Made by a program: the position numbers and the translations under genes. This document shows, piece by piece, positions 1 through 64,000 of a stretch of DNA of 64,000 bases (positions within the stretch are counted from its first letter, which is position 1; each line of letters begins with the position of its first letter). This DNA comes from a virus. The stretch is taken from positions 271,553 through 335,552 of IMG/VR virus record IMGVR_UViG_3300031957_002643; one strand, 5' to 3'. A model generated the notes under the pieces. That model saw nothing but the letters and a program-made list of their open reading frames with translations. It was not told where the DNA came from and searched no databases.

Positions 1-827
1 TCGGTTCTGCTGCTGTTGGCACCGATGAGATTGAAGATTATAAGGTTACGCCTGCTAAGTTAGAAAAAGGCACGCAAGGTGATATTCTGGTCGCTACTGG
101 TGGTGATGGAACATTTACTAGATTGAATGCGGGTGATGATGGTGCCGTTCTTTCTATGCAATCTGGTGTTCCGGCTTGGACAGGTAATGTTCTTCCTTCT
201 GGTGTGATTATGGACTGGTGTGGACAATCCGCTCCTGATGGATGGGTAATGGCGAATGGTAGGGCTATTGGTAATGCATCGTCTGGTGCCTCTGGTAGAG
301 CAAATGATGATACTGAAGCCTTGTTCTTATTCTTGTGGGCAAACTTTGCCGATGCTCAACTTGCCGTTTCTGGTGGACGTGGTGCATCGGCTCAAGCAGA
401 CTTTGATGCGAATAAAACTATTGCATTGCCTGATCTGAGAGGCCGTATGACGGTTGGTAGAGACAGCATGGGTTCGAGTAGTGCTGGACGAATTACAACG
501 GCTACAGCGACCGCTGGTGGCAATATAATGGGTGCTACAGGTGGTGTGGAGCGTGTGACCTTGACGGAAGCACAGATGCCGACGCACAAACACTTTAGTG
601 CAGCGGATAATGGTTTGGAGACGGAATTGGGTGGTTCATACTCGTATGTTTCTGATACGGTACCTATCCACATTCGTGGTAGGGACGTGAGTGGATTGGA
701 TTACTACTTTTGGGGATATAACGCTATATTGGCTCCCACGGTCGGGCCAACCAGTGAAACCGGTGGTTCGCAACCGCATAGTAATATGGCACCATTCTTT
801 GTATTGAGTAAGATTATCAAGCTATGA
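1..827 (+). CDS. Tail fibre protein with C-terminal tail-collar domain (5' end outside window)
   Basis: The frame is open from the first whole codon at base 3, so this is the C-terminal part of a longer gene. The first 40 residues are Gly/Thr/Asp-rich, as in fibre shafts. A phage tail-collar domain follows: IMDWCGQSAPDGWVMANG near the start, then LPDLRGRMTVGRDSM and a terminal PHSNMAPFFVLSKIIKL, matching the collar signature (PDLRGR, then a His/Asn-rich PPF..YIIK ending). Such domains sit near the tip of short or long tail fibres and help receptor binding. The stop overlaps the next start (ATGA at 824-827), so the two are co-translated. The collar domain is clear; which fibre it is cannot be told. 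Confidence 0.85.
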   Translation, partial: GSAAVGTDEIEDYKVTPAKLEKGTQGDILVATGGDGTFTRLNAGDDGAVLSMQSGVPAWTGNVLPSGVIMDWCGQSAPDGWVMANGRAIGNASSGASGRANDDTEALFLFLWANFADAQLAVSGGRGASAQADFDANKTIALPDLRGRMTVGRDSMGSSSAGRITTATATAGGNIMGATGGVERVTLTEAQMPTHKHFSAADNGLETELGGSYSYVSDTVPIHIRGRDVSGLDYYFWGYNAILAPTVGPTSETGGSQPHSNMAPFFVLSKIIKL

Positions 828-1672
828 CATTTCTGATTGGATTATTTGAAAATGATTTCGATGTTAGTAAATCGTATACTCCGTCACGATCCAAGTTCTG
901 GTATAATCCGAAACTGAACGATGTAATTTTTTTCTCTAATCAAAAACATCATACAGAAGTTGCCATTGACCAATTTGATTTGGAGATGGAATTGAATGCT
1001 ATTGAAGGTGATGCTGATGATGATATCATCAATGAGATGATCGATAATGGTTGGGTCAGAGGACATTTCATAGAGAATGATCATATTGAAACCCATTTGA
1101 ACCTGAACGGTAAACTTCGTGATGTTAGAAGAACACTAAAATGGGCGCTTTCTACTTTTGGTGAATTTGAATATCTGGTTATGGATGTCACAGACGATCC
1201 CTCTGTACCGACATATATCACCAGTGACCAATTTGATTTGTTTGTTCGGAAAGGTATCAGAAAGCGTTTAGGTGAAAGTCAAGATTATGGTGAAATTTAC
1301 AAGTCGTGGTACAATACCGCAACTGGTGAGTATTTCGTTATTGATAACGCTTTTGACTATCATCATTCTCAATGGATGATCGATCATGGATATTACGAGG
1401 GTAATATTGATGTACCATTGGATAGTGATGTGGTCGATAGAGCAGTTCTTGAAGGATGGGTTCGGATCAGACTAGACCATAGTCATATGCTCGATGCCTA
1501 CAAATTGAACATTCATGCTTTCAATTACGAGAATGCCAAATTAGGATACAGGGCGTTGAAGAAACATGCTCGTGGTGTCAAAATCAGTGGCGTGAATATA
1601 GAAACTGCACAGCACTATGAGTCATTCAATTACGAAGCTGACTTCATCAGATTTATTAATCGCGTGACGTGA
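824..1672 (+). CDS. Unknown protein with two GWVR modules and an MTFLIGLFE N-terminus
   Basis: 282 residues, start overlapping the fibre stop codon. I do not recognise the family. The N-terminus MTFLIGLFENDF resembles those of the proteins at 1656-2174 and 15574-17940. Two similar segments occur: INEMIDNGWVRGHF followed by LKWALSTFGEFEYLVMDV (residues ~70-125), and VVDRAVLEGWVRIRL followed by YRALKKHA (residues ~205-255). The leftward neighbour has one copy of the same pattern, so the three segments look homologous. Position behind a fibre gene suggests a late or virion-associated role, but that is inference. Its 3' end overlaps the convergent neighbour by 17 bases. Confidence 0.7.
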   Translation: MTFLIGLFENDFDVSKSYTPSRSKFWYNPKLNDVIFFSNQKHHTEVAIDQFDLEMELNAIEGDADDDIINEMIDNGWVRGHFIENDHIETHLNLNGKLRDVRRTLKWALSTFGEFEYLVMDVTDDPSVPTYITSDQFDLFVRKGIRKRLGESQDYGEIYKSWYNTATGEYFVIDNAFDYHHSQWMIDHGYYEGNIDVPLDSDVVDRAVLEGWVRIRLDHSHMLDAYKLNIHAFNYENAKLGYRALKKHARGVKISGVNIETAQHYESFNYEADFIRFINRVT

Positions 1673-2174
1673 CCATGTGAGTATCATTTAGTCTTCCATA
1701 TTTGGCGAAGGCTTCTAATGATCTATCATGATCGTGCAATAGATACACATCAGCATTATTATCATCGCCACTATATCTGACTGCAATGAAGAGAGATTGG
1801 ATATTAGGCTTTTTGTTGAGAAGCCATTTTACGCATCGTTTGATCTTTTTGATATCAGTGCCTTCAATATTGGAATTGGTTTCCTGTGCTCTGATATCAA
1901 TCAGTAGACGAACCCATCCTTCTTTCATTGCGGCATACAGGGCTGGACCAAAATAACTCAATCCTTCATCTTCAACTGGTTCGTCGATCCCAAAGAAATT
2001 TGGATTATCGATGACCAATCTAGAATGGCTTCCATTGGAAAATGATTTCACCATGGCACAGGTGTTTGATTCCAGATTGATCCAGATTTGGGAATTAGCT
2101 CGTGACGTTCCCGGCATGATGTCATCACAGGATGTTGTTACTAGGTTGGAATTATCGTCTTCAAAAAGGGCCAT
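1656..2174 (-). CDS. Unknown protein with one GWVR module, paralogue of the 824-1672 product
   Basis: The frame stays open up to 2315, but I choose the ATG at 2174 (172 residues): it gives the N-terminus MALFEDDN-like sequence shared with neighbours and has a CAGG six bases upstream; the upstream 47 residues look non-coding. ATG at 2180 or 2195 is also possible. The segment AAMKEGWVRLLIDI then CVKWLLNKKPNIQSLFIAV parallels the two modules in the convergent gene. A GATAAATA late-promoter-like motif lies at 2193-2186 on this strand. Function unknown. Confidence 0.6.
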   Translation of the reverse strand: MALFEDDNSNLVTTSCDDIMPGTSRANSQIWINLESNTCAMVKSFSNGSHSRLVIDNPNFFGIDEPVEDEGLSYFGPALYAAMKEGWVRLLIDIRAQETNSNIEGTDIKKIKRCVKWLLNKKPNIQSLFIAVRYSGDDNNADVYLLHDHDRSLEAFAKYGRLNDTHMVTSRD

Positions 2175-2440
2175 GAGCATCCTGATATTTATCATTCCAT
2201 GGTACTTAGAGATCGTGAAAAATGTCATATAGATAGAACTGAAGCCTTTAAGTGATGAAGAGTACTGGCTTCCCGCATATGGGTAAGGATGAGGTGGCGA
2301 CATCCGGTGTGACATATGTTAACCTTGTGAGCGTTTGTAGAACACACACTGCACCAAGTTGGACAGCCATCCAGCGGCATCAATGGTAGAGAGGAATGTA
2401 TCATTGGTGTAATGCAATGTTTATTATAGTATGGTGACTT

Positions 2441-2505
2441 AATACCACGGTGTGCGCATCTAGAGTTTTGTCGGCTCTACATTCCTCCACCGTGGTATTT
2501 TTATT
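2441..2505 (+). terminator. Two-tier hairpin with T-run, probable intrinsic terminator
   Basis: Arms 2441-2452 (AATACCACGGTG) and 2488-2499 are a perfect 12-bp match, an inner stem pairs 2461-2465 with 2475-2479, and a T-rich run follows. It insulates the tRNA-Leu promoter from upstream transcription. Confidence 0.65.
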
Positions 2506-2534
2506 TGACACATGGTTGATATATGTGATAAATA
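2505..2534 (+). promoter_or_regulatory. Promoter for tRNA-Leu
   Basis: TTGACA at 2505-2510 and TAAATA at 2529-2534, spacer 18, followed 18 bases later by the tRNA. The -10 is weaker than the TATAAG seen at most other promoters of this phage. Confidence 0.55.
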
Positions 2535-2552
2535 GATTACTCTAATGGTTAT

Positions 2553-2637
2553 GGGGATGTGGCGGAACTGGTAGACGCGACGGATTCAAAATCCGTTTCC
2601 TTATGGAGTGGGGGTTCGAGTCCCTCCATCCCTACCA
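2553..2637 (+). tRNA. tRNA-Leu (anticodon CAA)
   Basis: Full class II cloverleaf: 7-bp acceptor GGGGATG/CATCCCT (one G-T pair), D arm, anticodon stem ACGGA/TCCGT around loop TTCAAAA giving anticodon CAA at 2587-2589, long variable arm, T arm with TTCGAGT, discriminator A and encoded CCA at 2635-2637. Confidence 0.96.
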
Positions 2638-2655
2638 AAACCATAGAGGTTCAAT

Positions 2656-2856
2656 ATGAATAATCTTGTACATTGTTATCGGTGTTCGGGAACGTATAAT
2701 TCGAATTTACAATACACTCGTGGATTTGTGACAAAGAGTCATGATACTACCGGTGATGACAATTTTGTTCATACATCAAGTGTGTCAAGCGGCGATTGTC
2801 CCTTTTGTAATAAACCGCCATTATTGGTACCCAAGCAACAATCGTCTGCGATGTAG
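2656..2856 (+). CDS. Small cysteine-pair protein, probable zinc ribbon
   Basis: 66 residues, AGAGG seven bases before the ATG. Two cysteine pairs, CYRC near residue 7 and CPFC near residue 50, form the knuckles of a possible zinc ribbon. Such small zinc ribbons are common in T4-like genomes and usually have unknown roles. It follows tRNA-Leu closely and is probably co-transcribed with it and with the next gene. Confidence 0.65.
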   Translation: MNNLVHCYRCSGTYNSNLQYTRGFVTKSHDTTGDDNFVHTSSVSSGDCPFCNKPPLLVPKQQSSAM

Positions 2857-2858
2857 TC

Positions 2859-3464
2859 ATGCCTAATAAGAACCCACCGTTTGATAAATCCGTTCTCACC
2901 GACTGTGAATGTCCGGCATCCCTAACACATGACATCCGTAGATATTCATACATAGAACGTGAAGCCCGTCGCAGAAAGCAAGTTGCTGAAGAAGCAAAAC
3001 GGGATATGCGCCAAATCAAAACGGATCGTATCCGTAATGGTGACGATATCATGGTGTCTGAACATGCTGTGCTTAGATATCTTGAAAGAGCCAAGGGCAT
3101 AGATGTTGATGCAATCAGAAAGCATATAATCGGTCTATACCTTGAAGCTGAAGAAGAATATCCGAATGAGTTCGTTACGGATGATTGTGTTCTTCTGCGA
3201 TCCCAAGACAATGAGAACGTGATAACCACGGTTATCACTAAAGAGATGTTCGATGCGGCTGAGCGTCAAATTTCCAGAGATGGTTGGAAACGTGCTAAAG
3301 TAACAAAGCTCAAAGGTCACATGTTTAAAATGTGTGAAACCGACGAAACTATGCTGGAATGCAATCATTGTCATATGATGATGCCGTACACATTTGCGCG
3401 TAAAGAGGTGTTGGATTATCTCAATGAACACGCTCCGGGTAGATGCGTTGATGAACCGATGTAG
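2859..3464 (+). CDS. Unknown protein: His/Arg motif domain plus Cys-rich C-terminus
   Basis: 201 residues. A basic coiled-coil-like stretch (~30-55, many Glu/Arg/Lys) precedes a compact domain beginning SEHAVLRYLERAKGIDVDAI and ending in VITTVI. I recall this His...Arg-Tyr-Leu-Glu-Arg pattern from small phage and prophage proteins, but cannot assign a function. The last 60 residues carry CNHC and further Cys/His residues that could bind zinc. The start lies two bases after the preceding stop, indicating translational coupling. Confidence 0.65.
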   Translation: MPNKNPPFDKSVLTDCECPASLTHDIRRYSYIEREARRRKQVAEEAKRDMRQIKTDRIRNGDDIMVSEHAVLRYLERAKGIDVDAIRKHIIGLYLEAEEEYPNEFVTDDCVLLRSQDNENVITTVITKEMFDAAERQISRDGWKRAKVTKLKGHMFKMCETDETMLECNHCHMMMPYTFARKEVLDYLNEHAPGRCVDEPM

Positions 3465-3475
3465 GAGAACGTCTT

Positions 3476-3805
3476 ATGTATCAACCAGATGGATGGAAAT
3501 TCGTAAAAATAATTTGGCCAACAGGACTTGAAGATATCAGACTTGCTGGTGGATGGTCTGGTGGTTATACCACGGGAGATTCATGGAAGCTCAATTCTGG
3601 TGTGAACCGAATTGAGAAAGGCGATGGATATTATGATGTTGTTGGTGATTCCGGTTCGGTTTATCGGATTAATGAGCACGGTGAAGATCGATCCTTGGCG
3701 CTGACCATGGCTTTTTCTTATCTGGACCAACAATTAGAGAATGGAACTATTGTTTCTTGGGAGAGACTTGATAGTTCTGAGATATTGAATAAAGAATTTG
3801 ACTAA
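3476..3805 (+). CDS. Unknown 109-residue protein
   Basis: Starts 11 bases after the previous gene with GGAG-type spacing (TAGGAGAACGTCTTATG). Rich in Gly, Trp and Tyr (GGWSGGYTTGDSW), so probably a small beta-rich fold. No family recognised. Its last codons overlap the -35 of the promoter that serves tRNA-Ser. Confidence 0.6.
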   Translation: MYQPDGWKFVKIIWPTGLEDIRLAGGWSGGYTTGDSWKLNSGVNRIEKGDGYYDVVGDSGSVYRINEHGEDRSLALTMAFSYLDQQLENGTIVSWERLDSSEILNKEFD

Positions 3806-3826
3806 GGTTTGATTTTGTAATATAAG
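3798..3826 (+). promoter_or_regulatory. Promoter for tRNA-Ser and downstream genes
   Basis: TTGACT at 3798-3803 and TATAAG at 3821-3826 with a 17-base spacer, the recurrent early-type promoter of this phage. The -35 lies inside the end of the preceding gene. Confidence 0.8.
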
Positions 3827-3839
3827 TATTAGTGAACTT

Positions 3840-3930
3840 GGATAGGTGGCTGAGTGGCTTAAGGCGCTCCCCTGCTAAGGGAGTGGGCACATTGTGTGTC
3901 CCGTGGGTTCAAATCCCACCCTATCCGCCA
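3840..3930 (+). tRNA. tRNA-Ser (anticodon GCT)
   Basis: Class II tRNA: acceptor GGATAGG/CCTATCC, anticodon loop CTGCTAA giving GCT, long variable arm, T arm GTGGG-TTCAAAT-CCCAC, discriminator G and encoded CCA. Starts 13 bases after the TATAAG box. Confidence 0.96.
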
Positions 3931-3958
3931 ATATCACTCGTGACCAGAAGGAAAGAAA

Positions 3959-4123
3959 ATGGTTACTGTTAATTCAATCTCGTGGACAGGTGATGCTGAT
4001 GTTCATGTCCCCGTGTCGAATCAAATCCATGCCGGTCTAGAAATTGCAACGATTGCGGTTCTGTCGGTTGCAGTCGCCGCAGTGGTCTTGAACCTCGACA
4101 AGATCGTTTCCTATTTCGTATAA
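3959..4123 (+). CDS. Small single-pass membrane protein (54 aa)
   Basis: ATG preceded by AGAAGGAAAGAAA. One hydrophobic helix (LEIATIAVLSVAVAAVVLNL, residues ~28-47) and a short charged C-terminus (DKIVSYFV). No signal-peptide cleavage site is evident. Function unknown; inner-membrane location is inferred from the helix. Confidence 0.6.
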   Translation: MVTVNSISWTGDADVHVPVSNQIHAGLEIATIAVLSVAVAAVVLNLDKIVSYFV

Positions 4124-4140
4124 TTTGATTGGACCGCCAA

Positions 4141-4308
4141 ATGGTCAAGAAACAGGTTGATGATTCTGATCGGTATATCGAAATTTCGTGTCCTTGTTGT
4201 ACGAAGTGTCGATATGATCGAATGAGAAATTGCTGTTTGTTTGGCGGTCCATTCAAAGGATATGCCAATGTCAAGGATTCGAAGACTGGACAAGATAAAG
4301 AGAATTGA
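4141..4308 (+). CDS. Small cysteine-rich protein (55 aa)
   Basis: Contains CPCCTKC and a later NCC, six cysteines in 55 residues, so a metal-binding or disulfide-linked mini-protein. No strong ribosome binding site. Its 3' third overlaps the next gene in another frame by 41 bases, which lowers confidence that both are translated. Confidence 0.4.
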   Translation: MVKKQVDDSDRYIEISCPCCTKCRYDRMRNCCLFGGPFKGYANVKDSKTGQDKEN

Positions 4309-4603
4309 TCTCTTTATCAATAATTTCGGACTAAAACCAGAACAAAAGTTACCCTTCATCCGTCCATGGTTGGGAAGAGGGTATCGGTTATATGTATTTG
4401 TTGATTATAGATATATTCAGAAGTGTCCAGAACGCATTAATGTAATGGCGGACTATGCTGCCATTTATAAAGGCCTCCATGAAAAGGCCTTTAAAGATAG
4501 ATCAGGCAAGAAGATACCATGTTTGGTTAGTGATCCATATGAGAGATCAATGGTCAGAGGGTGCATGATCGCACTACCTGATCAGTTTGAATTCAAGCGT
4601 TAA
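4268..4603 (+). CDS. Unknown basic protein (111 aa)
   Basis: Frame opens at 4241 with TTG, but ATG 4268 has AAAGGA seven bases upstream and is preferred. Basic N-terminus (SRIRRLDKIKRI), several aromatic residues (YRLYVFVDYRYI). Convergent with the Pth2-like gene two bases away. No family recognised. Confidence 0.6.
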   Translation: MSRIRRLDKIKRIDLFINNFGLKPEQKLPFIRPWLGRGYRLYVFVDYRYIQKCPERINVMADYAAIYKGLHEKAFKDRSGKKIPCLVSDPYERSMVRGCMIALPDQFEFKR

Positions 4604-4604
4604 C

Positions 4605-4976
4605 TTAGATAAGCATTTTCAGGTTGCTTAGTGTTTCTTCACGGTCTGCCGGATCAATCGGACCAATTCCCAGACAGGTCACAGTCGGTTCATTGAATAC
4701 AGTACGACCAGCATCTTTTACCAAAGATACACCACATTTCTTTTTGTAAAGATCAAATAACTCGAACAATTCTTTTGTGGTTTCAACTGCGAGTGTGATT
4801 TTCACTGCGGACTGGCTGTCCTTATATTGGGTTGCAAGTTCCGGTGTTCGTTCCAAAGCATCCCAATAAGCATGTAGGTAGGCATGCCCGGCTTGTGCGG
4901 CCAGTTTACCTCTGTTGCCGTTCATGGCCTTCAGTGCTTCTTTACTGACGACACAATAGATTTTCAATTCACTCAT
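4605..4976 (-). CDS. Pth2-family peptidyl-tRNA hydrolase
   Basis: 123 residues from ATG 4976 (GAGGAG seven to twelve bases upstream); the frame stays open to 5021 but lacks a site there. Pth2 hallmarks: N-terminal hydrophobic strand KIYCVVSKEALKAMN, the signature GNRGKLAAQAGHAYLHAY (residues ~20-37), a Lys-rich middle, CGVSLVKDAGRTVFNEPTVTCLGIGP at the end containing the conserved TVTCLGIGP strand. Pth2 enzymes cleave the ester between peptide and tRNA, recycling tRNAs from stalled ribosomes; they are typical of archaea and eukaryotes and occur in some phages. Same strand as and just downstream of the Ro60 gene (50 bases), so probably one RNA-maintenance operon. Confidence 0.8.
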   Translation of the reverse strand: MSELKIYCVVSKEALKAMNGNRGKLAAQAGHAYLHAYWDALERTPELATQYKDSQSAVKITLAVETTKELFELFDLYKKKCGVSLVKDAGRTVFNEPTVTCLGIGPIDPADREETLSNLKMLI

Positions 4977-5026
4977 TTTGGTCTCCTCATATGAGAATGG
5001 GGACCGAAGTCCCCATTCCAATCAGC

Positions 5027-6643
5027 TTAGCGAACAAAGTCCGCCATAACGTTTGGTGCATTGGAATCAAATCCAACAACGTCGAGCATGCCCGGATCAT
5101 CAGGATTTGCAATCGTGAAGCCCGTTGAGGTCATGCCAACAACGATGAGCTTCGCATCGATGCCCATCTTGCGACGGTAATCACGAAGCGCTTCGTGTGG
5201 ATGGATATTACCTGCCCAAGTTTCATTATCCGTGTAGATAACGAAAGCATCAGCTTCGATCTTGTTTTCCATTGCGTAAAGCATTGGAGCAGCACAATCA
5301 GTTCCACCGAATGGAAGATTGCTGATCTTACGGATAACACCATCAAGTGTTGATGCACGACCAAAGTCAAGCGGAGTTACCGCATTAGAGCCACGGTAAG
5401 ACGAATAACGCGAACCACTGGTAAAACCGACAGTGTGTGTAACTGGTTCGGTCTTCATAGTGATAAGTGCCATTGCCGCAGATGCGTCACGTGGCGTGAT
5501 GTTTGAATTCATGATGTTCGAAAACGTCATAGAACCTGAAACATCAAGCGCAAGAAGATGACGCTTTCCAGTCGGAACAACATTCTTGAAAGAAAGCTTG
5601 AATGCATCTTCAAGTGCAGACACAATGTTTCCATTGACCTTCCACGTGTTGCTTCCACGGAAACCACGACCAGACTTATACGTTGTGAGTGCAAGAAGCA
5701 CCGCAAACGGATGAATCATCGAATCGTGAAGCGTCTTCTGATCCGTGAGCCGACGAACTGCCTCCTGTTCAAACTTGGACATCGGCTTGAAAAGATTAAT
5801 CTTTTCAGAAGACATGTTGCCAAGATTTTTGATCATAGCAGTCATCGGCATCTTTTCGAAAAGTGCTTCCCATACCTTTGGATCATTAAGAGCCTCGGTC
5901 GGAAGTGCTTCACGTGGAAGATTTGCTTCACGGATAAGGCCCGGAAGTTCCTTCACAGATGCAGTCTTTGCTTCTTCGTATGCCTTGATGATTGGCGGAA
6001 GCGTTTCGGTATCAACCGGGCGACCACAAATCCAATCAAAGATCACGCGACGTTCTGCTTCTGGCGTCTTTGGATGAGAAAGACGAAGAAGGTCACGGTG
6101 CGTCCAACCATCACGTTGACGATACTTGACCGCTTGGTAAGCGACCTTGTTTGCATCAACTTCGGTATACCAGTTCGCAACTGCACGCTTAAGCGCACGT
6201 CCCCAACCACGGAACTGTTCGACAAATTCCGCGTAATGGAAAAGATGCGTACCAATGCGTGCAACCTTTGGAAGTGCCGCGAGCGCATATGCACGAGTCT
6301 TGTCATCTTGTGCAGCCGAAGCCATAGCAAGAGCGAAAAGAGCAGCATCATTACGGTATGCACGACCGTTCGTGGACACGTCAACAATCATATCGACAGC
6401 ACGAATACCGTCAGAATCAATTGCCTTCTGTACTGCCGAAGCGTTAGCTACGGTAAGTTCACGAGACGATGCGTAGTAGGTTGGTGCATCAGAACCGAGC
6501 ACAAGGAAGCGCTCAAGGCGACCGAACTCATCAAGTGTGAATGAGAAACCGCCAGCATTGTTCTTGGATTGCTTTGGGGAAGCCGCTTCATTTTGCGGCG
6601 TAACGCGATTGCGCGTTCCAACATTACGGTAAGCTTTAGACAT
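5027..6643 (-). CDS. rsr: Ro60/Rsr orthologue (TROVE plus von Willebrand A domain ring protein)
   Basis: 538 residues, the same length class as animal Ro60 and Deinococcus Rsr. The first ~330 residues are helical repeats of the TROVE type (REDGW-like RQRDGWTHRDLLRLSHPKT near residue 185; AVLLALTTYKSGRGFRG near 320). The C-terminal ~180 residues are a vWA domain with a MIDAS motif LALDVSGSM (residue ~366) and FVIYTDNETW. Ro60 forms a ring that binds Y RNAs and misfolded structured RNAs, and in Deinococcus it is tethered to PNPase by a Y RNA. AAGGAGAAGG precedes the ATG. Immediately upstream on the same strand lie two permuted tRNA-like RNAs, exactly where bacterial Y RNAs are found. Confidence 0.93.
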   Translation of the reverse strand: MSKAYRNVGTRNRVTPQNEAASPKQSKNNAGGFSFTLDEFGRLERFLVLGSDAPTYYASSRELTVANASAVQKAIDSDGIRAVDMIVDVSTNGRAYRNDAALFALAMASAAQDDKTRAYALAALPKVARIGTHLFHYAEFVEQFRGWGRALKRAVANWYTEVDANKVAYQAVKYRQRDGWTHRDLLRLSHPKTPEAERRVIFDWICGRPVDTETLPPIIKAYEEAKTASVKELPGLIREANLPREALPTEALNDPKVWEALFEKMPMTAMIKNLGNMSSEKINLFKPMSKFEQEAVRRLTDQKTLHDSMIHPFAVLLALTTYKSGRGFRGSNTWKVNGNIVSALEDAFKLSFKNVVPTGKRHLLALDVSGSMTFSNIMNSNITPRDASAAMALITMKTEPVTHTVGFTSGSRYSSYRGSNAVTPLDFGRASTLDGVIRKISNLPFGGTDCAAPMLYAMENKIEADAFVIYTDNETWAGNIHPHEALRDYRRKMGIDAKLIVVGMTSTGFTIANPDDPGMLDVVGFDSNAPNVMADFVR

Positions 6644-6699
6644 TTTCCTTCTCCTTTACGTCTTTTGTGAACTAAGGATTAGGACGAGTCAAGAGGGTT

Positions 6700-6765
6700 G
6701 AATGAACATGTTAGTTGCGGTGGGTGTTTCATCGAAAAAGATAACCCATTGCATCCGGCTCATTC
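6700..6765 (-). repeat. 66-nt structured direct repeat, copy 2 (downstream of Y RNA-like domains)
   Basis: On the minus strand this begins GAATGAGCCGGATGC and ends ACTAACATGTTCATTC, nearly the same as 7106-7172. The ends pair (GAATGA with TCATTC) and an inner TGGG/CCCA stem encloses GTTATC...GATGAAAC. Differences from copy 1 keep the inner stem, which suggests an RNA element. Confidence 0.7.
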
Positions 6766-6775
6766 AAATTTCATA

Positions 6776-6945
6776 CAGTTGTACCTTAGAAGGATGGACG
6801 TGTTTTTGAAAAACGACGTTTAGACGCTCTAACCGTTGAGCTACCGGCCCATAAATGGTGGGCCAGACAGGATTCGAACCTGTAACCTTCCCTTTGTAAG
6901 AGGATAACCGTCTCTCAGCCGGTCCATCCTTCTAAGATACAACTG
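6776..6945 (-). ncRNA. yrlA-like: Y RNA-like transcript domain 2: permuted tRNA mimic on a 24-bp helix
   Basis: The ends pair over 24 bases (6776-6799 with 6922-6945, one G-U). Inside is a tRNA in permuted order on the minus strand: T arm first (ACAGG-TTCGAAT-CCTGT, 6883-6867), then the 3' acceptor strand, discriminator A and CCA (CTGGCCC-A-CCA), a five-base loop, the 5' acceptor strand GGGCCGG and a normal D arm (GCTCAACGGTTAGAGC). The acceptor end is closed as a hairpin and the anticodon side is open into the long helix. Bacterial Y RNAs (YrlA) are known tRNA mimics encoded beside Ro60, so I call it Y RNA-like. A circularly permuted functional tRNA gene is the alternative. Confidence 0.8.
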
Positions 6946-7079
6946 GACGAATGTGTTTGCGACTAGGGGGTGTTGAGACCAATGCTTCTACCAATTCAGC
7001 CACACCCAACAATGTGTTGAGTGACAGGATTCGAACCTGCACTTCTCGGTTTTGATAACCCTATGTCTCCGACTCGTCC
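6945..7079 (-). ncRNA. yrlA-like: Y RNA-like transcript domain 1: second permuted tRNA mimic
   Basis: Closing stem 7079-7072 with 6952-6945 (GGACGAGT/ATTCGTCC, one G-U). Permuted cloverleaf on the minus strand: T arm GCAGG-TTCGAAT-CCTGT (7040-7024), acceptor strand CACTCAAC, a five-base loop ACATT, acceptor strand GTTGGGTG, then D arm GCTGAATTGGTAGAAGC (7000-6984). The acceptor-like stem is 8 bp. Unlike domain 2 there is no CCA. An alternative pairing joins 7079-7071 with 6690-6682 (9 bp, perfect), which would enclose both mimics in a single ~400-nt RNA. Confidence 0.78.
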
Positions 7080-7105
7080 GAAATCTTTTGTTCCTCCCAT
7101 TGATT

Positions 7106-7172
7106 GAATGAACATGTTAGTTGTGATGGATGTTCATCATTACCAAGATAACCCACCGCATCCGGCTCATTC
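7106..7172 (-). repeat. 67-nt structured direct repeat, copy 1 (upstream of Y RNA-like domains)
   Basis: Near-identical to 6700-6765 and in the same orientation, so the pair flanks the two tRNA mimics. The ends GAATGA/TCATTC form a stem. It lies just inside the predicted transcript start. Confidence 0.7.
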
Positions 7173-7188
7173 GTTGTTCCGTGATATA

Positions 7189-7214
7189 CTTATAGAGGAT
7201 AATAGGGGTGTCAA
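7189..7214 (-). promoter_or_regulatory. Promoter for the Y RNA-like locus and Ro60
   Basis: Minus strand TTGACA (7214-7209) and TATAAG (7194-7189). The spacer is only 14 bases, unlike the 17 of the other promoters, so it may be weak or activator-dependent. It is divergent from the initiator-tRNA promoter. Confidence 0.5.
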
Positions 7215-7249
7215 CCGGTTTTTTGTAAAAAATCGAAAATTTTTTGTAA

Positions 7250-7278
7250 TTGACAGGAATTCCTCTGTGTCATATAAG
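7250..7278 (+). promoter_or_regulatory. Promoter for initiator tRNA and following genes
   Basis: TTGACA 7250-7255, spacer 17, TATAAG 7273-7278: a near-consensus early-type promoter. Confidence 0.85.
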
Positions 7279-7296
7279 TATTAGCACACATCTTGA

Positions 7297-7373
7297 AGCG
7301 GGGTGGAGCAGTCCGGTAGCTCGTCAGACTCATAATCTGAAGGTCGTAGGTTCAAATCCTGCCCCCGCACCCA
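7297..7373 (+). tRNA. Initiator-type tRNA-fMet (anticodon CAT)
   Basis: The body is almost the bacterial initiator sequence: GCGGGG TGGAGCAGTCCGGTAGCTCGTC (split here by the acceptor), anticodon loop CTCATAA, T arm GTAGG-TTCAAAT-CCTGC, CCCCGCA, C, CCA. Position 1 (A7297) faces A7369, so there is no 1-72 pair, the identity element for formylation and P-site entry. The anticodon stem reads TCAGA/TCTGA: the three G-C pairs of E. coli initiators are reduced to A-T, G-C, A-T. Alphaproteobacteria such as rhizobia already carry a variant in these pairs, consistent with such a host. Confidence 0.88.
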
Positions 7374-7387
7374 TTATAGGAATGATC

Positions 7388-7588
7388 ATGTCCAAGCATT
7401 CGAATGAACCCGAAGAAATTACGAATGATCGGAAATCAATCCATATCACGATTCCATCAAAGGGATGGAAGACAATTAGTGCTTGTGCAATGATTGTCGC
7501 AGCCATTTCATTCGCAGTTGCGGGCGGTGATCAAAGTTATCTGGCTGGATGGTGTATTCTTGGAGCATTCGTGGCATTGTGGGATTAA
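7388..7588 (+). CDS. Small membrane protein (66 aa)
   Basis: ATG 7388 with AGGA seven bases upstream; an in-frame ATG at 7382 is less well placed. Charged N-terminus (about 30 residues), then two short hydrophobic segments (TISACAMIVAAISFAVA and YLAGWCILGAFVALW). Likely spans the inner membrane twice. Unknown function. Confidence 0.55.
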   Translation: MSKHSNEPEEITNDRKSIHITIPSKGWKTISACAMIVAAISFAVAGGDQSYLAGWCILGAFVALWD

Positions 7589-7704
7589 TCGAGTTTCTAA
7601 TTATTGGTGCTGTTCTGAGTGCGTTGATTGTACCGGCAGTTCCAATTCTTTTTAGAAAATTCATCGACGAACCGCTTATGAAAATGCTTCGGAATATATT
7701 TTAA
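7579..7704 (+). CDS. Possible very small membrane protein (41 aa, GTG start)
   Basis: Starts with GTG inside the end of the preceding gene. Hydrophobic first half (LIEFLIIGAVLSALIVPAV) followed by a basic tail (RKFIDEP..KMLRNIF). It fills the gap before the next gene exactly, but no clear ribosome binding site is seen beyond coupling to the upstream stop. Confidence 0.4.
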   Translation: MGLIEFLIIGAVLSALIVPAVPILFRKFIDEPLMKMLRNIF

Positions 7705-7714
7705 CGGGGTTGTA

Positions 7715-8458
7715 ATGAGAATTCTTTCATCCTTCAGTGATTATTATGATGCAGGTATTGCTTACGGTGTTGATCGCGAATTGACGTTTGTTCGTGAAAC
7801 GTCAACTCATATGGTTGATATTCCCCGAGAAGCAAAAAATATTGGATGGCGCGTCATGATCGATCATGAGCGTGGTCGCAGACGCTTTAAGGATCAAGAT
7901 AGATGGAATTATAGAAGTCAACATTATTTGCACTTTTGTGGTAAGATTTATCCCTTCTATTATTTTGATATGATCAAATATAGAGACCCGAAGAATGGTA
8001 GAGTATTTGAGGTCAATGGTGCACTAAACGCTCATCGTAATATGGTCTCTTATGATGAAGTTTCTAGAAATAGAATTTTCATCTGGAACGAAGAAACTGC
8101 TCTGACTTATTTTGAACCGGGGAAACAAGACTGGTACAATAAGTTCGATTATTCCCAAGAATGGAATGTAATTTCAGATGATCGGTTGAATCGAAAATAC
8201 AACTCACCAGTTGTATTGGAGTACATTGGACGTAATGCTGGGCGTAGAATCGATTTGGTTGTCAATCCGTGTTTGAAGGATATGAACTTCAAAGATGTGA
8301 TTGATCCATATACTGCTTTTCAAGAAGTAAGCATGTATTTGGCCATGTTGCAAAATCCTGAAGACAAGGATTTGGACCCGGCAGCAACCGATGTCGAAAA
8401 AATCCGCCAACATGGAATGGATGAGAAATATGGTTTCCGCAAACCACCATCAAAATGA
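7715..8458 (+). CDS. Conserved phage protein of unknown function (247 aa)
   Basis: ATG after a GGGG-type site. Features I recognise from a family common in large phages: an N-terminal DYYDAGIAYGVD, CGKIYPFYYFD in the middle, VVNPCLKDMNF and DPYTAFQEVSMYL, and a C-terminal HGMDEKYGFRKPP. The family's role is not known to me. No membrane or signal sequence. The last 68 bases overlap the frame of the next gene. Confidence 0.7.
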   Translation: MRILSSFSDYYDAGIAYGVDRELTFVRETSTHMVDIPREAKNIGWRVMIDHERGRRRFKDQDRWNYRSQHYLHFCGKIYPFYYFDMIKYRDPKNGRVFEVNGALNAHRNMVSYDEVSRNRIFIWNEETALTYFEPGKQDWYNKFDYSQEWNVISDDRLNRKYNSPVVLEYIGRNAGRRIDLVVNPCLKDMNFKDVIDPYTAFQEVSMYLAMLQNPEDKDLDPAATDVEKIRQHGMDEKYGFRKPPSK

Positions 8459-8804
8459 TCAGCAATCACAAATCGCTGTATTGAAGGAAAAGAACAAAAA
8501 ACTTCAAGAAGCGTTGGACTCTGAACGAAGTAAACGTAAGAAGTCGGCCCGTGTCACACGAGCGATGTGGAAGAAATATCACAAACTCTTTTCAGCAACG
8601 GGAAGAGGATATGAGCAACTTCTTCAAGATGCAGTGGTTGCACGGATGCGAATGGCGTTACCGGATCATACAATCATTGATTTTGATGGAATCATGATGC
8701 ATCAATTTTCCTTCAGAGAAGTAGTGATCCGTGTGCCTGTTTCTGAAATGGATGAACCGAAATACCAATATCCATCAAATGGAGTTGAAAATGAAGAAGA
8801 CTGA
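8391..8804 (+). CDS. Unknown basic coiled-coil protein
   Basis: 137 residues if started at ATG 8391, overlapping the previous gene by 68 bases; ATG 8430 would shorten the overlap and is equally plausible. Residues ~28-60 form a Lys/Arg/Glu-rich coiled coil (IAVLKEKNKKLQEALDSERS). The rest is mixed alpha/beta with no recognisable motif. Confidence 0.55.
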   Translation: MSKKSANMEWMRNMVSANHHQNDQQSQIAVLKEKNKKLQEALDSERSKRKKSARVTRAMWKKYHKLFSATGRGYEQLLQDAVVARMRMALPDHTIIDFDGIMMHQFSFREVVIRVPVSEMDEPKYQYPSNGVENEED

Positions 8805-8979
8805 CGATACTACTAAATGGTTTATAATCGGAATGGTTGGGTTGATGTGTGCCTTTACTGTTGGATCGACAGTGCAGTCGTATATAAACCTCAGACGTAG
8901 TGAAGCTATTCTTCGCTTCCATGAGGCATGTGTTTCCCATCACTCTCTCGAAGAATGTGGAGAAATCACTTTTCGATAA
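8791..8979 (+). CDS. Small membrane protein (62 aa)
   Basis: ATG 8791 with GGAG upstream, overlapping the end of the preceding gene by 14 bases. One transmembrane helix (WFIIGMVGLMCAFTVGSTVQ) after a charged N-terminus, then an Arg-rich segment and two Cys residues. Unknown role. Confidence 0.55.
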   Translation: MKKTDDTTKWFIIGMVGLMCAFTVGSTVQSYINLRRSEAILRFHEACVSHHSLEECGEITFR

Positions 8980-8987
8980 ATAGATGA

Positions 8988-9365
8988 ATGAAAATTGATC
9001 GTCTATTTGAAGAAACCGTGAAACTCTCCGACATGTATGATGTCGATGATCTGCATGATGATGCAGAAATCCTGTATCATTACATCGATCCAGACCAGTT
9101 GGATGATGAATTCGAAGTTAAAGAATTATCTTTTGATGAAGCCAAGAAATTAAAAACGCCTCGTGGTGATATGACTGTTTGGCAAGCGTATAAAGATCAT
9201 GCGATGCCTGAACAGGAAGACATCATCAAAAAGAAATTGAAAAATTATGATTCGGATCGAGTGATTGTTGTTTATGATGATCAGGTTTTAGACGGGAACC
9301 ATCATTTGATTGCATCATTGAAACAAAAACTTGGCGTTCGCCTGATTGATATTAAGACGATCTAA
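8988..9365 (+). CDS. ParB-like fold protein (125 aa)
   Basis: Acidic protein. The C-terminal segment VIVVYDDQVLDGNHHLIASLKQKLG has the DGNHR-like turn of ParB/sulfiredoxin-type nuclease domains. The N-terminus MKIDRLFEETV again carries an LFE tripeptide like several neighbours. GATAAATAG lies only five bases before the ATG, so a late transcript from it would be nearly leaderless; this may be coincidence. The 3' end overlaps the convergent NADAR gene by 14 bases. Confidence 0.6.
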   Translation: MKIDRLFEETVKLSDMYDVDDLHDDAEILYHYIDPDQLDDEFEVKELSFDEAKKLKTPRGDMTVWQAYKDHAMPEQEDIIKKKLKNYDSDRVIVVYDDQVLDGNHHLIASLKQKLGVRLIDIKTI

Positions 9366-9849
9366 TTTTCATCCACAATTCACCGAGCACATTGTACCCA
9401 ACCCAATTATCACCTTCTCTGGCAGCGCCCCAAAACTTCCCGCTACCATGAGGACGACTGGTGACATCTTCAATTAATCGTCTTTCTCCGGTTTCGGCCA
9501 ACATATTCATGAGTTCTTCATGCTGTTGGACCTTCAACATCAAACACAGTTCCATGTTGTCGAGGTCTTCGGTGCCAGTTTGAAGAACAGTCATATGTTC
9601 GGCATTCCCTTTGGCGTAGAATTTTGCCGACATTGGAGACTTGATAGTCTTGAGATGCAGAAAGTGTTCACTTTCAAAAGGAAAGCGCATAGCCTGAAAC
9701 AAATGTTCAGTCGTTGGAAATAGGTGATCTTTGTAAGTGACTGAAAATGCAGCCATATTTTGCATCCAACCAAAAGGAAGTTTCACTTTAGTGAAAGCGA
9801 TGTCATCTTCTTGGCATGGATTAATCGGGTAGTCTGTAAGTTTGCTCAT
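9352..9849 (-). CDS. NADAR-domain protein (YbiA-like)
   Basis: 165 residues from ATG 9849 (GGAAG upstream). NADAR signature in order: FSVTYKDHLFPTTEHLFQAMRF (~35-56), KSPMSAKFYAKG, MLKVQQHEELMNMLAETGERRLIEDV, then FWGAAREGDNWVGYNVLGELWMKIR. The conserved acidic Glu of TTEH and the terminal WxG/GxNxLGxxLM motifs are all present. NADAR enzymes act on ADP-ribose-type N-glycosidic bonds; one branch removes ADP-ribose from guanine bases and neutralises DarT1 toxins. Location beside NAD salvage genes fits an anti-defence role, which is inference. Confidence 0.85.
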   Translation of the reverse strand: MSKLTDYPINPCQEDDIAFTKVKLPFGWMQNMAAFSVTYKDHLFPTTEHLFQAMRFPFESEHFLHLKTIKSPMSAKFYAKGNAEHMTVLQTGTEDLDNMELCLMLKVQQHEELMNMLAETGERRLIEDVTSRPHGSGKFWGAAREGDNWVGYNVLGELWMKIRSS

Positions 9850-10267
9850 CGTTTTCTTCCATGAAATTAAAAATTCGGTCGGACCAGTAGTCATCGAATG
9901 ATGCAAGAGTCCGTGTAAGCTTATATACAGCAGTTGTCAATGCGTCATAATCTTTTGCCTTCCAACTTGTATATGTGCGAGCACAAAGACCAAGTATAGA
10001 CATAGTATAAGCTAATGGGTTATCTTTATTATTTCGATCTTCAATTTCTTTTTTGACCAATTCAAAACGGTCTTCTGTTGTGAAATGGCTTTCATTGTTT
10101 GCCGCAATGCGGAGTGCACAATGAAGCGTCAGGTCAACCAAAATCTGTCTGCGAAAATTAGAACATCCATAGATGATTTTTCTTATTTCTTCCTTTGGAT
10201 CAAATAATTGTTTGATTTCATTATCCAAATCGTCGAGGTCAATATCTATGTCGATTTCATTTTCCAT
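9821..10267 (-). CDS. Unknown acidic protein (148 aa)
   Basis: ATG 10267 gives the acidic start MENEIDIDIDLDDLDNEI; the frame is open to 10318 but the extra residues overlap the promoter of the divergent gene. Mostly helical, with ILVDLTLHCALRIAAN and LAYTMSILGLCARTYTSWKAK. Its end overlaps the NADAR start by 29 bases, so the two are probably co-translated. No family recognised. Confidence 0.6.
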   Translation of the reverse strand: MENEIDIDIDLDDLDNEIKQLFDPKEEIRKIIYGCSNFRRQILVDLTLHCALRIAANNESHFTTEDRFELVKKEIEDRNNKDNPLAYTMSILGLCARTYTSWKAKDYDALTTAVYKLTRTLASFDDYWSDRIFNFMEENDEQTYRLPD

Positions 10268-10296
10268 GGCAATATGTATATATCGAATTTTTCTTG

Positions 10297-10325
10297 TTGA
10301 CAAAAGAAATCGAAACACCTATAAG
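10297..10325 (+). promoter_or_regulatory. Promoter for the NAD salvage operon
   Basis: TTGACA 10297-10302, spacer 17, TATAAG 10320-10325. A GCACC/GGTGC hairpin in the short leader (10340-10355 region) precedes the start codon. Confidence 0.85.
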
Positions 10326-10381
10326 TATGCATAACGAAGCACCGCCGAAGGTGCATTGACGATAGTAGCGTGGAGTATGCT

Positions 10382-11515
10382 ATGCCTGTGAATGGAAAAC
10401 CATCCATCCGTGATGGGTTCGTGAAAACGAATACACTCGGATATGAAGAAGAATACGATTACCTCGTATTCATTGGAAGATTTCAACCTCTCCATTACGG
10501 GCATATGCGTGTCATTGACATTGCGCTACAACTCTCCAAAAAAGTAGTTCTGCTCGTTGGTTCGTCCAATGTTGGTCGCACCCTGCGTAACCCGTTCACT
10601 TTTCAAGAACGTTACGCCATGATCGCAACACAATACGATCATGCCATCAAGGATGGTCGTCTCATCATCGACTCAATCGATGATATGATGTATGAAGATG
10701 ACCGCTGGATCGAGCAGGTTCAGACCAAAGTCAACAGCAAAGTTGGCGATACCAAAAATGTCGGTCTGATTGGATGTGAGAAAGATCACACCAGTTATTA
10801 TCTCAGCCTCTTCCCGAACTGGCATAATGTCGGTGTGGAATTCAAGGTTCCACTCAACAGTACCGATATCCGCAAGGCTGTGTTCCTTCAGGACAAGCTC
10901 TGGGATGATCGTGGTTTTGGTGAAACGCAACATGCCAAGAATGAATTCTACAAATTCTTGGACAAGGCGTGCCCGCCAGAAATCGCTCAAATCCTTCACG
11001 CATTTATGTACAATCCAACAGCAGAAGAAATTCGTGAAGAATGGAAGTGGATCAATGAATATCGTGCAAAGCGCCAGACCAGCAATTATCCGGTGATTGA
11101 TATCACTGTTGATGCCTGCGTGGTTCAATCTGGTCATGTTCTGGTTGTTCGCCGCAAGAATTATCCGGGCAAAGGTCTTCTTGCCCTTCCGGGTGGTTTC
11201 TTGAATGAAAACGAAATTCGCGAGAAGGGCATGCTTCGTGAATTGCGAGAAGAAACTTGCATCGATCTCTCGGATACTGTCCTTCGCGCAAATATCGTGA
11301 AAGAAAAAGTTTTCGAAGACCCACACCGTTCAGATCGTGGTCGTCTGATTACGACTGCATATCTGATCAAACTTCAGGATCGCCCGGAACTTCCCAAGGT
11401 GAAGGGTGCTGATGATGCAGAGAAAGCATTCTGGTTGCCATTGTCCGAAGTAAAACCTTCGATCTTCTTTGAAGACCATGGATTCATTATCCGAAATCTC
11501 ACGAGCGGAATCTAA
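10382..11515 (+). CDS. nadM: Bifunctional NMN adenylyltransferase / Nudix hydrolase
   Basis: 377 residues from ATG 10382 (GGAG six bases upstream; GTG 10370 is an alternative). Residues 28-190 are a nucleotidyltransferase with GRFQPLHYGH (32-41) and late NSTDIRKAVF, the ISSTxxR-type ATP-binding motif. Residues ~230-365 are a Nudix domain with box GGFLNENEIREKG..RELREET. The same fusion (slr0787-type, phage NatV) makes NAD+ from NMN and ATP and hydrolyses ADP-ribose. With the nicotinamide phosphoribosyltransferase 570 bases downstream it forms a complete two-step route from nicotinamide to NAD+, the gene pair described for phage NARP2-type NAD restoration. Confidence 0.93.
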   Translation: MPVNGKPSIRDGFVKTNTLGYEEEYDYLVFIGRFQPLHYGHMRVIDIALQLSKKVVLLVGSSNVGRTLRNPFTFQERYAMIATQYDHAIKDGRLIIDSIDDMMYEDDRWIEQVQTKVNSKVGDTKNVGLIGCEKDHTSYYLSLFPNWHNVGVEFKVPLNSTDIRKAVFLQDKLWDDRGFGETQHAKNEFYKFLDKACPPEIAQILHAFMYNPTAEEIREEWKWINEYRAKRQTSNYPVIDITVDACVVQSGHVLVVRRKNYPGKGLLALPGGFLNENEIREKGMLRELREETCIDLSDTVLRANIVKEKVFEDPHRSDRGRLITTAYLIKLQDRPELPKVKGADDAEKAFWLPLSEVKPSIFFEDHGFIIRNLTSGI

Positions 11516-11526
11516 GGAGAATCGTC

Positions 11527-11712
11527 ATGGCAGTTAAAGTAAGTGAAATGTGTAAGCTGACGAGAACTTGTCGCAAGTGTGAAACCGTTCTCGAATTCGA
11601 ATACACGGATATTACAACCCATAAGGTCAATTTTGATTATCTGGGAGATTACGATACCCGAAGAGGTGTAAAGTGTCCCGTATGTGAAAACGTAGTGGAG
11701 GTTACGAAATGA
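11527..11712 (+). CDS. Small zinc-ribbon protein (61 aa)
   Basis: AAGGAG before the ATG. Two Cys pairs, CRKC (~15) and CPVC (~50), separated by 30 residues as in zinc ribbons. It sits between the two NAD enzymes, start 11 bases after the first, and overlaps the next start by four bases (ATGA). Confidence 0.65.
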   Translation: MAVKVSEMCKLTRTCRKCETVLEFEYTDITTHKVNFDYLGDYDTRRGVKCPVCENVVEVTK

Positions 11713-12083
11713 CTATCAATTTTGAAGATAAAGAGCGTGCTATCGAACGCGAGCGTCGTGCTATCGAAGATGAACGTGTTCGACTGGCAGAACGCCAAAA
11801 GGCTCTAGAACAGGAAGAAACCGACAACAGAGAACTTGCGGCGAAAATGAAATACGAGAATGATCCTCGTATCCCTATCGCCATCCAGCTTCACACGCTC
11901 ATGTGTAATCACAATCATATTGATGGTTGTAGCTGGTCGTATGAGAGCAAGTGGCACGACTGGAATATTGGTTGGGCACGCAAGGAATATCTCAAAAAGG
12001 CGACCCGTGTCGTGGACATGGCAAATAAATTGGGCATCAAACCTGAAGATGCTCTGGAAATCATCAAAGCAGTGAAAGGGTAA
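11709..12083 (+). CDS. Unknown coiled-coil protein (124 aa)
   Basis: The first ~45 residues are a continuous Arg/Glu-rich helix (KERAIERERRAIEDERVRLA), a strong coiled coil. The C-terminal half has HTLMCNHNHIDGCSWSYESKW, with Cys and His spacing that might bind a metal. Overlaps the previous gene by four bases and precedes the phosphoribosyltransferase by four; clearly part of the NAD operon. Function unknown. Confidence 0.6.
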   Translation: MTINFEDKERAIERERRAIEDERVRLAERQKALEQEETDNRELAAKMKYENDPRIPIAIQLHTLMCNHNHIDGCSWSYESKWHDWNIGWARKEYLKKATRVVDMANKLGIKPEDALEIIKAVKG

Positions 12084-12087
12084 TCCA

Positions 12088-13542
12088 ATGCTTAATAATC
12101 CTATTATCGAACTCATTCTCGCAAACAAAGTCATTTCAACGGACAGCTACAAGTTCTCTCACTGGACTCAGTATCCGCCGAATACGACACATGTTTCGAG
12201 CTACATCGAATCCCGTGGTCTTTCCAGTGAAGTGAAAGATGATTGGGAAGATGAAGTCGTTTTCTTCGGCCTGCAAGGCTTCATCAAACGTTACCTCATG
12301 ACGCCGATCACCATGAAGATGGTCGATGAAGCCGAAGAATACTGCAAGGCGCATGGTGAACCATTCAACCGTGCTGGTTTCGAAATCATCGTGAATGAAT
12401 ATGATGGCTTCTATCCTGTTGAAATTGAAGCGGTTCCAGAAGGAACTGTTATGCGTTCTCACAACGCACAGGTTCAAGTCGTCAATACGGATGAACGTCT
12501 GTTTTGGGTGACTTCATTCCTCGAAACGTCTCTTCTCCGTGCAGTGTGGTATCCTTCTACGGTTGCTACTCAAAGCCGCGAAATCAAAAAAGTCATTGCA
12601 TCCTACATGGATGAAACGGCTGGACATCGTGAAGGTCTCGATTTTAAACTCCATGACTTTGGTGCTCGCGGTGTAAGCAGTGCAGAATCCGCTATGATCG
12701 GTGGTTCCTCCCATCTGGTCAATTTCATGGGGACTGATACTGGTGAAGCAAATCTCTGGCTTCGTGCTCTCTATGGTGAAGACATGGCAGCATTCTCTGT
12801 GCCTGCCAGTGAACACAGCACCATGACGAGTTGGGGTGGTCCTGCTGGCGAGGTGGATGCATGTCGCAACATGTTGGAAACCTTTGCTGGTCGCTTCCCG
12901 ATCATCTCTGTGGTTTCTGACAGCTATGACATTTATCGTTGCATCACTGACATTTGGGGTGGTGAACTGTACGAAGATGTCAAGGCGCTTGAAAAGGTCG
13001 GAAGCAAACTTGTTGTTCGTCCTGACTCGGGTGACCCGACGACTGTTCCTGTTGAATGCATCAAGCTTCTGATGGAAAAGTTCGGGTACACCACGAATGA
13101 ACGTGGTTACAAGGTTCTTCCTCCGTTCGTCGGTGTTCTTCAAGGTGATGGTATCAACATCCGTTCGATCCGCCAAATCCTTGAAAACATGAAGAAAGAA
13201 GGCCTGTCCGCCGAAAACATCGTGTTCGGTATGGGTGGTGCCCTTCTTCAAAAGGTTGACCGTGATACCTTGAAGTATGCGATGAAGGCATCTGCTCGAA
13301 AGACTGATGGTGAATGGCATGATGTCTTCAAGCAGCCGGTCACGGATAAGGGCAAGATGTCCAAGAAAGGCCGTCTGGTTGTTGTTGAAACTTTGGGTGT
13401 TGGTGCTCGTGGTCATCTGACTGTTCGTGCCGATGCCATGCTTTCGACCGACAAGAACTTGCTTCGCCCGGTCTATCGTAATGGGGAACTTCTCATGGAT
13501 GATAGCTTGACGGATATCCGCAAACGCGCTAGTATCCGTTAG
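12088..13542 (+). CDS. nampt: Nicotinamide phosphoribosyltransferase
   Basis: 484 residues, the length of animal and phage NAMPT (KVP40 NadV type). Conserved elements: STDSYKFSHWTQYP (18-31), HDFGARGVSSAESA (189-202), SVPASEHSTMTSWGG (237-251) with the phosphorylated His243, VVSDSYDIYRCITDIWG, and LVVRPDSGDP binding PRPP. It converts nicotinamide and PRPP to NMN, feeding the NMN adenylyltransferase encoded in the same operon. Last gene before a strong terminator. Confidence 0.97.
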   Translation: MLNNPIIELILANKVISTDSYKFSHWTQYPPNTTHVSSYIESRGLSSEVKDDWEDEVVFFGLQGFIKRYLMTPITMKMVDEAEEYCKAHGEPFNRAGFEIIVNEYDGFYPVEIEAVPEGTVMRSHNAQVQVVNTDERLFWVTSFLETSLLRAVWYPSTVATQSREIKKVIASYMDETAGHREGLDFKLHDFGARGVSSAESAMIGGSSHLVNFMGTDTGEANLWLRALYGEDMAAFSVPASEHSTMTSWGGPAGEVDACRNMLETFAGRFPIISVVSDSYDIYRCITDIWGGELYEDVKALEKVGSKLVVRPDSGDPTTVPVECIKLLMEKFGYTTNERGYKVLPPFVGVLQGDGINIRSIRQILENMKKEGLSAENIVFGMGGALLQKVDRDTLKYAMKASARKTDGEWHDVFKQPVTDKGKMSKKGRLVVVETLGVGARGHLTVRADAMLSTDKNLLRPVYRNGELLMDDSLTDIRKRASIR

Positions 13543-13579
13543 TCACAGGTTGCAGGGATCGTGCCTGTGATTGCCGAAG

Positions 13580-13617
13580 ATAAAGGGGGTGGATTTGATT
13601 ATCCACCCCCTTTATTT
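13580..13617. terminator. Bidirectional intrinsic terminator
   Basis: Perfect 15-bp hairpin, arms 13580-13594 and 13601-13615, six-base loop, T-rich on both strands. It separates the rightward NAD operon from the convergent leftward genes. Confidence 0.9.
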
Positions 13618-14276
13618 TAATCATCAAATACCGGCTTGCGCTTTGTCTTCAATTTTTTGAAATAGACATTTAGGTCTAGTTCTTTTGGATAATGGCCTGT
13701 GATATCGACGAACTCTTTGATTAGTTTATTGAATTCTGATCTTGCCATATCGATCATGGCATCTTTTTCATTGCCATAATAATTTCTTCGATTCAAATCA
13801 GTTACAACTAATTCCAATGCATCCTTCAGGATGTTCAATTGTGTCGCATATGCTTGATTGCCGGACTGCTTAGAATTTCTATGAAGAGCATCAACCATGT
13901 TCTTTTTGATCTCTTCCATTTTCAATTCAATTTCCGCGCGGCGTTGTTCAATCTGGCCTTGTTTACTTTCTGCATCAGTTTTAGCAATCGAACCCTTTTG
14001 TTCGATTGCTTTTTTGATCTTGGCAGGAGTAACAGCAATCGACTGTACGGAATTGTCAAGATTGGTAACATCCTTACCCAAGGTATAAACCTTACCGTTA
14101 CTAGCAATCACTTTTAGATAAAATTTTCCTTTTGAGGTCTGATAAAGATAATAGTTCTTGATTTTCAATGAACTGATTTGCTCCTTCAGGACATCAGAAT
14201 CGATAAGGGCTTCTTCGTTTGGTACACCGTATTGTGCCAATAGTTGTTTTCTGGATGAGAATGGTCTGACGTTCAT
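13617..14276 (-). CDS. Unknown Lys-rich protein (219 aa)
   Basis: ATG directly follows the stop of the upstream gene (one base apart). N-terminal mixed region with NYYLYQTSKGKFYLKVIASNG, a small beta unit, then long helices rich in Glu/Lys/Gln (residues ~90-150). No motif recognised. Co-transcribed with the 14278-14736 gene from a late-type promoter, so possibly virion-associated. Confidence 0.6.
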   Translation of the reverse strand: MNVRPFSSRKQLLAQYGVPNEEALIDSDVLKEQISSLKIKNYYLYQTSKGKFYLKVIASNGKVYTLGKDVTNLDNSVQSIAVTPAKIKKAIEQKGSIAKTDAESKQGQIEQRRAEIELKMEEIKKNMVDALHRNSKQSGNQAYATQLNILKDALELVVTDLNRRNYYGNEKDAMIDMARSEFNKLIKEFVDITGHYPKELDLNVYFKKLKTKRKPVFDD

Positions 14277-14277
14277 T

Positions 14278-14736
14278 TTAAATTCTCGGTCTCGTATCTA
14301 TTCCACCGGTAGGCATTGTGTTGGTGGCAGGCTTTGTTCCACCAGCAGCCGGTGTTTTGTTTTTTGGTTTTGGTGCTGGTGGTTTTGTGAATGGGAACAC
14401 TTCAGTGCGAACGCTTCCAGAAAAATCAGAACCAATGTTGATGATCATCTTATCGGCAGAAAAATAAGCACCAAGGTAAACACCAGCTTCATCGTAATCT
14501 ATGAAAATCTTTTGTGGATATGCGTTCTGGAAGATTTCTAGAAATTTGTTGGAAGCGATGATTTGTGGAAAGTTGTGAGCTTCGAAAGCCGCCAACAATT
14601 CATTTTCATCTTTGAATGGTTTGATCTTTTCTTTACTGGAAAAGATATTCTTCAAAATATCGAGAAGTCCCTCATCAAGTTGTTCGATTTGGGACTCAGA
14701 TAGGATTTGAGAAATTTTGGATTTTACATCAATCAT
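14278..14736 (-). CDS. Unknown protein with Pro/Lys-rich C-terminus (152 aa)
   Basis: ATG at 14736 touches the 3' arm of an 18-bp hairpin whose loop contains ATAAATA (see 14737-14782). N-terminal helical domain (SKISQILSESQIEQLDEGLL), central beta region, and a low-complexity tail FTKPPAPKPKNKTPAAGGTK. Tail and late promoter suggest a structural or packaged protein; not proven. Confidence 0.6.
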   Translation of the reverse strand: MIDVKSKISQILSESQIEQLDEGLLDILKNIFSSKEKIKPFKDENELLAAFEAHNFPQIIASNKFLEIFQNAYPQKIFIDYDEAGVYLGAYFSADKMIINIGSDFSGSVRTEVFPFTKPPAPKPKNKTPAAGGTKPATNTMPTGGIDTRPRI

Positions 14737-14782
14737 GAAGATACCCGCTGTTCATAGTATTTATTGAACAGCGGGTATCTTC
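14737..14782 (-). promoter_or_regulatory. Hairpin with late promoter in its loop, abutting a start codon
   Basis: Perfect 18-bp inverted repeat, 14737-14754 with 14765-14782. The ten-base loop holds ATAAATA on the minus strand (14764-14758). The start codon at 14736 is the next base. Read-through mRNA would bury the initiation region in the hairpin; an mRNA started in the loop would carry only one arm. This is the arrangement of T4 genes e and soc. Confidence 0.65.
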
Positions 14783-14787
14783 TGTAT

Positions 14788-15495
14788 CTAGTATCCGAGT
14801 TCTTCGGATTCGATTGGATCACTGTCGGGTCCACTCAGTTGGTAAGTTCTGCCCGCCTTGTTTCCGAGATACAGCGGACCTTCCCAATAAATGAAGTCTT
14901 CCCAACCAGAACCTTCAGGAATGATAAGCTTGCGCTTCTTCATCTTCCCTGCAAGATCGAAATAGCTTGGCTTGTATGGCTTCTTAAGAGGCCCCTTCTT
15001 ACCAATCGGGCTGACCCAATGTTCATTGTTGCCTTTCTTGCGGTTACAAGAATCACAAGCAGAAACAATGTTATACCAGTCGGTTCCGCCGCCCTTAGAA
15101 CGAGGAATAACGTGGTCAAAGGTCAGTTCAGACCCAGCGAATTCGTGTCCGCAATACTGACAGGTGTACTCATCCCGCAAGAAGATGTTGTTCTTGCTGA
15201 ACGGAATCGTCTGGTCAGGGTTACGGTACTCCCTTGCAGCGACAATGGATGGAAGAGGGATGGTCACGGAAGGTGACCGAATTGCTATGCCTTCGTATTC
15301 CTTAACAATATCGTACTTGTCAAGAATCACTCCAACGATTGCATCTCTCCAATTAATCGCAGACAGCGGGATCACAGAGAAAGGCGAGTAATCCGCGTTA
15401 AGAACAAGAGTTCTGAAGCCGTCAAGATGATTAATAGAACCAGCGCCAGATGCAAGGAAATCTTGATAAACCCGCTTGTCTAAAGTCGTGCTCAT
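14788..15495 (-). CDS. HNH endonuclease
   Basis: 235 residues, TAGGAG upstream of ATG 15495. HNH core: NNIFLRDEYTCQYCGHEF, then LTFDHVIPRSKGGG, then NIVSACDSCNRKKGN: two CxxC zinc knuckles framing the DH catalytic pair and the distal Asn. This version (long N-terminal domain with LNADYSPFSVIPLSAINWRDAI) is the free-standing bacterial/phage HNH of the type often called 5-methylcytosine-restriction-like; it could be a homing or defence nuclease. It has its own promoter and does not interrupt another gene. Confidence 0.85.
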   Translation of the reverse strand: MSTTLDKRVYQDFLASGAGSINHLDGFRTLVLNADYSPFSVIPLSAINWRDAIVGVILDKYDIVKEYEGIAIRSPSVTIPLPSIVAAREYRNPDQTIPFSKNNIFLRDEYTCQYCGHEFAGSELTFDHVIPRSKGGGTDWYNIVSACDSCNRKKGNNEHWVSPIGKKGPLKKPYKPSYFDLAGKMKKRKLIIPEGSGWEDFIYWEGPLYLGNKAGRTYQLSGPDSDPIESEELGY

Positions 15496-15520
15496 TTCAA
15501 TCTCCTATAGCATACACAAG

Positions 15521-15549
15521 TATTTACCCGATTTTGGTATTGCTGTCAA
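15521..15549 (-). promoter_or_regulatory. Promoter for the HNH gene
   Basis: Minus strand TTGACA (15549-15544), spacer 17, TAAATA (15526-15521). Confidence 0.65.
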
Positions 15550-15573
15550 TGATGTTTATAGGATTATATGATA

Positions 15574-17940
15574 CTATCCGAGATTGAGGTCTGGAAACTG
15601 GTCGTATAAATGAGTTTCAAAACTTTCCTTAGCAGAATCAATATCATAACCAGAGAAACCATAATATGGTTCTTCCATAGATAAGAATTCTTGATCGCTA
15701 TTGTAATTTGGAAGATCATCAAAATAGTAAGACGACCAATGCTCGTGAAAATATGGATCATTAAATGCTTCTAGGATTCGATCTTTTGCAACGACCACCC
15801 AAACCTTGGCGTCATACTCATACTCTTTACTTGTATTTTCGTATGTTGGCTCATATTTCACAGGATTATGATTGCCATCATACTTTGGTGACTGGTACCT
15901 AATTTCGGCATTTAGACTATCAGAAATTTTGAATACAGCTTCATTGATTGCTGATTTGAAATATTCATATGCTTCATTTTCGGCACCGGTTCTTGCACCA
16001 TCCTGATACGCATATTTTGCCGCCGTCTCAAACTCATCGATTTCGCTCATCGCAAAGTCAACAATTTCTCCCAGATCATCTAGATCAATGTCTTCATAAT
16101 CGTCATCTTCATAATTTTCGATAATGAACTTTTTCAATGCTGCATGAATTTCATCCGTCATCAGATCAACGACATCCGAATTATCCGGCGTATCATAACT
16201 TGTGTCATAAAATTCATGGCCGTCACCAACAAGACTACCATAATAGTTTTTCATGAGATCGTTTCCGAACTCGTCAATAAAATCACCGATAGACATACCA
16301 GACGGAGATTCTAGATAGTAATGATTTTTATCGAATGTGCTTAATCCATCATCAATGTTTTCGGAAAGCGCCATGTATCGCTGCATTGCAATTTTGGAAT
16401 CGGTCCCAAACATGTCGATATACGTTTGAAGACTTAATGCGTTTGGCTTGTTCTTTATGAGAATAGACTTTGCTTCTTTTGATAGCCGATCAGCGCCTTC
16501 GAGTGTGATGCGATCTGAATCATCCTCATCCAAATCAACTTCTTCCAGTCCATTAACGTAGTCTATGAATTCTTTTGATTTCACGCCGAACAATCTATCA
16601 AGGTCATAGGCTTCCAAAAAGTCAGGACGAGCGGATTTCAATTTATCCTTTACGCTTTCCTCTTTAATTCTTTCCATAAGACGAGTGAAAGCGTAGCGAC
16701 TATCGATCAATTTCACGTGTTTGATCATTTGTTCCGAGTCGGCACCATAGACTCTCAAAATATCATTTGTTTCTGCAAATTCTGGATGTTTATCAAATAT
16801 ATGACGAAGATAGTTGTCAGAAAGATGTTTTTTCAAATCCATAAATTTTTGACGAGAAGAGATGTTATCAATGTATGTTTCAAGTTCTTGGGAACCTTCT
16901 GGGAAATATCGAACAACTTCTTCCGGTGATGCTAATCCCGGCTTTGCCTTGATGAGTGATCGCGCTTGTGCCTCTGGTAGATCATTAAGGACAAAATTGT
17001 TTTCAGGTTTGTATCCGCCACCATTCATATCATCGATGTAATCGCTTTTCAGAAGTGCAATCAGATATGGATGATATCTCTCATTTGGCTTTTGATTGTT
17101 GTAGCCTTTGATCTCGTAAAGCTCTCTGTCCTTGATCATGGCTGTCACACGAGGAATGACACCCTCTTTTCCAACATCCTGTCTCAAAGAATAAACAGTA
17201 CCGCCATGTTGTGTTCTTGGATCGGTACAGCAGTGCACCATTGCTGTTGCTTCTTGCCGACTTACAGATGTATTCAAATCATACCATGCAAATCCATCAT
17301 TAAAATCAATGATCTTTGTGGCATCATCGGTAACATTCTTGATTGCGCGTTTTGCTCTTGATGCGATTTCTTGGTAATCCTTCTCCAATTTTTCAAAATG
17401 TGACAAAATTTCTTTAGTTGACTGATTTCCAAAAATATAAGCTTGGATTGGATTGTATTGAATTCCTAGAAAATGTGATAGATTTTGCAATCTCTTGAAG
17501 GTATGACCAGATGGTTGATAGTCACTTTCAAGATTGCGAATATCTTCACCAACTTTGACTAGACCCCACATCCCTTGTAGTGATCCTTTTGGTTCTCCTG
17601 CGGCAATAGCACGAGCATAATATGTATTCAAAACTTCGGTTGTTGCCTTGCCGGGTCTGTACTTGTTAGAAACCACGAAATCTAAACAAAGGGCAGCGCG
17701 TGATCTATTGAGAAACCACGTGACCCGATCATTTCTGTTTAACAGAGCAGTTCTAATTCTCTTTACACTATTATTGATCATCTTCTGCGCCGCCAGAGAT
17801 ATGATAGTCGCCTCATCTTCGGATTCGCCACTTGCAACGGCATCTTGATAGCAGGCATTGATGAAGGCTTCGAACATTGGTGCATACTGCTTGCGTTCGA
17901 TTAGTAACTCACCTTCGAATAGATCAATGAGAAATGACAT
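15574..17940 (-). CDS. Large unknown acidic protein with MSFLIDLFE start (788 aa)
   Basis: No family recognised. Starts MSFLIDLFEGE like the 824-1672 product. Residues ~1-230 are helical and basic, the middle has HCCTDPRTQHGG and VIPRVTAMIKDREL, and the last 250 residues are strongly acidic (NYEDDDYEDIDLDDLG). It follows the 17947-18282 gene by six bases and shares its late-type promoter. The size, acidic tail, late promoter and N-terminus with an LxE site suggest a protein packaged in the head, which is inference only. Confidence 0.6.
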   Translation of the reverse strand: MSFLIDLFEGELLIERKQYAPMFEAFINACYQDAVASGESEDEATIISLAAQKMINNSVKRIRTALLNRNDRVTWFLNRSRAALCLDFVVSNKYRPGKATTEVLNTYYARAIAAGEPKGSLQGMWGLVKVGEDIRNLESDYQPSGHTFKRLQNLSHFLGIQYNPIQAYIFGNQSTKEILSHFEKLEKDYQEIASRAKRAIKNVTDDATKIIDFNDGFAWYDLNTSVSRQEATAMVHCCTDPRTQHGGTVYSLRQDVGKEGVIPRVTAMIKDRELYEIKGYNNQKPNERYHPYLIALLKSDYIDDMNGGGYKPENNFVLNDLPEAQARSLIKAKPGLASPEEVVRYFPEGSQELETYIDNISSRQKFMDLKKHLSDNYLRHIFDKHPEFAETNDILRVYGADSEQMIKHVKLIDSRYAFTRLMERIKEESVKDKLKSARPDFLEAYDLDRLFGVKSKEFIDYVNGLEEVDLDEDDSDRITLEGADRLSKEAKSILIKNKPNALSLQTYIDMFGTDSKIAMQRYMALSENIDDGLSTFDKNHYYLESPSGMSIGDFIDEFGNDLMKNYYGSLVGDGHEFYDTSYDTPDNSDVVDLMTDEIHAALKKFIIENYEDDDYEDIDLDDLGEIVDFAMSEIDEFETAAKYAYQDGARTGAENEAYEYFKSAINEAVFKISDSLNAEIRYQSPKYDGNHNPVKYEPTYENTSKEYEYDAKVWVVVAKDRILEAFNDPYFHEHWSSYYFDDLPNYNSDQEFLSMEEPYYGFSGYDIDSAKESFETHLYDQFPDLNLG

Positions 17941-17946
17941 TTGGAA

Positions 17947-18282
17947 CTATACCGTCCAAACAACCTCAGAATCATTGGATGATCCGGCTGTTCGTTGAAT
18001 GATCCAGATTGGAAGCGGCTGTTCTTCGACGATTGCGCTGGTGGTATACGAAGCAACTTCAATCCAATCGTCTGCTGCCCTGAATTTACCAAACAGCTTC
18101 AATGTGTCGCCCGAACCAATCTTCACGTACAATTTTAATTTTGCGCCATCGTATCTGTCTTTCCAAATACGAAATCCATCATTGAAACCATCGTCAGTTG
18201 TGGTTTCAAAATCGACCTCAGAACCATAACCACTTCCGTCTTCGTCCGCTGTGGTATAGACTACATAAGATTCAGTCGCCAT
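17947..18282 (-). CDS. Small beta-rich protein, possible virion decoration protein (111 aa)
   Basis: Thr/Gly/Asp-rich, alternating hydrophobic pattern (AKLKLYVKIGSGDTLKLFGKF), no Cys. AAGGAA precedes the ATG. A CTAAATA late-type motif lies ~35 bases upstream on this strand (18321-18315). Composition and promoter fit a small structural protein, but no homologue is recognised. Confidence 0.5.
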   Translation of the reverse strand: MATESYVVYTTADEDGSGYGSEVDFETTTDDGFNDGFRIWKDRYDGAKLKLYVKIGSGDTLKLFGKFRAADDWIEVASYTTSAIVEEQPLPIWIIQRTAGSSNDSEVVWTV

Positions 18283-18340
18283 TAGAATATTCCTTTATGA
18301 TTGCAATCATTCTATATTTAGCGAATCTTACTCATTTCAT

Positions 18341-18369
18341 TTGACCCCTCTGTAAAAATGTGTTAACTT
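18341..18369 (+). promoter_or_regulatory. Promoter for the rII region
   Basis: TTGACC 18341-18346, spacer 17, TAACTT 18364-18369, 33 bases before the first start codon. Confidence 0.55.
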
Positions 18370-18401
18370 GTGTAATCAATTGGTAATAGAGGGTTGACAC
18401 C

Positions 18402-18596
18402 ATGCAACCATTTCGTGCAAAGTCATTCATCGTTCTTGCCCCTAGTGGTAAGAGTATGGTTGATGCAATCGGACAAACGATGACATCTGCTTGGGATAAT
18501 GCAGTAAGCGTTCTCGGAAACAAAATAACAGTTGACAAACTGAAAATACTCGGTTATAAATGTATCCAAGTTGATCTTACGGAAGTAAAACCGTAA
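18402..18596 (+). CDS. Unknown small protein upstream of rIIA (64 aa)
   Basis: Starts at ATG 18402 after GGGTTGACACC, a poor ribosome site. Sequence is a simple alpha/beta mix (SFIVLAPSGKSMVDAIGQTM). Ends 15 bases before rIIA, in the same operon. Function unknown. Confidence 0.55.
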   Translation: MQPFRAKSFIVLAPSGKSMVDAIGQTMTSAWDNAVSVLGNKITVDKLKILGYKCIQVDLTEVKP

Positions 18597-18611
18597 ACAA
18601 GGAGAACACTT

Positions 18612-20834
18612 ATGCGAGTCGATGGTGATAACCGGGCAGTTGCGGTCACGGGTGCTGCTGAGCAAAACAACTTCAGCATCGCAATGGACCAAAAAATCTT
18701 CGATATGCTTTCGAAGAAGATTTACGAGAACCCGGAAGAAGCGGTTCTTCGTGAAATCTGCGCCAACGCCTATGACTCCAATCGTGAAGCCGGTAAGGGC
18801 GATACGCCCATCAAGGTTGTTCTTCCGACTCGTATTGATCCGGTCCTTCGTGTCCGTGATGATGGTCTGGGCATGTCTCATGAATTCCTCATGAAGACGT
18901 ACACTACCTATGGTTCGTCCACCAAAGACGAATCCAATGAATCCATCGGTGGTTTCGGTCTGGGCAGCAAGTCTCCGTTCGCCATCACTGATACCTTCAC
19001 CGTTATTTCCCGTTATAACGGGAAGAAGACTACCTATGCCGCAATCATCGGTGAAAAGGGTATCCCCCAAATCAATTGCCTTGGTTCCGTCGATACGGAT
19101 GAATGCAATGGTGTTGAAGTTATTGTTCCGTGCTCTGAAAGCATGGTCTCTGCCTTCCACCGGGTTGCACCGAAGGTGTTCGAATTTTACGATCCGCTTC
19201 CGAATTTTTCGGGTGCCGATATCCATGATATCAAGGCCAATCGGAATCGTTACTCCCGTGAAACCGAAACCTTTATGACGATTGACATTTCGGATTATAG
19301 CTATCGGCGTCAACATGATGTCCGTGTGCTCATGGGTGTAGTTGCGTATCCGATTTCTCTCGATCAGCTCGAAATGGATCGAAATGTTCGTCATTTTGCC
19401 GAACATATCGGTTTGGTTGTCAAACTGCCGATTGGTTCTGTGCCTCTTGCCCCGTCGCGTGAACGTCTCAACTATGACGAAAATTGCATCAAGGTTCTGT
19501 CTGATGCAGTTAGTGATGCAATTGGTACGCTGATTGATGAAACGCTTGGTCGTCTGCGGACTATCAATGATGTTTTTGATGCAAACGTCGAATTTACCAA
19601 AATTCGCCAAGAATTTTCCTTCATTCCTGAAGAATACGAATTCGAAGGCCGGAAGTATGTGACTGAGAAGTATTTGAAGCTTCCGTATGGTCATCGTGGT
19701 ATCTCGGTTGACAAGAAGCATCGCCATGAGTTCATGGGTGAGCGGATGCCGAAAGGTGGCGGTGATTACCTTCGTCTGCACTACAACACTAATTTTGTGT
19801 TCGTCATTGATGACGTGTTCCGTTGCTTCCGTCGCCATGAACGCATCGAAAGAGCCACTTATGGTTTCGACACGGTGGTGTATGTTTCAGATATCAATAT
19901 CTCGAAGCACAATGAATCTCGTGCGCGCCGTCGCATGGAAGAAGCGGTTCTTTCGCTGTTCTCTGAATTCGGTATCCCGAATGAAAATCAAGTCATCTTC
20001 TTGTCTGAAACGGAAGAAGTGAAGCGCGAGGCGTATCACGGTTGGGCGAAAGCAAATGCTGCTGGTATTCGCAAAATTCATGATTGGTATTTCGGCAACT
20101 CGACCGATTTGATCAATAATAATGAAGTTTCTAGCGCTTCCGAAGAAATTGATGATGTGGACGTACTGCCGGATGAAGCTCTGTATGTCATGATGTCTCG
20201 TGGCATTCCTGAAGTTACCGGTTCTCATTTGTATCACATGGCTTCGTTGCGCGGACTTCCGATCTTTCTGATTCCCAAATCTCTGGCCAAAAAGGTTCCG
20301 TCTTCTTGGACTCCGATGTTGGATGGTCTGGAAGAAGAGATCAAAAAAGTTCGCGTTGGTCGCTACATGAAAATTGCCGCCTATGCCAATACTAGCTCTT
20401 TGACCGGATATAATGATCTGTCCCGTGTGCTGTCTGATATGCATGAACACATCACCGGTATTGAAGCTAAGGATGTTCGTAAGCGCCGTAGCCGTGATCG
20501 CAATTCTGAAAAATATGAATCCATCTACAAGATGATTCAGGCATTGCCGGAACATCCGCTTTCCAAGCTGTACGAATTGTATTTGCTTTCGCTGAAGCAC
20601 AAGCATGATCGCAAGCTGGATGCCATTATCAAGTTTGCGCATGCCGACCGCGAACGTAAAACTGCTTATCGTGTCAAGAAGAAAGTGGATTCTCTGGTCG
20701 AGCAATTCAAAAAAGAAAATTTCGTCTTGAACGATTTTATCGAGCGCCGTTTTCACAATGCTTCTTACGGTGACGATGATGCGAAAAAAGTCCTTGACGA
20801 AATCCTTCGTCAGTACTATAATGTGAACGTCTAA
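18612..20834 (+). CDS. rIIA: rIIA-like GHKL ATPase
   Basis: 740 residues (T4 rIIA 725), AAGGAG before the ATG. GHKL ATPase motifs: N box VLREICANAYDSNREAG (~45-61), G1 box VRDDGLGM (~82), G2 GSSTKDESNESIGGFGLGSKSPF (~100-122), and TTYAAII. The rest is large and helical as in rIIA. In T4, rIIA and rIIB are membrane-associated and overcome the lambda RexAB exclusion system; the wider family is likely anti-defence. The adjacent rIIB homologue 15 bases downstream confirms the call. Confidence 0.85.
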   Translation: MRVDGDNRAVAVTGAAEQNNFSIAMDQKIFDMLSKKIYENPEEAVLREICANAYDSNREAGKGDTPIKVVLPTRIDPVLRVRDDGLGMSHEFLMKTYTTYGSSTKDESNESIGGFGLGSKSPFAITDTFTVISRYNGKKTTYAAIIGEKGIPQINCLGSVDTDECNGVEVIVPCSESMVSAFHRVAPKVFEFYDPLPNFSGADIHDIKANRNRYSRETETFMTIDISDYSYRRQHDVRVLMGVVAYPISLDQLEMDRNVRHFAEHIGLVVKLPIGSVPLAPSRERLNYDENCIKVLSDAVSDAIGTLIDETLGRLRTINDVFDANVEFTKIRQEFSFIPEEYEFEGRKYVTEKYLKLPYGHRGISVDKKHRHEFMGERMPKGGGDYLRLHYNTNFVFVIDDVFRCFRRHERIERATYGFDTVVYVSDINISKHNESRARRRMEEAVLSLFSEFGIPNENQVIFLSETEEVKREAYHGWAKANAAGIRKIHDWYFGNSTDLINNNEVSSASEEIDDVDVLPDEALYVMMSRGIPEVTGSHLYHMASLRGLPIFLIPKSLAKKVPSSWTPMLDGLEEEIKKVRVGRYMKIAAYANTSSLTGYNDLSRVLSDMHEHITGIEAKDVRKRRSRDRNSEKYESIYKMIQALPEHPLSKLYELYLLSLKHKHDRKLDAIIKFAHADRERKTAYRVKKKVDSLVEQFKKENFVLNDFIERRFHNASYGDDDAKKVLDEILRQYYNVNV

Positions 20835-20849
20835 TGGGAGACTAAAACA

Positions 20850-22166
20850 ATGTCACTGCCGCACATTATTTCTGAACAAAGCGTCACGGTCTATTTCGAG
20901 GACGGAATTCCCGAAACGATTCACCGTGACCACAAGAACTTCGACCGTGTTCTTGGCGCTATCAAGAACGGTCACTGGTCAATCGTTCGCCCCCTCATGA
21001 ACATTCCGAAGGGGATTGAACAGTTCTCCCTTGGCAATGTCTACATCATTGACAATGAATTCTACTTCAAAGGTATGCCGATCACCGGTTATATCGCTGA
21101 ACGTATTGTCGAAATGTTCGAAGAAGGTTTCGACATCAAACCTATGGTTCGATACTTCGAAAACCTGATGATGAACCCGAATCCGCGTGCCCGCGCTGAC
21201 CAATACAAATGGCTGGAAGCAGGCAATATGCCTATCACCGAAGATGGCTATATCATCGCCTACAAGTATGTGGACAAGAATTTCAAATCTTGCCATGCCG
21301 GTGTCTGGGAACAGGACAAGAATGGTGAATGGGTGCACAACAAAAGTGCATCTTACGATCACACGCCCGGTTCTATCGTGGAGATGCCTCGTGAGAAGTG
21401 TGATGACGATCCGAACCGCACTTGTTCATCTGGCCTACACTTCTGTGCATATGGGTATCTCGGTCATTACAGTTCTTCTACGAAGATCGTGATGGTCAAG
21501 GTTCACCCGCGTGATGTGGTTGCAATTCCGACTGACTACAGCTTCTTCAAGGCTCGCTGCTGCCGTTATGAAGTCCTTCAGGAAATCAATACCAACGAAA
21601 CTGGTGATTTCCTTGCGGGCACCAAGGTTGTTCGAGCCGGTCAGGGCGTGGGTCTGGATGACATGATATTCGATCCGACAACGGATACATCCACGATGGA
21701 AGATGGTGGTGTTGATGGTTGGGATTATTTCGATCAAGATGATCATGATGATGCTGACGACGAGTACGACGACGATGAGTATGATGAAGATGATGAGTAT
21801 GATGAAGACGAAGGCGACGAGCCTGAAGCTTTGATCTTCACCCATGAACGCACCAACAAGACGTTCACGGAAGAAGAACTCATCGCGATCTATTCGGAAG
21901 TCGGTTCGACTTACCAGATGGAGAAGCGCATTGGCGTCCCCCGCTCCACGTTGGATGGTTGGATCAAGCGCATCGAAGAAGCACAAGAAGCACGTGATGA
22001 AGTGTCCACTGTCGAACTGTCGTTCACCCATGAGCGCACCGGTAAGACATTCACCTCTTCACAACTTCTCGGTCTTCTGAAGCAATTCGGAACTCCGTAT
22101 CGAATTGAAAAAGAAACTGGTGTGCCTCGTTCTACTATCTCTGGATGGCTCGACCGTATCGAGTAA
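20850..22166 (+). CDS. rIIB: rIIB-like protein with duplicated C-terminal helix-turn-helix
   Basis: 438 residues, longer than T4 rIIB (312). Residues ~1-255 match the family: PITEDGYIIAYKYVDKNF, GSIVEMPREKCDDDPNRTCSSG and LHFCAYGYL, a conserved Cys/His core. An acidic linker (~285-325, nearly all Asp/Glu/Tyr) follows. Then two copies of an HTH unit, FTHERTNKTFTEEELIAIY...VPRSTLDGWIKRIE (~335-385) and FTHERTGKTFTSSQLLGLL...VPRSTISGWLDRIE (~395-438). Partner of rIIA in exclusion resistance. The linker and doubled HTH are unusual. Confidence 0.85.
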   Translation: MSLPHIISEQSVTVYFEDGIPETIHRDHKNFDRVLGAIKNGHWSIVRPLMNIPKGIEQFSLGNVYIIDNEFYFKGMPITGYIAERIVEMFEEGFDIKPMVRYFENLMMNPNPRARADQYKWLEAGNMPITEDGYIIAYKYVDKNFKSCHAGVWEQDKNGEWVHNKSASYDHTPGSIVEMPREKCDDDPNRTCSSGLHFCAYGYLGHYSSSTKIVMVKVHPRDVVAIPTDYSFFKARCCRYEVLQEINTNETGDFLAGTKVVRAGQGVGLDDMIFDPTTDTSTMEDGGVDGWDYFDQDDHDDADDEYDDDEYDEDDEYDEDEGDEPEALIFTHERTNKTFTEEELIAIYSEVGSTYQMEKRIGVPRSTLDGWIKRIEEAQEARDEVSTVELSFTHERTGKTFTSSQLLGLLKQFGTPYRIEKETGVPRSTISGWLDRIE

Positions 22167-22217
22167 TCCGCAACTTCCGCCTCTGCATCGTCCATGACTC
22201 GCGTGACGATGCCACCT

Positions 22218-22264
22218 TGCCGCTCTGTGTTTTCCGCGCCTTTGGACACAGAGCGGCATTTTCT
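22218..22264 (+). terminator. Intrinsic terminator after rIIB
   Basis: Perfect 13-bp stem 22218-22230/22246-22258, 15-base loop, then TTTTCT. Confidence 0.85.
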
Positions 22265-22266
22265 AT

Positions 22267-22294
22267 TTGACAGATAGTAAATTTGTACTATAAG
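22267..22294 (+). promoter_or_regulatory. Promoter for tRNA-Gly and following operon
   Basis: TTGACA 22267-22272, spacer 16, TATAAG 22289-22294, directly after the rIIB terminator. Confidence 0.8.
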
Positions 22295-22305
22295 TAAATC
22301 TGTAT

Positions 22306-22379
22306 GCGGGTGTAGCTCAATGGTAGAGCCACTGCCTTCCAAGCAGAAGACGAGAGTTCGATTCTCTCCATCCGCTCCA
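22306..22379 (+). tRNA. tRNA-Gly (anticodon TCC)
   Basis: Acceptor GCGGGTG/CATCCGC, D arm GCTCAATGGTAGAGC, anticodon loop CTTCCAA, T arm GAGAG-TTCGATT-CTCTC, discriminator T, encoded CCA. Confidence 0.95.
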
Positions 22380-22388
22380 AACATTCAT

Positions 22389-22464
22389 GGCGCTGTAGCT
22401 CAGTTGGCAGAGCAGGAGACTCATATTCTCTGTGTCGGCGGTTCGATCCCGTCCAGCGCTACCA
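22389..22464 (+). tRNA. tRNA with CAT anticodon (elongator Met or lysidine-type Ile)
   Basis: Acceptor GGCGCTG/CAGCGCT (G-T first pair), anticodon stem GGAGA/TCTCT around CTCATAT, T arm GGCGG-TTCGATC-CCGTC, A, CCA. A paired 1-72 distinguishes it from the initiator at 7297. CAT can read AUG or, if modified to lysidine, AUA; sequence alone does not decide. Confidence 0.92.
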
Positions 22465-22521
22465 AATCTCTTTACAATTGAAATTTCATGTGATATGGTT
22501 TTTGAAACATCAGGATAAGCC

Positions 22522-22890
22522 ATGCTCAAGACTTCACTCTATAAAGCGCCATCCGGTCAATTCATTGATTTGGATCGGATTCTGATTATCGATGTAGTAA
22601 AACATGATAGTGATTTTAATTATGTACATTTTGATGTAATTTTTCAACTTATGGATAAGCCTGTTCATTATGGCTTCGAACCTACTGCGGAGATAGTCAA
22701 TAGAGGTCGGGAACAAACCGAAGTGGAGGTAAAGGAGTTTGTTCGTAACGAGCTGATTGAACTTGCTGAAAAAGAGCGAGATGATCTCATTGCTGCTTGG
22801 AAAAGCTATAAAGATGATACGTTGACTGGAAATGAAAATTTGATTATGCATGCGATTGAAGTTGTTGCTAAAGGAATGATCGATGAGTGA
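22522..22890 (+). CDS. Tandem paralogue family, copy 1 (122 aa)
   Basis: First of four adjacent small genes with one architecture: an N-terminal beta segment with an acidic 'FIDLDRILIIDV' strand, a variable middle, and a C-terminal helix of the form R..LI.AW..H/YK.....(L)A..IE. Here RDDLIAAWKSYKDDTLTGNE. It is the most diverged copy. Overlaps copy 2 by eight bases. Function unknown. Confidence 0.6.
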   Translation: MLKTSLYKAPSGQFIDLDRILIIDVVKHDSDFNYVHFDVIFQLMDKPVHYGFEPTAEIVNRGREQTEVEVKEFVRNELIELAEKERDDLIAAWKSYKDDTLTGNENLIMHAIEVVAKGMIDE

Positions 22891-23254
22891 TAGTCAAATT
22901 TTTGAACTGGTGGGCGACGCTGATTCGACGTGGTTCATCGATGTTGCCGATTTGGTTTATGTTTCGGAACTCAGCATCAAATCAGTAGAAGTAAGATTTT
23001 ATTTGAGAACTAAATCATTGCCAGAAATAAGATTTGTATCCAGTGTAACTATTCCGTATAGAATGAGTTTGACAGATGCGAGAACTCCCGACGAGATTGA
23101 AAAAATCAAATCAAATATCGAAAATAGAGATCGTTTGATAGAACGATCAAAACAAAATCGACTTGATCTGATTAAGGCGTGGCGCGATCACAGAAGTGGT
23201 GTAATGCTGGCGAATTTTTTAGAAAAAGAAATGGATAACAATAATGTCAACTAG
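22883..23254 (+). CDS. Tandem paralogue family, copy 2 (123 aa)
   Basis: N-terminal IFELVGDADSTWFIDVADLVYVSEL, C-terminal NRLDLIKAWRDHRSGVMLANFLEKEM. The last motif is almost the same as in copies 3 and 4. Starts inside copy 1 and overlaps copy 3 by 11 bases, so the series is translationally coupled. Confidence 0.65.
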   Translation: MSDSQIFELVGDADSTWFIDVADLVYVSELSIKSVEVRFYLRTKSLPEIRFVSSVTIPYRMSLTDARTPDEIEKIKSNIENRDRLIERSKQNRLDLIKAWRDHRSGVMLANFLEKEMDNNNVN

Positions 23255-23543
23255 CCCGATTTTTATTCTGTATGATGGTGAAGCCATCGATCTGGAAGAG
23301 ATTTGTTATGTTTCCCTGCCATACATCAATGGGGATAGATTGAAATATTATTGCCTGTCTAAAAGAACGAACAATAAAATGTTTGAAGATGTTCAACTTC
23401 CGAGTCAAAATAATGAAAAACGGTCACAACGAGTCAAGGAAGTCAAAGAGCACCGGAAAAAGTTGATCCAAGCATGGAGTGACTATAAGTCCGGTGTGAT
23501 GTTGGCAAACCTCATAGAACAAGAGATTGCTAAAAATGAATAG
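23244..23543 (+). CDS. Tandem paralogue family, copy 3 (99 aa)
   Basis: N-terminal PIFILYDGEAIDLEEICYVSLPY, C-terminal HRKKLIQAWSDYKSGVMLANLIEQEI. Shares the SGVMLAN motif with copy 2. Overlaps both neighbours. Function unknown. Confidence 0.65.
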   Translation: MSTSPIFILYDGEAIDLEEICYVSLPYINGDRLKYYCLSKRTNNKMFEDVQLPSQNNEKRSQRVKEVKEHRKKLIQAWSDYKSGVMLANLIEQEIAKNE

Positions 23544-23829
23544 TCCATTTTTTGAATTCTGTGATGGTTCTGTTGTTGAATTGGAACAGGTCTATCGTGT
23601 GTCACAGCCATATGAAAGTAGTAGTTATGCTACTTTTTACTACGGTTTTACCTATAGAACAAAGGTGAATGATACTGAAATAGAAGTATCTATGAGAGTA
23701 TTAGACACAGAAAAAGAAAATACCATTGAGATTGTGAATAAAAACAGAGAGGACTTTATTAAAGCACTGAATGATCATCGAAGTGGCGTCTTGGTTGCCA
23801 CCCTTTTGGAAAAGGCCATTTCTGAATAA
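23536..23829 (+). CDS. Tandem paralogue family, copy 4 (97 aa)
   Basis: ATG 23536 chosen over TTG 23527. N-terminal PFFEFCDGSVVELEQVYRVSQPY, C-terminal NREDFIKALNDHRSGVLVATLLEKAI. Ends exactly where the ATP-grasp gene begins (TAATG overlap). Confidence 0.65.
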   Translation: MNSPFFEFCDGSVVELEQVYRVSQPYESSSYATFYYGFTYRTKVNDTEIEVSMRVLDTEKENTIEIVNKNREDFIKALNDHRSGVLVATLLEKAISE

Positions 23830-24629
23830 TGTTCTGGATTGTTCAAGAAGATTTGTACAATGAGTACAAGTATGACGAATTCCTCAATGCTCTTGATCGT
23901 ATGAATATCGATCACGTATTGGTGAAGCCGATTCCATTTACAAACACGCTCGTGAACGAAGATGAAATCCATATCGATGATTCTCAGCCGATTATTGTTT
24001 CGGGTTCTGTCTCATTAGTTCGTGTCGCCAGACGCCGTGGTTGGTTGCCGGGAAGTTTCCATGACCACGATTTCTTTTTTCAAGAGTGGCGAGATGGATT
24101 TGGAAAAGACAATTGTCTAAACGGGCATGCCAAAATCGTAAAGCTCAAAGATGCGACATTCAATGGTCATGATATCTTTGTTCGACCGATTTTGGATAAC
24201 AAGTCCTTTTCTGGTGTAGTCATGAATCGAGAAGAATTTATGTCGTGGCAATCGCATTATGCGTATGTCGAAAGAACGGATGAATTTCAAACACTACATC
24301 AAGATACCGAAATCATGATGTGTCGGCCTAAGAACATCATGGCTGAATATCGATTTTTTGTCGCAGATGGAAAAGTTGTCACTGGCAGTCTTTATGTTCG
24401 TGGTCGTCGCGTTGTCTATGAAGAATGCCATGAAGAAGATGTTATCGAGTTCACGCAATCAATGGTAGATAAATTTCAACCAGCTAAAGCGTTTGTGTTG
24501 GACGTTGCAAGAATCGATGGTGGATTCAAAATTATCGAAGTGAACAATTTCAATTCTGCGGGCTTTTATGCATGTGATGTCGTCAAGATAATTAATGCAG
24601 TAGAAGAAATGACTGAATTTTATTCTTGA
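23829..24629 (+). CDS. ATP-grasp domain protein (DUF4343-like)
   Basis: 266 residues. The C-terminal half reads EYRFFVADGKVVTGSLYVRGR, FVLDVARIDGGFKIIEVNNFNSAGFYACDV: the EVN(x)F Mg2+-binding strand and the preceding D.A..DGG are typical of ATP-grasp ligases in the RimK/DUF4343 branch. The N-terminal half has PIIVSGSVSLVRVARRRGW. ATP-grasp enzymes join a carboxylate to an amine or thiol; the substrate is unknown here. The four tandem paralogues directly upstream might be its substrates or partners, which is speculation. Confidence 0.75.
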   Translation: MFWIVQEDLYNEYKYDEFLNALDRMNIDHVLVKPIPFTNTLVNEDEIHIDDSQPIIVSGSVSLVRVARRRGWLPGSFHDHDFFFQEWRDGFGKDNCLNGHAKIVKLKDATFNGHDIFVRPILDNKSFSGVVMNREEFMSWQSHYAYVERTDEFQTLHQDTEIMMCRPKNIMAEYRFFVADGKVVTGSLYVRGRRVVYEECHEEDVIEFTQSMVDKFQPAKAFVLDVARIDGGFKIIEVNNFNSAGFYACDVVKIINAVEEMTEFYS

Positions 24630-24654
24630 CGAGAATATAACTACCGTATATAAG
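24626..24654 (+). promoter_or_regulatory. Promoter for the small basic protein and the 380-nt RNA
   Basis: TTGACG 24626-24631, spacer 17, TATAAG 24649-24654, overlapping the stop codon of the ATP-grasp gene. Confidence 0.85.
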
Positions 24655-24695
24655 AGTTTTCATCGGGATTGGCCCGCACGATTTGGAGAAATTAA

Positions 24696-24839
24696 ATGGC
24701 AAAGAAGACGAATGCATCGAATGCAAGCAATCGGCGTGATCCGGTGAAGAAGCGTACTTCCATCGGCAATTCTACTCGTTCGCGTCCGACGAACAAGCAT
24801 TCGACGTTCAAGCGTACTCGCGGGCAGGGTCGTCCGTAA
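24696..24839 (+). CDS. Very basic 47-residue protein
   Basis: TTGGAGAAATTA precedes the ATG. Sequence is MAKKTNASNASNRRDPVKK followed by RTSIGNSTRSRP and KRTRGQGRP: about one third Lys/Arg, no acidic residue but one Asp, many Ser/Asn/Thr. It looks like a disordered nucleic-acid-binding peptide similar to ribosomal-protein tails. It is the only gene on the transcript that continues into the structured RNA one base later, so it may bind that RNA; this is inference. Confidence 0.75.
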   Translation: MAKKTNASNASNRRDPVKKRTSIGNSTRSRPTNKHSTFKRTRGQGRP

Positions 24840-24840
24840 G

Positions 24841-25225
24841 AGTTAAGGGAAACTAGGCGTCTGGCCAAGAGGACGTAGGGTCAATCCGCCCAAGCGAAGC
24901 GCGAGATACCCGATAAGCTCAGTGTAGACATGATTAGATCGCTGCAATGTTCGTGTCGTCGGTCTAGTGGAACTTTGCTGGTGGTAGGCGATAAAAAATC
25001 CTACCTGACAAGGATACAAGCAAAACGAACGTATATCGGTTTTGTCGTCGGTCAGGTACCATCAGTTAATACAGTTTGGTAGCAGAGCGCGGAATGGAAT
25101 GCCTTTCGCGGGGTAAGGGCAGCGGAGTAATTGACCGCCAGCTAAATCCCCTCAAGCACCGGGCGCGAAGGACGAGAACAGAGACTCGTTAAGTGACAGT
25201 TTAGCACCTGATCCTACCAATCCAA
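24841..25225 (+). ncRNA. Structured noncoding RNA of about 380 nt (unknown class)
   Basis: No reading frame. Many helices can be seen: TACCTGAC 25002-25009 with GTCAGGTA 25051-25058, enclosing CAAAAC 25021-25026 with GTTTTG 25039-25044; TACCA/TGGTA around 25057-25080; GCGG/CCGC near 25122-25137; ACGAG/CTCGT at 25172-25188. The 18-base motif GACGAGAACAGAGACTCG (25171-25188) recurs with two changes at 25496-25513 in the next RNA. I tested and rejected tmRNA, RNase P RNA and group I intron by eye. It may be processed from the small-basic-protein mRNA or be continuous with the downstream RNA. Confidence 0.65.
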
Positions 25226-25233
25226 TTTTCTTC

Positions 25234-25262
25234 TTGACTTATATCACTGGTACGTATATAAG
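25234..25262 (+). promoter_or_regulatory. Upstream tandem promoter P1 of the giant RNA
   Basis: TTGACT 25234-25239, spacer 17, TATAAG 25257-25262. Confidence 0.85.
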
Positions 25263-25321
25263 TAAGAACACAGTCGGCAACAAAGATCGACAAGAAAACT
25301 GACAAATACTGAAAAAACTTC

Positions 25322-25350
25322 TTGACTTTTGTTTGTGTGTCCTATATAAA
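25322..25350 (+). promoter_or_regulatory. Downstream tandem promoter P2 of the giant RNA
   Basis: TTGACT 25322-25327, spacer 17, TATAAA 25345-25350; predicted start near 25357. Two strong promoters in tandem recall rRNA operons. Confidence 0.85.
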
Positions 25351-25355
25351 GGTTA

Positions 25356-25377
25356 CAACGAAAGTTGCTCTTTGACA
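25356..25377 (+). promoter_or_regulatory. rRNA-type antitermination signal (boxB hairpin plus boxA)
   Basis: CAAC-GAAA-GTTG hairpin (25356-25367) leads into TGCTCTTTGACA at 25366-25377, which differs from the E. coli rrn boxA (TGCTCTTTAACA) at one position. In rrn leaders boxB also precedes boxA. BoxA in RNA binds NusB/NusE and lets polymerase read long untranslated RNA without Rho termination. Confidence 0.8.
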
Positions 25378-25745
25378 TTGTTGGGAAATAAGTGAGACGA
25401 ACCGATCTTCACGGGTCCATCGGACCTTTGATTAGCATGTATCTCTATTGTTCTGCCTTAACAGACCTGTTCTTTACCGGGCAGAATGGTGCGAAGACGA
25501 GAGTAGAGACTCGATCCTTAGACTTGATGTGGAGTTTGCAAGCTGCCACGAGATAAGGACAAACTCTGATGGCCCCTTGAAGGTCGGTTCGTTGGCAAAG
25601 CGTTGATCCGGGCGTGTAGATGGTGTGGACACCATACCGGATAACCCTTTAATAATCGCCTGACTTAAATATCGGGCTAACCCAGAAAGAAAACACTCCT
25701 AAAGAAATAAGGCGTAGTGTTCCTTCCGAGGCGATTAACAAGTTT

Positions 25746-25822
25746 TGCGGGATGATGGTGTAATGGAAACACGGTCTACAGTAGTAGGACATCTAGTAAG
25801 GTTCAATTCCTTACCCCTCGCA
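25746..25822 (+). other. tRNA-like cloverleaf inside the giant RNA
   Basis: Acceptor-like TGCGGG/CTCGCA, D arm GTGT-AATGGAA-ACAC, T arm GTAAGG-TTCAATT-CCTTAC (6 bp). The anticodon arm GTCTA/AGGAC has an A-A mismatch and loop CAGTAGT with A instead of the universal U33; the nominal anticodon would be GTA. There is no CCA. I regard it as a structural tRNA mimic or decayed tRNA-Tyr, not a working tRNA. Confidence 0.55.
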
Positions 25823-26526
25823 TTTGAGAATTTGCATCTGACCCTGTTTTGGCTTGGTGACCGATAGCGCTAAGACCACCGCGTGTGGAGAAAAGGCGTG
25901 TGTAGGAGCTTCGTCTGAAACTGTGGCGACACGGCACTTTAAAGCCGGTGATGTAATGTGGATGGGCGTTTTTGGAAGCCACGATCCACCGCGTTGCAAC
26001 TGAGAGCACATAAAGCCGACAGTACATCGGTAAAAGTGCAGCCCCAAAGGCCACGGGGAACCGAAAACATCTTCCGCAACGGTTTCTATAAGATGTGATC
26101 GGGCAGCGCGTTAAATCTTTATCTAGTTGATAGACTAATTGAAAGAGTGAAAGTACTTTCGAGAAAGTGGAACCTCTGCATCGATGAACTCATCTGAAAT
26201 ACCAATTGTAACAATCGCAAATGCTATAAAAACCGTGAGCAAGGAGAATGGCCTTGACAGGCAATTGGTAGGAAGGATGTTTAGTAGTCGATATATGCGA
26301 AGCGAAGTGTAGAAGGTATGGAAACTTTAGTAAGGGGAAGTCGCCCGGACAGCAGTTGCGATTTAAACCGGGAAATATTGGTTCGATTCCAATGAAACTA
26401 GGCCTCATTTGTGCGAATGCACACAACATAATCCGTGAGCAAGTGCTGGTTCGGGACGTGATACTAGTTAGTCACTGAACCTGTAAAATAAAGGCACCGA
26501 TCCTTTCGAGGTGGACGCCACGACCT

Positions 26527-26600
26527 GACCGGCTGGTGTATGATAGGAAACACGCCCCTATTAACGGGGAATACGGTAGATGCAAGTTCTGCCCGGTCCA
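26527..26600 (+). other. Second tRNA-like cloverleaf inside the giant RNA
   Basis: Acceptor-like GACCGG/CCGGTC, D arm GTGT...ACAC with GG in the loop, anticodon-like stem CCCC/GGGG with loop TATTAAC, T arm GTAGA-TGCAAGT-TCTGC. Again position 33 is A, and T55 is replaced by G. The nominal anticodon TTA would read the UAA stop codon, but the missing U33 argues against decoding. Confidence 0.5.
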
Positions 26601-28274
26601 ATAAATTCCTCTATCATGAGGATATGTAATTGCAGTAACGCCGATTATGGTGATCGAACCTTACTGTAATAAATCCCGTTCATACCGGGTAAAAGGCCTA
26701 ACCAGCCAGTATGACCGCATCGTGACTAGTGTAAAGCCCACATCTGATTCGAACGGGTGTGTGGATAAAAGAAGCACGTCCCTCTTCGATAGGGCAAGTG
26801 TCGGTTGCAAGTCCGCCGCACGATGCAACAGGTTTTGGTGAGCAGTTGGTTTTGAAACCTTCGGAATGCCGACAGTCGTAGTAGCGCACGGCCACCACAT
26901 TTGTTCTACTTAGGACCGACAAAACGATTGATCCCCATAATCTTTCGTACAAAACGGTCGCCTACTGATGGAGTAGGAGAATTCGGATCATGAAGCCCAC
27001 GAAAAGGGTGGATTGTTTCGGAGTATAGCAATCCGGGGCTTGATCTCTCCGGGGAACAATAGACTGGTGTGGAAATGCAGATATCTCAGCAGGGGACATC
27101 AATGCGCCATGTAAAAGGATGCGCGCTCCTGACCAGTTGAGTTCCGAATTAAAACCATCGTTCGCCAGATGCATATGGCCAATCTTGGGAGAACACGTGC
27201 TGTGTCGCGGTGATTGCAGTAAATAATACGTGAGGTAAAAGTCCTAACAACGCCGCGTCGTTTCAAAGAATGCGGTTCCTAGCACATTTGTGGAGTGGAT
27301 AGGAGCAAAAGCCTGATGCCCATGACAAAGTTCTCTTTGCCCATCAGGAAATAGCATTTGGGGACTACCGGGAGAGTTCGGTGCTACATACGAGTCCAGA
27401 CCGTGATGGTATGTTTTCCGAGATAAGCAAAGAAAACATGAAGGCCTCCATCATGGAACAGCGTACAGATGTCCTTTTTGTCTAAATGGCAGGGTTGATG
27501 CTTATCGTCTAATGTCGTGGCCGATTAGGACCTGAAATCGTATGTATTCTCGTGACGATGATGTAACCGTTAAGACACATCTTCGTTTATTGCATGCACA
27601 ATGGTGGGAAGATCGGTTCTGTCAGACCGTGATTTGCCAGAGATGCTTGCTGCGAGAATGAAACTTGAAGTTCCTACATGCCCTGATGGCGAAGCCGGTA
27701 GGATTAAATTAGTTGGATGCGCTCAGCTTCAAGTTTCAAAGTTCCGCTAGTGCACATGCGGAAGCAAGTGTGTGAAGGTATCCGTCAAACGTAAAAGTTT
27801 TGGTCCCCTTCTGACCTGTATAAACTAAGACGCCAGAACACAACGTAACAGGAGTTGTTTTGGCCATGGGTTAGCTACCATGACTTTGAGCGTCACCACA
27901 CTTGCACAAGTTTTAGCTGCCACCATCGTATGGTTCGGACAGCCTATTGAATGAAATAGGAATAAGCAGTGATTGATCTGAAAGCCGTGATGATCAAATT
28001 AATAGAATCTGTGAACGAGTAAATGAAGCAAAAGTCATCAGGAGTGATCATTACTGGTGGTGAGTAGTGAAACTGAAAGGGAACAAGGAGATCAAGCAGG
28101 GAGCAGGTCCACAACCTTTAGGGCGTCCGTGGAATTAGAGGTTCGAGTCCTCTTTTGGTCTATATTCCGGTTGCCGGGAATGAAATACTCGCCCCTGTTG
28201 TAAAGGGAAATGAGATAGCTGATCGCTTGATGCCTTGGCGGGTGGATGGTGTGATGTACGTGGCATTAAAGTTT

Positions 28275-28325
28275 CAGGACGTTCTTTTGTCGTTCTCTCC
28301 CCGATTAAAACGAGAGAACGTCCTG
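28275..28325 (+). other. Competing hairpins near the 3' end of the giant RNA
   Basis: CAGGACGTTCT (28275-28285) pairs with 28315-28325 over 11 bp, or CGTTCTCTC (28291-28299) pairs with 28312-28320 over 9 bp. Both use the same 3' strand. No T-run follows, so this is a processing or structural element rather than a simple terminator. Confidence 0.5.
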
Positions 28326-28479
28326 CATCCATATCAGGGAAAGGAGATCATAACCGGGTCGGTACAAAGGAATGATCTCTGGTAGTGAGGATGGTAGTCC
28401 GATTAACCCCATGGACATTGCCCCCTGATCGTTATAACTCACTTATTTTCCAACAATGCATTCCTAGAGGAATAAACCA

Positions 28480-28884
28480 ATGGACATCTGGATCAAACAC
28501 GACCTTTCACATGCACGTATCAAAAAGACCGAATCTTGGAATTATGAACAGGATTGCGTTAATGGTATGTTGACGCCCGGTGATACTTTGTACGGTGTTC
28601 AACTTATTACATACGCATATGATTCATTTGGAAAATCAAAAGAGCCATCAAAAACATGGCTTTATTTGACTGGTGATCCTACCGATCTTCTTGACTTAAT
28701 CGATGAGATCGATGAATATCTGTCTTCTTATTCCGAAGATGAGTTGAACCAATCCCAATTCGAGTATATCAATCTTGAAACTAAAAAGTTCAAGTTTCGC
28801 GATTCGGATAGATATATTGGAGATTTCAAGGGATGGGGCACATCGTATGATTCTGTGAATATAAAGATTATCCCCGTTCTATAA
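28480..28884 (+). CDS. Unknown acidic protein (134 aa)
   Basis: AGAGGAATAAACC before ATG 28480. First true gene after the noncoding region. Contains DTLYGVQLITYAYDSF and an acidic helix LLDLIDEIDEYLSSY. Ends with a hydrophobic VNIKIIPVL. No family recognised. Possibly read from the giant-RNA promoters, since no nearer promoter is clear. Confidence 0.6.
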   Translation: MDIWIKHDLSHARIKKTESWNYEQDCVNGMLTPGDTLYGVQLITYAYDSFGKSKEPSKTWLYLTGDPTDLLDLIDEIDEYLSSYSEDELNQSQFEYINLETKKFKFRDSDRYIGDFKGWGTSYDSVNIKIIPVL

Positions 28885-28939
28885 GAGACCCCTGATCACA
28901 CATCCTTGGCTCTGGTGATTTGGGTGTAACACCAAGGAC

Positions 28940-28959
28940 AGCCCCCTTCGAGGGCTGTA
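28940..28959 (+). terminator. Hairpin after the 28480-28884 gene
   Basis: ACAGCCC/GGGCTGT stem around 28939-28959, preceded by a CCTTGG/CCAAGG hairpin. No T-run; with the next hairpin it may end rightward transcription. Confidence 0.35.
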
Positions 28960-29010
28960 TGCAATCATATAATATTGACCGTATCAAGATTGGCCAACCA
29001 GTTAGATGCA

Positions 29011-29041
29011 GAAAAGGGCCGGGTTATCCCAGCCCTTTTCA
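29011..29041. terminator. Bidirectional intrinsic terminator
   Basis: GAAAAGGGC 29011-29019 pairs with GCCCTTTTC 29032-29040, with an inner GGG/CCC. T-runs on both strands separate convergent genes. Confidence 0.75.
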
Positions 29042-29521
29042 TTATTGTACAAATTCGGAATTATAAGATGTGACAGTTTGCTTACCGTACTGATTGATTG
29101 ATCTGTCATCATAGCAATCGATGACCTGCTTAACTCGGTTTCTGGCATCGCCGTTATGTGTATCATCATACAATTTGAATTTAATACCCATGGCGGATTT
29201 CAATTCCAATGCACCGGTTGTTAACTCGTCGATACTTTTAGTGACTTCCACTCTTCCAGAGTCAATATATTTCGATGCAGACATTGATGCGTTCAAATCA
29301 TGAAGCGTCTTGAGGGCATCATCAGAAGTTTCTAGAATTGCAGTGATCGTGTTATCAAATTGTTCATTGTGAGCACGAAGATGGTCTTCCCATTCATTAT
29401 TTCTTTGTTTGAGATTTTCGATGGATTCGTTGATTTTGATTTCTTCAGCAGACAATTCTGGTTCTGGTTTGGAGAACCATCCGGTGACTGCATTCCATAA
29501 ATGAGACAATGGATTTTTCAT
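29042..29521 (-). CDS. Unknown helical protein (159 aa)
   Basis: ATG 29521 with AAGGAAACC upstream. N-terminus MKNPLSHLWNAVTGWFSKPEPEL looks like an amphipathic membrane-associating helix, followed by a long coiled coil (INESIENLKQRNNEWEDHLR). No catalytic motif seen. Function unknown. Confidence 0.6.
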   Translation of the reverse strand: MKNPLSHLWNAVTGWFSKPEPELSAEEIKINESIENLKQRNNEWEDHLRAHNEQFDNTITAILETSDDALKTLHDLNASMSASKYIDSGRVEVTKSIDELTTGALELKSAMGIKFKLYDDTHNGDARNRVKQVIDCYDDRSINQYGKQTVTSYNSEFVQ

Positions 29522-29545
29522 TTTGGTTTCCTTTTGAATTTGCAC

Positions 29546-29572
29546 TTTACATCATATGATATTTGGTATAAG
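29546..29572 (+). promoter_or_regulatory. Promoter for tRNA-Gly(GCC)
   Basis: TTTACA 29546-29551 and TATAAG 29567-29572, spacer 15. The -10 is standard for this phage, the -35 weak. Confidence 0.55.
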
Positions 29573-29585
29573 TAATAAGCACAAC

Positions 29586-29661
29586 GCGGGTGTAGCTTAG
29601 TGGCTAAAGCGTCTGGTTGCCATCCAGAAGATCGCGGGTTCGAATCCCGCCATCCGCTCCA
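29586..29661 (+). tRNA. tRNA-Gly (anticodon GCC)
   Basis: Acceptor GCGGGTG/CATCCGC, anticodon stem TCTGG/CCAGA around TTGCCAT, T arm GCGGG-TTCGAAT-CCCGC, T, CCA. Second Gly tRNA of the window, complementing TCC at 22306. Confidence 0.96.
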
Positions 29662-29670
29662 TTTTCAAAA

Positions 29671-30222
29671 TTATCGTAGTACAGATCGAGTAAGCATGAT
29701 GTTGCTTACTTTCTTTTTGATTTCTTCAACGCCATCTTCATTCCCCTCAATTTCTTCATAGGTGATTTCGTAATCATCGAGCATGGTCTTGATGGTGGTA
29801 TCGATTTCAACAGATTCTTTGAGCGAATGAACTCGACCTTTTGGATTGAATTTTTTCTGTCTGTTCAAAAAGAAATTCACATTATCATGCTGATCAAATT
29901 GCCAACGAACCAGTTCATCGAATGATTCTGGATAATGCTCGCCTCTGTAAATTGAACAGAGTAACAGTGGACTATCAGTGATCACTGCGTCCACTTTGTC
30001 TTTCAATATTTCAATTCTATTGGTTTGCTTCCCTAGCAAATAAATTTGATTCCCAAGAGTCTGATTGCGTTCTTCCCAAACCAATTCTTTGGCGTATTCA
30101 GTAACCAATTCAACATTATACCCTTTTTGTTTGAGGGAACCAAATAGAAGGGCGGCAGTTGTTGATTTTCCACATCCGGGTCCACCGAAAAAATTAATGA
30201 CGAGAGGTTTCTTGAAGATCAT
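29671..30222 (-). CDS. P-loop ATPase/kinase-like protein
   Basis: 183 residues. Walker A FFGGPGCGKSTTAALLF at residues ~10-26, a putative Walker B VDAVITDSPLLL (~75-86), and basic C-terminal half. The arrangement (short first strand, GPGCGKST, later TDSP) fits the AAA_28/NadR-kinase-like group of small phage P-loop proteins. Substrate unknown; nucleotide or nicotinamide riboside kinase are possibilities, not demonstrated. Confidence 0.7.
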   Translation of the reverse strand: MIFKKPLVINFFGGPGCGKSTTAALLFGSLKQKGYNVELVTEYAKELVWEERNQTLGNQIYLLGKQTNRIEILKDKVDAVITDSPLLLCSIYRGEHYPESFDELVRWQFDQHDNVNFFLNRQKKFNPKGRVHSLKESVEIDTTIKTMLDDYEITYEEIEGNEDGVEEIKKKVSNIMLTRSVLR

Positions 30223-30301
30223 TGGGATAGTTGCTCCTATTTTCTTTAGAATATGACATGAAAAAACTTTTGCATGCGCTCTAAGTAATATTTGTGAAGG
30301 G

Positions 30302-30310
30302 CATAAATAT
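30302..30310 (+). promoter_or_regulatory. Late-promoter-like motif
   Basis: CATAAATAT, 32 bases before the start of the tail-tip operon. Resembles the T4 late -10 (TATAAATA). Confidence 0.6.
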
Positions 30311-30341
30311 ACCTGTCACAAATAAATGGAGCGACGATAAT

Positions 30342-30590
30342 ATGAGTGCTGATACTAAAGAAGCAACCCAAACAGAAACACCAGAAGTCTCTGCACCGCA
30401 AGTGCAAGAAGAGACGGCAAATAAACCGCTTGAAGATTTGGTGGTTAGAGATGGAATCATCATGTTGCAGCTTGTTGATAGGCTGTTCCAACGTGGTGCG
30501 GTCCAAGGCCGCGAAGCTCTTCCAGTCGGTATTCTCCGTCAGAAGATTGCTGAATCGCTTGCTAAGCAAGGCGTTTCGGAACAACAATAA
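30342..30590 (+). CDS. Small protein opening the tail-tip operon (82 aa)
   Basis: ATG 30342 with GGAG upstream. N-terminal 35 residues are Thr/Glu/Pro-rich and likely disordered; the C-terminal half is helical (DGIIMLQLVDRLFQRGAV). Late-type promoter and position before a PAAR gene suggest a virion or assembly role. No family recognised. Confidence 0.55.
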   Translation: MSADTKEATQTETPEVSAPQVQEETANKPLEDLVVRDGIIMLQLVDRLFQRGAVQGREALPVGILRQKIAESLAKQGVSEQQ

Positions 30591-30600
30591 GGATATTGAT

Positions 30601-31479
30601 ATGAGACATTTTGGAGATCATGATGGCGATCCGTGCCTTCTACTCGGATATAGAGCAGACAGCGGTAACCTTTTGCTCATACATTTAGATGATATTGCTG
30701 ATGGTGCCGAAACCGATGCGTTGGTGAATTTCCTTCAACGATATCGTAATAGTAATGATAGTTTGGCGGGAATTATTTCTTCCCATCAAGAATTGTTTAT
30801 GGGTTATCCATCGTTGACGCTTTATTATGCTAGTAAGCGAGGCCATGATGGACAAGCATCTGCATTGCGACAAATCCCAGAATTCTATGTGAAAATGTAT
30901 GATCGTCAGCAGGCGGAAAGCTGGACTGGATCAGCAGCACGTTATTCAAATGCTGTGAAGTCACATAGATTCATTGATCGTCTTAATGGATCAATGGGAA
31001 TCCCGCCAGCCCAACCACAACAGGATTTTCCTGAGACGGTTCAAACGGGTCAACCTTCAACAGTTGCAGAAGGGGATGCCGCATTGGAATATTTGCGTGC
31101 ACAGGGGCTTCCTATTCCTGATGCATTTCGTGAACAGACAGTTGACACTGCGGTAGTCGAAGATACTCATGAAACACCTGATCTTCCAGAAGCCGCAACT
31201 ACTGGTCAAATGTCTTTGGCTACTGAATACGTATCAGAGCCAGTAAATACCAATATGGATAACGAATTAAGCCTAAAGATGCTATCCGCATTGGAACGTA
31301 TCTCTGATCAGATCGCAGAACAAAATGGTAATTTCAAACGTGTGTTCAAACGCATGGATGATGTTGATACCTCTTTGCGTAGTGCTGCACGCAGCCTAGA
31401 CAAAGCTGGATTTGATAAACCAGACACGCCTCCTACTCCTGCACAGAGAAAGAAGGCAAAGAGTGAAGCAAACAACTAA
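30601..31479 (+). CDS. Unknown structural-type protein with C-terminal coiled coil (292 aa)
   Basis: ATG 30601 after AAGGATATTGAT; an upstream open stretch to 30346 overlaps the previous gene and is rejected. N-terminal globular domain (HDGDPCLLLGYRADSGNLLL), a Pro/Thr/Glu-rich linker (~120-215), a predicted coiled coil (LKMLSALERISDQIAEQNGN) and a basic tail. Lies in the operon that ends with the PAAR protein. Function unknown. Confidence 0.6.
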   Translation: MRHFGDHDGDPCLLLGYRADSGNLLLIHLDDIADGAETDALVNFLQRYRNSNDSLAGIISSHQELFMGYPSLTLYYASKRGHDGQASALRQIPEFYVKMYDRQQAESWTGSAARYSNAVKSHRFIDRLNGSMGIPPAQPQQDFPETVQTGQPSTVAEGDAALEYLRAQGLPIPDAFREQTVDTAVVEDTHETPDLPEAATTGQMSLATEYVSEPVNTNMDNELSLKMLSALERISDQIAEQNGNFKRVFKRMDDVDTSLRSAARSLDKAGFDKPDTPPTPAQRKKAKSEANN

Positions 31480-31876
31480 CAGTCGTGCCGCTCCGCTCGA
31501 CATGGAGCTTCCTATCCAAGCTGAATATGGCGAGGACGGGAAGCTCCATCTTCATATAAACGCGGATGTAGTCATTCATTATCATGGTGATAAAGCAGAG
31601 ACTGTTGATGGGTCTGTAGCTGAATTCGTACAAGGTGATAGTTTTGTCGTCACCAAAGGATCACACCATACTAATCCATGGGGTGCAGAATTTTACGATC
31701 AGGTCATCGAGAAAATTCTATCAGATGAAAATCTCAGAGAAGTCATGGAAGCAAAGCTTCTGATGGAACGAGATCACAAACGTCAAATAAATAGACATAT
31801 AAGAAAGCAAGAATTGAAACAAAAGCTTGCTAAGAGAAATATTAATCACAGAAGAAGGAAGTGTTGTTGTGGCTAG
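31463..31876 (+). CDS. Unknown protein (137 aa, GTG start)
   Basis: GTG 31463 with AGAAGG upstream and a 17-base overlap with the preceding gene; ATG 31502 is an alternative. Beta-rich first half (KLHLHINADVVIHYHGDK) and strongly basic helical C-terminus ending in CCCG. Member of the tail-tip operon. Confidence 0.55.
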   Translation: MKQTTNSRAAPLDMELPIQAEYGEDGKLHLHINADVVIHYHGDKAETVDGSVAEFVQGDSFVVTKGSHHTNPWGAEFYDQVIEKILSDENLREVMEAKLLMERDHKRQINRHIRKQELKQKLAKRNINHRRRKCCCG

Positions 31877-32231
31877 TGATAGTGAAAAGTTGGATAAAAT
31901 TATTGATCTTCTGACGCAGTTGGTTAATGCGACAACCAATCCGTCAAATATTGTTGTACAAGAGCGCCCTTGGTCATTCCGTCTTTTACAGGAACTTGCT
32001 ACTGGTGAGGATCAAGATGATAATGGAATGGTCTATGGTCATGATTTTGTTTTCAATCATGTGACCGAATGGCATCCGCCAGCACTTCAAGCATCTGCTT
32101 CCAATCTGAAAAAGTCCTTTAAAGGAAAGTCTATTAGCTTTTTGGATTACGCCAAGTCTCTAAAGCCGACTGATGAAAAGAAGGGTGCGATCTTGGATTA
32201 CATTGAGAAGAAACAACAGTTGAATGGTTGA
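31869..32231 (+). CDS. Unknown protein (120 aa, GTG start)
   Basis: GTG 31869 with AGAAGGA upstream, overlapping the previous stop by eight bases. N-terminal helix LDKIIDLLTQLVNATT resembles short assembly proteins; middle WSFRLLQELATGEDQDDNG. Stop overlaps the PAAR start (TGATG). Confidence 0.55.
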   Translation: MASDSEKLDKIIDLLTQLVNATTNPSNIVVQERPWSFRLLQELATGEDQDDNGMVYGHDFVFNHVTEWHPPALQASASNLKKSFKGKSISFLDYAKSLKPTDEKKGAILDYIEKKQQLNG

Positions 32232-32644
32232 TGTCCAACGTAGCCTTTGTCACTTCCCAAAACACAATATTCTTTGGATGCACACCAGACCAAGCGATTG
32301 AAGGATCACCAGACACCTTTGTGAATGGCCTTCAAGTGCACCGCAAACAGGACCTTTGGTCGGTGCACGTGTGTAATCATGGAAACAGTTATGATGCATA
32401 TCTTCAAGAAGGTGCACCGACTCATTTCACAAATTCATTGAATACGGGAAGAGTCGGTGATCCGGTTCTTAGATACAGGCAAGTTGCCGGAACACAACCA
32501 TATCGAACCGGCACTGCATTTGTATCAACAGGATCGCCAGATACGTTCATCGGTGGCAATGCCGGTGGTGGTGTGGGTGATCCGTTTTTCCGTGCCGGTT
32601 CTGCTAGAGCAGGCCAGAAGCTTTATACTATTTTTGGTTCTTAA
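32231..32644 (+). CDS. PAAR-like tail spike tip protein
   Basis: 137 residues with two PAAR signatures, GSPDTFVNG (~27) and GSPDTFIGG (~98), the latter followed by GVGDPFFRAGSARAG. PAAR proteins form the sharp metal-stabilised cone that caps the central spike of contractile tails (T4 gp5.4 type). Position in a late-type operon next to the giant tail gene supports this. Convergent with the next gene, sharing four bases. Confidence 0.75.
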   Translation: MSNVAFVTSQNTIFFGCTPDQAIEGSPDTFVNGLQVHRKQDLWSVHVCNHGNSYDAYLQEGAPTHFTNSLNTGRVGDPVLRYRQVAGTQPYRTGTAFVSTGSPDTFIGGNAGGGVGDPFFRAGSARAGQKLYTIFGS

Positions 32645-32898
32645 TAGAGAGCGAATGCAAACTGGCGAGAGCCATTCATTGCACTCTTGATGACTGAGAA
32701 CGGCCCAATCACCAATGATACCACAAACAGCTTGGCGCGAATGGTCACCGGTTTATCTCTGAGTTCTTCTTGGAACTCTTTGCTGACATGTTGATCGGGA
32801 TAAAGGCGATACATTCCGAGATACCAGAAGTATTCGATAATACCAAACATGATCCAGAGAAGACCTAATGCATAACTTGGGTTGTCAATCATATCCAA
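32641..32898 (-). CDS. Two-helix membrane protein, copy A (85 aa)
   Basis: Two hydrophobic segments (GLLWIMFGIIEYFWYLGMY and LFVVSLVIGPFSVI) separated by a charged loop. Similar in layout and motif spacing to the next gene (32889-33140), so the two look like tandem paralogues. Overlaps it by ten bases. Unknown function. Confidence 0.6.
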   Translation of the reverse strand: MDMIDNPSYALGLLWIMFGIIEYFWYLGMYRLYPDQHVSKEFQEELRDKPVTIRAKLFVVSLVIGPFSVIKSAMNGSRQFAFALY

Positions 32899-33140
32899 AA
32901 CCTTAGTTTACCAGAGCAACAGATTTGAACTAATGCCCTTAAAGGTACTATAACACAATAACATAAGACATGCAAGCGTATTTTTATTGGTGCGTAATAA
33001 GCGAACAGCCTATCATGCGGCGACACCATATGTGAAGATGGAAATTTAAACTGCCCCATGTATAACGAATACGTTATAACTGTTAACGAAATCCACAGAC
33101 CAATCAACCACCAGCCCATTTGCCACCCATGTTCAACCAA
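32889..33140 (-). CDS. Two-helix membrane protein, copy B (83 aa)
   Basis: Hydrophobic segments WWLIGLWISLTVITYSLYMG and VLCYCVIVPLRALVQI with a loop containing IKIRL, matching IRAKL of copy A. An ACTAAATA late-type motif lies at 33151-33144, overlapping the stop of the upstream gene. Confidence 0.6.
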   Translation of the reverse strand: MVEHGWQMGWWLIGLWISLTVITYSLYMGQFKFPSSHMVSPHDRLFAYYAPIKIRLHVLCYCVIVPLRALVQICCSGKLRFWI

Positions 33141-33150
33141 AAGTATTTAG

Positions 33151-33432
33151 TTAAACAGTGGCATTCGGCATCATGTTTTCCAATTGTGTTAGTAACTCAA
33201 TAGCGCGTTCCTTGTTTGCCTCATCGGCTTTAGCATTATTGCGAATCAAGTTCCTAGTTTCGATCAGATTTTTATGGGTGAAACCTGTATCGAGTGATGC
33301 AGCGAAGCCAACGACAGGATCGCCAATTTTGATCCCGCCGTTGGACTTCGAAATTTTCCGAACCATTTTGAAGAATTCATCCTGTGGAAACTCATCTTTC
33401 GGAGTCAGGATGTAAAGAATTTCTTTTTTCAT
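33151..33432 (-). CDS. Unknown protein (93 aa)
   Basis: MKKEILYILTPKDEF start, mixed alpha/beta, helical Lys/Glu-rich C-terminus (ANKERAIELLTQLENM). Overlaps the next upstream gene by four bases. No family recognised. Confidence 0.55.
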   Translation of the reverse strand: MKKEILYILTPKDEFPQDEFFKMVRKISKSNGGIKIGDPVVGFAASLDTGFTHKNLIETRNLIRNNAKADEANKERAIELLTQLENMMPNATV

Positions 33433-33707
33433 TCTTCAGTGTTCGAACCCGTGCTGTCGATATTGATTTGTTGGAATTCTCGTCCGACCATGCCAAACAT
33501 GATTGCAAAACAGAGCGCAACGAGTGACAGGAATGATAGGGTAGCGAAGAGAGGCCCAACAATCCACAAACCTGCGAACAGCGCAGAGAGCAGGGTGAAA
33601 CCAATAAACAAGATAGCAGTATTGATGATGGGGCGACGTACAATAAGATTGTAAATTCTCGCACCAGCATCAAAGATAGTTTCAAGCCATTTTTCAACTT
33701 CATTCAT
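33429..33707 (-). CDS. Membrane protein with two to three helices (92 aa)
   Basis: Hydrophobic stretch TAILFIGFTLLSALFAGLWIV followed by LFATLSFLSLVALCFAIMFG. GGAGATCGTC precedes the ATG. First gene of a leftward set of four small, mostly membrane proteins. Unknown function. Confidence 0.6.
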   Translation of the reverse strand: MNEVEKWLETIFDAGARIYNLIVRRPIINTAILFIGFTLLSALFAGLWIVGPLFATLSFLSLVALCFAIMFGMVGREFQQINIDSTGSNTEE

Positions 33708-33738
33708 AATGACGATCTCCGTGATTTGCGTCGTTGAA

Positions 33739-33767
33739 TAGTTATTACAAAAAAATCCTTAAGTCAA
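33739..33767 (-). promoter_or_regulatory. Promoter for the leftward membrane-protein operon
   Basis: Minus strand TTGACT (33767-33762), spacer 17, TAACTA (33744-33739). Confidence 0.6.
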
Positions 33768-33791
33768 GCATAAAAGCCTGTCAATTGTAGC

Positions 33792-33800
33792 GATAAATAT
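33792..33800 (+). promoter_or_regulatory. Late-promoter-like motif before the giant tail gene
   Basis: GATAAATAT, 30 bases upstream of the start codon, closest in the window to the T4 late consensus. Confidence 0.65.
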
Positions 33801-33829
33801 TTCTAAAGAAATAGGAAACAAATCACCTC

Positions 33830-36800
33830 ATGCATCGTATTGATAGTGAAGGAAACGTCAATAATAGGTTCAGTGAAGGCAATCCGTCTCTTGGTATTGA
33901 AGGTACTAAGGTAACTGCTGATTGGCTCAATGATGTTCAAGAAAATATTGCGTATACCATTGAAGCTGCTGGTTTAACTCTGGAAAAGGGCAACAGTGCC
34001 CTTTTGGCTAATGCTATTCTTACACTGGTCGGTGAAGGTGGTTCGTTCTCCAATCTGACTACCAGAATTAGAGAACTGAATGATTTCTATCTTTATGGTG
34101 CCCGTAATGTGTTCCGTCAGGATGATGAACCTGATGAAGCAACTCAAGGTCCATTCTTCGATAATGACATTTGGATTGAAACCGATCAAAATCCAGAAAA
34201 GGTATGGCTCTGGAATTCACTAACTGAGACATGGGTTGATACGACAGAAGAAGCAGCAGCCCGTGGCATTCTTGCAAAACAAAAACAACAAGCAATTGCT
34301 GATGGTCTAGTACAAATTTTCATTCAAACCGATACGCCTTCAGGCGCATCCGAAGGTGACATCTGGTACAATAAACGAGATGATCTTCTCTTCGTTTATG
34401 AGAATAATATTTGGAACCGCGTATACGACGAGGTTGCCAAACGAAACATTGTTGAATCTGTCATCAACTTTGCTGTCGATAGTGCACAAGGAACAGCAGA
34501 TTCGAAAATTCTAACCTACTATCAAGATGATGCACCAACTGGCTTGACGGCATTGAATGATGGTGACATTTGGTTTGATACGGATAATAACAACAAGCCG
34601 CATCGATATACTCATCCTAATTGGGTTGAAGTTCGTGATGGGCGCATTGAAGACGCAATCGATTACGTCATTCTACAGGGTGCCATCGCAGATGGCACTA
34701 TTTTCGTTTACTTCTCTGAAGATGAACCTGATGCAATCAATCAGGCAGCATTAACACCACCAAATCCTGCACCATCTGAAGGTGATGTCTGGATCGATAT
34801 CACAGATGAAGGTGGCTCTCCTCGCAATGATCCCTATCTCTTTAGTAGTGGGTCTTGGGTATTACAGAATGATCCAGAGTTCCGATCATTATTGCTCAGT
34901 TTTGCAACAGCCAGATCAATTCAGGATGGTGCGGTAACAATTTATTTCAGTCCGACCGAACCAGATGATACCTATATTCCGCCACCGCGTTATGGTGATA
35001 TTTGGTTTGATACTGATGATGTGACCATTGATGATCCTGATGCTGCAAATCCTTCTACTGATCCTCAGATCACAGTTCCAAAATGGGAGCAGTATCGTTA
35101 TGACGGTACAAATTGGGTTCTCATTGAAGATTTCAAACTGAAAATTGTCGAAGCCAATTTGAAAATTGAAGAATTGGCAAGAGCTAGTGCTGATACTGCA
35201 TTGTCCGGCCAGATCACAACGGCAACCACTCGTATTGGTGAAAATGAAGCGACCATTCAGCAATCTCTATTATCGATTAATGGTATTGCCGGTGCATATG
35301 GGGTTCGAACCAATGTCAATAATGAAATTGTTGGTTTCGGTTTCCTCACTGATTATGAAAGAGAAATTGAATTCACCAAAACTGGATCGTTAGATTTCAA
35401 TCCGGGTGATGAAGTTTTTATTGGTGCTGATTGGGCAACAAAAACGTATTCCGCAGTCATCGTCACGGTAGACAATGTGAATGGCACCATGCGTGTCATC
35501 TCGGAAAGTGGAACGTTTGCTACTGGTGTAACAATCACGTCTCGATTGCGCTTGGACGCTAATGCTACTATCGACGCAGGAACCGTAAATCCGACACCGG
35601 GCACGTCAGAATTTGAAATCATCGTTGACAAATTCAAAGTCACCGATGGAACCACTTCTTCGACTCCATTCACTATTAGTGGGGGCGTTGTTTATGTCGG
35701 TGCTCTCGATACAAGCACCCCACAGGTTCAATTCATTGGTGATTTTGCTAATGAGCCAGATACCACATATGCAATCAATAGCATTTATAAGAACACGACA
35801 AACGGTAACACCTATATTCTTGAATATATTTCTGGTTCAAGTGGTCCAAAACAATGGGTGATCTTCCTAGAGAGAGGTGCTAACGCTAGAACGCTTGTTC
35901 TTTCATCCGACTCTCCGGGCTATCTATTTGACTCTAATGCTGTAAGCACGCCATCAAACGCAAGCATCACATTCCGGGTTCAATATCAGGGCCAGTCGAG
36001 TGCAATTGGTTCTGGTGACATTACTGTTTATGATAAAGATGATGTCGCTTTAAGTCCTACGCTCTCAAATACAAATTCAGTAGATAGTACAGTCAATGAC
36101 TCTGGCGGAACAACGCATTCCGGTTATTATGAATTTGATCTTGCATACTCTGAATTCAGTAGTTCCGATTTTCCTCTTACCGTTGAAGTGGACGATGGAA
36201 CTCTTACTGACACATTAGGTATTGTTCGTATCGTTGGTTCAACAGCAAAAACACTATCTATTAATCCAGACTCATTTGTGTTCTTGTTCGAAGATGACGT
36301 TGCAACCGATCCACAAAACTCATCGATCCATTTCCGCATTCAACACCAGAGCTTATCAACAGCACCAACAACTTCTGAGTTGACCATTGAAGATGCTGAT
36401 AGCACCACGTATTCATCAACAAACTTCACATCTGCTGGATCAGGATCAGGCGTAACTAGCTTTGAGCTTCTATGGTCCACAGTATCAGCAGCAACGTTCC
36501 CAATCACGGTTACTGTTACGGATGAGGGAATCACTGATGTTGTTGTTATCCGTCAGCTTATTGGTGGACTAGATGCTATTTCGGGCTTCCTGACAAATGA
36601 ATCACATTTGGTTCCAGCGGACGAATTAGGCAATATCGAATCTGGTGGATTGGATGGTGCAATTGGTACATTCGATGTGTATCAGGGCATCAGTAAAAAG
36701 AATACCGATGTCACTTATAGCGTAGCGTCATCAACCGGCTGTACCGCAACAATTTCAGATGCAGCAGATGGAACTGCTGGTGATTATTCAATCACTGCGA

Positions 36801-39800
36801 TGAGTGCCAATAAGGCAACCGCTGTTTTCCAAGCAGTCATCGATTCAGTTACCATCACAAAAACGATGAGTTTGACCAAATCTTTAGCAGGGGTTTCTGC
36901 TAAAGGTATTGCTCTATTTGCCACTGCACAAACGTTTGAGTTTGATGGCGATGATCAACCAAAAGATGCCGGTGCCAGTATCACATTGACCACAGTGCGA
37001 ACAGGGCTTTCGGGCATCACGTGGTCTGCTGTTGATGAAAATGATGATCCGGTTTCTCTTTCGGGAACCGGTGATGACACTCGAACGTTATCTATTGGTA
37101 ACTTCGGATCATCTCAATACGTCACTGTGACCGTTACTAAAGTTGATGGTGGTGACACTTATACGGATAAAATTCGTGTCGTGCGATTGGTCGAAGGTAG
37201 TAGCTCTGTCCAAGTAGTTCTGTCCAACGAAGCACATACTTTCTTCGCAGACGAAAATGGTGACATCTCTTCTGGTGATTTTGATTCTGGCAATTGCACA
37301 ATTTCAGTATATCGCGGAACTGCACAAATTTCATACAATGCATCTCCAACAAACAACACGTTTAGATTCGGAACAATCACTGCTTCGGCAGGTGTCACAC
37401 AAGATGGAACTGAAGTTGCACCAGAAGTAGGCATTTCTGCAATGACCAACTTGTTTGGTTATCTGGATGTTCCGGTCATTTATCGCGACAATGCTGGAAC
37501 AGATACGACTTATACCCGTAGAATTTCATATGTGAAATCGAGAGAAGGCGAAAAAAGTAGATCACTTCAACTTTACGGCAGTGATCAAGTATTCAGATTT
37601 GATGGCGATGATGATCCAATCGATGCGGGCCAAACTATCACGGTTACCGCGTTCAAGCAAAATCTTGGAACTCTAACGTTTGCTGCTGAAGATGATAGTG
37701 CAGTAGATGTTACCGCAGATTTGACCGGATCGGGCGACAGTAGAACCCTATCAATTACTGACTTTGGTGATGCTGAATTCGTTCGGGTGACTGCTTCTGC
37801 GGATTACACCGTCAACGGAAGCACCGAAACCGTAACAGATACTTTCACGATTTATAGAATTCGTGGTGCAAAAGCAGCGGTGTCTGTAATTCTTACCAAC
37901 GAATCTCATACCTTCTTTGCAGGACCAGATGGAAATATTGACAATGCATTGTTTGATGCAGGCAATTGTACTATTCGTGTTTTCCGTGGAGCAGAAGAAA
38001 TTTCTTACAATGGAACTCCAACCAATAATACATTCCGTTTCGGAACAATTGTCGCTTCTTCTGGTTTAACTCTTGACGGAACGGAAATAGCCCCAACTGT
38101 TGGTCTCACTGCTATGGAAGAAGATAGTGGAACTTTGACGGTTCCGGTTATCTATCGCGATCCAAACGGAAATGATGAGACCTATAATCGTGTGATTTCA
38201 TATTCGAAGGCAAAGGTTGGTGCACAGGCCCGTGGTCTGAGTATGAATGCCACTTCTCAAGTATTCAGATTTGATGGCGAAGGCGTAGCCATCAATGGTG
38301 CTGACACGATCACCTTTACAACACTCAGAACACTCTTGGGAACAGCACCTACGTGGGCGGCTATTGATGATCAAGGCGGCAATATCGCCCTTACCACGGT
38401 TGACGATGACACACGTAGATTGACGATTACCAACTTCGGAACGTCCCAATGGGTCCGCGTATCAGCCGAAGTCACGACGAGCATTGATGGTAACCCTGTC
38501 ACCTATAGAGATTACATTACCGTTGTTAGATTGCAGCGTGGACAGGATGCAATTACTGCTATTATCGAAAATGAAACACACGTCTTCCCTGCTGATGAGG
38601 ATGGTGTTGTTTCTGATTATTCTACAGGCGATACGCTTGTTCGGGTATTTCTTGGCGATACCGAAGTTTCATATGGTGTCAACAATGAACAATTCCGTTT
38701 TGGTACGATTACGCCAACAAATGTTCAGGATGCAGAGCTAACCCCGCCTGAAGTTGGTATTTCGAATATGACGGCTGATACTGGTCGTTTGAGATTACCA
38801 ATCATCTATAAAGATGCATCTGGTAATGATACGACTGTATACAAAGAAATCACTTATACTAAATCTCGTGCGGGGGTTGCAGCTAGAAATCTAAGATTGT
38901 TCCCATCTGCATTCGTTTTCGAATTTGATTCTGATGACAATGCCATCAACAATTCTGACGAAATCACCTTCACTGCCATTGCCACGAATGTTACTGGACT
39001 TTCATTTAGTGCAGTTGATCAAACCGACACACCAGTTAATCTCTCTGTGGTTTCAAATGTTGCGACATTGGCGATTACGGATTTCGATGATGCGGAAAAT
39101 GTAACAGTAACAGTAACCGGTACTTCAACAGTCAACGGAAGCACTGTTAATTTTAGTGATAGTGCTACGATTGTGAGATTGCGAGAAGGCGGTGGTGGTG
39201 CCAGTGTCGTTCTCACGAATGAGTCTCACACTTTCTATGCTGATGAGGAAAATGAAGTTCTACCTTCTGAGTATGCTGGTGGTAATTCGGTTATCAAGGT
39301 CTACGTTGGAACTTCAGAAATCAGTTATAATGCAACTCCAACGAACGGAACATGGCGTTTGGGGAGTATAACGGAAACCAATGTCACTAGGAACGGTGGA
39401 TTGAGTCTTCCGACTATTGGTATTTCCGATTTCGAAAAGGCATCGAACACAGGATCACTTGCGATCAATGTCATTTATCGTGACAATAATGGCAATGACA
39501 GAACGATCCCACGCCTGTTGACATATTCCAAATCAAAAGCTGGTACCGATGCTAGATCACTTAGGTTGATCGCAACTTCCCAGCTATTCAACTTCGACAC
39601 AGCCGGACAGCCAATCGACAGTGGTGATGAAATCACATTCAATGCCGTTCGTCAGTTCATTGATGGATCAGCGGTTTGGTCTGCTGTTGATGATCAGGGT
39701 GGAAACCCTTCTCTTACTCCGGGTGCGAACGGTGATGAGAAAGTATTAACTATTGGTGATTTTGGTACGGCTGAAAGTGTCGTTGTTTCCGTATCAGCAA

Positions 39801-42800
39801 CGGATAGTTACACAGGTGAAACTCTCTCGGATCAAATCACGATCTATAGACTCAACCAAGGTGCTGAAGGTCGAGATGGTATAACTGTAATTGTATCGAA
39901 TGAGACACACACCTTTATTGCAGACGAAGCAGGATTGGTAGACGATTATAGTACCGGAAATACCACTATCAGTGTTTATAATGCATCAACACAGGTGAAC
40001 TATTCAGCAACGAAAGTTGATAACTCCTTCCGTTTTGGAACTATTGTCGCAAACAATGTAACCAGAAACAATCTATTGAGTGAGCCAATTCTTGGTATCT
40101 CTACGATGTCTGATGAATTTGGAAGCTTGACGGTTCCAGTAATTTACACCAATGCTCAAGGCGAAGACACCACTTTCACAAAGGTGATTTCTTACACCAG
40201 AGCAAGAGCAGGTGTAAACGTTAGAAACATCAGATTACGAGCAGATTCATTAACATTTGAATTCGATCAGTTTGGTGATCCTATCGACAGTAATCAGGTC
40301 ATCACATTTACATCATTGGGAACAAATCTGCCTGATCCTACATGGACAATCACTAGTGATGGAAGTGCGGTCTTTACGTCCTCGCCGGATGCTGACACCA
40401 GAACAATTGATATCGATGATTTTGGAACATCTACAGAAGCAACCGTTAAAGTTTCAGCGACATACAATAGCGTTGACTATGAGGATGAGATCAGAGTCAT
40501 TCGACTTGAAAGAGCGAGAGACTCAGTATCAGTCGTTGGTTCTAATGAAAACCATACGTTCTTTGCAGATGAAGGTGGAACTATCCTTCCGGGCGATTTC
40601 GCAGGTGGTAATTGTACCTTCTATGTATATCATGGTTTAAGCCAGATTTCATATAATGCAACGCCAACCAATAATACATGGCGTTTTGGCACAGTTGTCG
40701 AGAATAATGTCACACAGACAGTTGTTGGTGGTGGAACCATTGGGGTTACTGCAATGTCTGCGGACAGCGGAAGCTTAACGGTTCCGATTATCTATCGTGA
40801 CAAAGATGGTGTAGATCAAACCTTTACGAGAATTATTTCTTATACCAAGGCTCGCAATGGTCGTGATGCTAGATGGGTGAGATTGGCAGCATCCGAACAA
40901 GTCATGCGCTTCAATAGCGATGACATTCCTGTTGATGCTGGTCAAACGATTGATATTACTGTAAGTTTGAACCTAGTTGACATCGGTGATGTCACTGTCA
41001 CGGCTGAAGACGAGTCTCAATCTGCAATTACTCTGGGCGGCACCGGAGCAAATAGAACACTTAGTATTTCTAACTTTGGTGCAAGTGAATATGTCGTAGT
41101 TGAAGCTGTCGCCAATATTACAGTTGAAGGACAAGCACAAGTCATCACTGACCAGATCACGATTGGTCGTGTTGCTGATGGTTCTGGTGTTGTGCAGGCA
41201 CTAGTAGAAAACGAAGCCCATACTTTTGCCGCTGATGAAGATGGTGTAGTTGACAGTTATGCTGGTGGCAACACAATCATTCGAGTATATCGTGGTTCCG
41301 AGGAAATTTCTTACAATGGAACCCCGACGAATAATACATTCCGTTTCGGAACAATTGTTGCATCTTCTGGGGTGACAAGAAATACTGGACTGTCCGCACC
41401 TAATGTCGGTGTGTCTGCAATGACTGAGAATTTCGGTACATTGACGGTTCCAGTCCTGTATCGTGATCCGAACGGCAATGAAGTCACCGTCAACAAGGTT
41501 ATTTCATATTCTAAATCTGTCGCCGGTAGAAACGCAAGATTGTTGCGTTTGTATGGATCAAGTCAGGTGTTCCGTTTCACATCTGATGATGTTCCTGACA
41601 ATCCTGCGGACGAAGTTACTCTAACTGCAATTTCAACAAACCTTGGCGTACCGACTTGGACCGCAGTAGATGAGAATGGAACCAATAGGGATTCAATCCT
41701 AACAGCAGGAGCAAATGCCTACGAAAAAGTCATTACGGTTTCCGATTTCGATCCATACGAAAGAATCGAGGTCACGGTATCTGCAACGTATAATGCGACC
41801 ACTTATACTGATCAGTTCACGATTTATAAAATTCGTGAAGGATCATCAAATATTGTTGTGGCTCTGACGAATGAAGCCCACATTTTTGGATCAGATGAAG
41901 CTGGTACGGTTGCAGATTATGGAAGCGGTAATTCTATCGTCAATGTTTTCCGTGGCGGGGATCAAATCAGTTACAATGCCGGTGGTGCTGATAACACGTT
42001 CTTGATCGATAATTTTGTGGTCAACAATTCCACGAGAAATACAGGATTAACGCTTCCGACTGTCGGCATCAGTGCCATGTCGGCAGACGAAGGATCGTTG
42101 ACCTTTGACGTGGTTTACACAAATGCCGCAGGTGTTGTTGAACCGGCAGTAACCAAGGTTATTTCATATTCAAAATCTCGTGCGGGTGTGAATGCTAGAA
42201 GTCTGAGACTATTATCTTCAGCACAGCAATTCAATTTCGATTCTGACAATGATCCCATCGATGCTGGTGCGACTATCACATTTGAGGCTGTCAAAACGTA
42301 TATTCCAGAAGCGGTAACTTTCGCGGCAGTCGATCAAGATAGTGGAAGTATTACGTTAACTGGATCAGGGAATACCCGTTCTCTATCGGTAACCAATTTT
42401 GGCGCATCCACGTATGTTGATGTTACTGTATCCGTAACGAGTGATGTCGTTGGTTCATCTACAGATTTTGAAGACACCATACGAATTGTTCGCATTAAAG
42501 ATGGTAACACCGGTATAGATGGTAAAGATTCGCTATCCATATTCGCGACAAATCCAACGACCACATTCGCCCTTGATCAGAATGGTAGCATGGTTGAAGC
42601 GTATTCTGTTGGTGACACCACCTTTGAAGTGTATCTCGGGACAACCGCTGTTTCATATTCAGGAACAACTACCGCAAATACATGGCGATTTGGAACAATA
42701 TCTGGCACGAATGTTGATGTTTATCAGAGCGGTGCGACTGTTGGTATTAGAGACATGTATGCCAATCAGGCGTCTATCGCAGTTCAGGTCATTTATAGAA

Positions 42801-45800
42801 ATTCAGATGCACAAGACATTATCACAAACAGAACAATAAGTTATGCCAAAGCACGTTCTGGTGTCGCTGAAAAAGAATGGTATTTGTCCTTCGACAAACA
42901 GACCTTTGCGTTTGATGGTGACAATAATGCCAAGAACGGTTCTGATACCATAACGGCAACGTTGACTCGTTCTAGTGGTCTCTCATCACCAGTATGGACA
43001 ACTGATCCGTCCATCACTCTATCAAATGGAGTGAATGAAGATCAGAAGATCATCACAATTAGTAATTTTGGTACGAATGATACCGTCAATGTAAAGGCTA
43101 GATCAACTCTTGGAACGCCGGTATATTCTACTGATTATAATTACGATTTCTACTCAGATAAGAACGGATGGACATCAGCAGGCGCAGTAACTAATGTTAT
43201 CGATGAGGGCTGGGACATCACAATTGATGATGCTGTGAATTCTAATCAGAACATTTATAAAGATTTTCCTGCTGCAAATTATTTCGATGGTGCGAATTAT
43301 AGATATGCGGTGGTTGATATTGAAATTACGTCTGCTACTGGTGATCAACAAAAACGTCTATACTGGAAGACTTCTGGTCACAGTTATTCCAATTCTTATT
43401 ATGCGGAAGCGAATGTTCAGGATGCAACCCTGACTACACCGGGAAGATACATTCTTATTTTTGATCTTCACAATCCTACTGTTGGTGGATCGGACTTTAG
43501 TGATAATGAAATTCAAGGCCTGCGATTTGACGCATTTGGTGCTGCTGATGCGACCTTTACTATTCATGGGATTTCTCTTGCAACTGATGTCGTCTATTAC
43601 GAAGACAATTTCACTATTTCAAGAATCATAGATGGATCAACGACAATTCAAGTTGTTGCGTCAAACGAATCTCATACATTCAAAGCTAACGAAGAAGGAA
43701 CACTTACCGGAAGCATTTCTGACGGTAACTGTGAGTTCAGTGTTTATCGCGGTTCCGAATTAATCACTTACAGCGCAACGCCAACAAATAATAGATGGCG
43801 GTTTGGAACAATTTCAGTAACAAGCGGAACGGCTACAGTAACCAATTCGACATCAACGATCACGCCAACCGCGTTGAGCACTGATAGCGCAACTGTTGAC
43901 GTTCAAATCATCTATCGTGATCCGAATGGTGATGACACCACCATTACCAGAACGTTGTCTTACGCAAAGGCGCGTCAAGGTATTCTGGCGAGAACTCTGA
44001 AGGTAACCGCATCATCTCTTGTTTTGGAATATGACCAGAATGGATCATTGAAGACACCGGGCGATTACATTGATTTCACCATTGATGGTTTGAATTTGTC
44101 TTCACCATGGACTGTATCGTGTACTGATCAGGATAGCTCAAATCTCACACTGTCACAACAGTCAGCGAATGTGTATCGTTTGACCGGTGCCAATTTTGGT
44201 TCAGCCACAAGAGCTACCTTCACTGCATCCAAGTCAGTAACGATTGATGGAACTCCACAAACGTTTACGGACAGTGTTACTGTTGGTAGAATTCAAGATG
44301 CTGTTTCAAATATTCAAGTCATTCCGACAAATGAATCTCACACCTTCTTTGCCAATGAAGATGGTTATGTTGCAGATTACACTGGTGGATTGAGCACATT
44401 CATTGTGTATCGTGGTCTAGAGCTTATCAATTTCAACTCATCTCCAACAAACAATACTTGGAGATATGGAACGATCACACCAACTGGAATTAGTCATACC
44501 GTTGATGGTGATGAAATTTCTGTTTCAGCTATGACTGCAAACGAAGCTTCTGTTTCGGTTCAAGTCATTTATCGTGATCCGAATGGACAGGACTTCACCT
44601 TCACACAGCAGTTGTCATACGCAAAGGCAATTCAAGGATTTATTGGTGCTGGTGGTGTTTCTATTTTCCAAACCAATCCGACCACCACATTTACGACCGA
44701 TCAGGCTGGCGTTCTTCTCAGTGGATCATATGATGACGGCAATTCTACCTTCTCAGCATATGCAGGTGACGAGGAACTATCGTATAGTACGTTCCCGAAG
44801 GTAAACACGTTCCGTATCACTAATGTGTCTGGAACGAATGTAACCGTAGACAATGGGGAATCGCTTCCGACTGTTGGTATTACTGGTATGTCTTCGGATA
44901 CTGGTAAAATTGAAACAACAATTATTGCATATCCAGCAACCACTAGGGTTTATAACTTCGGATTTGAGAAAGGCTCTCCAAGCACACAAACGCCTAATGG
45001 TCCAACAGGATGGTTGTTCTCAGGCTCAACGGGCAATGTCGGATATATTGCAACCGTTGATCCGAATTCTAATTTCAATTCCACCATTTCTTGGGGCGCG
45101 GTTGATAATAACGATCCGTTTGGAAGTGCCGGTTGGTATCAAGTTGGTAAGAGATTTGGTCTGGTTGATAGTGCAACCTTTATCAAAATTAGTGCCAAAA
45201 TCCGTTCATATAATTTGAATGTTCCCCCAACACTTTCTGTAAACTCAAACGAAAGCTATTTCACAGAATCAGACGTATTTGTCGAGGCAGTATTCAAAGA
45301 TGAAGACAATGTTCAAATCGGCACAACCTATTACTCTAAGACACTTTCACATAAGTTGTATGATGAAGGGCGTGCTGGTGAGGCATTAGGCGGTCAGTGG
45401 TTGATGTTCACAGATACCGTGCCCGTTCCTGCTGGTACTGAAATTATTGAAATCTATCTGGTATCATCAGACGGAAGTAATACTGTCCAGACAAAAGGCT
45501 ACAAAGGCGCAAATGCTGGTAACCTTTATGATGATGTTATTTTTGAATCTGATGCTGGTATCTACGATATCACTCGTGAAATCCCAATCGTTCAGACTAC
45601 AGCATACTCACGCGCAAAAACTGGTGAGAATTCAGTACTTTATTACATCAAGCCAACAAACGGAACAGCAATCAAGAATGGTTCTGGAACGCTCACTGGT
45701 GAACTTAGAAAGGTTGATGGTCCATCTGATACAAAAGTGACATCAGGAGCAATCCGTTTGTATCAGGATGGAGTATTGATTACTTCTCCTACGAATTATG

Positions 45801-47437
45801 AATACAGCTTGAATTCATCAGCCATCAGCGGTTCTACATTACTAGAAGCAAAGAATGGTTCGACTGTTTACGATACCTTGACGCTAGTTGATGTAAATGA
45901 CGGTCTTGGTGGTGGATACATCGAAGCGTCTAATGGTCTAACTCTACAAAGACTAAGCGCTGAAGGAACAACGGTTTCACCGTCATCTACCACGCTGACA
46001 TCAACGTTTTACTCTTCAGGAAGCACATCAAACCCGGATGTTGAAGCATGTTTGATTGAGGGTCGTGTTTCTGGTGGAGAATTCCAACTTAGAAGAGTGA
46101 ATCAAGGCGGTTCAGCAAATGTTACTGTTGCTGCGGTCAGGGATAATGGTTCTTCAGCAACATCAGGAACGTGGTATACGACCACATCATTGACCGTGAC
46201 ATTTACATTCACCGATCCTGTTTCTGGTGGCGTAACTTCAGTTACGGAGACTGTATATGGTGTGTCATCGGGGGTCCGTGGATCGAGACAATTCTACGCA
46301 TCTGGAACATCATGGAGTGATGTAACGGCTGTCGCAGCAATCACTGCACAGGGACTAACGCCAGTTCTTGGTGATGTTGTAACTATTTCAGACAGCGGTG
46401 CTGGTTTCTCACAGACACGCTTCTATGACCCATCAGGCCCATCGTGGATTGTGGTTTCACAGGTTATTGATGGGTCTCTGGTCGTTCAAGGAACGCTTGC
46501 AGCAGATAGGATTGCTGCGGGTACTATCGGTGCAGACAATGTTCTTCTCGGATCATCCAATTTCTCACTCAGTGCGACAAATAGAAGATTGACAGTCAAT
46601 GACGGAAGTGTTGATAGAGTTCGCCTTGGTGGTCTTGGTGGCGGTAATTATGGTATTGAGATTTATGATAACACTGGAACACTGATTCTTGGTTCCGGTG
46701 GAATTAACACTGCATCAAACCCATTCTCTGGTGATGTCGATTGGACTTGGCTAGGAAGTATCCCAAGTGGCGTTTCTGGTGCCGCATTGACTTTGGATGC
46801 ATCAGGACAGTTGGACTTCGGAAATATTATTGGTTCAACCAAACCAGAAAACAATGCTACCAGTTCAAGAGTCTTTAGACAGGCTAATGCTCCTTCAAGC
46901 CCGACCGTGAATGATATCTGGTTCGATACGGACATCAATAAACAGTTCAGATGGAGTGGTTCTAGCTGGCAAGAAATTGGCAACAACTTCACCAATTCAA
47001 ATCAATTGACCGATGGTGCAGGATGGTCAACGACTGCAACATGGGCCAATGTTACTGGCACCGGCAGACCAGAGGACAATGCTACCTTGGGTGCACGTGC
47101 TGGTGTCAATTTGGTTGATCACACTGGATCAAGCGTTTCTACTCTTGGCAATTTTGCTCGTTTGGTTGGAACTCTAACGTCTGGTAATATTTCCACGTAT
47201 ATCAGTAGTGCTGCAATCGGGACAGCATTAATTCAAGATGCAGCAATCACAAATGCACTTATCGCTAATGCAGCAATCGGAACTGCCCAAATTCAAAACC
47301 TTGCTGTTGGTAATGCTCAAATCAGTGACGTGAATGCAGGAAAAATCACTGCTGGAACAATCGATGTCAATGTAAATATTGGTAGCGCGAATATCAAACT
47401 GGATGGCGTGAACAATAGAATATTGATTAGTGACTAA
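33830..47437 (+). CDS. Giant repetitive tail fibre / tail tip protein (4,535 aa)
   Basis: One uninterrupted frame of 13.6 kb. N-terminus (SEGNPSLGIEGTKVTADWLN) is typical of tail-fibre and tip proteins. Residues ~90-430 have repeated 'DGDIWFDTD' turns. From ~residue 920 to 3720, 13 copies of an immunoglobulin-like module with NESHTFxADExG...ISYNATPTNNTxRFGTI alternate with a second module (ARxLRLxxSxQxFxFDxDxxPID). Two carbohydrate-binding-like insertions are seen at ~43130-43600 and ~44950-45560. The C-terminus has gpJ-like GTLAADRIAAGTIGADN and repeated AAIGTAQI turns. Likely the central tail fibre or host-range protein. Read from a late-type promoter; ends in ATG overlap with the next gene. 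Confidence 0.85.
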   Translation: MHRIDSEGNVNNRFSEGNPSLGIEGTKVTADWLNDVQENIAYTIEAAGLTLEKGNSALLANAILTLVGEGGSFSNLTTRIRELNDFYLYGARNVFRQDDEPDEATQGPFFDNDIWIETDQNPEKVWLWNSLTETWVDTTEEAAARGILAKQKQQAIADGLVQIFIQTDTPSGASEGDIWYNKRDDLLFVYENNIWNRVYDEVAKRNIVESVINFAVDSAQGTADSKILTYYQDDAPTGLTALNDGDIWFDTDNNNKPHRYTHPNWVEVRDGRIEDAIDYVILQGAIADGTIFVYFSEDEPDAINQAALTPPNPAPSEGDVWIDITDEGGSPRNDPYLFSSGSWVLQNDPEFRSLLLSFATARSIQDGAVTIYFSPTEPDDTYIPPPRYGDIWFDTDDVTIDDPDAANPSTDPQITVPKWEQYRYDGTNWVLIEDFKLKIVEANLKIEELARASADTALSGQITTATTRIGENEATIQQSLLSINGIAGAYGVRTNVNNEIVGFGFLTDYEREIEFTKTGSLDFNPGDEVFIGADWATKTYSAVIVTVDNVNGTMRVISESGTFATGVTITSRLRLDANATIDAGTVNPTPGTSEFEIIVDKFKVTDGTTSSTPFTISGGVVYVGALDTSTPQVQFIGDFANEPDTTYAINSIYKNTTNGNTYILEYISGSSGPKQWVIFLERGANARTLVLSSDSPGYLFDSNAVSTPSNASITFRVQYQGQSSAIGSGDITVYDKDDVALSPTLSNTNSVDSTVNDSGGTTHSGYYEFDLAYSEFSSSDFPLTVEVDDGTLTDTLGIVRIVGSTAKTLSINPDSFVFLFEDDVATDPQNSSIHFRIQHQSLSTAPTTSELTIEDADSTTYSSTNFTSAGSGSGVTSFELLWSTVSAATFPITVTVTDEGITDVVVIRQLIGGLDAISGFLTNESHLVPADELGNIESGGLDGAIGTFDVYQGISKKNTDVTYSVASSTGCTATISDAADGTAGDYSITAMSANKATAVFQAVIDSVTITKTMSLTKSLAGVSAKGIALFATAQTFEFDGDDQPKDAGASITLTTVRTGLSGITWSAVDENDDPVSLSGTGDDTRTLSIGNFGSSQYVTVTVTKVDGGDTYTDKIRVVRLVEGSSSVQVVLSNEAHTFFADENGDISSGDFDSGNCTISVYRGTAQISYNASPTNNTFRFGTITASAGVTQDGTEVAPEVGISAMTNLFGYLDVPVIYRDNAGTDTTYTRRISYVKSREGEKSRSLQLYGSDQVFRFDGDDDPIDAGQTITVTAFKQNLGTLTFAAEDDSAVDVTADLTGSGDSRTLSITDFGDAEFVRVTASADYTVNGSTETVTDTFTIYRIRGAKAAVSVILTNESHTFFAGPDGNIDNALFDAGNCTIRVFRGAEEISYNGTPTNNTFRFGTIVASSGLTLDGTEIAPTVGLTAMEEDSGTLTVPVIYRDPNGNDETYNRVISYSKAKVGAQARGLSMNATSQVFRFDGEGVAINGADTITFTTLRTLLGTAPTWAAIDDQGGNIALTTVDDDTRRLTITNFGTSQWVRVSAEVTTSIDGNPVTYRDYITVVRLQRGQDAITAIIENETHVFPADEDGVVSDYSTGDTLVRVFLGDTEVSYGVNNEQFRFGTITPTNVQDAELTPPEVGISNMTADTGRLRLPIIYKDASGNDTTVYKEITYTKSRAGVAARNLRLFPSAFVFEFDSDDNAINNSDEITFTAIATNVTGLSFSAVDQTDTPVNLSVVSNVATLAITDFDDAENVTVTVTGTSTVNGSTVNFSDSATIVRLREGGGGASVVLTNESHTFYADEENEVLPSEYAGGNSVIKVYVGTSEISYNATPTNGTWRLGSITETNVTRNGGLSLPTIGISDFEKASNTGSLAINVIYRDNNGNDRTIPRLLTYSKSKAGTDARSLRLIATSQLFNFDTAGQPIDSGDEITFNAVRQFIDGSAVWSAVDDQGGNPSLTPGANGDEKVLTIGDFGTAESVVVSVSATDSYTGETLSDQITIYRLNQGAEGRDGITVIVSNETHTFIADEAGLVDDYSTGNTTISVYNASTQVNYSATKVDNSFRFGTIVANNVTRNNLLSEPILGISTMSDEFGSLTVPVIYTNAQGEDTTFTKVISYTRARAGVNVRNIRLRADSLTFEFDQFGDPIDSNQVITFTSLGTNLPDPTWTITSDGSAVFTSSPDADTRTIDIDDFGTSTEATVKVSATYNSVDYEDEIRVIRLERARDSVSVVGSNENHTFFADEGGTILPGDFAGGNCTFYVYHGLSQISYNATPTNNTWRFGTVVENNVTQTVVGGGTIGVTAMSADSGSLTVPIIYRDKDGVDQTFTRIISYTKARNGRDARWVRLAASEQVMRFNSDDIPVDAGQTIDITVSLNLVDIGDVTVTAEDESQSAITLGGTGANRTLSISNFGASEYVVVEAVANITVEGQAQVITDQITIGRVADGSGVVQALVENEAHTFAADEDGVVDSYAGGNTIIRVYRGSEEISYNGTPTNNTFRFGTIVASSGVTRNTGLSAPNVGVSAMTENFGTLTVPVLYRDPNGNEVTVNKVISYSKSVAGRNARLLRLYGSSQVFRFTSDDVPDNPADEVTLTAISTNLGVPTWTAVDENGTNRDSILTAGANAYEKVITVSDFDPYERIEVTVSATYNATTYTDQFTIYKIREGSSNIVVALTNEAHIFGSDEAGTVADYGSGNSIVNVFRGGDQISYNAGGADNTFLIDNFVVNNSTRNTGLTLPTVGISAMSADEGSLTFDVVYTNAAGVVEPAVTKVISYSKSRAGVNARSLRLLSSAQQFNFDSDNDPIDAGATITFEAVKTYIPEAVTFAAVDQDSGSITLTGSGNTRSLSVTNFGASTYVDVTVSVTSDVVGSSTDFEDTIRIVRIKDGNTGIDGKDSLSIFATNPTTTFALDQNGSMVEAYSVGDTTFEVYLGTTAVSYSGTTTANTWRFGTISGTNVDVYQSGATVGIRDMYANQASIAVQVIYRNSDAQDIITNRTISYAKARSGVAEKEWYLSFDKQTFAFDGDNNAKNGSDTITATLTRSSGLSSPVWTTDPSITLSNGVNEDQKIITISNFGTNDTVNVKARSTLGTPVYSTDYNYDFYSDKNGWTSAGAVTNVIDEGWDITIDDAVNSNQNIYKDFPAANYFDGANYRYAVVDIEITSATGDQQKRLYWKTSGHSYSNSYYAEANVQDATLTTPGRYILIFDLHNPTVGGSDFSDNEIQGLRFDAFGAADATFTIHGISLATDVVYYEDNFTISRIIDGSTTIQVVASNESHTFKANEEGTLTGSISDGNCEFSVYRGSELITYSATPTNNRWRFGTISVTSGTATVTNSTSTITPTALSTDSATVDVQIIYRDPNGDDTTITRTLSYAKARQGILARTLKVTASSLVLEYDQNGSLKTPGDYIDFTIDGLNLSSPWTVSCTDQDSSNLTLSQQSANVYRLTGANFGSATRATFTASKSVTIDGTPQTFTDSVTVGRIQDAVSNIQVIPTNESHTFFANEDGYVADYTGGLSTFIVYRGLELINFNSSPTNNTWRYGTITPTGISHTVDGDEISVSAMTANEASVSVQVIYRDPNGQDFTFTQQLSYAKAIQGFIGAGGVSIFQTNPTTTFTTDQAGVLLSGSYDDGNSTFSAYAGDEELSYSTFPKVNTFRITNVSGTNVTVDNGESLPTVGITGMSSDTGKIETTIIAYPATTRVYNFGFEKGSPSTQTPNGPTGWLFSGSTGNVGYIATVDPNSNFNSTISWGAVDNNDPFGSAGWYQVGKRFGLVDSATFIKISAKIRSYNLNVPPTLSVNSNESYFTESDVFVEAVFKDEDNVQIGTTYYSKTLSHKLYDEGRAGEALGGQWLMFTDTVPVPAGTEIIEIYLVSSDGSNTVQTKGYKGANAGNLYDDVIFESDAGIYDITREIPIVQTTAYSRAKTGENSVLYYIKPTNGTAIKNGSGTLTGELRKVDGPSDTKVTSGAIRLYQDGVLITSPTNYEYSLNSSAISGSTLLEAKNGSTVYDTLTLVDVNDGLGGGYIEASNGLTLQRLSAEGTTVSPSSTTLTSTFYSSGSTSNPDVEACLIEGRVSGGEFQLRRVNQGGSANVTVAAVRDNGSSATSGTWYTTTSLTVTFTFTDPVSGGVTSVTETVYGVSSGVRGSRQFYASGTSWSDVTAVAAITAQGLTPVLGDVVTISDSGAGFSQTRFYDPSGPSWIVVSQVIDGSLVVQGTLAADRIAAGTIGADNVLLGSSNFSLSATNRRLTVNDGSVDRVRLGGLGGGNYGIEIYDNTGTLILGSGGINTASNPFSGDVDWTWLGSIPSGVSGAALTLDASGQLDFGNIIGSTKPENNATSSRVFRQANAPSSPTVNDIWFDTDINKQFRWSGSSWQEIGNNFTNSNQLTDGAGWSTTATWANVTGTGRPEDNATLGARAGVNLVDHTGSSVSTLGNFARLVGTLTSGNISTYISSAAIGTALIQDAAITNALIANAAIGTAQIQNLAVGNAQISDVNAGKITAGTIDVNVNIGSANIKLDGVNNRILISD
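36590..44990 (+). repeat. Tandem coding repeats of about 660 bases in the giant tail gene
   Basis: Thirteen NE(S/A/T)HTF-type modules start near 36590, 37210, 37885, 38560, 39205, 39890, 40535, 41200, 41860, 42535, 43655, 44320 and 44660. Most are spaced ~650-680 bases. The 42535-43655 interval is longer because of an inserted domain, and the last interval is short because the second module is missing. Confidence 0.85.
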
Positions 47438-47892
47438 TGGTAAATCGAGTAACAACAAAATTGAATGATGGGACGTATGGTCTCTTTATTTCGAAGCCCG
47501 GATTTGATGTATTGACTGCTGATCCTATCGATTTGACTTTCGATAGCCGCGAAGATTATTTGGGAGCGATCCACCAAACCGGCACCGCTACTCGTGGGCA
47601 AACTGTCACTTTCCCATCGTTAGGATACATTCCGATGGTGTTCGTGACAATAAGAACAGGATCGGTTACTGCCGAGTCGTTCACGTATAGGGCAAATCCG
47701 GTCACTATGTACAATACATATAATCAAGCGCAAGATACTGGAATGTTGTATTATCCTAAGCAATTGGTGGAACCAATTTATAAAGTTACAACTACACAGT
47801 TAACGTTTGTCAGTGATTATACTTCACAGTTTGATCCATCTGGTGGCTATACTGCATCTTATACTATCCTAAAAACTCCGGGGGCATCATGA
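47437..47892 (+). CDS. Tail fibre-type protein A with shared N-terminal module (151 aa)
   Basis: Starts on the last base of the giant gene's stop codon. N-terminus MVNRVTTKLN...GLFISKPGFDVLTADPIDLTF parallels the next two genes. C-terminal ~95 residues are a short beta domain without known motif. Probably attaches to the tail through the common N-terminal module; inference. Confidence 0.65.
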   Translation: MVNRVTTKLNDGTYGLFISKPGFDVLTADPIDLTFDSREDYLGAIHQTGTATRGQTVTFPSLGYIPMVFVTIRTGSVTAESFTYRANPVTMYNTYNQAQDTGMLYYPKQLVEPIYKVTTTQLTFVSDYTSQFDPSGGYTASYTILKTPGAS

Positions 47893-48263
47893 CCAATCGT
47901 GTAGTTATCGGACAGAAGGGTGCAGAATATGGACTGTGGGTTTCTCCAACGGGCGTTGATGTATTAACGGCACCAGATAGTTCCCTGTTATTTTCCATGA
48001 GCGGTGCGTTGTTGCAGGTACTTCAGAGTGGAACGTTTAGTGTATCTTCAGCATCAGTCAACATACCAATAAGCGCGGACGTTGGAACAGGAAGACCATA
48101 TGCCCGTATTTTTACCCTGATTGCGGGAACTTGGGTTGCGAGTAATGGATTTTTTGAAGCATCAGTGACCAACACAACACTAACTGTCAGTGTCGTTGGT
48201 GGAAATCCAGATAATCTAACATACAATGGAGCATATTTGATTATTTCTCAGGAGGCCGTATGA
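47889..48263 (+). CDS. Tail fibre-type protein B with shared N-terminal module (124 aa)
   Basis: ATGA overlap with protein A. N-terminus MTNRVVIGQKG...LWVSPTGVDVLTAPDSSLLF matches A and C. The short C-terminal beta domain differs. Function beyond the shared module unknown. Confidence 0.65.
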   Translation: MTNRVVIGQKGAEYGLWVSPTGVDVLTAPDSSLLFSMSGALLQVLQSGTFSVSSASVNIPISADVGTGRPYARIFTLIAGTWVASNGFFEASVTNTTLTVSVVGGNPDNLTYNGAYLIISQEAV

Positions 48264-49918
48264 CCAACCGAGTTTTAATTGATGCTAATTCCTTCAAAGT
48301 ATCAAAGGCGGGTTATGATGTATTGACCGCAAATGATTTGCAATTATTGTTTAATAGTGACACTATCAGCTTTAAAAAATTGCAAACCGGAAACCAAGCA
48401 GTCCTATCAGAAAACACATTGAATGTATACTTTACACACTACACATCGCCATATCCTGATCCGGGCACTGTGTATTATCCTTTTTTTGGTTATACCTTTT
48501 TCACAACACCATTAGAAGTGTTCAATACTTCTGGTTATGTTCCTTATGTGTCTGTTCAAAGAAAAGATGGGACGGAAGCGTGGGGCGGTGGATATTATCA
48601 TGAGTATTTGGTCACCGGCTACTGGATACAATACACCAATCCAATCACCGGAGCACCAAATGGTCCACCTCAATTTGTGACGAATACTACACCTACATTT
48701 TATACCAAAGGACTGCATGGATATCCCAGATTATTTGATGGATATTTTGAGAATGGGAATACTGGATTGTATTTGCACTCATGGGAACAGAGTGCACAAA
48801 TGTATTATGCAGCATTCACCGTACCATTATCAGGAACAGGTGGTGGAACACCACCAGCGACAGATATTACGGTGGACGCACTTTCATATTCTAATGTCAT
48901 TTCTGGAACGAGCCAAGCCACTTCCAGTTCACAAAATTTAACGGTGACTCCACAGGAAGGAGTGCCGACATTACGGATGACGGTTTCGCCAGCACCATTA
49001 GCATCTACAAATGTGAGTGCAGTTGTTAATGATACCGCATATACTGTAACCAACGGGACCACTACAGTTGATTTTACAGTAAACCATAATGATACATTAT
49101 CTTTCTTCTTGGAAAATACGGACGAGCAGCCAGACACCACACATTCTATCAGTGTTACTAATTTGAGTGATAATAATGCTGCGGTAACTTCACTATCTAT
49201 GGAGGTCTATAACAATTATGTGCCACCTGCATTCACGTGGACAACGGCATCGAATAATGGATATACTGAAACGGATACGGTTGCAATGCCGACAGTTTCA
49301 GGATCATCGAGAACTTTAAATTTGGACAATGCGGTTTCTGGTGCCGAGTATGTAATGGCGTTTGTAAACGGAATTGCATTTGGTCCCTTCAGGTCAACGA
49401 GTCAAGTTTCATTTACAGCATCAACGGGAGATAGTGTAAAGTTTGGCTTCTATACTGATAACTCTTATACAACAGGTGGAACGGTGGTAGGTGCAGGGGA
49501 TATCAGTTCGGTCTCTATGACTAATTCCAATTTAGTGCCAACAAATATCATCTCTTATAACAATATTTCTAATAATTCTACTAATAATTTTGCATTCGCG
49601 ACCACCACTACGCAATCATTCAATAATATTTCTGGAACTAGGACTTTCAAAGTGATTTTGACCGGTTCCGGTGATGGGATTACTTTAAATTCGTCTGGTG
49701 CGACAAGTGATGGTTCAATTCCGGGCAATACCTCTGGACAGTTGAATTTTACTGCTGACTCAAATGATTCCGTATTGTTCAATGCATCACTCATTGGTAA
49801 TTTTCAGAATTATTTTGGAATTGCAAAGGTATATATTGTGGCAAACGGTTATGATGTATATCTGGACCAGTTCACAATTTCTCTATCAACACAAGGAAGT
49901 GGAGGACCATTAGAATAA
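48260..49918 (+). CDS. Tail fibre-type protein C with shared N-terminal module (552 aa)
   Basis: ATGA overlap with B. N-terminus MTNRVLIDANSFKVSKAGYDVLTANDLQLLF. Residues ~20-200 include Tyr/Pro-rich receptor-binding-like sequence (YTSPYPDPGTVYYPFFGYT). The rest is Thr/Ser/Asn-rich with repeated short beta domains (TTSFTASTGDSVKFGFYT-like). Probably a receptor-binding fibre of the tail tip. Confidence 0.65.
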   Translation: MTNRVLIDANSFKVSKAGYDVLTANDLQLLFNSDTISFKKLQTGNQAVLSENTLNVYFTHYTSPYPDPGTVYYPFFGYTFFTTPLEVFNTSGYVPYVSVQRKDGTEAWGGGYYHEYLVTGYWIQYTNPITGAPNGPPQFVTNTTPTFYTKGLHGYPRLFDGYFENGNTGLYLHSWEQSAQMYYAAFTVPLSGTGGGTPPATDITVDALSYSNVISGTSQATSSSQNLTVTPQEGVPTLRMTVSPAPLASTNVSAVVNDTAYTVTNGTTTVDFTVNHNDTLSFFLENTDEQPDTTHSISVTNLSDNNAAVTSLSMEVYNNYVPPAFTWTTASNNGYTETDTVAMPTVSGSSRTLNLDNAVSGAEYVMAFVNGIAFGPFRSTSQVSFTASTGDSVKFGFYTDNSYTTGGTVVGAGDISSVSMTNSNLVPTNIISYNNISNNSTNNFAFATTTTQSFNNISGTRTFKVILTGSGDGITLNSSGATSDGSIPGNTSGQLNFTADSNDSVLFNASLIGNFQNYFGIAKVYIVANGYDVYLDQFTISLSTQGSGGPLE

Positions 49919-50307
49919 TGTTTATCGTATGTTATGATCCAGAAACAAATATGCCTCTGTTCACTGCCGAACAGAATAAAAATGTGACTCTAGAGTTCTT
50001 CGAAAGCACCGGAGCAACTTGTTTCCTATCCGAGATTGGAGACATTCATGGGAAATACGTAGAAAATGAAACACTGATGGACATACAAGATATTGAAATC
50101 AATAGCAATTTTTCATGTTCTGTAAGCGAAGAATTGGTTATATCCGAAATTCCAAATCCAACTACAGTTTTTGTTGATGGTTCTGAGATCGGAATTGTCA
50201 CTGATGGCACTTTAGAATTTCAAAGTTCAGAACCGGGAATCTATCAAGTCAGATTGGTTAGCAAACCAAAGTATCACGAAAAAACAATAGAGATTGAAGT
50301 ATCATGA
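49918..50307 (+). CDS. Unknown small protein of the fibre operon (129 aa)
   Basis: Starts on the stop of protein C. Beta-rich, with PNPTTVFVDGSEIGIVTDGTL and a YQVRLV strand near the end, resembling a small Ig-like bundle. Likely fibre accessory protein. Overlaps the next gene by four bases. Confidence 0.6.
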   Translation: MFIVCYDPETNMPLFTAEQNKNVTLEFFESTGATCFLSEIGDIHGKYVENETLMDIQDIEINSNFSCSVSEELVISEIPNPTTVFVDGSEIGIVTDGTLEFQSSEPGIYQVRLVSKPKYHEKTIEIEVS

Positions 50308-50690
50308 AGATTAATGTTTCGAAGAATTATAATTACGATGAATTGCGCAAAAGTGCAAAACAAACCATTGATATGATGGCTGAACAATTCAGAGCACAAA
50401 ATGTAGGTGTGTCTGCTGCACAAACGGTGGTATATCAATCCAAATTGGAAGAAGCAAAAAGAGTTTTGGCGGGTGATGATACTGATTGTCCCCTTTTGTC
50501 TGTTGAAGTAGGCATTACAGCACCAACACTTGAAAAGGTTGCTGATCTTGTAATATTAAAGGACGCAGTATGGAAACGCACCGTTGGTCAAATCGAAACG
50601 GTACGATTGTCACGAAAGCGAATGATTGATGCAGCGCCAGATAATGTGTTTGAAATTGAAAAAATCGTAAAAAACACGTCCTTTTCATAA
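50304..50690 (+). CDS. Probable tail-fibre assembly chaperone-like protein (128 aa)
   Basis: Helical. YQSKLEEAKRVLAGDDTDCPLL resembles the helical domain with 'Y..K..EA..(F/V)LA......P.L' at the C-terminus of phage tail-fibre proteins and their chaperones. Last gene of the tail operon, the usual place for a chaperone. Assignment is tentative. Confidence 0.45.
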   Translation: MKINVSKNYNYDELRKSAKQTIDMMAEQFRAQNVGVSAAQTVVYQSKLEEAKRVLAGDDTDCPLLSVEVGITAPTLEKVADLVILKDAVWKRTVGQIETVRLSRKRMIDAAPDNVFEIEKIVKNTSFS

Positions 50691-50727
50691 AAACCGTTTT
50701 ATTTTCAGAAAAACGATCACATAGCGG

Positions 50728-50755
50728 TTGACTGTCAGAAAAAATGTTATATATT
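50728..50755 (+). promoter_or_regulatory. Promoter for the 250-nt RNA
   Basis: TTGACT 50728-50733, spacer 16, TATATT 50750-50755. Confidence 0.7.
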
Positions 50756-50760
50756 GGTTC

Positions 50761-51006
50761 TTGTCGCTGCTGATCACAGCGACGGGGACTGCTCCGAATA
50801 ACAACCTTGTCAGCGGTTGTAAGGAGGCTGTCACGTAGGGCACTGGCTCTACCACCAAGCGTCCAAAAGCTGGATGGAGGTGCTGCTTAAAGGCAGGAAT
50901 CAGGCTTGACCGAATTTGCTAAGGAAGCTGAGATAGGTCATTGAGAGTATCATCCAAGTCTCTCGTCCCACTATGAAGCCCTCCGGTTAATCGCCGGGGG
51001 GCTTCA
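50761..51006 (+). ncRNA. Structured noncoding RNA of about 250 nt
   Basis: Between its own promoter and a 12-bp terminal hairpin (50975-50986/50994-51005). Starts with GTCGCTG/CAGCGAC (50763-50769/50777-50783), then ACAACC/GGTTGT (~50800-50820), GTAGGG/CTCTAC (~50837-50854), a TCCA/TGGA loop (~50865-50877) and GAGAG/CTCTC (~50943-50964). No reading frame. Not recognised as 6S, tmRNA, RNase P or SRP RNA. Confidence 0.65.
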
Positions 51007-51017
51007 CCAGTTTTAGC

Positions 51018-51046
51018 TTGACAAACATTTCTCCACCGTATATGGT
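51018..51046 (+). promoter_or_regulatory. Promoter for the 51075-51452 gene
   Basis: TTGACA 51018-51023, spacer 17, TATGGT 51041-51046. Confidence 0.7.
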
Positions 51047-51074
51047 ACAGTTGAACATTAAGGGAGAGAACATA

Positions 51075-51452
51075 ATGTTTGGTATTGAAAACATGATTGA
51101 CCAGCTCACGGAACAATTCGAAGCGGTTTCTGCACAACTGGAAGATGGCTATGTTCCGGCGAATATTCTCGTTCGTGAGCAGATTCGCGACCATCTGAAT
51201 GGGTCGGATTTGTCTCTGTTTACCTATACCGGGGTTGCAGACGAATTCGTCATTCTGGCAGACATTGAAGTCTCCGATGAAATCTACAACGAATATCCCG
51301 AAAAGGTAGCCCGACTGGCTGAACTTTACGCAAAGACGGTCGTCACAACCATTAAGACGTTCAAGGAACGTTTTGGTGCAGGACTCACCGGCGCAGATTT
51401 TCAACTCATTGTGCGTATGGTTGCCGACAAGGCTTCATTGAAGCTCGGTTGA
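51075..51452 (+). CDS. Unknown acidic protein (125 aa)
   Basis: AAGGGAGAGAACATA before ATG 51075; the open stretch to 51018 overlaps the promoter. Helical, acidic, with LTEQFEAVSAQLEDGYVP and a C-terminal helix FQLIVRMVADKASLKLG. Monocistronic: own promoter and strong terminator. Function unknown. Confidence 0.65.
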   Translation: MFGIENMIDQLTEQFEAVSAQLEDGYVPANILVREQIRDHLNGSDLSLFTYTGVADEFVILADIEVSDEIYNEYPEKVARLAELYAKTVVTTIKTFKERFGAGLTGADFQLIVRMVADKASLKLG

Positions 51453-51493
51453 CCTATAAGTAACAGTGACCCTTCGTTGGTCATTTCTTTGGA

Positions 51494-51527
51494 AAACAGC
51501 GGCATCGAGAATGCCGCTGTTTTTTTT
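51494..51527 (+). terminator. Strong intrinsic terminator
   Basis: AAACAGCGGCAT/ATGCCGCTGTTT, 12 bp, 5-base loop, then seven T. Confidence 0.93.
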
Positions 51528-51547
51528 ACGATTAAAATTTTTTCTTG

Positions 51548-51576
51548 TTGACAATGCTTTCGATTTGTCCTATAAG
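51548..51576 (+). promoter_or_regulatory. Promoter for the Pro/Gln tRNA cluster
   Basis: TTGACA 51548-51553, spacer 17, TATAAG 51571-51576. A 16-codon frame at 51584 follows without a ribosome site. Confidence 0.85.
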
Positions 51577-51685
51577 TATATTCATGATCAACATGTGGAA
51601 CATCTTCCAGCAATTCGCACCACAACCCGCTTAAGCGCGGGAACAGATCACTTTTACCTAAAATTCGAATAACGTTTGTGACTAG

Positions 51686-51762
51686 CTAGGCGTAGCTCAG
51701 TCAGGCAGAGTACCGGTTTTGGAAACCGGGGGTCGTTGGTTCAAATCCAACCGTCTAGACCA
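51686..51762 (+). tRNA. tRNA-Pro (anticodon TGG)
   Basis: Acceptor CTAGGCG/CGTCTAG, D arm GCTCAGTCAGGCAGAG, anticodon stem CCGGT/ACCGG around TTTGGAA, T arm GTTGG-TTCAAAT-CCAAC, A, CCA. Confidence 0.94.
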
Positions 51763-51778
51763 AACGTTCTAAAACCAT

Positions 51779-51852
51779 CAGGGTATAGCTTAGTGGTAGA
51801 GTATCGCACTCGGAATGCGAGGGCGAAGGTTCGATTCCTTCTACCCTGACCA
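51779..51852 (+). tRNA. tRNA-Pro (anticodon CGG)
   Basis: Acceptor CAGGGTA/TACCCTG, anticodon stem TCGCA/TGCGA around CTCGGAA, T arm GAAGG-TTCGATT-CCTTC, A, CCA. Confidence 0.92.
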
Positions 51853-51886
51853 AAAATAGAGGTAAAGATGAATAACGGTGGTTAAC

Positions 51887-52111
51887 ATGATCGATATCAA
51901 AAGAGCCGTCTCGAACGAGAATACAGTTGAATTCCAATACTACTTTGATGGTAGTCTTTGGTACAAAGAAATCAGTGGTGTAGTTTTTCCTGTCCCGGTA
52001 GAGGATATTGGAACAGCGACATTTAATAGAACAGAGAAAGCACTTCTCATGATGCGTTACATGCGGAAGTATAACAAAATGAAAGAGGAAAGTATGAATA
52101 CTGGTGCTTGA
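51887..52111 (+). CDS. Unknown small protein between tRNAs (74 aa)
   Basis: ATG 51887 (GGTGG upstream); GTG 51878 is possible. Basic C-terminus (MMRYMRKYNKMKEESM), beta segment VEFQYYFDGSLWYKE. Embedded between tRNA-Pro and tRNA-Gln, so co-transcribed with them. No family recognised. Confidence 0.5.
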   Translation: MIDIKRAVSNENTVEFQYYFDGSLWYKEISGVVFPVPVEDIGTATFNRTEKALLMMRYMRKYNKMKEESMNTGA

Positions 52112-52117
52112 TCTTAA

Positions 52118-52193
52118 TGGGGGATAGCTCAATTGGTAGAGCATTCGGTTTTGGTCCGAAAGGTTGCAGGTTCGAGTCCTGCTCCCCCAGCCA
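52118..52193 (+). tRNA. tRNA-Gln (anticodon TTG)
   Basis: Acceptor TGGGGGA/TCCCCCA with the weak first T-A pair typical of Gln tRNAs, anticodon stem TTCGG/CCGAA around TTTTGGT, T arm GCAGG-TTCGAGT-CCTGC, G, CCA. Confidence 0.95.
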
Positions 52194-52206
52194 AATTATT
52201 CCAACC

Positions 52207-52281
52207 CTCGTCTAGCTGGTAGGATGCCACACTCTGACTTTGACTCAGGAGATTTAGGTTCGATGCCTAAAGGCGCAGCCA
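52207..52281 (+). tRNA. Second tRNA-Gln (TTG), degenerate acceptor, possibly a pseudogene
   Basis: Anticodon stem TCTGA/TCAGG around CTTTGAC gives TTG; T arm TTAGG-TTCGATG-CCTAA and GCCA end are intact. The first two acceptor pairs are mismatched (CT against CA; the inner CGTCT/AGGCG pairs). D stem is short. It may be non-functional or may depend on an unusual end. Confidence 0.6.
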
Positions 52282-52282
52282 A

Positions 52283-52939
52283 TTACCCAAAGGTGCAACG
52301 CACCTTCATATAATTCATATCATCTTCCAAGATGTATGTTCTGTATGCATCGAGACCGTTTCTAACGAAATCCAAGAATGAAGTGAAAATTTCAACATTA
52401 TCACACCATATTTCAACTTGGAAAACAATACGATCAGGACTAACCAAGTACGTTGGTTCGTGGACCTTATATTGTTTGACATCATCTTGATCTTCTAACC
52501 AAGACTCCATGTCCCGATCATAAGTTTGATGGGCAGCATTCAAGAGACCACGAAGGGTTGAAACTCCCGTAATGGTCGCCTCTGTAAGATCAGGAACAGC
52601 AAGAATGATATCGAAATTCTGTGCCCACCTATCAAACGCATCAATAAAATCAGGTTCCTCATAGTCCATAAAGGACTTCAAGTCGGTATCGATCTCAGGA
52701 GTATCATCAATTGCGAATTCGGCATAAGCGCCATCCGCTAAACGCACAATGATGTATGCGCCGTCTGGTGTTGTTTTAAGCACATAGAAGTCGCCCTGAT
52801 GAATAATTTCACCATCGGAATTTACAACGGCTTCTTCGCCTTCAGGTGTAGATGGTGTTTCAGGCTCAACTTCGACCGGTGCTTCGGTCAGTGTAGCCTT
52901 TTTCATTTCGGCAAGAACTTCTTTAAACAGATCAGACAT
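52283..52939 (-). CDS. Unknown acidic protein (218 aa)
   Basis: Starts MSDLFKEVLAEMKKA, then a Pro/Glu/Thr-rich linker (~20-40) and an alpha/beta domain (GDFYVLKTTPDGAYIIVRL). A GATAAATA motif (52967-52960) and a small TACCTCA/TGAGGTA hairpin lie in its leader. Late-type promoter suggests a virion or late product; no family recognised. Confidence 0.6.
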   Translation of the reverse strand: MSDLFKEVLAEMKKATLTEAPVEVEPETPSTPEGEEAVVNSDGEIIHQGDFYVLKTTPDGAYIIVRLADGAYAEFAIDDTPEIDTDLKSFMDYEEPDFIDAFDRWAQNFDIILAVPDLTEATITGVSTLRGLLNAAHQTYDRDMESWLEDQDDVKQYKVHEPTYLVSPDRIVFQVEIWCDNVEIFTSFLDFVRNGLDAYRTYILEDDMNYMKVRCTFG

Positions 52940-52959
52940 TTGAATACCTCAGTATGAGG

Positions 52960-52967
52960 TATTTATC
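52960..52967 (-). promoter_or_regulatory. Late-promoter-like motif overlapping the upstream stop codon
   Basis: GATAAATA on the minus strand, 21 bases upstream of the 52939 start. Confidence 0.55.
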
Positions 52968-53613
52968 ACCATCCTGCTTCTGGTTGAGGTAGATATACTT
53001 GGACTTGAGTTCTCAATTCATTTGTGATTGGACGCTGACTATTGAGCGATGCACGAATGAACCATCTCCAACCGTCTCCGGTAGCGGGAATGGCACGGTG
53101 ATAGTCTTCGTGTCCGAACCAATAAGGAATACCTGATTTTACAGGAACAGGGGATTTGCTATCCTTCAGCCACTTCAAATGGCTGTTGATAACATCGTTA
53201 TGGTGTCCCCAAATAGTTTTTCCTTTTGGGTAATCATTGGTGAGAACTTCCTTCAGGTCAAGATAATCATGTGGGTGAAGAAATTCAGTTAGTGACCCTG
53301 TTCCCGAATCAACAATCATGAATAGATGATTTGTTTCATGTCCTCTGGACAAATCAGGCTGACCGTCATTGCCTCGCGGAATATCATCCAAATGCCAGCC
53401 CGGAATTGCAGGATACCATCCCCGCTTAAGCATATGGAACCGACTATCAATGATCACATTCTTTCGTTGTTCTTCTGGAATGTGAGCAAGGAATTTCCAT
53501 GTGAGTTGACCACCGAATTCCATTGCGGTTTCATAGTCACACGAAAACAACATGGTTTCTTGTTTGATGTCATCAATACCGGCAATCAATGCTTCGCAGG
53601 GAATGGGTTTCAC
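52966..53613 (-). CDS. Conserved phage protein, possible 2-oxoglutarate/Fe(II)-oxygenase fold (215 aa)
   Basis: I recall this family from many phages. Motifs: RFHMLKRGWYPAIPGWHLDD (~58-77) with an HxD pair, HLFMIVDSGTGSLTEF, and FGHEDYHRAIPATGDGWRWF (~167-186) with a distal His and Arg. HxD...H with a following Arg is the metal and 2-oxoglutarate site of jelly-roll dioxygenases. The oxygenase role is an inference from these residues; no substrate is suggested. Confidence 0.55.
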   Translation of the reverse strand: MKPIPCEALIAGIDDIKQETMLFSCDYETAMEFGGQLTWKFLAHIPEEQRKNVIIDSRFHMLKRGWYPAIPGWHLDDIPRGNDGQPDLSRGHETNHLFMIVDSGTGSLTEFLHPHDYLDLKEVLTNDYPKGKTIWGHHNDVINSHLKWLKDSKSPVPVKSGIPYWFGHEDYHRAIPATGDGWRWFIRASLNSQRPITNELRTQVQVYLPQPEAGW

Positions 53614-54239
53614 TTTTGGCTCTCCAAAATAGTTCCAAGTTGTTTGAATTCTTCACGAACATTCATGAACAACATGCCCTGTTCGATGGCATCATCCATT
53701 GCATGATGTGTATGAGGAATGTCAGGGAACCAACGTTTTGGAAAATGCCGCTTGGTTGTCTTCACCCAACGGGTTCCGAGTCGTGCAAAAATATAACTTT
53801 TGAGATCAATTGCACGAGAGAAGCCCAATGGATTTTCACCATGATACCGGCAGAAATAATAATCAGGCCACTTCCAATCATACGCCAGTGGATAGCACAC
53901 GACAACAACGTCCCATTCGTTGTTTGGGAAATTGGTATTGCGCCAATCAATGAAATCTGCCACGAATTGTTCACCCGGAATTGTATCAATTCGGGTCGCT
54001 TCGTACATGCGGCGATTTTCTTCGGTCGAGTTCCACCATTCCATTGTCTTGGGATTTTGAGTAGCACCCTCGATAAAATCCAAATTACGATAGAATGTGG
54101 AAACTGGTTCCTTCTGGCCATCAACAAATGCAGCATAGCCAGCAGATAGCATAGAATTCAAACCGGGAAATGGTCCATCAGACTCCACGTCCAAGGAAAT
54201 AAAGACCTCGCGTTTCACTTTTTCGTTTTTCTTACCCAT
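53610..54239 (-). CDS. DEDDh-type 3'-5' exonuclease
   Basis: 209 residues. Exo I motif FISLDVESDGPFPG (~12-25; D-x-E), Exo II in FVADFIDWRN or LAYDWKWPDYY, Exo III HTHHAMDDAIEQG (~175-187; His and Asp of DEDDh). Typical of RNase T/DnaQ-like exonucleases that trim RNA or DNA 3' ends. Overlaps both neighbours by a few bases in the leftward operon. DNA versus RNA substrate cannot be told. Confidence 0.8.
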   Translation of the reverse strand: MGKKNEKVKREVFISLDVESDGPFPGLNSMLSAGYAAFVDGQKEPVSTFYRNLDFIEGATQNPKTMEWWNSTEENRRMYEATRIDTIPGEQFVADFIDWRNTNFPNNEWDVVVVCYPLAYDWKWPDYYFCRYHGENPLGFSRAIDLKSYIFARLGTRWVKTTKRHFPKRWFPDIPHTHHAMDDAIEQGMLFMNVREEFKQLGTILESQK

Positions 54240-54595
54240 TACATTTCCTCGTGGGGTTCGTCATACGCCGAATCATATTGAACATTTTTCAAGTTCTTTC
54301 GCTCGCAGAACTTGATGATTGAATTGGTTCCGGGCCAATTGATTTGATCAAAATATTTGACCATATTGACGCCGATTGAAGTAATCAAATATTCCGCCTT
54401 TTGAAAGATGTATTTGGATACGGCAAACAGGCATAAGAGCGGATAAGTGATTGCAATATTAAACGCATCATTGATGTCTCTGCGAAGAGAGTCGCGGTTT
54501 TGATATGCTTTGAAATACACGCTGACCATTTCAATAACGAAAAGGCCGACACCGATGATCACATACATACAAATCGCAAACAATAGAATATTCAT
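54239..54595 (-). CDS. Membrane protein (118 aa)
   Basis: N-terminal hydrophobic helix (ILLFAICMYVIIGVGLFVIEMV), second segment ITYPLLCLFAVSKYIF, basic C-terminus. First gene of the exonuclease operon; ATG preceded by a GAGGTACAG site. Unknown function. Confidence 0.6.
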   Translation of the reverse strand: MNILLFAICMYVIIGVGLFVIEMVSVYFKAYQNRDSLRRDINDAFNIAITYPLLCLFAVSKYIFQKAEYLITSIGVNMVKYFDQINWPGTNSIIKFCERKNLKNVQYDSAYDEPHEEM

Positions 54596-54622
54596 TTCTG
54601 TACCTCGTATTTCATAATTGCG

Positions 54623-54650
54623 CTTTTAACATGATATGTTTGATTGTCAA
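54623..54650 (-). promoter_or_regulatory. Promoter for the exonuclease operon
   Basis: Minus strand TTGACA (54650-54645), spacer 16, TAAAAG (54628-54623). Confidence 0.6.
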
Positions 54651-54651
54651 C

Positions 54652-54930
54652 TTATTCTTTCAAAAAAGGCGATAATACAAAACCGACAATACCGAATACA
54701 ATCGTTTCGAGTGTATCCCCAATGCCTTCTAGTATTTTTGTAATCATTGCGAAGAACAAATAAACAACAAGCAGCGGCCAGCATAACATCAGATGAACCA
54801 TGATGGAAATAAGTCGCTTCAATGTTACTTTTGACGGTTGAGTAACAAGCATACGTAAAATACTACCAATCATAATACAAAGGGTGATCACTGCATATAC
54901 AAGAAATAGATTACCTGCGTAAGACGACAT
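54652..54930 (-). CDS. Membrane protein (92 aa)
   Basis: ATG 54930 with AAGGATG upstream. Hydrophobic LFLVYAVITLCIMIGSIL, LMLCWPLLVVYLFFAMI and LETIVFGIVGFVLSPF: three helices. Layout is like that of the neighbouring 118-residue protein. Unknown function. Confidence 0.6.
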   Translation of the reverse strand: MSSYAGNLFLVYAVITLCIMIGSILRMLVTQPSKVTLKRLISIMVHLMLCWPLLVVYLFFAMITKILEGIGDTLETIVFGIVGFVLSPFLKE

Positions 54931-54957
54931 TGTGTACATCCTTATGATATATTTGAC

Positions 54958-54986
54958 TTGACACCAATACATCATCCGTGTATAAA
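54958..54986 (+). promoter_or_regulatory. Promoter for the 55007-55528 gene
   Basis: TTGACA 54958-54963, spacer 17, TATAAA 54981-54986. Confidence 0.85.
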
Positions 54987-55006
54987 GGTCAATAGGGAGA
55001 GATGAT

Positions 55007-55528
55007 ATGTTTCACTACGTTCCGAAGCCCATTGTTAATCAATCTGAACACGTGGTGTTGACACCACTGGTGGGTGTCAAAGATGCCCATGTTCGGATGG
55101 TTCGGAAGGTCAATGTCAAAACCCCGTGGGGCGGTGAAGTTATTGTCACTCTCGATCCGGTTGAACATCGGGTGTTGTGTGAATGTGTTGTTCTTCGGCT
55201 GATCGAAATGGACGAGAATGGCATGTTCGTCCTTTCTTCGCGGGGTGCATCTCTGCTCGAAGAATTTGGCGAATCTTCAACATACACATTCATGAATGCG
55301 GATGGGGATGTGATGGAGATTGGCGAATATGAAATGCTTCTTCTTCAAACTGCGGCCTATGTTGAAGATGGTGTGAAGGGCATTGGCAACTCGGATGAAG
55401 TCGAATGCCTGAAGCGTTTGGAACAATTGGCCTTCGTGGTCACCCGCAATAATGGCGGCACGTTCGATTATTACCTGACCAAAACTGGTATCGATTTCCT
55501 GATCGATGAAGGCTATTTGCTTGGATAA
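55007..55528 (+). CDS. Unknown protein (173 aa)
   Basis: GGGAGA before the ATG. Alternating beta strands (VVLTPLVGVKDAHVRMVRKVNV), then helical ECVVLRLIEMDENGMFVLSSRGASLLEEFG, which recalls winged-helix proteins, and a C-terminal FDYYLTKTGIDFLIDEGYL. Possible DNA-binding regulator; not demonstrated. Confidence 0.55.
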   Translation: MFHYVPKPIVNQSEHVVLTPLVGVKDAHVRMVRKVNVKTPWGGEVIVTLDPVEHRVLCECVVLRLIEMDENGMFVLSSRGASLLEEFGESSTYTFMNADGDVMEIGEYEMLLLQTAAYVEDGVKGIGNSDEVECLKRLEQLAFVVTRNNGGTFDYYLTKTGIDFLIDEGYLLG

Positions 55529-55560
55529 TTGAACTATTTCCCATGGTATTGGCGTTAGCT

Positions 55561-55569
55561 CATAAATAC
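55561..55569 (+). promoter_or_regulatory. Late-promoter-like motif
   Basis: CATAAATAC, 39 bases before the start of a virion-type gene. Confidence 0.6.
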
Positions 55570-55607
55570 TAACGCCAAATATCTTATATAAATGGGAGAC
55601 TAGTTCA

Positions 55608-56330
55608 ATGGCAGTTACGCAATCAAACTTTGATACAATTCTTGCAGCGGCACAGGGTTCCAACGTCGCAGCATCCGGTACAATCACAATTGGTGCATCT
55701 AATGTTTCCGAAGATGACACTATTACCGTAAACGGTCGTGAGTATACCTTTAAAGCATCACCATCTGCAACAACCGATATCGACATTGGTGCAGACAATG
55801 ATGAAACCGCATCTAACATTCAGGCCAAGCTTGCAGCGTCAACCGCAGCAGCAATCACGCCTGCTGAATATTCCGTTACGGATAATGTTGTAACCATCAC
55901 CTATAAAGTTGCTGGTACCGTTGGTAACGCATTCACTCTTGCTAAGTCCGGTTCAGAAATCACACTTTCAGGTGCAACTCTTGCTTCTGGTGTTGATACT
56001 GGTGCAACCGATTACTCCGTCATTGAAAATGCGGGTGGTGAAGTTGCAGAACTTCGTCAGGACAGCGACTTCGAAAAGAACATTCTTTCGGTCATCGCAT
56101 TGGCAGAAGCTTGCATCACGTTGGGAGCAAATCCAGCAACGTCTTCAACAACGGCTCTTCAAGCTCGTCGTCAGCGCAGAACACTTAAGCAGGTTTGTCA
56201 AATCCTAGCTTCTGTGGTCCCAGCAGTTGCCGATAGTTCCGCTGATGACAGAACCGCAGTTGCAACCCGCATCCGCGAAGAAGTTCTGAAGCGCTATAAC
56301 AACATCAACCAACCAACTGGTGGTCTATAA
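55608..56330 (+). CDS. Virion structural-type protein (240 aa)
   Basis: GGGAGAC before the ATG. Ala/Thr/Ser-rich. Residues ~22-140 are a beta domain with ASGTITIGASNVSEDDTITV and GREYTFKASPSATTDIDIGA, a pattern found in phage tail-sheath and neck-associated proteins. The C-terminal ~90 residues are helical (ILSVIALAEACITLGANPAT). Late-type motif upstream. Exact place in the particle unknown. Confidence 0.6.
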   Translation: MAVTQSNFDTILAAAQGSNVAASGTITIGASNVSEDDTITVNGREYTFKASPSATTDIDIGADNDETASNIQAKLAASTAAAITPAEYSVTDNVVTITYKVAGTVGNAFTLAKSGSEITLSGATLASGVDTGATDYSVIENAGGEVAELRQDSDFEKNILSVIALAEACITLGANPATSSTTALQARRQRRTLKQVCQILASVVPAVADSSADDRTAVATRIREEVLKRYNNINQPTGGL

Positions 56331-56344
56331 TAGGTATCTGAAAG

Positions 56345-56653
56345 ATGTCACATCTGTTGCGTCAAAAGGTAATTGCACTTCTTAAAGAGTGTGAATGTGA
56401 AAAAGAGATCACAGAACATCATCTCAAACTGGCTGACAAGCCAAAAGAAGCTGGTGATGTGAAGGTTCGTTACAAAGGTAATGAATTTATTGGGTGGTGC
56501 GAAAAGAAAAATGACAAATGCACTGTCGTTCTTTTTCATGATGCTGGTGATGGAACAGATCATTACGTCGAAGAAGACTGTGAAAATAATAAAGATGATG
56601 TCGAGGCGTGCATCAAACAAGCAGTCAAAAAACTGTCTTCCTATCTAGACTAA
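56345..56653 (+). CDS. Unknown small charged protein (102 aa)
   Basis: Glu/Lys-rich, VIALLKECECEKEITEHHLK start, three central Cys residues. Beta hairpin CTVVLFHDAGDG. Follows the virion-type gene by 14 bases and ends before a strong terminator. No family recognised. Confidence 0.55.
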   Translation: MSHLLRQKVIALLKECECEKEITEHHLKLADKPKEAGDVKVRYKGNEFIGWCEKKNDKCTVVLFHDAGDGTDHYVEEDCENNKDDVEACIKQAVKKLSSYLD

Positions 56654-56671
56654 TCGATTGCGCATTAAAAA

Positions 56672-56708
56672 GCGCCCCCGTGGAAGAACCATGGGGGCGC
56701 AATTTTTT
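56672..56708. terminator. Strong intrinsic terminator between convergent genes
   Basis: 12-bp stem 56672-56683/56689-56700 (GCGCCCCCGTGG/CCATGGGGGCGC), 5-base loop, AATTTTTT. Confidence 0.93.
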
Positions 56709-56726
56709 GTGCGATGATGAAGGTGC

Positions 56727-57512
56727 TTACGCAGCCTTATCGGCGTGAGCCTGTTTCATCGATTCCGACTTCGCGCGTGCAGTCGCAGGAGCAACGGTCG
56801 GATAATCAGACGGAAGTCCCCACTTCGTCATATATTCCTCGACGGTCATATCATCGAAACGACGCTTGAGGTAACGGGCGAGCATCTTGACTTCGGCACC
56901 ATCTTCCAGACAGATCAGATGATTGTCCGTGATGGTATCTTCGATGCTGGTAATACCTTCAGGAAGAGTATTACCATTACCATTCCATCCAGACGTGTCA
57001 GAAGCTACGCTTTGACTGTCGCTCTCCGAAGTGTCTTCGGACGTATTTTCCGAAGTGGATGCAGTCTTCTTGGTGCCGAGGCCGATTTCTTTGGCCATCT
57101 TGGAGCGCTGCTTCGAATACTCGCGGCAGACCATCGGATAGTCAGACGGCAGACCATAAGCACGCACATAGTCTTCAGTCGTCATACCATTGGTCTTGAG
57201 GTGACGCTTCAGAGTGCGATAATGCTTGCCATCGATCAGAGACACGAGATGCGTCTTGAACACAGTGGCAGCACGAACAGCATCGGCGTCCGAAAGATCG
57301 AGATCACCGAAAGATGCATGAGGTTTCACAACCGGGCCGTTTACGACCGGGCCAGAAAAAATCACATTGGTGGATTCAACGATCTGGGTGATCGTGCTTT
57401 TCAGAGAATCGACAGGAACAGCATTCGCAGACAGATATTGTGCAACGATGTTTCCGACGATGGCTTCGCGATCAGAGACCACAACAGCAGTTTCAGTTCC
57501 TTGGGCGGTCAT
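56727..57512 (-). CDS. Double-domain MucR/Ros-family transcriptional regulator
   Basis: 261 residues from ATG 57512 (AAGGAG upstream). Two MucR modules in one chain: VSLIDGKHYRTLKRHLKTNGM..EDYVRAYGLPSDYPMVCREYSKQRSKMAKEIGLG (listed in part, ~95-150) and ICLEDGAEVKMLARYLKRRF..EEYMTKWGLPSDYPTVAPATA (~200-250). A Ser/Thr/Asp-rich linker joins them, and the N-terminal ~60 residues match the MucR oligomerisation region. MucR/Ros proteins are alphaproteobacterial zinc-finger regulators that silence AT-rich genes. The first module lacks the usual Cys and the second lacks His residues, so zinc binding may be lost. Points to an alphaproteobacterial host. Confidence 0.88.
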   Translation of the reverse strand: MTAQGTETAVVVSDREAIVGNIVAQYLSANAVPVDSLKSTITQIVESTNVIFSGPVVNGPVVKPHASFGDLDLSDADAVRAATVFKTHLVSLIDGKHYRTLKRHLKTNGMTTEDYVRAYGLPSDYPMVCREYSKQRSKMAKEIGLGTKKTASTSENTSEDTSESDSQSVASDTSGWNGNGNTLPEGITSIEDTITDNHLICLEDGAEVKMLARYLKRRFDDMTVEEYMTKWGLPSDYPTVAPATARAKSESMKQAHADKAA

Positions 57513-57574
57513 AGAATACTCCTTATCAACCCATTCACAACAAGCACTCTTTGGTGCTTTCGTTCGACAAGGTG

Positions 57575-57604
57575 ACAATATGAAGATACTCAAAAGAAAG
57601 TCAA
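57575..57604 (-). promoter_or_regulatory. Promoter for the MucR-like gene
   Basis: Minus strand TTGACT (57604-57599), spacer 18, TATTGT (57580-57575). A small AAGCAC/GTGCTT hairpin lies in the leader. Confidence 0.5.
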
Positions 57605-57700
57605 CAGATAATATCAAATAAATATCAGCGCATTATTTGGATTGATGGTTAACACCAATAAATTCAAACACTTATGGCGTCAGAAAAATTCATATCTGCG

Positions 57701-60700
57701 TTAACTTTTGATATTCAATCGGTTGTCTGTGAAGCTGTCTACAATTTCAATTTGATCGGCGGTCGCAGATGACAGGAACAATTCATCTGGCTCTGCTCTT
57801 ATCTGGAACAGTTTACCAAAGGCTTGACCTGAGATTGAAACCGGGACGACAGATTGAATGACTGTTGCCAGTTTGCTATGAATGTATGAGCACAATTCGG
57901 TATAATAAAATTTCTCACCGAAATCCCAAAGATTGATATCGAAATATTCATCGATTGCTTGAAGCACCCGAATTTTCAGATCGTTGTCTGGGATCGTGGT
58001 TCCGGGCGTCTTGACAACTAGGAATTTTGCACGAAGCTCATCTGTAGCTTGTGAACCGAACAACAGCTTGTATCGTGCCGGATGCCACACGATTGCATCA
58101 GACACCATTTTGAAATTCTCGAATGACTGATACTGTGTTCTGATAGAATCTGATGTTGGTTGAGATGGCTGTGTCCCGCCCTCAGCAACCCATGTTCTCA
58201 TGCTATCATCAAATGACTTTGTGAGAACATATGCATCTATAACATTTGAAGCCGCAGGGTCAATTCTGCGTTCTTCAGACGTATAATGTTGCCAGCGGAA
58301 TTGCAATTTGCCTCTACCGTTGGCTTTCTTATACTGTGCTGCATCGGCAACAGTGGCCCATGTTGAAGCGCCAGCAATTAGCCATTGATCGTTTGGTTGA
58401 TCGTAATGAATATCACCTACAGAGGTATCACTGTCCACACTATCACCAGCATTATAAATGTGGTTTGGAGAATGATATGTTCCTCTCGGGACGGATAATT
58501 CTGAAATTGGTTCCCAGATATCAAATCCATTCTCTGTGACCTTGCGCCATAGAACCAAATCGTTTTCGCCATCATCAATAATGAAATCTCTGAAGCCAAA
58601 CGGATCATCAATTTCCCCATTCAAGTCTTCATCGATATTGGTCAATCGGATGCCTCTAATGTTAGAATACCCATCAGAATGGCGCAATCTATCGTGCACC
58701 AAATACGTTTTCGGTGTTGGTAGATATCGGGCTGGAATATTGTATGCTGATCTGACTGTGTAATCATAACCAATGCTCAAGCATCCGGTCACCGTGAAGT
58801 TCGTGATGATGACTTTCTCACCGCCAGCAAGTGGAGCAGAAAGAACTACATCATCAACGCCATCATCGTATGTGAATGAATGCTGATATGCGCCATTTAC
58901 CCATACCATGGTTCTCAGTGTGGAAGCATTGGTTACACCAGATGGTGGCTCAAATCTGACATCGCCATTACTTGCAGTGTATTGAACTTCATCAATTTTG
59001 AAAATGTCATCGAACAATAATGCACGAATATGAATATCTGAATCGACAGCGGGTGCTGTATCAAAGGTGACAACATACGAATCTTCGACACCCGTCTCAA
59101 GCGTATAATCCAATTCGCGATCACCATTGACGAATACCATAACAAATCCACTACTCATGTAGAGTGGATATGAGGTTGTCGAACCATCACCAGTGAAATT
59201 GAATGATGCAAAACATGGTGCACCACCATCAAGGTAATTGATGCCAATTGCTTGTCCGTCACCCGGTGTGGTTTGAAATTTGATTCTGCTTGCTTCTGAT
59301 GCTTCATACACCGTGTAGTCATCAAAGGGGCGAAGCAATTTGGTTGCTTTGAATGCAAAGGTATTGTCCGCCGCGATGTTATTCTTTGAGAAGGAATAGT
59401 ATGTGGTCGAGCCATCACCTGTTTTGTTCAGGCGAAGTGGAGTTGCATATGTTTTTCTTGGATCAAAGATGACAGTTATAAACTGACCGTCTGGTGGTGC
59501 TGTATCGAAAACGAGTGTTGTTTTACCAGCACCGCGTTCGATCTTCCAATCAGAACGATTGGTTGGAACATTATTGACCAAGAAGAACAGAGTATCATCC
59601 TCAACACGGTCAACAGAAAGATCGAATTTTCTTGTAGTTCCATCACCTTGGATCAAAATCTTACCAGCTATTGGATCAGACCCAACAGATGTTTTCTGTC
59701 CGCGACGTGGTAGACTATCTCTTGTTTCATTCGTCTCTAGAAGAACAACACCATCACGCAATTTCTTGCCAGTCTTGTCGTCAACGATGGTGCTATCATT
59801 CACGTGAATGAATTCGACTTCTTTTTCGGATTCAAAATTGATACTGATGCCGCGATCCGTGATAGTCCACTCGTCATTACCAGTTGAACCAACCGCATAT
59901 TCTAGCTTGATCAACCAGCTTGCGTCCAAGGTTGCTGCTGATTGGTTGCCTTGATATTCCAAACTAAAATCACCAGCCGCATTCAAATCTTCATTTGCAA
60001 TAGTTTCCCATGTGGCGTTATCAGCATCCCAGCGAATACCAAAGCTGCGACGAAGCAATAGCTTTTCTGAAATTTTGGTTCTTTCGGCTTCCGTGAATGA
60101 TCGCTTCATCGGAGGCATTACATACTGAAGCTCCGAACTTACAAAATCCATCTTTCTTTTCAGTAGGATAGAATCATTTGTGGTTCCATCACTTCCTGAT
60201 ACGACATAATCAACACGGGAGGTTTCGCCGGTCTTGAAGAACAAGATCGAATTTGGAATAATTTTATCAAGATCGCCAGTTGTAATTGCGACATCGAGTT
60301 TTCCTAAGCTGCGATTGTTTGCAGTTGATGTTACCGTGAAGGTTGCAGCCGGAATTTGGTATTTGGGAAAATCATCATAATAGAGAATTTGCTTATCTTC
60401 TTTTTTGATGAGAGGCGAGATGTGGTCTGAAATAAACGAACCGATGCTTTCTGTGGTGCTGTCATAAACGGCACGAATAGAAGCAGATGTGCTCTCTTTG
60501 TAAATTCGACCATCTGTTCCGAATGCATTCACATTGTTGTACGTTCCTGATGGATCGCGCAACGGAATACTCTTGCCGTGACCAGAGAAAGTTCGATTAA
60601 CGACTTTGGCTTTCAAAATAGATGCATCACTGTAAAGATAGCTGTTGTAATCTTCACCAGTAACCATTCTATTTTGACTGTAGAACACCTTGTTCGCCCG

Positions 60701-61951
60701 TGTGCGAATGTCTTCATTGGTTTCTGCACGTGCTGCATTGGACACGTTGTTAGTCAATGAGAAGGTGAGAGTTAGATTATAGATTTCGGAATCGGAAACA
60801 TATGGAATGGTTATCGATTTGTTTCTGATATCGCTGGCTCTAACGGTTGGAGCGATTGGAGAGGACGTTCTGTACCAGAAGCGGAAGATGCCCTTTGGAA
60901 TAGCTCCGAATTTACCATCACCAAATTTCACGGTGATTTGGTCATTGTTTCGCGTGACGACTTCAAATACTTTTGAATTTGATACGCTTGGTCTATACGC
61001 CAAGCTTTCATTTACGACTGATTGAACTTGTTCCCATTCTTCCAGAACATCACCATTCTCATCAATGCGGGTCACATACACATCTGTATCGTTGACGCTG
61101 CTGACATTGATATCAACAGACCTCATTGGAACGGTTTCAGTGAATGTGGCATCTTGGAATGCCATTTGTCCTTGGCGGAAAGGCAAAAAGAAACCGGTGT
61201 CCGAAGATGCAACGCCCTTGCCGTCAGATCGATAAAGGAGATGAAACGAATTGAGACGATTAGGAGCAAGCTCTTCATAGACACCGGTTGACTCGTTCAA
61301 CAAAACGTTGACGATTTCAAATGGCAACGAACCAGCCGTTGTAGTTGCCTTGAAATTATATACACCGGTTGCAGGTGATGGTGAATTAAAACGATACAGG
61401 CTAATATCTGTTCCCGTGGCTTTGTAGCGACGAAGTGGAGTTCCCCATTTGGTTCTGCTCGCAAATGCCGAATTCATAATGATTAGCCATTTCTCAAACC
61501 AATCAGGATCGTTTGGATCGTTCCATTGAATGTTTCCAGAGATCGGATTATCGTCCAGATCATTCAATCTTTGTGTGGTCCTAATGGATTGTAGTTTCAA
61601 TTCGCCAGTAGCAGCCTGTGCCCGATTGACACGATATGCGACGTTGTATGCCAAGCGAAGAAGACTGTCTCTTCTTTCGGCTGTGGAAAGGAAATTCTCA
61701 CGAGTGTTCAAATCGATTCGATACGAAAGCGATTGGGCAAAATATGTTAGAATGTCGAGCTTGATGATGAATTCGGATGATCCGATCCAGTCGTTAAATT
61801 CATCTGGATAGGTCTCACGAATGTACTGCATGACCGCATTTCGCAGCGAGTCTTGGTCGTATGCTGTGAAATCTATATTACTCAAAGCTTCGTAAATACG
61901 ACGCCAATCTTCTGCTACAAACAAAGTATTCTGACGGGAAATGCTCGTCAC
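57701..61951 (-). CDS. gp6-like baseplate wedge protein (1,416 aa)
   Basis: N-terminal ~130 residues match the T4 gp6/Baseplate_J pattern: LFVAEDWRRIYEALSNIDF, ETYPDEFNDWIGSSEFIIKL, LSYRIDLNTRENFLSTAERR and AYRVNRAQAATGELKL. The mid-region has the Baseplate_J core ETNEDIRTRANKVFYSQNRM (~410-430). It is about twice as long as T4 gp6 (660 aa); the extra C-terminal ~750 residues hold repeated 'GDGSTTxYxF' beta modules. gp6 dimers form the inner ring of the baseplate wedges. Follows the gp25-like gene in a leftward late-type operon. Confidence 0.88.
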   Translation of the reverse strand: MTSISRQNTLFVAEDWRRIYEALSNIDFTAYDQDSLRNAVMQYIRETYPDEFNDWIGSSEFIIKLDILTYFAQSLSYRIDLNTRENFLSTAERRDSLLRLAYNVAYRVNRAQAATGELKLQSIRTTQRLNDLDDNPISGNIQWNDPNDPDWFEKWLIIMNSAFASRTKWGTPLRRYKATGTDISLYRFNSPSPATGVYNFKATTTAGSLPFEIVNVLLNESTGVYEELAPNRLNSFHLLYRSDGKGVASSDTGFFLPFRQGQMAFQDATFTETVPMRSVDINVSSVNDTDVYVTRIDENGDVLEEWEQVQSVVNESLAYRPSVSNSKVFEVVTRNNDQITVKFGDGKFGAIPKGIFRFWYRTSSPIAPTVRASDIRNKSITIPYVSDSEIYNLTLTFSLTNNVSNAARAETNEDIRTRANKVFYSQNRMVTGEDYNSYLYSDASILKAKVVNRTFSGHGKSIPLRDPSGTYNNVNAFGTDGRIYKESTSASIRAVYDSTTESIGSFISDHISPLIKKEDKQILYYDDFPKYQIPAATFTVTSTANNRSLGKLDVAITTGDLDKIIPNSILFFKTGETSRVDYVVSGSDGTTNDSILLKRKMDFVSSELQYVMPPMKRSFTEAERTKISEKLLLRRSFGIRWDADNATWETIANEDLNAAGDFSLEYQGNQSAATLDASWLIKLEYAVGSTGNDEWTITDRGISINFESEKEVEFIHVNDSTIVDDKTGKKLRDGVVLLETNETRDSLPRRGQKTSVGSDPIAGKILIQGDGTTRKFDLSVDRVEDDTLFFLVNNVPTNRSDWKIERGAGKTTLVFDTAPPDGQFITVIFDPRKTYATPLRLNKTGDGSTTYYSFSKNNIAADNTFAFKATKLLRPFDDYTVYEASEASRIKFQTTPGDGQAIGINYLDGGAPCFASFNFTGDGSTTSYPLYMSSGFVMVFVNGDRELDYTLETGVEDSYVVTFDTAPAVDSDIHIRALLFDDIFKIDEVQYTASNGDVRFEPPSGVTNASTLRTMVWVNGAYQHSFTYDDGVDDVVLSAPLAGGEKVIITNFTVTGCLSIGYDYTVRSAYNIPARYLPTPKTYLVHDRLRHSDGYSNIRGIRLTNIDEDLNGEIDDPFGFRDFIIDDGENDLVLWRKVTENGFDIWEPISELSVPRGTYHSPNHIYNAGDSVDSDTSVGDIHYDQPNDQWLIAGASTWATVADAAQYKKANGRGKLQFRWQHYTSEERRIDPAASNVIDAYVLTKSFDDSMRTWVAEGGTQPSQPTSDSIRTQYQSFENFKMVSDAIVWHPARYKLLFGSQATDELRAKFLVVKTPGTTIPDNDLKIRVLQAIDEYFDINLWDFGEKFYYTELCSYIHSKLATVIQSVVPVSISGQAFGKLFQIRAEPDELFLSSATADQIEIVDSFTDNRLNIKS

Positions 61952-61955
61952 TACA

Positions 61956-62225
61956 TCACTCCATTACAATTTCAATATTATGTTCTTTGTTGAGTTCTAA
62001 GAACTCTACCAATAGAAAAAATTCACTCTCAGCCAAAGTCACGGATTCACTATGTATCATTTGCGAATTCTCATCGACCGGACCATATTTGATCTTCTCA
62101 TTAACCTTTTTAATGAAAACAAAGGGTTGACCGTTTCGATATACCAATGCACCATTACCTTCGGTTAACGAACGGAGGCTCGAAATTGAGATTGTCGGCT
62201 GTGTCACTCGTCTTGAATTGATCAT
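61956..62225 (-). CDS. Small baseplate-operon protein (89 aa)
   Basis: Lies between gp25-like and gp6-like genes; its start overlaps the gp25-like stop by one base. Beta-rich (NGALVYRNGQPFVFIKKVNEK), acidic helical end. Probably a wedge accessory protein by position; no family recognised. Confidence 0.55.
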   Translation of the reverse strand: MINSRRVTQPTISISSLRSLTEGNGALVYRNGQPFVFIKKVNEKIKYGPVDENSQMIHSESVTLAESEFFLLVEFLELNKEHNIEIVME

Positions 62226-62587
62226 TAGTCCACAGCTCTTTCTTCCAAGAAGTATTCGAAGTCATCTTCGATGTCATGTTCAACATAGTACAAACGGGCC
62301 TTTATAGTAATACTATGGATATCACTGGAAATCTCAATTTTTCTGAGTTCGACTCTGGGATCATAATTGATCGCAGTCCGCACATCATTTTCTACGATAT
62401 TTTTTGTGAAGGAATTCAAGGGTTGTCCTATCATCTCTTTGAGACGAGACCCAAATCTGGGAACACCACGAACTTCGCCGCGCTGGACAGACAAATGATT
62501 ACGCAAATCCTGCTTAACCAACTCAATGTCGCTAAGGCGGGTGTCGATATTTCCGGCACTGGTAGAGAACCCTTTGTATAACGTCAT
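62225..62587 (-). CDS. gp25-like baseplate wedge protein
   Basis: 120 residues (T4 gp25 132). Family motifs: ELVKQDLRNHLSVQRGEVRGVPRFGS (~24-49, the GEvp..p.fGs turn), NDVRTAINYDPRVELRKIEI (~70-88). gp25 is the conserved, lysozyme-like wedge protein that nucleates sheath assembly, homologous to T6SS TssE. ACGAAGGAAG precedes the ATG; a CATAAATA motif lies ~20 bases upstream. Confidence 0.92.
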   Translation of the reverse strand: MTLYKGFSTSAGNIDTRLSDIELVKQDLRNHLSVQRGEVRGVPRFGSRLKEMIGQPLNSFTKNIVENDVRTAINYDPRVELRKIEISSDIHSITIKARLYYVEHDIEDDFEYFLEERAVD

Positions 62588-62606
62588 AAGTATTCTTCCT
62601 TCGTAA

Positions 62607-62614
62607 TATTTATG
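62607..62614 (-). promoter_or_regulatory. Late-promoter-like motif for the baseplate operon
   Basis: Minus-strand CATAAATA (62614-62607), 20 bases before the gp25-like start codon. Confidence 0.65.
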
Positions 62615-62633
62615 AACAAAAGAGACACATCAA

Positions 62634-63425
62634 ATGGCTAAACCGAAATATACTCTGCAAGAAGAAATTGCTGCTATTATTCGTTTCCAACTTTCGGGCG
62701 ACGAGTGCGCCAAAAATATTATATTCAAGCAGTATGAAAGCCTTGTGCACATGCATGCACAACGCACCTTCAAGCAGTCGAACAAATCCAAGATCACATA
62801 TGATGATCTGGTTTCCGAGGGATTTTGCGGTTTGATGAAAGCACTGAAGAAGCATAATGTCTTCAGATGCGACAAGATGTATCCAACAGCATCATTCTAT
62901 ATCCGTGAAGAGATCAACTGTTATGTCATGGACACAATGTCTATGACCAGAAAACTTTCTACCAATTCAAATGGTAGAAAAATGTTCCATCGTTATGGCA
63001 AGACAATGAATGAGCTTGGATTTTCAAGCCCGCTTTCGCCGGACCAGATTGCACAAATGGCTGTGTCTCTGGACGTGCCAGTTAAAGATATCGAGTTCAT
63101 GGAAACCATCTATGCAACCGATAACGAGACTGATGAATCCATTCTTGAATGGAGATCAGATCACAATGATGAAACCATTGAAGGTGATCTAGATAGTTCC
63201 AGAATTCTCGGACTGCTGAAGGGGAAATATATCCATCAGTTGAATGAGAAGGAACAAGATATCGCTAAGAGAAGAATTCTGACCGATGATCCGGTCAATG
63301 CAACCGCCCTTGCAGAAGAATATGGTGTATCCACCTCTTCAATTTATCAGACCGAGAAGAAAGTTTCCGAGAAACTAATCAGTATGGTCCAGAAGGACAT
63401 GAAAATCGAGGTCAAAGCAGCATGA
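62634..63425 (+). CDS. Sigma-70 family RNA polymerase sigma factor (RpoH-like)
   Basis: 263 residues. Region 2: ITYDDLVSEGFCGLMKALKKHN (~58-79) and YPTASFYIREEINCYVMD (~89-106), the core-binding and -10 recognition helices. Region 4: LNEKEQDIAKRRILTDDPVN and LAEEYGVSTSSIYQTEKKVSEKL (~205-250), a complete helix-turn-helix. T4 gp55 is shorter and lacks region 4, so this is closer to bacterial sigma-32. It is the best candidate for reading the ATAAATA promoters of the phage. Adjacent to the baseplate operon; stop overlaps the next gene (ATGA). Confidence 0.85.
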   Translation: MAKPKYTLQEEIAAIIRFQLSGDECAKNIIFKQYESLVHMHAQRTFKQSNKSKITYDDLVSEGFCGLMKALKKHNVFRCDKMYPTASFYIREEINCYVMDTMSMTRKLSTNSNGRKMFHRYGKTMNELGFSSPLSPDQIAQMAVSLDVPVKDIEFMETIYATDNETDESILEWRSDHNDETIEGDLDSSRILGLLKGKYIHQLNEKEQDIAKRRILTDDPVNATALAEEYGVSTSSIYQTEKKVSEKLISMVQKDMKIEVKAA

Positions 63426-63553
63426 CAGATGAAGAGATGAAAGAATACATTAATGGTTGGATTGAAGTCTTCCTAATCGACTGGAAGTTCTATACCAGTT
63501 ACTATATGTTAATTCTTTGTATTATCTTACTGTTGGCAAACTTGTTCTCATGA
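63422..63553 (+). CDS. Small single-pass membrane protein (43 aa)
   Basis: ATGA overlap with the sigma factor. Sequence MTDEEMKEYINGWIEVFLID then a transmembrane helix (YMLILCIILLLANLFS). Position opposite an amidase end could suggest a lysis accessory (spanin- or holin-like) protein, but it is too short to judge. Confidence 0.5.
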   Translation: MTDEEMKEYINGWIEVFLIDWKFYTSYYMLILCIILLLANLFS

Positions 63554-64000
63554 TATTGGGTCGGGGTTGGCAATAGGATCAGGCTCTACTTTTGTAATTC
63601 TGCCTGTTCTCTTCCAAGTCTGAATGTCAAATGATGGACACGCTTTGCGTCTTGCCGCAGGATAGTACGCATTGAAATCACGGTGTCCCTTCAGGTCTGC
63701 TGCTGGATAACGGCCTTCCAATTCATTCAACAGGGTTCTCAGTGCAGTCAATTGCGCATCCGTGAAATTGGCATTTGGTCTCATGCGTCCGTCTGAATCT
63801 GGTTCAGCGCCACCAACTACACAAATGGCGATTGATCTTGCATTTACATTTTGAACGCCAACATGAATTCCCGGTGTGGTTTCCGGCAAAGTATTGATAA
63901 TAGCACCATTGCGTTCAATCACATAATGGTATCCAATTCGCGACCAGCGATTTGATATCGTATGATATCTCTCGATGGATGATGCGTTAGCACCACTGTT
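63548..64000 (-). CDS. N-acetylmuramoyl-L-alanine amidase (N-terminus outside window)
   Basis: Open from the window edge at 64000 to the stop at 63548. Amidase_2 motifs: ERYHT...SRIGYHYVIERNGAI near the visible start, GIHVGVQNVNARSIAICVVGG, and LKGHRDFN...KACPSFD, giving the zinc His residues (HxxN/H, GHRD) and the CPSFD end. Such enzymes cut the glycan-peptide bond of peptidoglycan: phage endolysin or tail lysin. The first His lies upstream of the window. Confidence 0.9.
   Translation of the reverse strand, partial: NSGANASSIERYHTISNRWSRIGYHYVIERNGAIINTLPETTPGIHVGVQNVNARSIAICVVGGAEPDSDGRMRPNANFTDAQLTALRTLLNELEGRYPAADLKGHRDFNAYYPAARRKACPSFDIQTWKRTGRITKVEPDPIANPDPIS

Follow-up and report, generated by a model that had tools for sequence, protein, structure and literature searches.

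The 64,000-nucleotide window analyzed here, meaning the whole stretch G000:C1:271553-335552 of a 335,552-base virus record, carries a predicted non-coding transcript of ~245 nt at 50762-51006 on the plus strand, delimited by promoter position, homology, and a 3' hairpin. It is very probably a manA-type RNA (RF01745), and with reasonable confidence we read it as a manA-family RNA that has diverged, stands alone, is carried by a T4-like jumbo phage, and probably acts in trans. The RNA class is already known, and the window RNA is, judged from its sequence, a divergent relative of manA. A RIIA-like protein, a T4-type hypothetical protein, and ten tRNAs are encoded in the window, making a T4-like jumbo phage a fair inference for the carrier; four tRNAs are located 0.7-1.3 kb downstream of the RNA. 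Elsewhere in the window, at 12088-13542 and 10370-11515, are ORFs for proteins that by eye resemble nicotinamide phosphoribosyltransferase and an NMN adenylyltransferase/Nudix fusion.

The initial annotation had described an RNA with its own promoter, evident stems, a 12-bp terminal hairpin, and no reading frame, and these features are all recovered here with minor adjustment. A sigma70-type promoter, TTGACT-16-TATATT, was found by sequence scan at 50728-50755 (+). A local promoter scan returned 6 promoter-like sites against a shuffle mean of 7.3, which is no excess; TTGACN...TATANT, a stricter pattern, has only 10 occurrences in the 335,552-base record (control, 1), one of which is the site at 50728-50755. 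The distance from the -10 box to the conserved GGG of P1 is 29 nt, within the 20-32 nt seen in relatives. The minimum free energy for 250 nt is -103.7 kcal/mol (z -5.1), with 0 of 200 shuffles equally stable, and folding the sequence by itself brings out P0, P1, P2, P2b, and P5, which are helices of the family. Pair probabilities are 0.85-1.0 for P0, P1, P2b, P5, and the terminal hairpin, whereas those of P2 range from 0.68 to 0.92. The P0 5' hairpin (50764-50782, pairing 50764-50769 with 50777-50782) and the P1 closing helix (50785-50969, GGGAC at 50785-50789 with GUCCC at 50965-50969) are defined by both the RF01745 alignment and the fold. RF01745, the fold, and one of our own covariance models (R2, see below) together define the P2 module (50792-50826), with CUCC (50792-50795) paired to GGAG (50823-50826), an inner helix CAACC/GGUUG, and the conserved core letters GAAUAA and GUAAGG, as well as the P5 3' hairpin GAGAG/CUCUC with its GUA-type loop (50943-50964). 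The only plus-strand ORFs of at least 20 aa that overlap the RNA are of 36 and 27 aa, both with TTG starts, and on the opposite strand a 161-aa ORF spans the 3' part of the RNA.

The terminal hairpin is G+C-rich and comprises 13 bp in the fold (50974-50986 with 50994-51006), or 14 bp in the minimum free energy structure. It is likely a terminator or 3'-end element, to judge from the modeled fold. It has a weak, offset U-tract (ACCAGUUUUAG), and neither the terminator scan nor a stricter terminator rule called the hairpin; given the weak U-tract, it may instead be a processing or protection element.

The claim that did not hold is that the RNA belongs to no known small RNA class. In a permissive Rfam scan, RF01745 (manA RNA) matched 50764-50974 (+) over its full length, model positions 1-192, with 48.7 bits and E 1.4e-11, and the closing helix, the core of P2, and the 3' hairpin are all present; this match, the only one to RF01745 in the whole phage record, counts against the novelty of the element but not against its existence. 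The RF01745 gathering score is 55.2 bits, and as the match lies below it, we refer to the window RNA as a manA-type relative rather than a formal member. Such a score is also missed by default Rfam scans, and the gathering-level scan of the window indeed returned only tRNAs. We built two covariance models that exclude the window sequence, R1 from 12 cyanophage-type sequences and R2 from 51 rows. With default filters both missed the window RNA in the 64 kb, R2 giving one 9.7-bit match elsewhere. In runs undertaken after this miss, with filters off and confined to 50000-52000, the top match for both was 50764-50974, at 36.2 bits for R2 (E 1.1e-10; next best, 5.6 bits) and 22.2 bits for R1 (E 1.8e-6; next best, 3.1 bits).

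The window RNA has in common with RF01745 the 5' hairpin, the closing helix, a P2 with GAAUAA/GUAAGG, the 3' hairpin, and the promoter distance. Within the conserved core GUGACUGAAUAA ... GUAAGGU, the letters GAAUAA and GUAAGG are kept, while the flanking letters are altered with re-pairing. It differs from the family in its P2, where CUCC/GGAG forms four pairs instead of three, in a larger P3 region (three hairpins) with a degenerate closing helix containing non-standard pairs, in the 13-bp hairpin and new promoter that follow the RNA, and in a carrier that is not a recognized cyanophage. Close relatives sharing its neighbors were not found by nucleotide, flanking-protein, or P2-pattern searches: the nucleotide search gave no useful match in phages or plasmids, the flanking proteins had no relatives in viral contigs, and the 3 stretches retrieved with a pattern built on the P2 type of the window RNA showed, by eye, no manA core around them. 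Among 94 stretches with the pattern GGGANTGNTCNGAATAA, a manA-core regular expression gave only an unconvincing match.

Covariation, which had been proposed as a check on the RNA, is extensive among relatives. In 51 aligned relatives, the window excluded, 95.4% of cells are paired and 27 of 29 pairs changed on both sides, with 0 of 500 shuffles as good and slid controls all far worse, in an alignment that had been fitted to the tested structure. Alignment A3 contains one short spurious row (L399 190-225). The fifth pair of P1 is C-G in the window and G-C in the family, and this swap, together with the re-pairing of P2, is, as far as sequence can tell, what selection on a structure would leave behind. 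RF01745 was found in 33 of 37 collected records at E <=0.1, 23 of them above the gathering cut-off, figures that are uninformative on frequency since the records were picked by core pattern or nucleotide similarity. Full-length matches below threshold occur in non-cyanophage contigs and in one WOR-3 genome bin. It was absent from four proteobacterial genomes reached through false-positive loci (Vibrio, Mariprofundus, a gammaproteobacterium, and Methylophilaceae), an uninformative result, as control genomes also gave none.

Two of seven T4-like or jumbo phages matched RF01745 at E <=1. The match in SCTP-2 (15.1 bits) does not look real, as the stretch is antisense to a tRNA, and was rejected, whereas that in HTVC008M looks real. 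This Pelagibacter phage carries an unannotated manA-like RNA at 5037-5223 (L530 1501-1687; 25.9 bits) with a TTGACA/TATAAT promoter, and the RNA overlaps an annotated CDS for a 56-aa hypothetical protein. Like the window RNA, it is found in a T4-like phage outside the cyanophages, spans RF01745 in full, and has its promoter upstream; unlike the window RNA, it stands before a gene for an ssDNA-binding protein and lacks a strong terminal hairpin.

Previous work described manA from marine metagenomes, from T4-like cyanophages, and from two gammaproteobacteria, noted that it commonly occupies potential 5' UTRs, and marked it a probable riboswitch (Weinberg 2010, PMC2864571). It is also carried by the estuarine cyanophage S-CREM1, where its regulatory role is described as unverified (PMC9964418). 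The source alignment contains 48 significantly covarying pairs according to Rfam 14 (PMC7779021), and manA serves as an example for CaCoFold (PMC7657543). No riboswitches were detected in a pelagimyophage survey that used a different tool (PMC7029224). CMCompare reports a low-scored link of the manA model to a tRNA-like cloverleaf and quotes the Rfam remark that manA often adjoins tRNAs (PMC3692125), so manA-tRNA adjacency is not new. ROOL RNA (RF03087) resembles the window RNA in being a phage RNA close to tRNAs, and some ROOLs carry GUGACUGAAUAA near their 3' end, where the letters take part in other pairings; we claim no homology, and the RF03087 model gave no match in the window in either gathering-level or permissive scans. 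A separate candidate link to ROOL, through GTGACTGAATAA shared by loci L142, L208, and L216, was rejected as a search-pattern coincidence, the Rfam alignment (L216) pairing these letters differently. A link to raiA was considered from published structure descriptions, as given in two papers (PMC12286853, PMC11751092), and none is claimed.

The next gene after the RNA encodes a 125-aa protein lacking a PHROG match (51075-51452, +). It is unlikely, in our estimate, that the window RNA is a true cis-regulator, in which a manA aptamer and a transcription terminator would form a riboswitch or attenuator before this gene. The order of promoter, structured RNA, hairpin, and ORF is that of a terminator-type riboswitch; Rfam types manA as cis-regulatory, and it has been designated as probably a riboswitch (Weinberg 2010, PMC2864571). 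In many relatives, too, a start codon follows after 15-50 nt and no terminator intervenes, a leader-like arrangement that counts against the stand-alone reading. However, the gene has its own promoter-like site, TTGACA-17-TATGGT (51018-51046, +), past the hairpin. The hairpin lies clear of the core, the 12 hairpin pairs tested have a probability of at least 0.999, and the best complement to its 5' arm inside the RNA, as an antiterminator would need, does not surpass chance expectation (812 of 1000 shuffles). A 48-nt cassette comprising the hairpin and the -35 box (50973-51020) recurs once in the phage at 96% identity (G000:C1:165150-165197, minus strand), where it serves another RNA, and the relatives have 37 unrelated gene families downstream. 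Cis control is improbable here because the hairpin and the gene's own promoter intervene and because the hairpin/-35 cassette serves an unrelated RNA. The window copy thus appears not to fit the Rfam cis-regulatory type (5' UTR), gene 51075 is not thought to be controlled by it, and the layout suggests a free RNA over a cis switch, which also backs the initial annotation in calling the RNA independent.

The surroundings of the second cassette copy deserve separate mention. It follows a 125-nt RNA-like unit unrelated to manA (L532 ~4790..4680, minus strand; L002), which has a promoter-like site and two 12-13-bp hairpins with similar loops, and it precedes a Thg1-like gene (by eye) with its own promoter. 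Also outside the window, at G000:C1:~162899-163311 (L532 2812..2400), both on the minus strand, is an apparently non-coding stretch of ~410 nt, for which no Rfam match was found. It has its own TTGACT...TATATT promoter, contains a pair of similar GAAAGAAAGGYAGGAACCCAAATTG domains, and ends in a terminator with a U-tail.

The layout among relatives, gathered via core patterns and nucleotide similarity, bears on the same question. The upstream and downstream surveys started from 130 loci, of which 128 gave cores and 116 the 3' strand, and the contigs behind the counts that follow have overlapping origins and are not independent of one another. For 123 cyanophage-type loci with 100 nt upstream, a promoter score of at least 9/12 was found just upstream in 117, versus 73 of 615 random positions, and a score of at least 11/12 in 107, versus 6 of 615. 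Six relatives scored below 9: L338, L237, and L515 sit directly behind a tRNA (ARAGORN), L409 and L461 have upstream letters identical to those of L515, and the upstream region of L462 is tRNA-like by eye, although ARAGORN reported none. Of the 114 loci with 150 nt downstream, 11 have a tRNA no more than 120 nt from manA, L237 and L338 among them being squeezed between two tRNAs, and 9 run downstream into a tRNA within 120 nt. A strict terminator follows in 16 of 114 (controls, 5 of 342), and the word HTAAATA, which we take to be a T4-type late-promoter-like word, in 22 of 114 (controls, 22 of 570). For 112 loci with 300 nt downstream, 106 had an ORF, and these first ORFs fall into 37 clusters, those named being gp32-type ssDNA-binding protein, transaldolase, ThyX (thymidylate synthase), Hsp20, 2OG-Fe(II) oxygenase, and a PurL fragment. 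The commonest first gene is that for the gp32-type ssDNA-binding protein (21 of 106 ORFs, e.g., L470), and it is also found there in HTVC008M (L530).

Two further elements were observed near manA in these contigs. The element GACC-TAAGATGCAAC-hairpin-GGGCAGAT-GGTC, often with a T-run, stands immediately downstream of manA in 27 of 114 cyanophage-type loci (e.g., L454 4054-4081, minus strand; L503 4153-4180, plus strand). Its exact pattern occurs once each in 26 of 534 loci, all chosen for manA, and four such loci scanned gave no Rfam gathering matches for it. In one cyanophage-type contig, matches to the glutamine and glutamine-II riboswitches flank the manA RNA (L479 1194-1242, 1707-1802, and 1748-1803, minus strand).

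Phage ncRNA and tRNA islands undergo gain and loss, and it is conceivable, though quite improbable, that the window RNA is a structural spacer or relic, inherited with such an island and still transcribed but without present function. The divergent RF01745 score and the four tRNAs downstream would fit this, but P1 and P2 are maintained by compensatory changes, the fold is unusually stable at the z-score given above, and the promoter is retained at the family distance. That the RNA is a genuinely new class whose manA score reflects chance or mere module sharing is very improbable, for although the score is under the gathering cut-off and default-filter searches miss the RNA, the E-value of the full-length match, the identical ends in three models, and the conserved core letters all speak against it.

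For the stand-alone manA-family RNA that we favor, the phage would transcribe the RNA from a dedicated promoter of host type (sigma70), with the start at about the P0 hairpin, and the 13-bp hairpin would end or protect the 3' end. Once released, the folded ~245-nt RNA would leave the gene behind it unswitched and would work in trans, its partner being a protein, a component of a ribosome or tRNA, or a second RNA. That it stands alone and acts in trans is a proposal we hold with moderate confidence.

The finding also bears on the family as a whole. manA has been classed as a probable riboswitch since 2010, and no report of a ligand or function was found in the titles and abstract openings of the open-licence literature. 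We suggest only tentatively, with somewhat less than even confidence, that manA is not a riboswitch but a widespread, free-standing, early-transcribed, trans-acting phage RNA, often among tRNA genes, with the window copy among the clearest examples and a family extending well beyond marine cyanophages (a pelagiphage, a jumbo phage, and a WOR-3 bin). The Rfam cut-off conceals divergent manA relatives in large phages, and copies that have their own promoter, lie between tRNAs, or are fenced off from the next gene make the non-riboswitch model directly testable.
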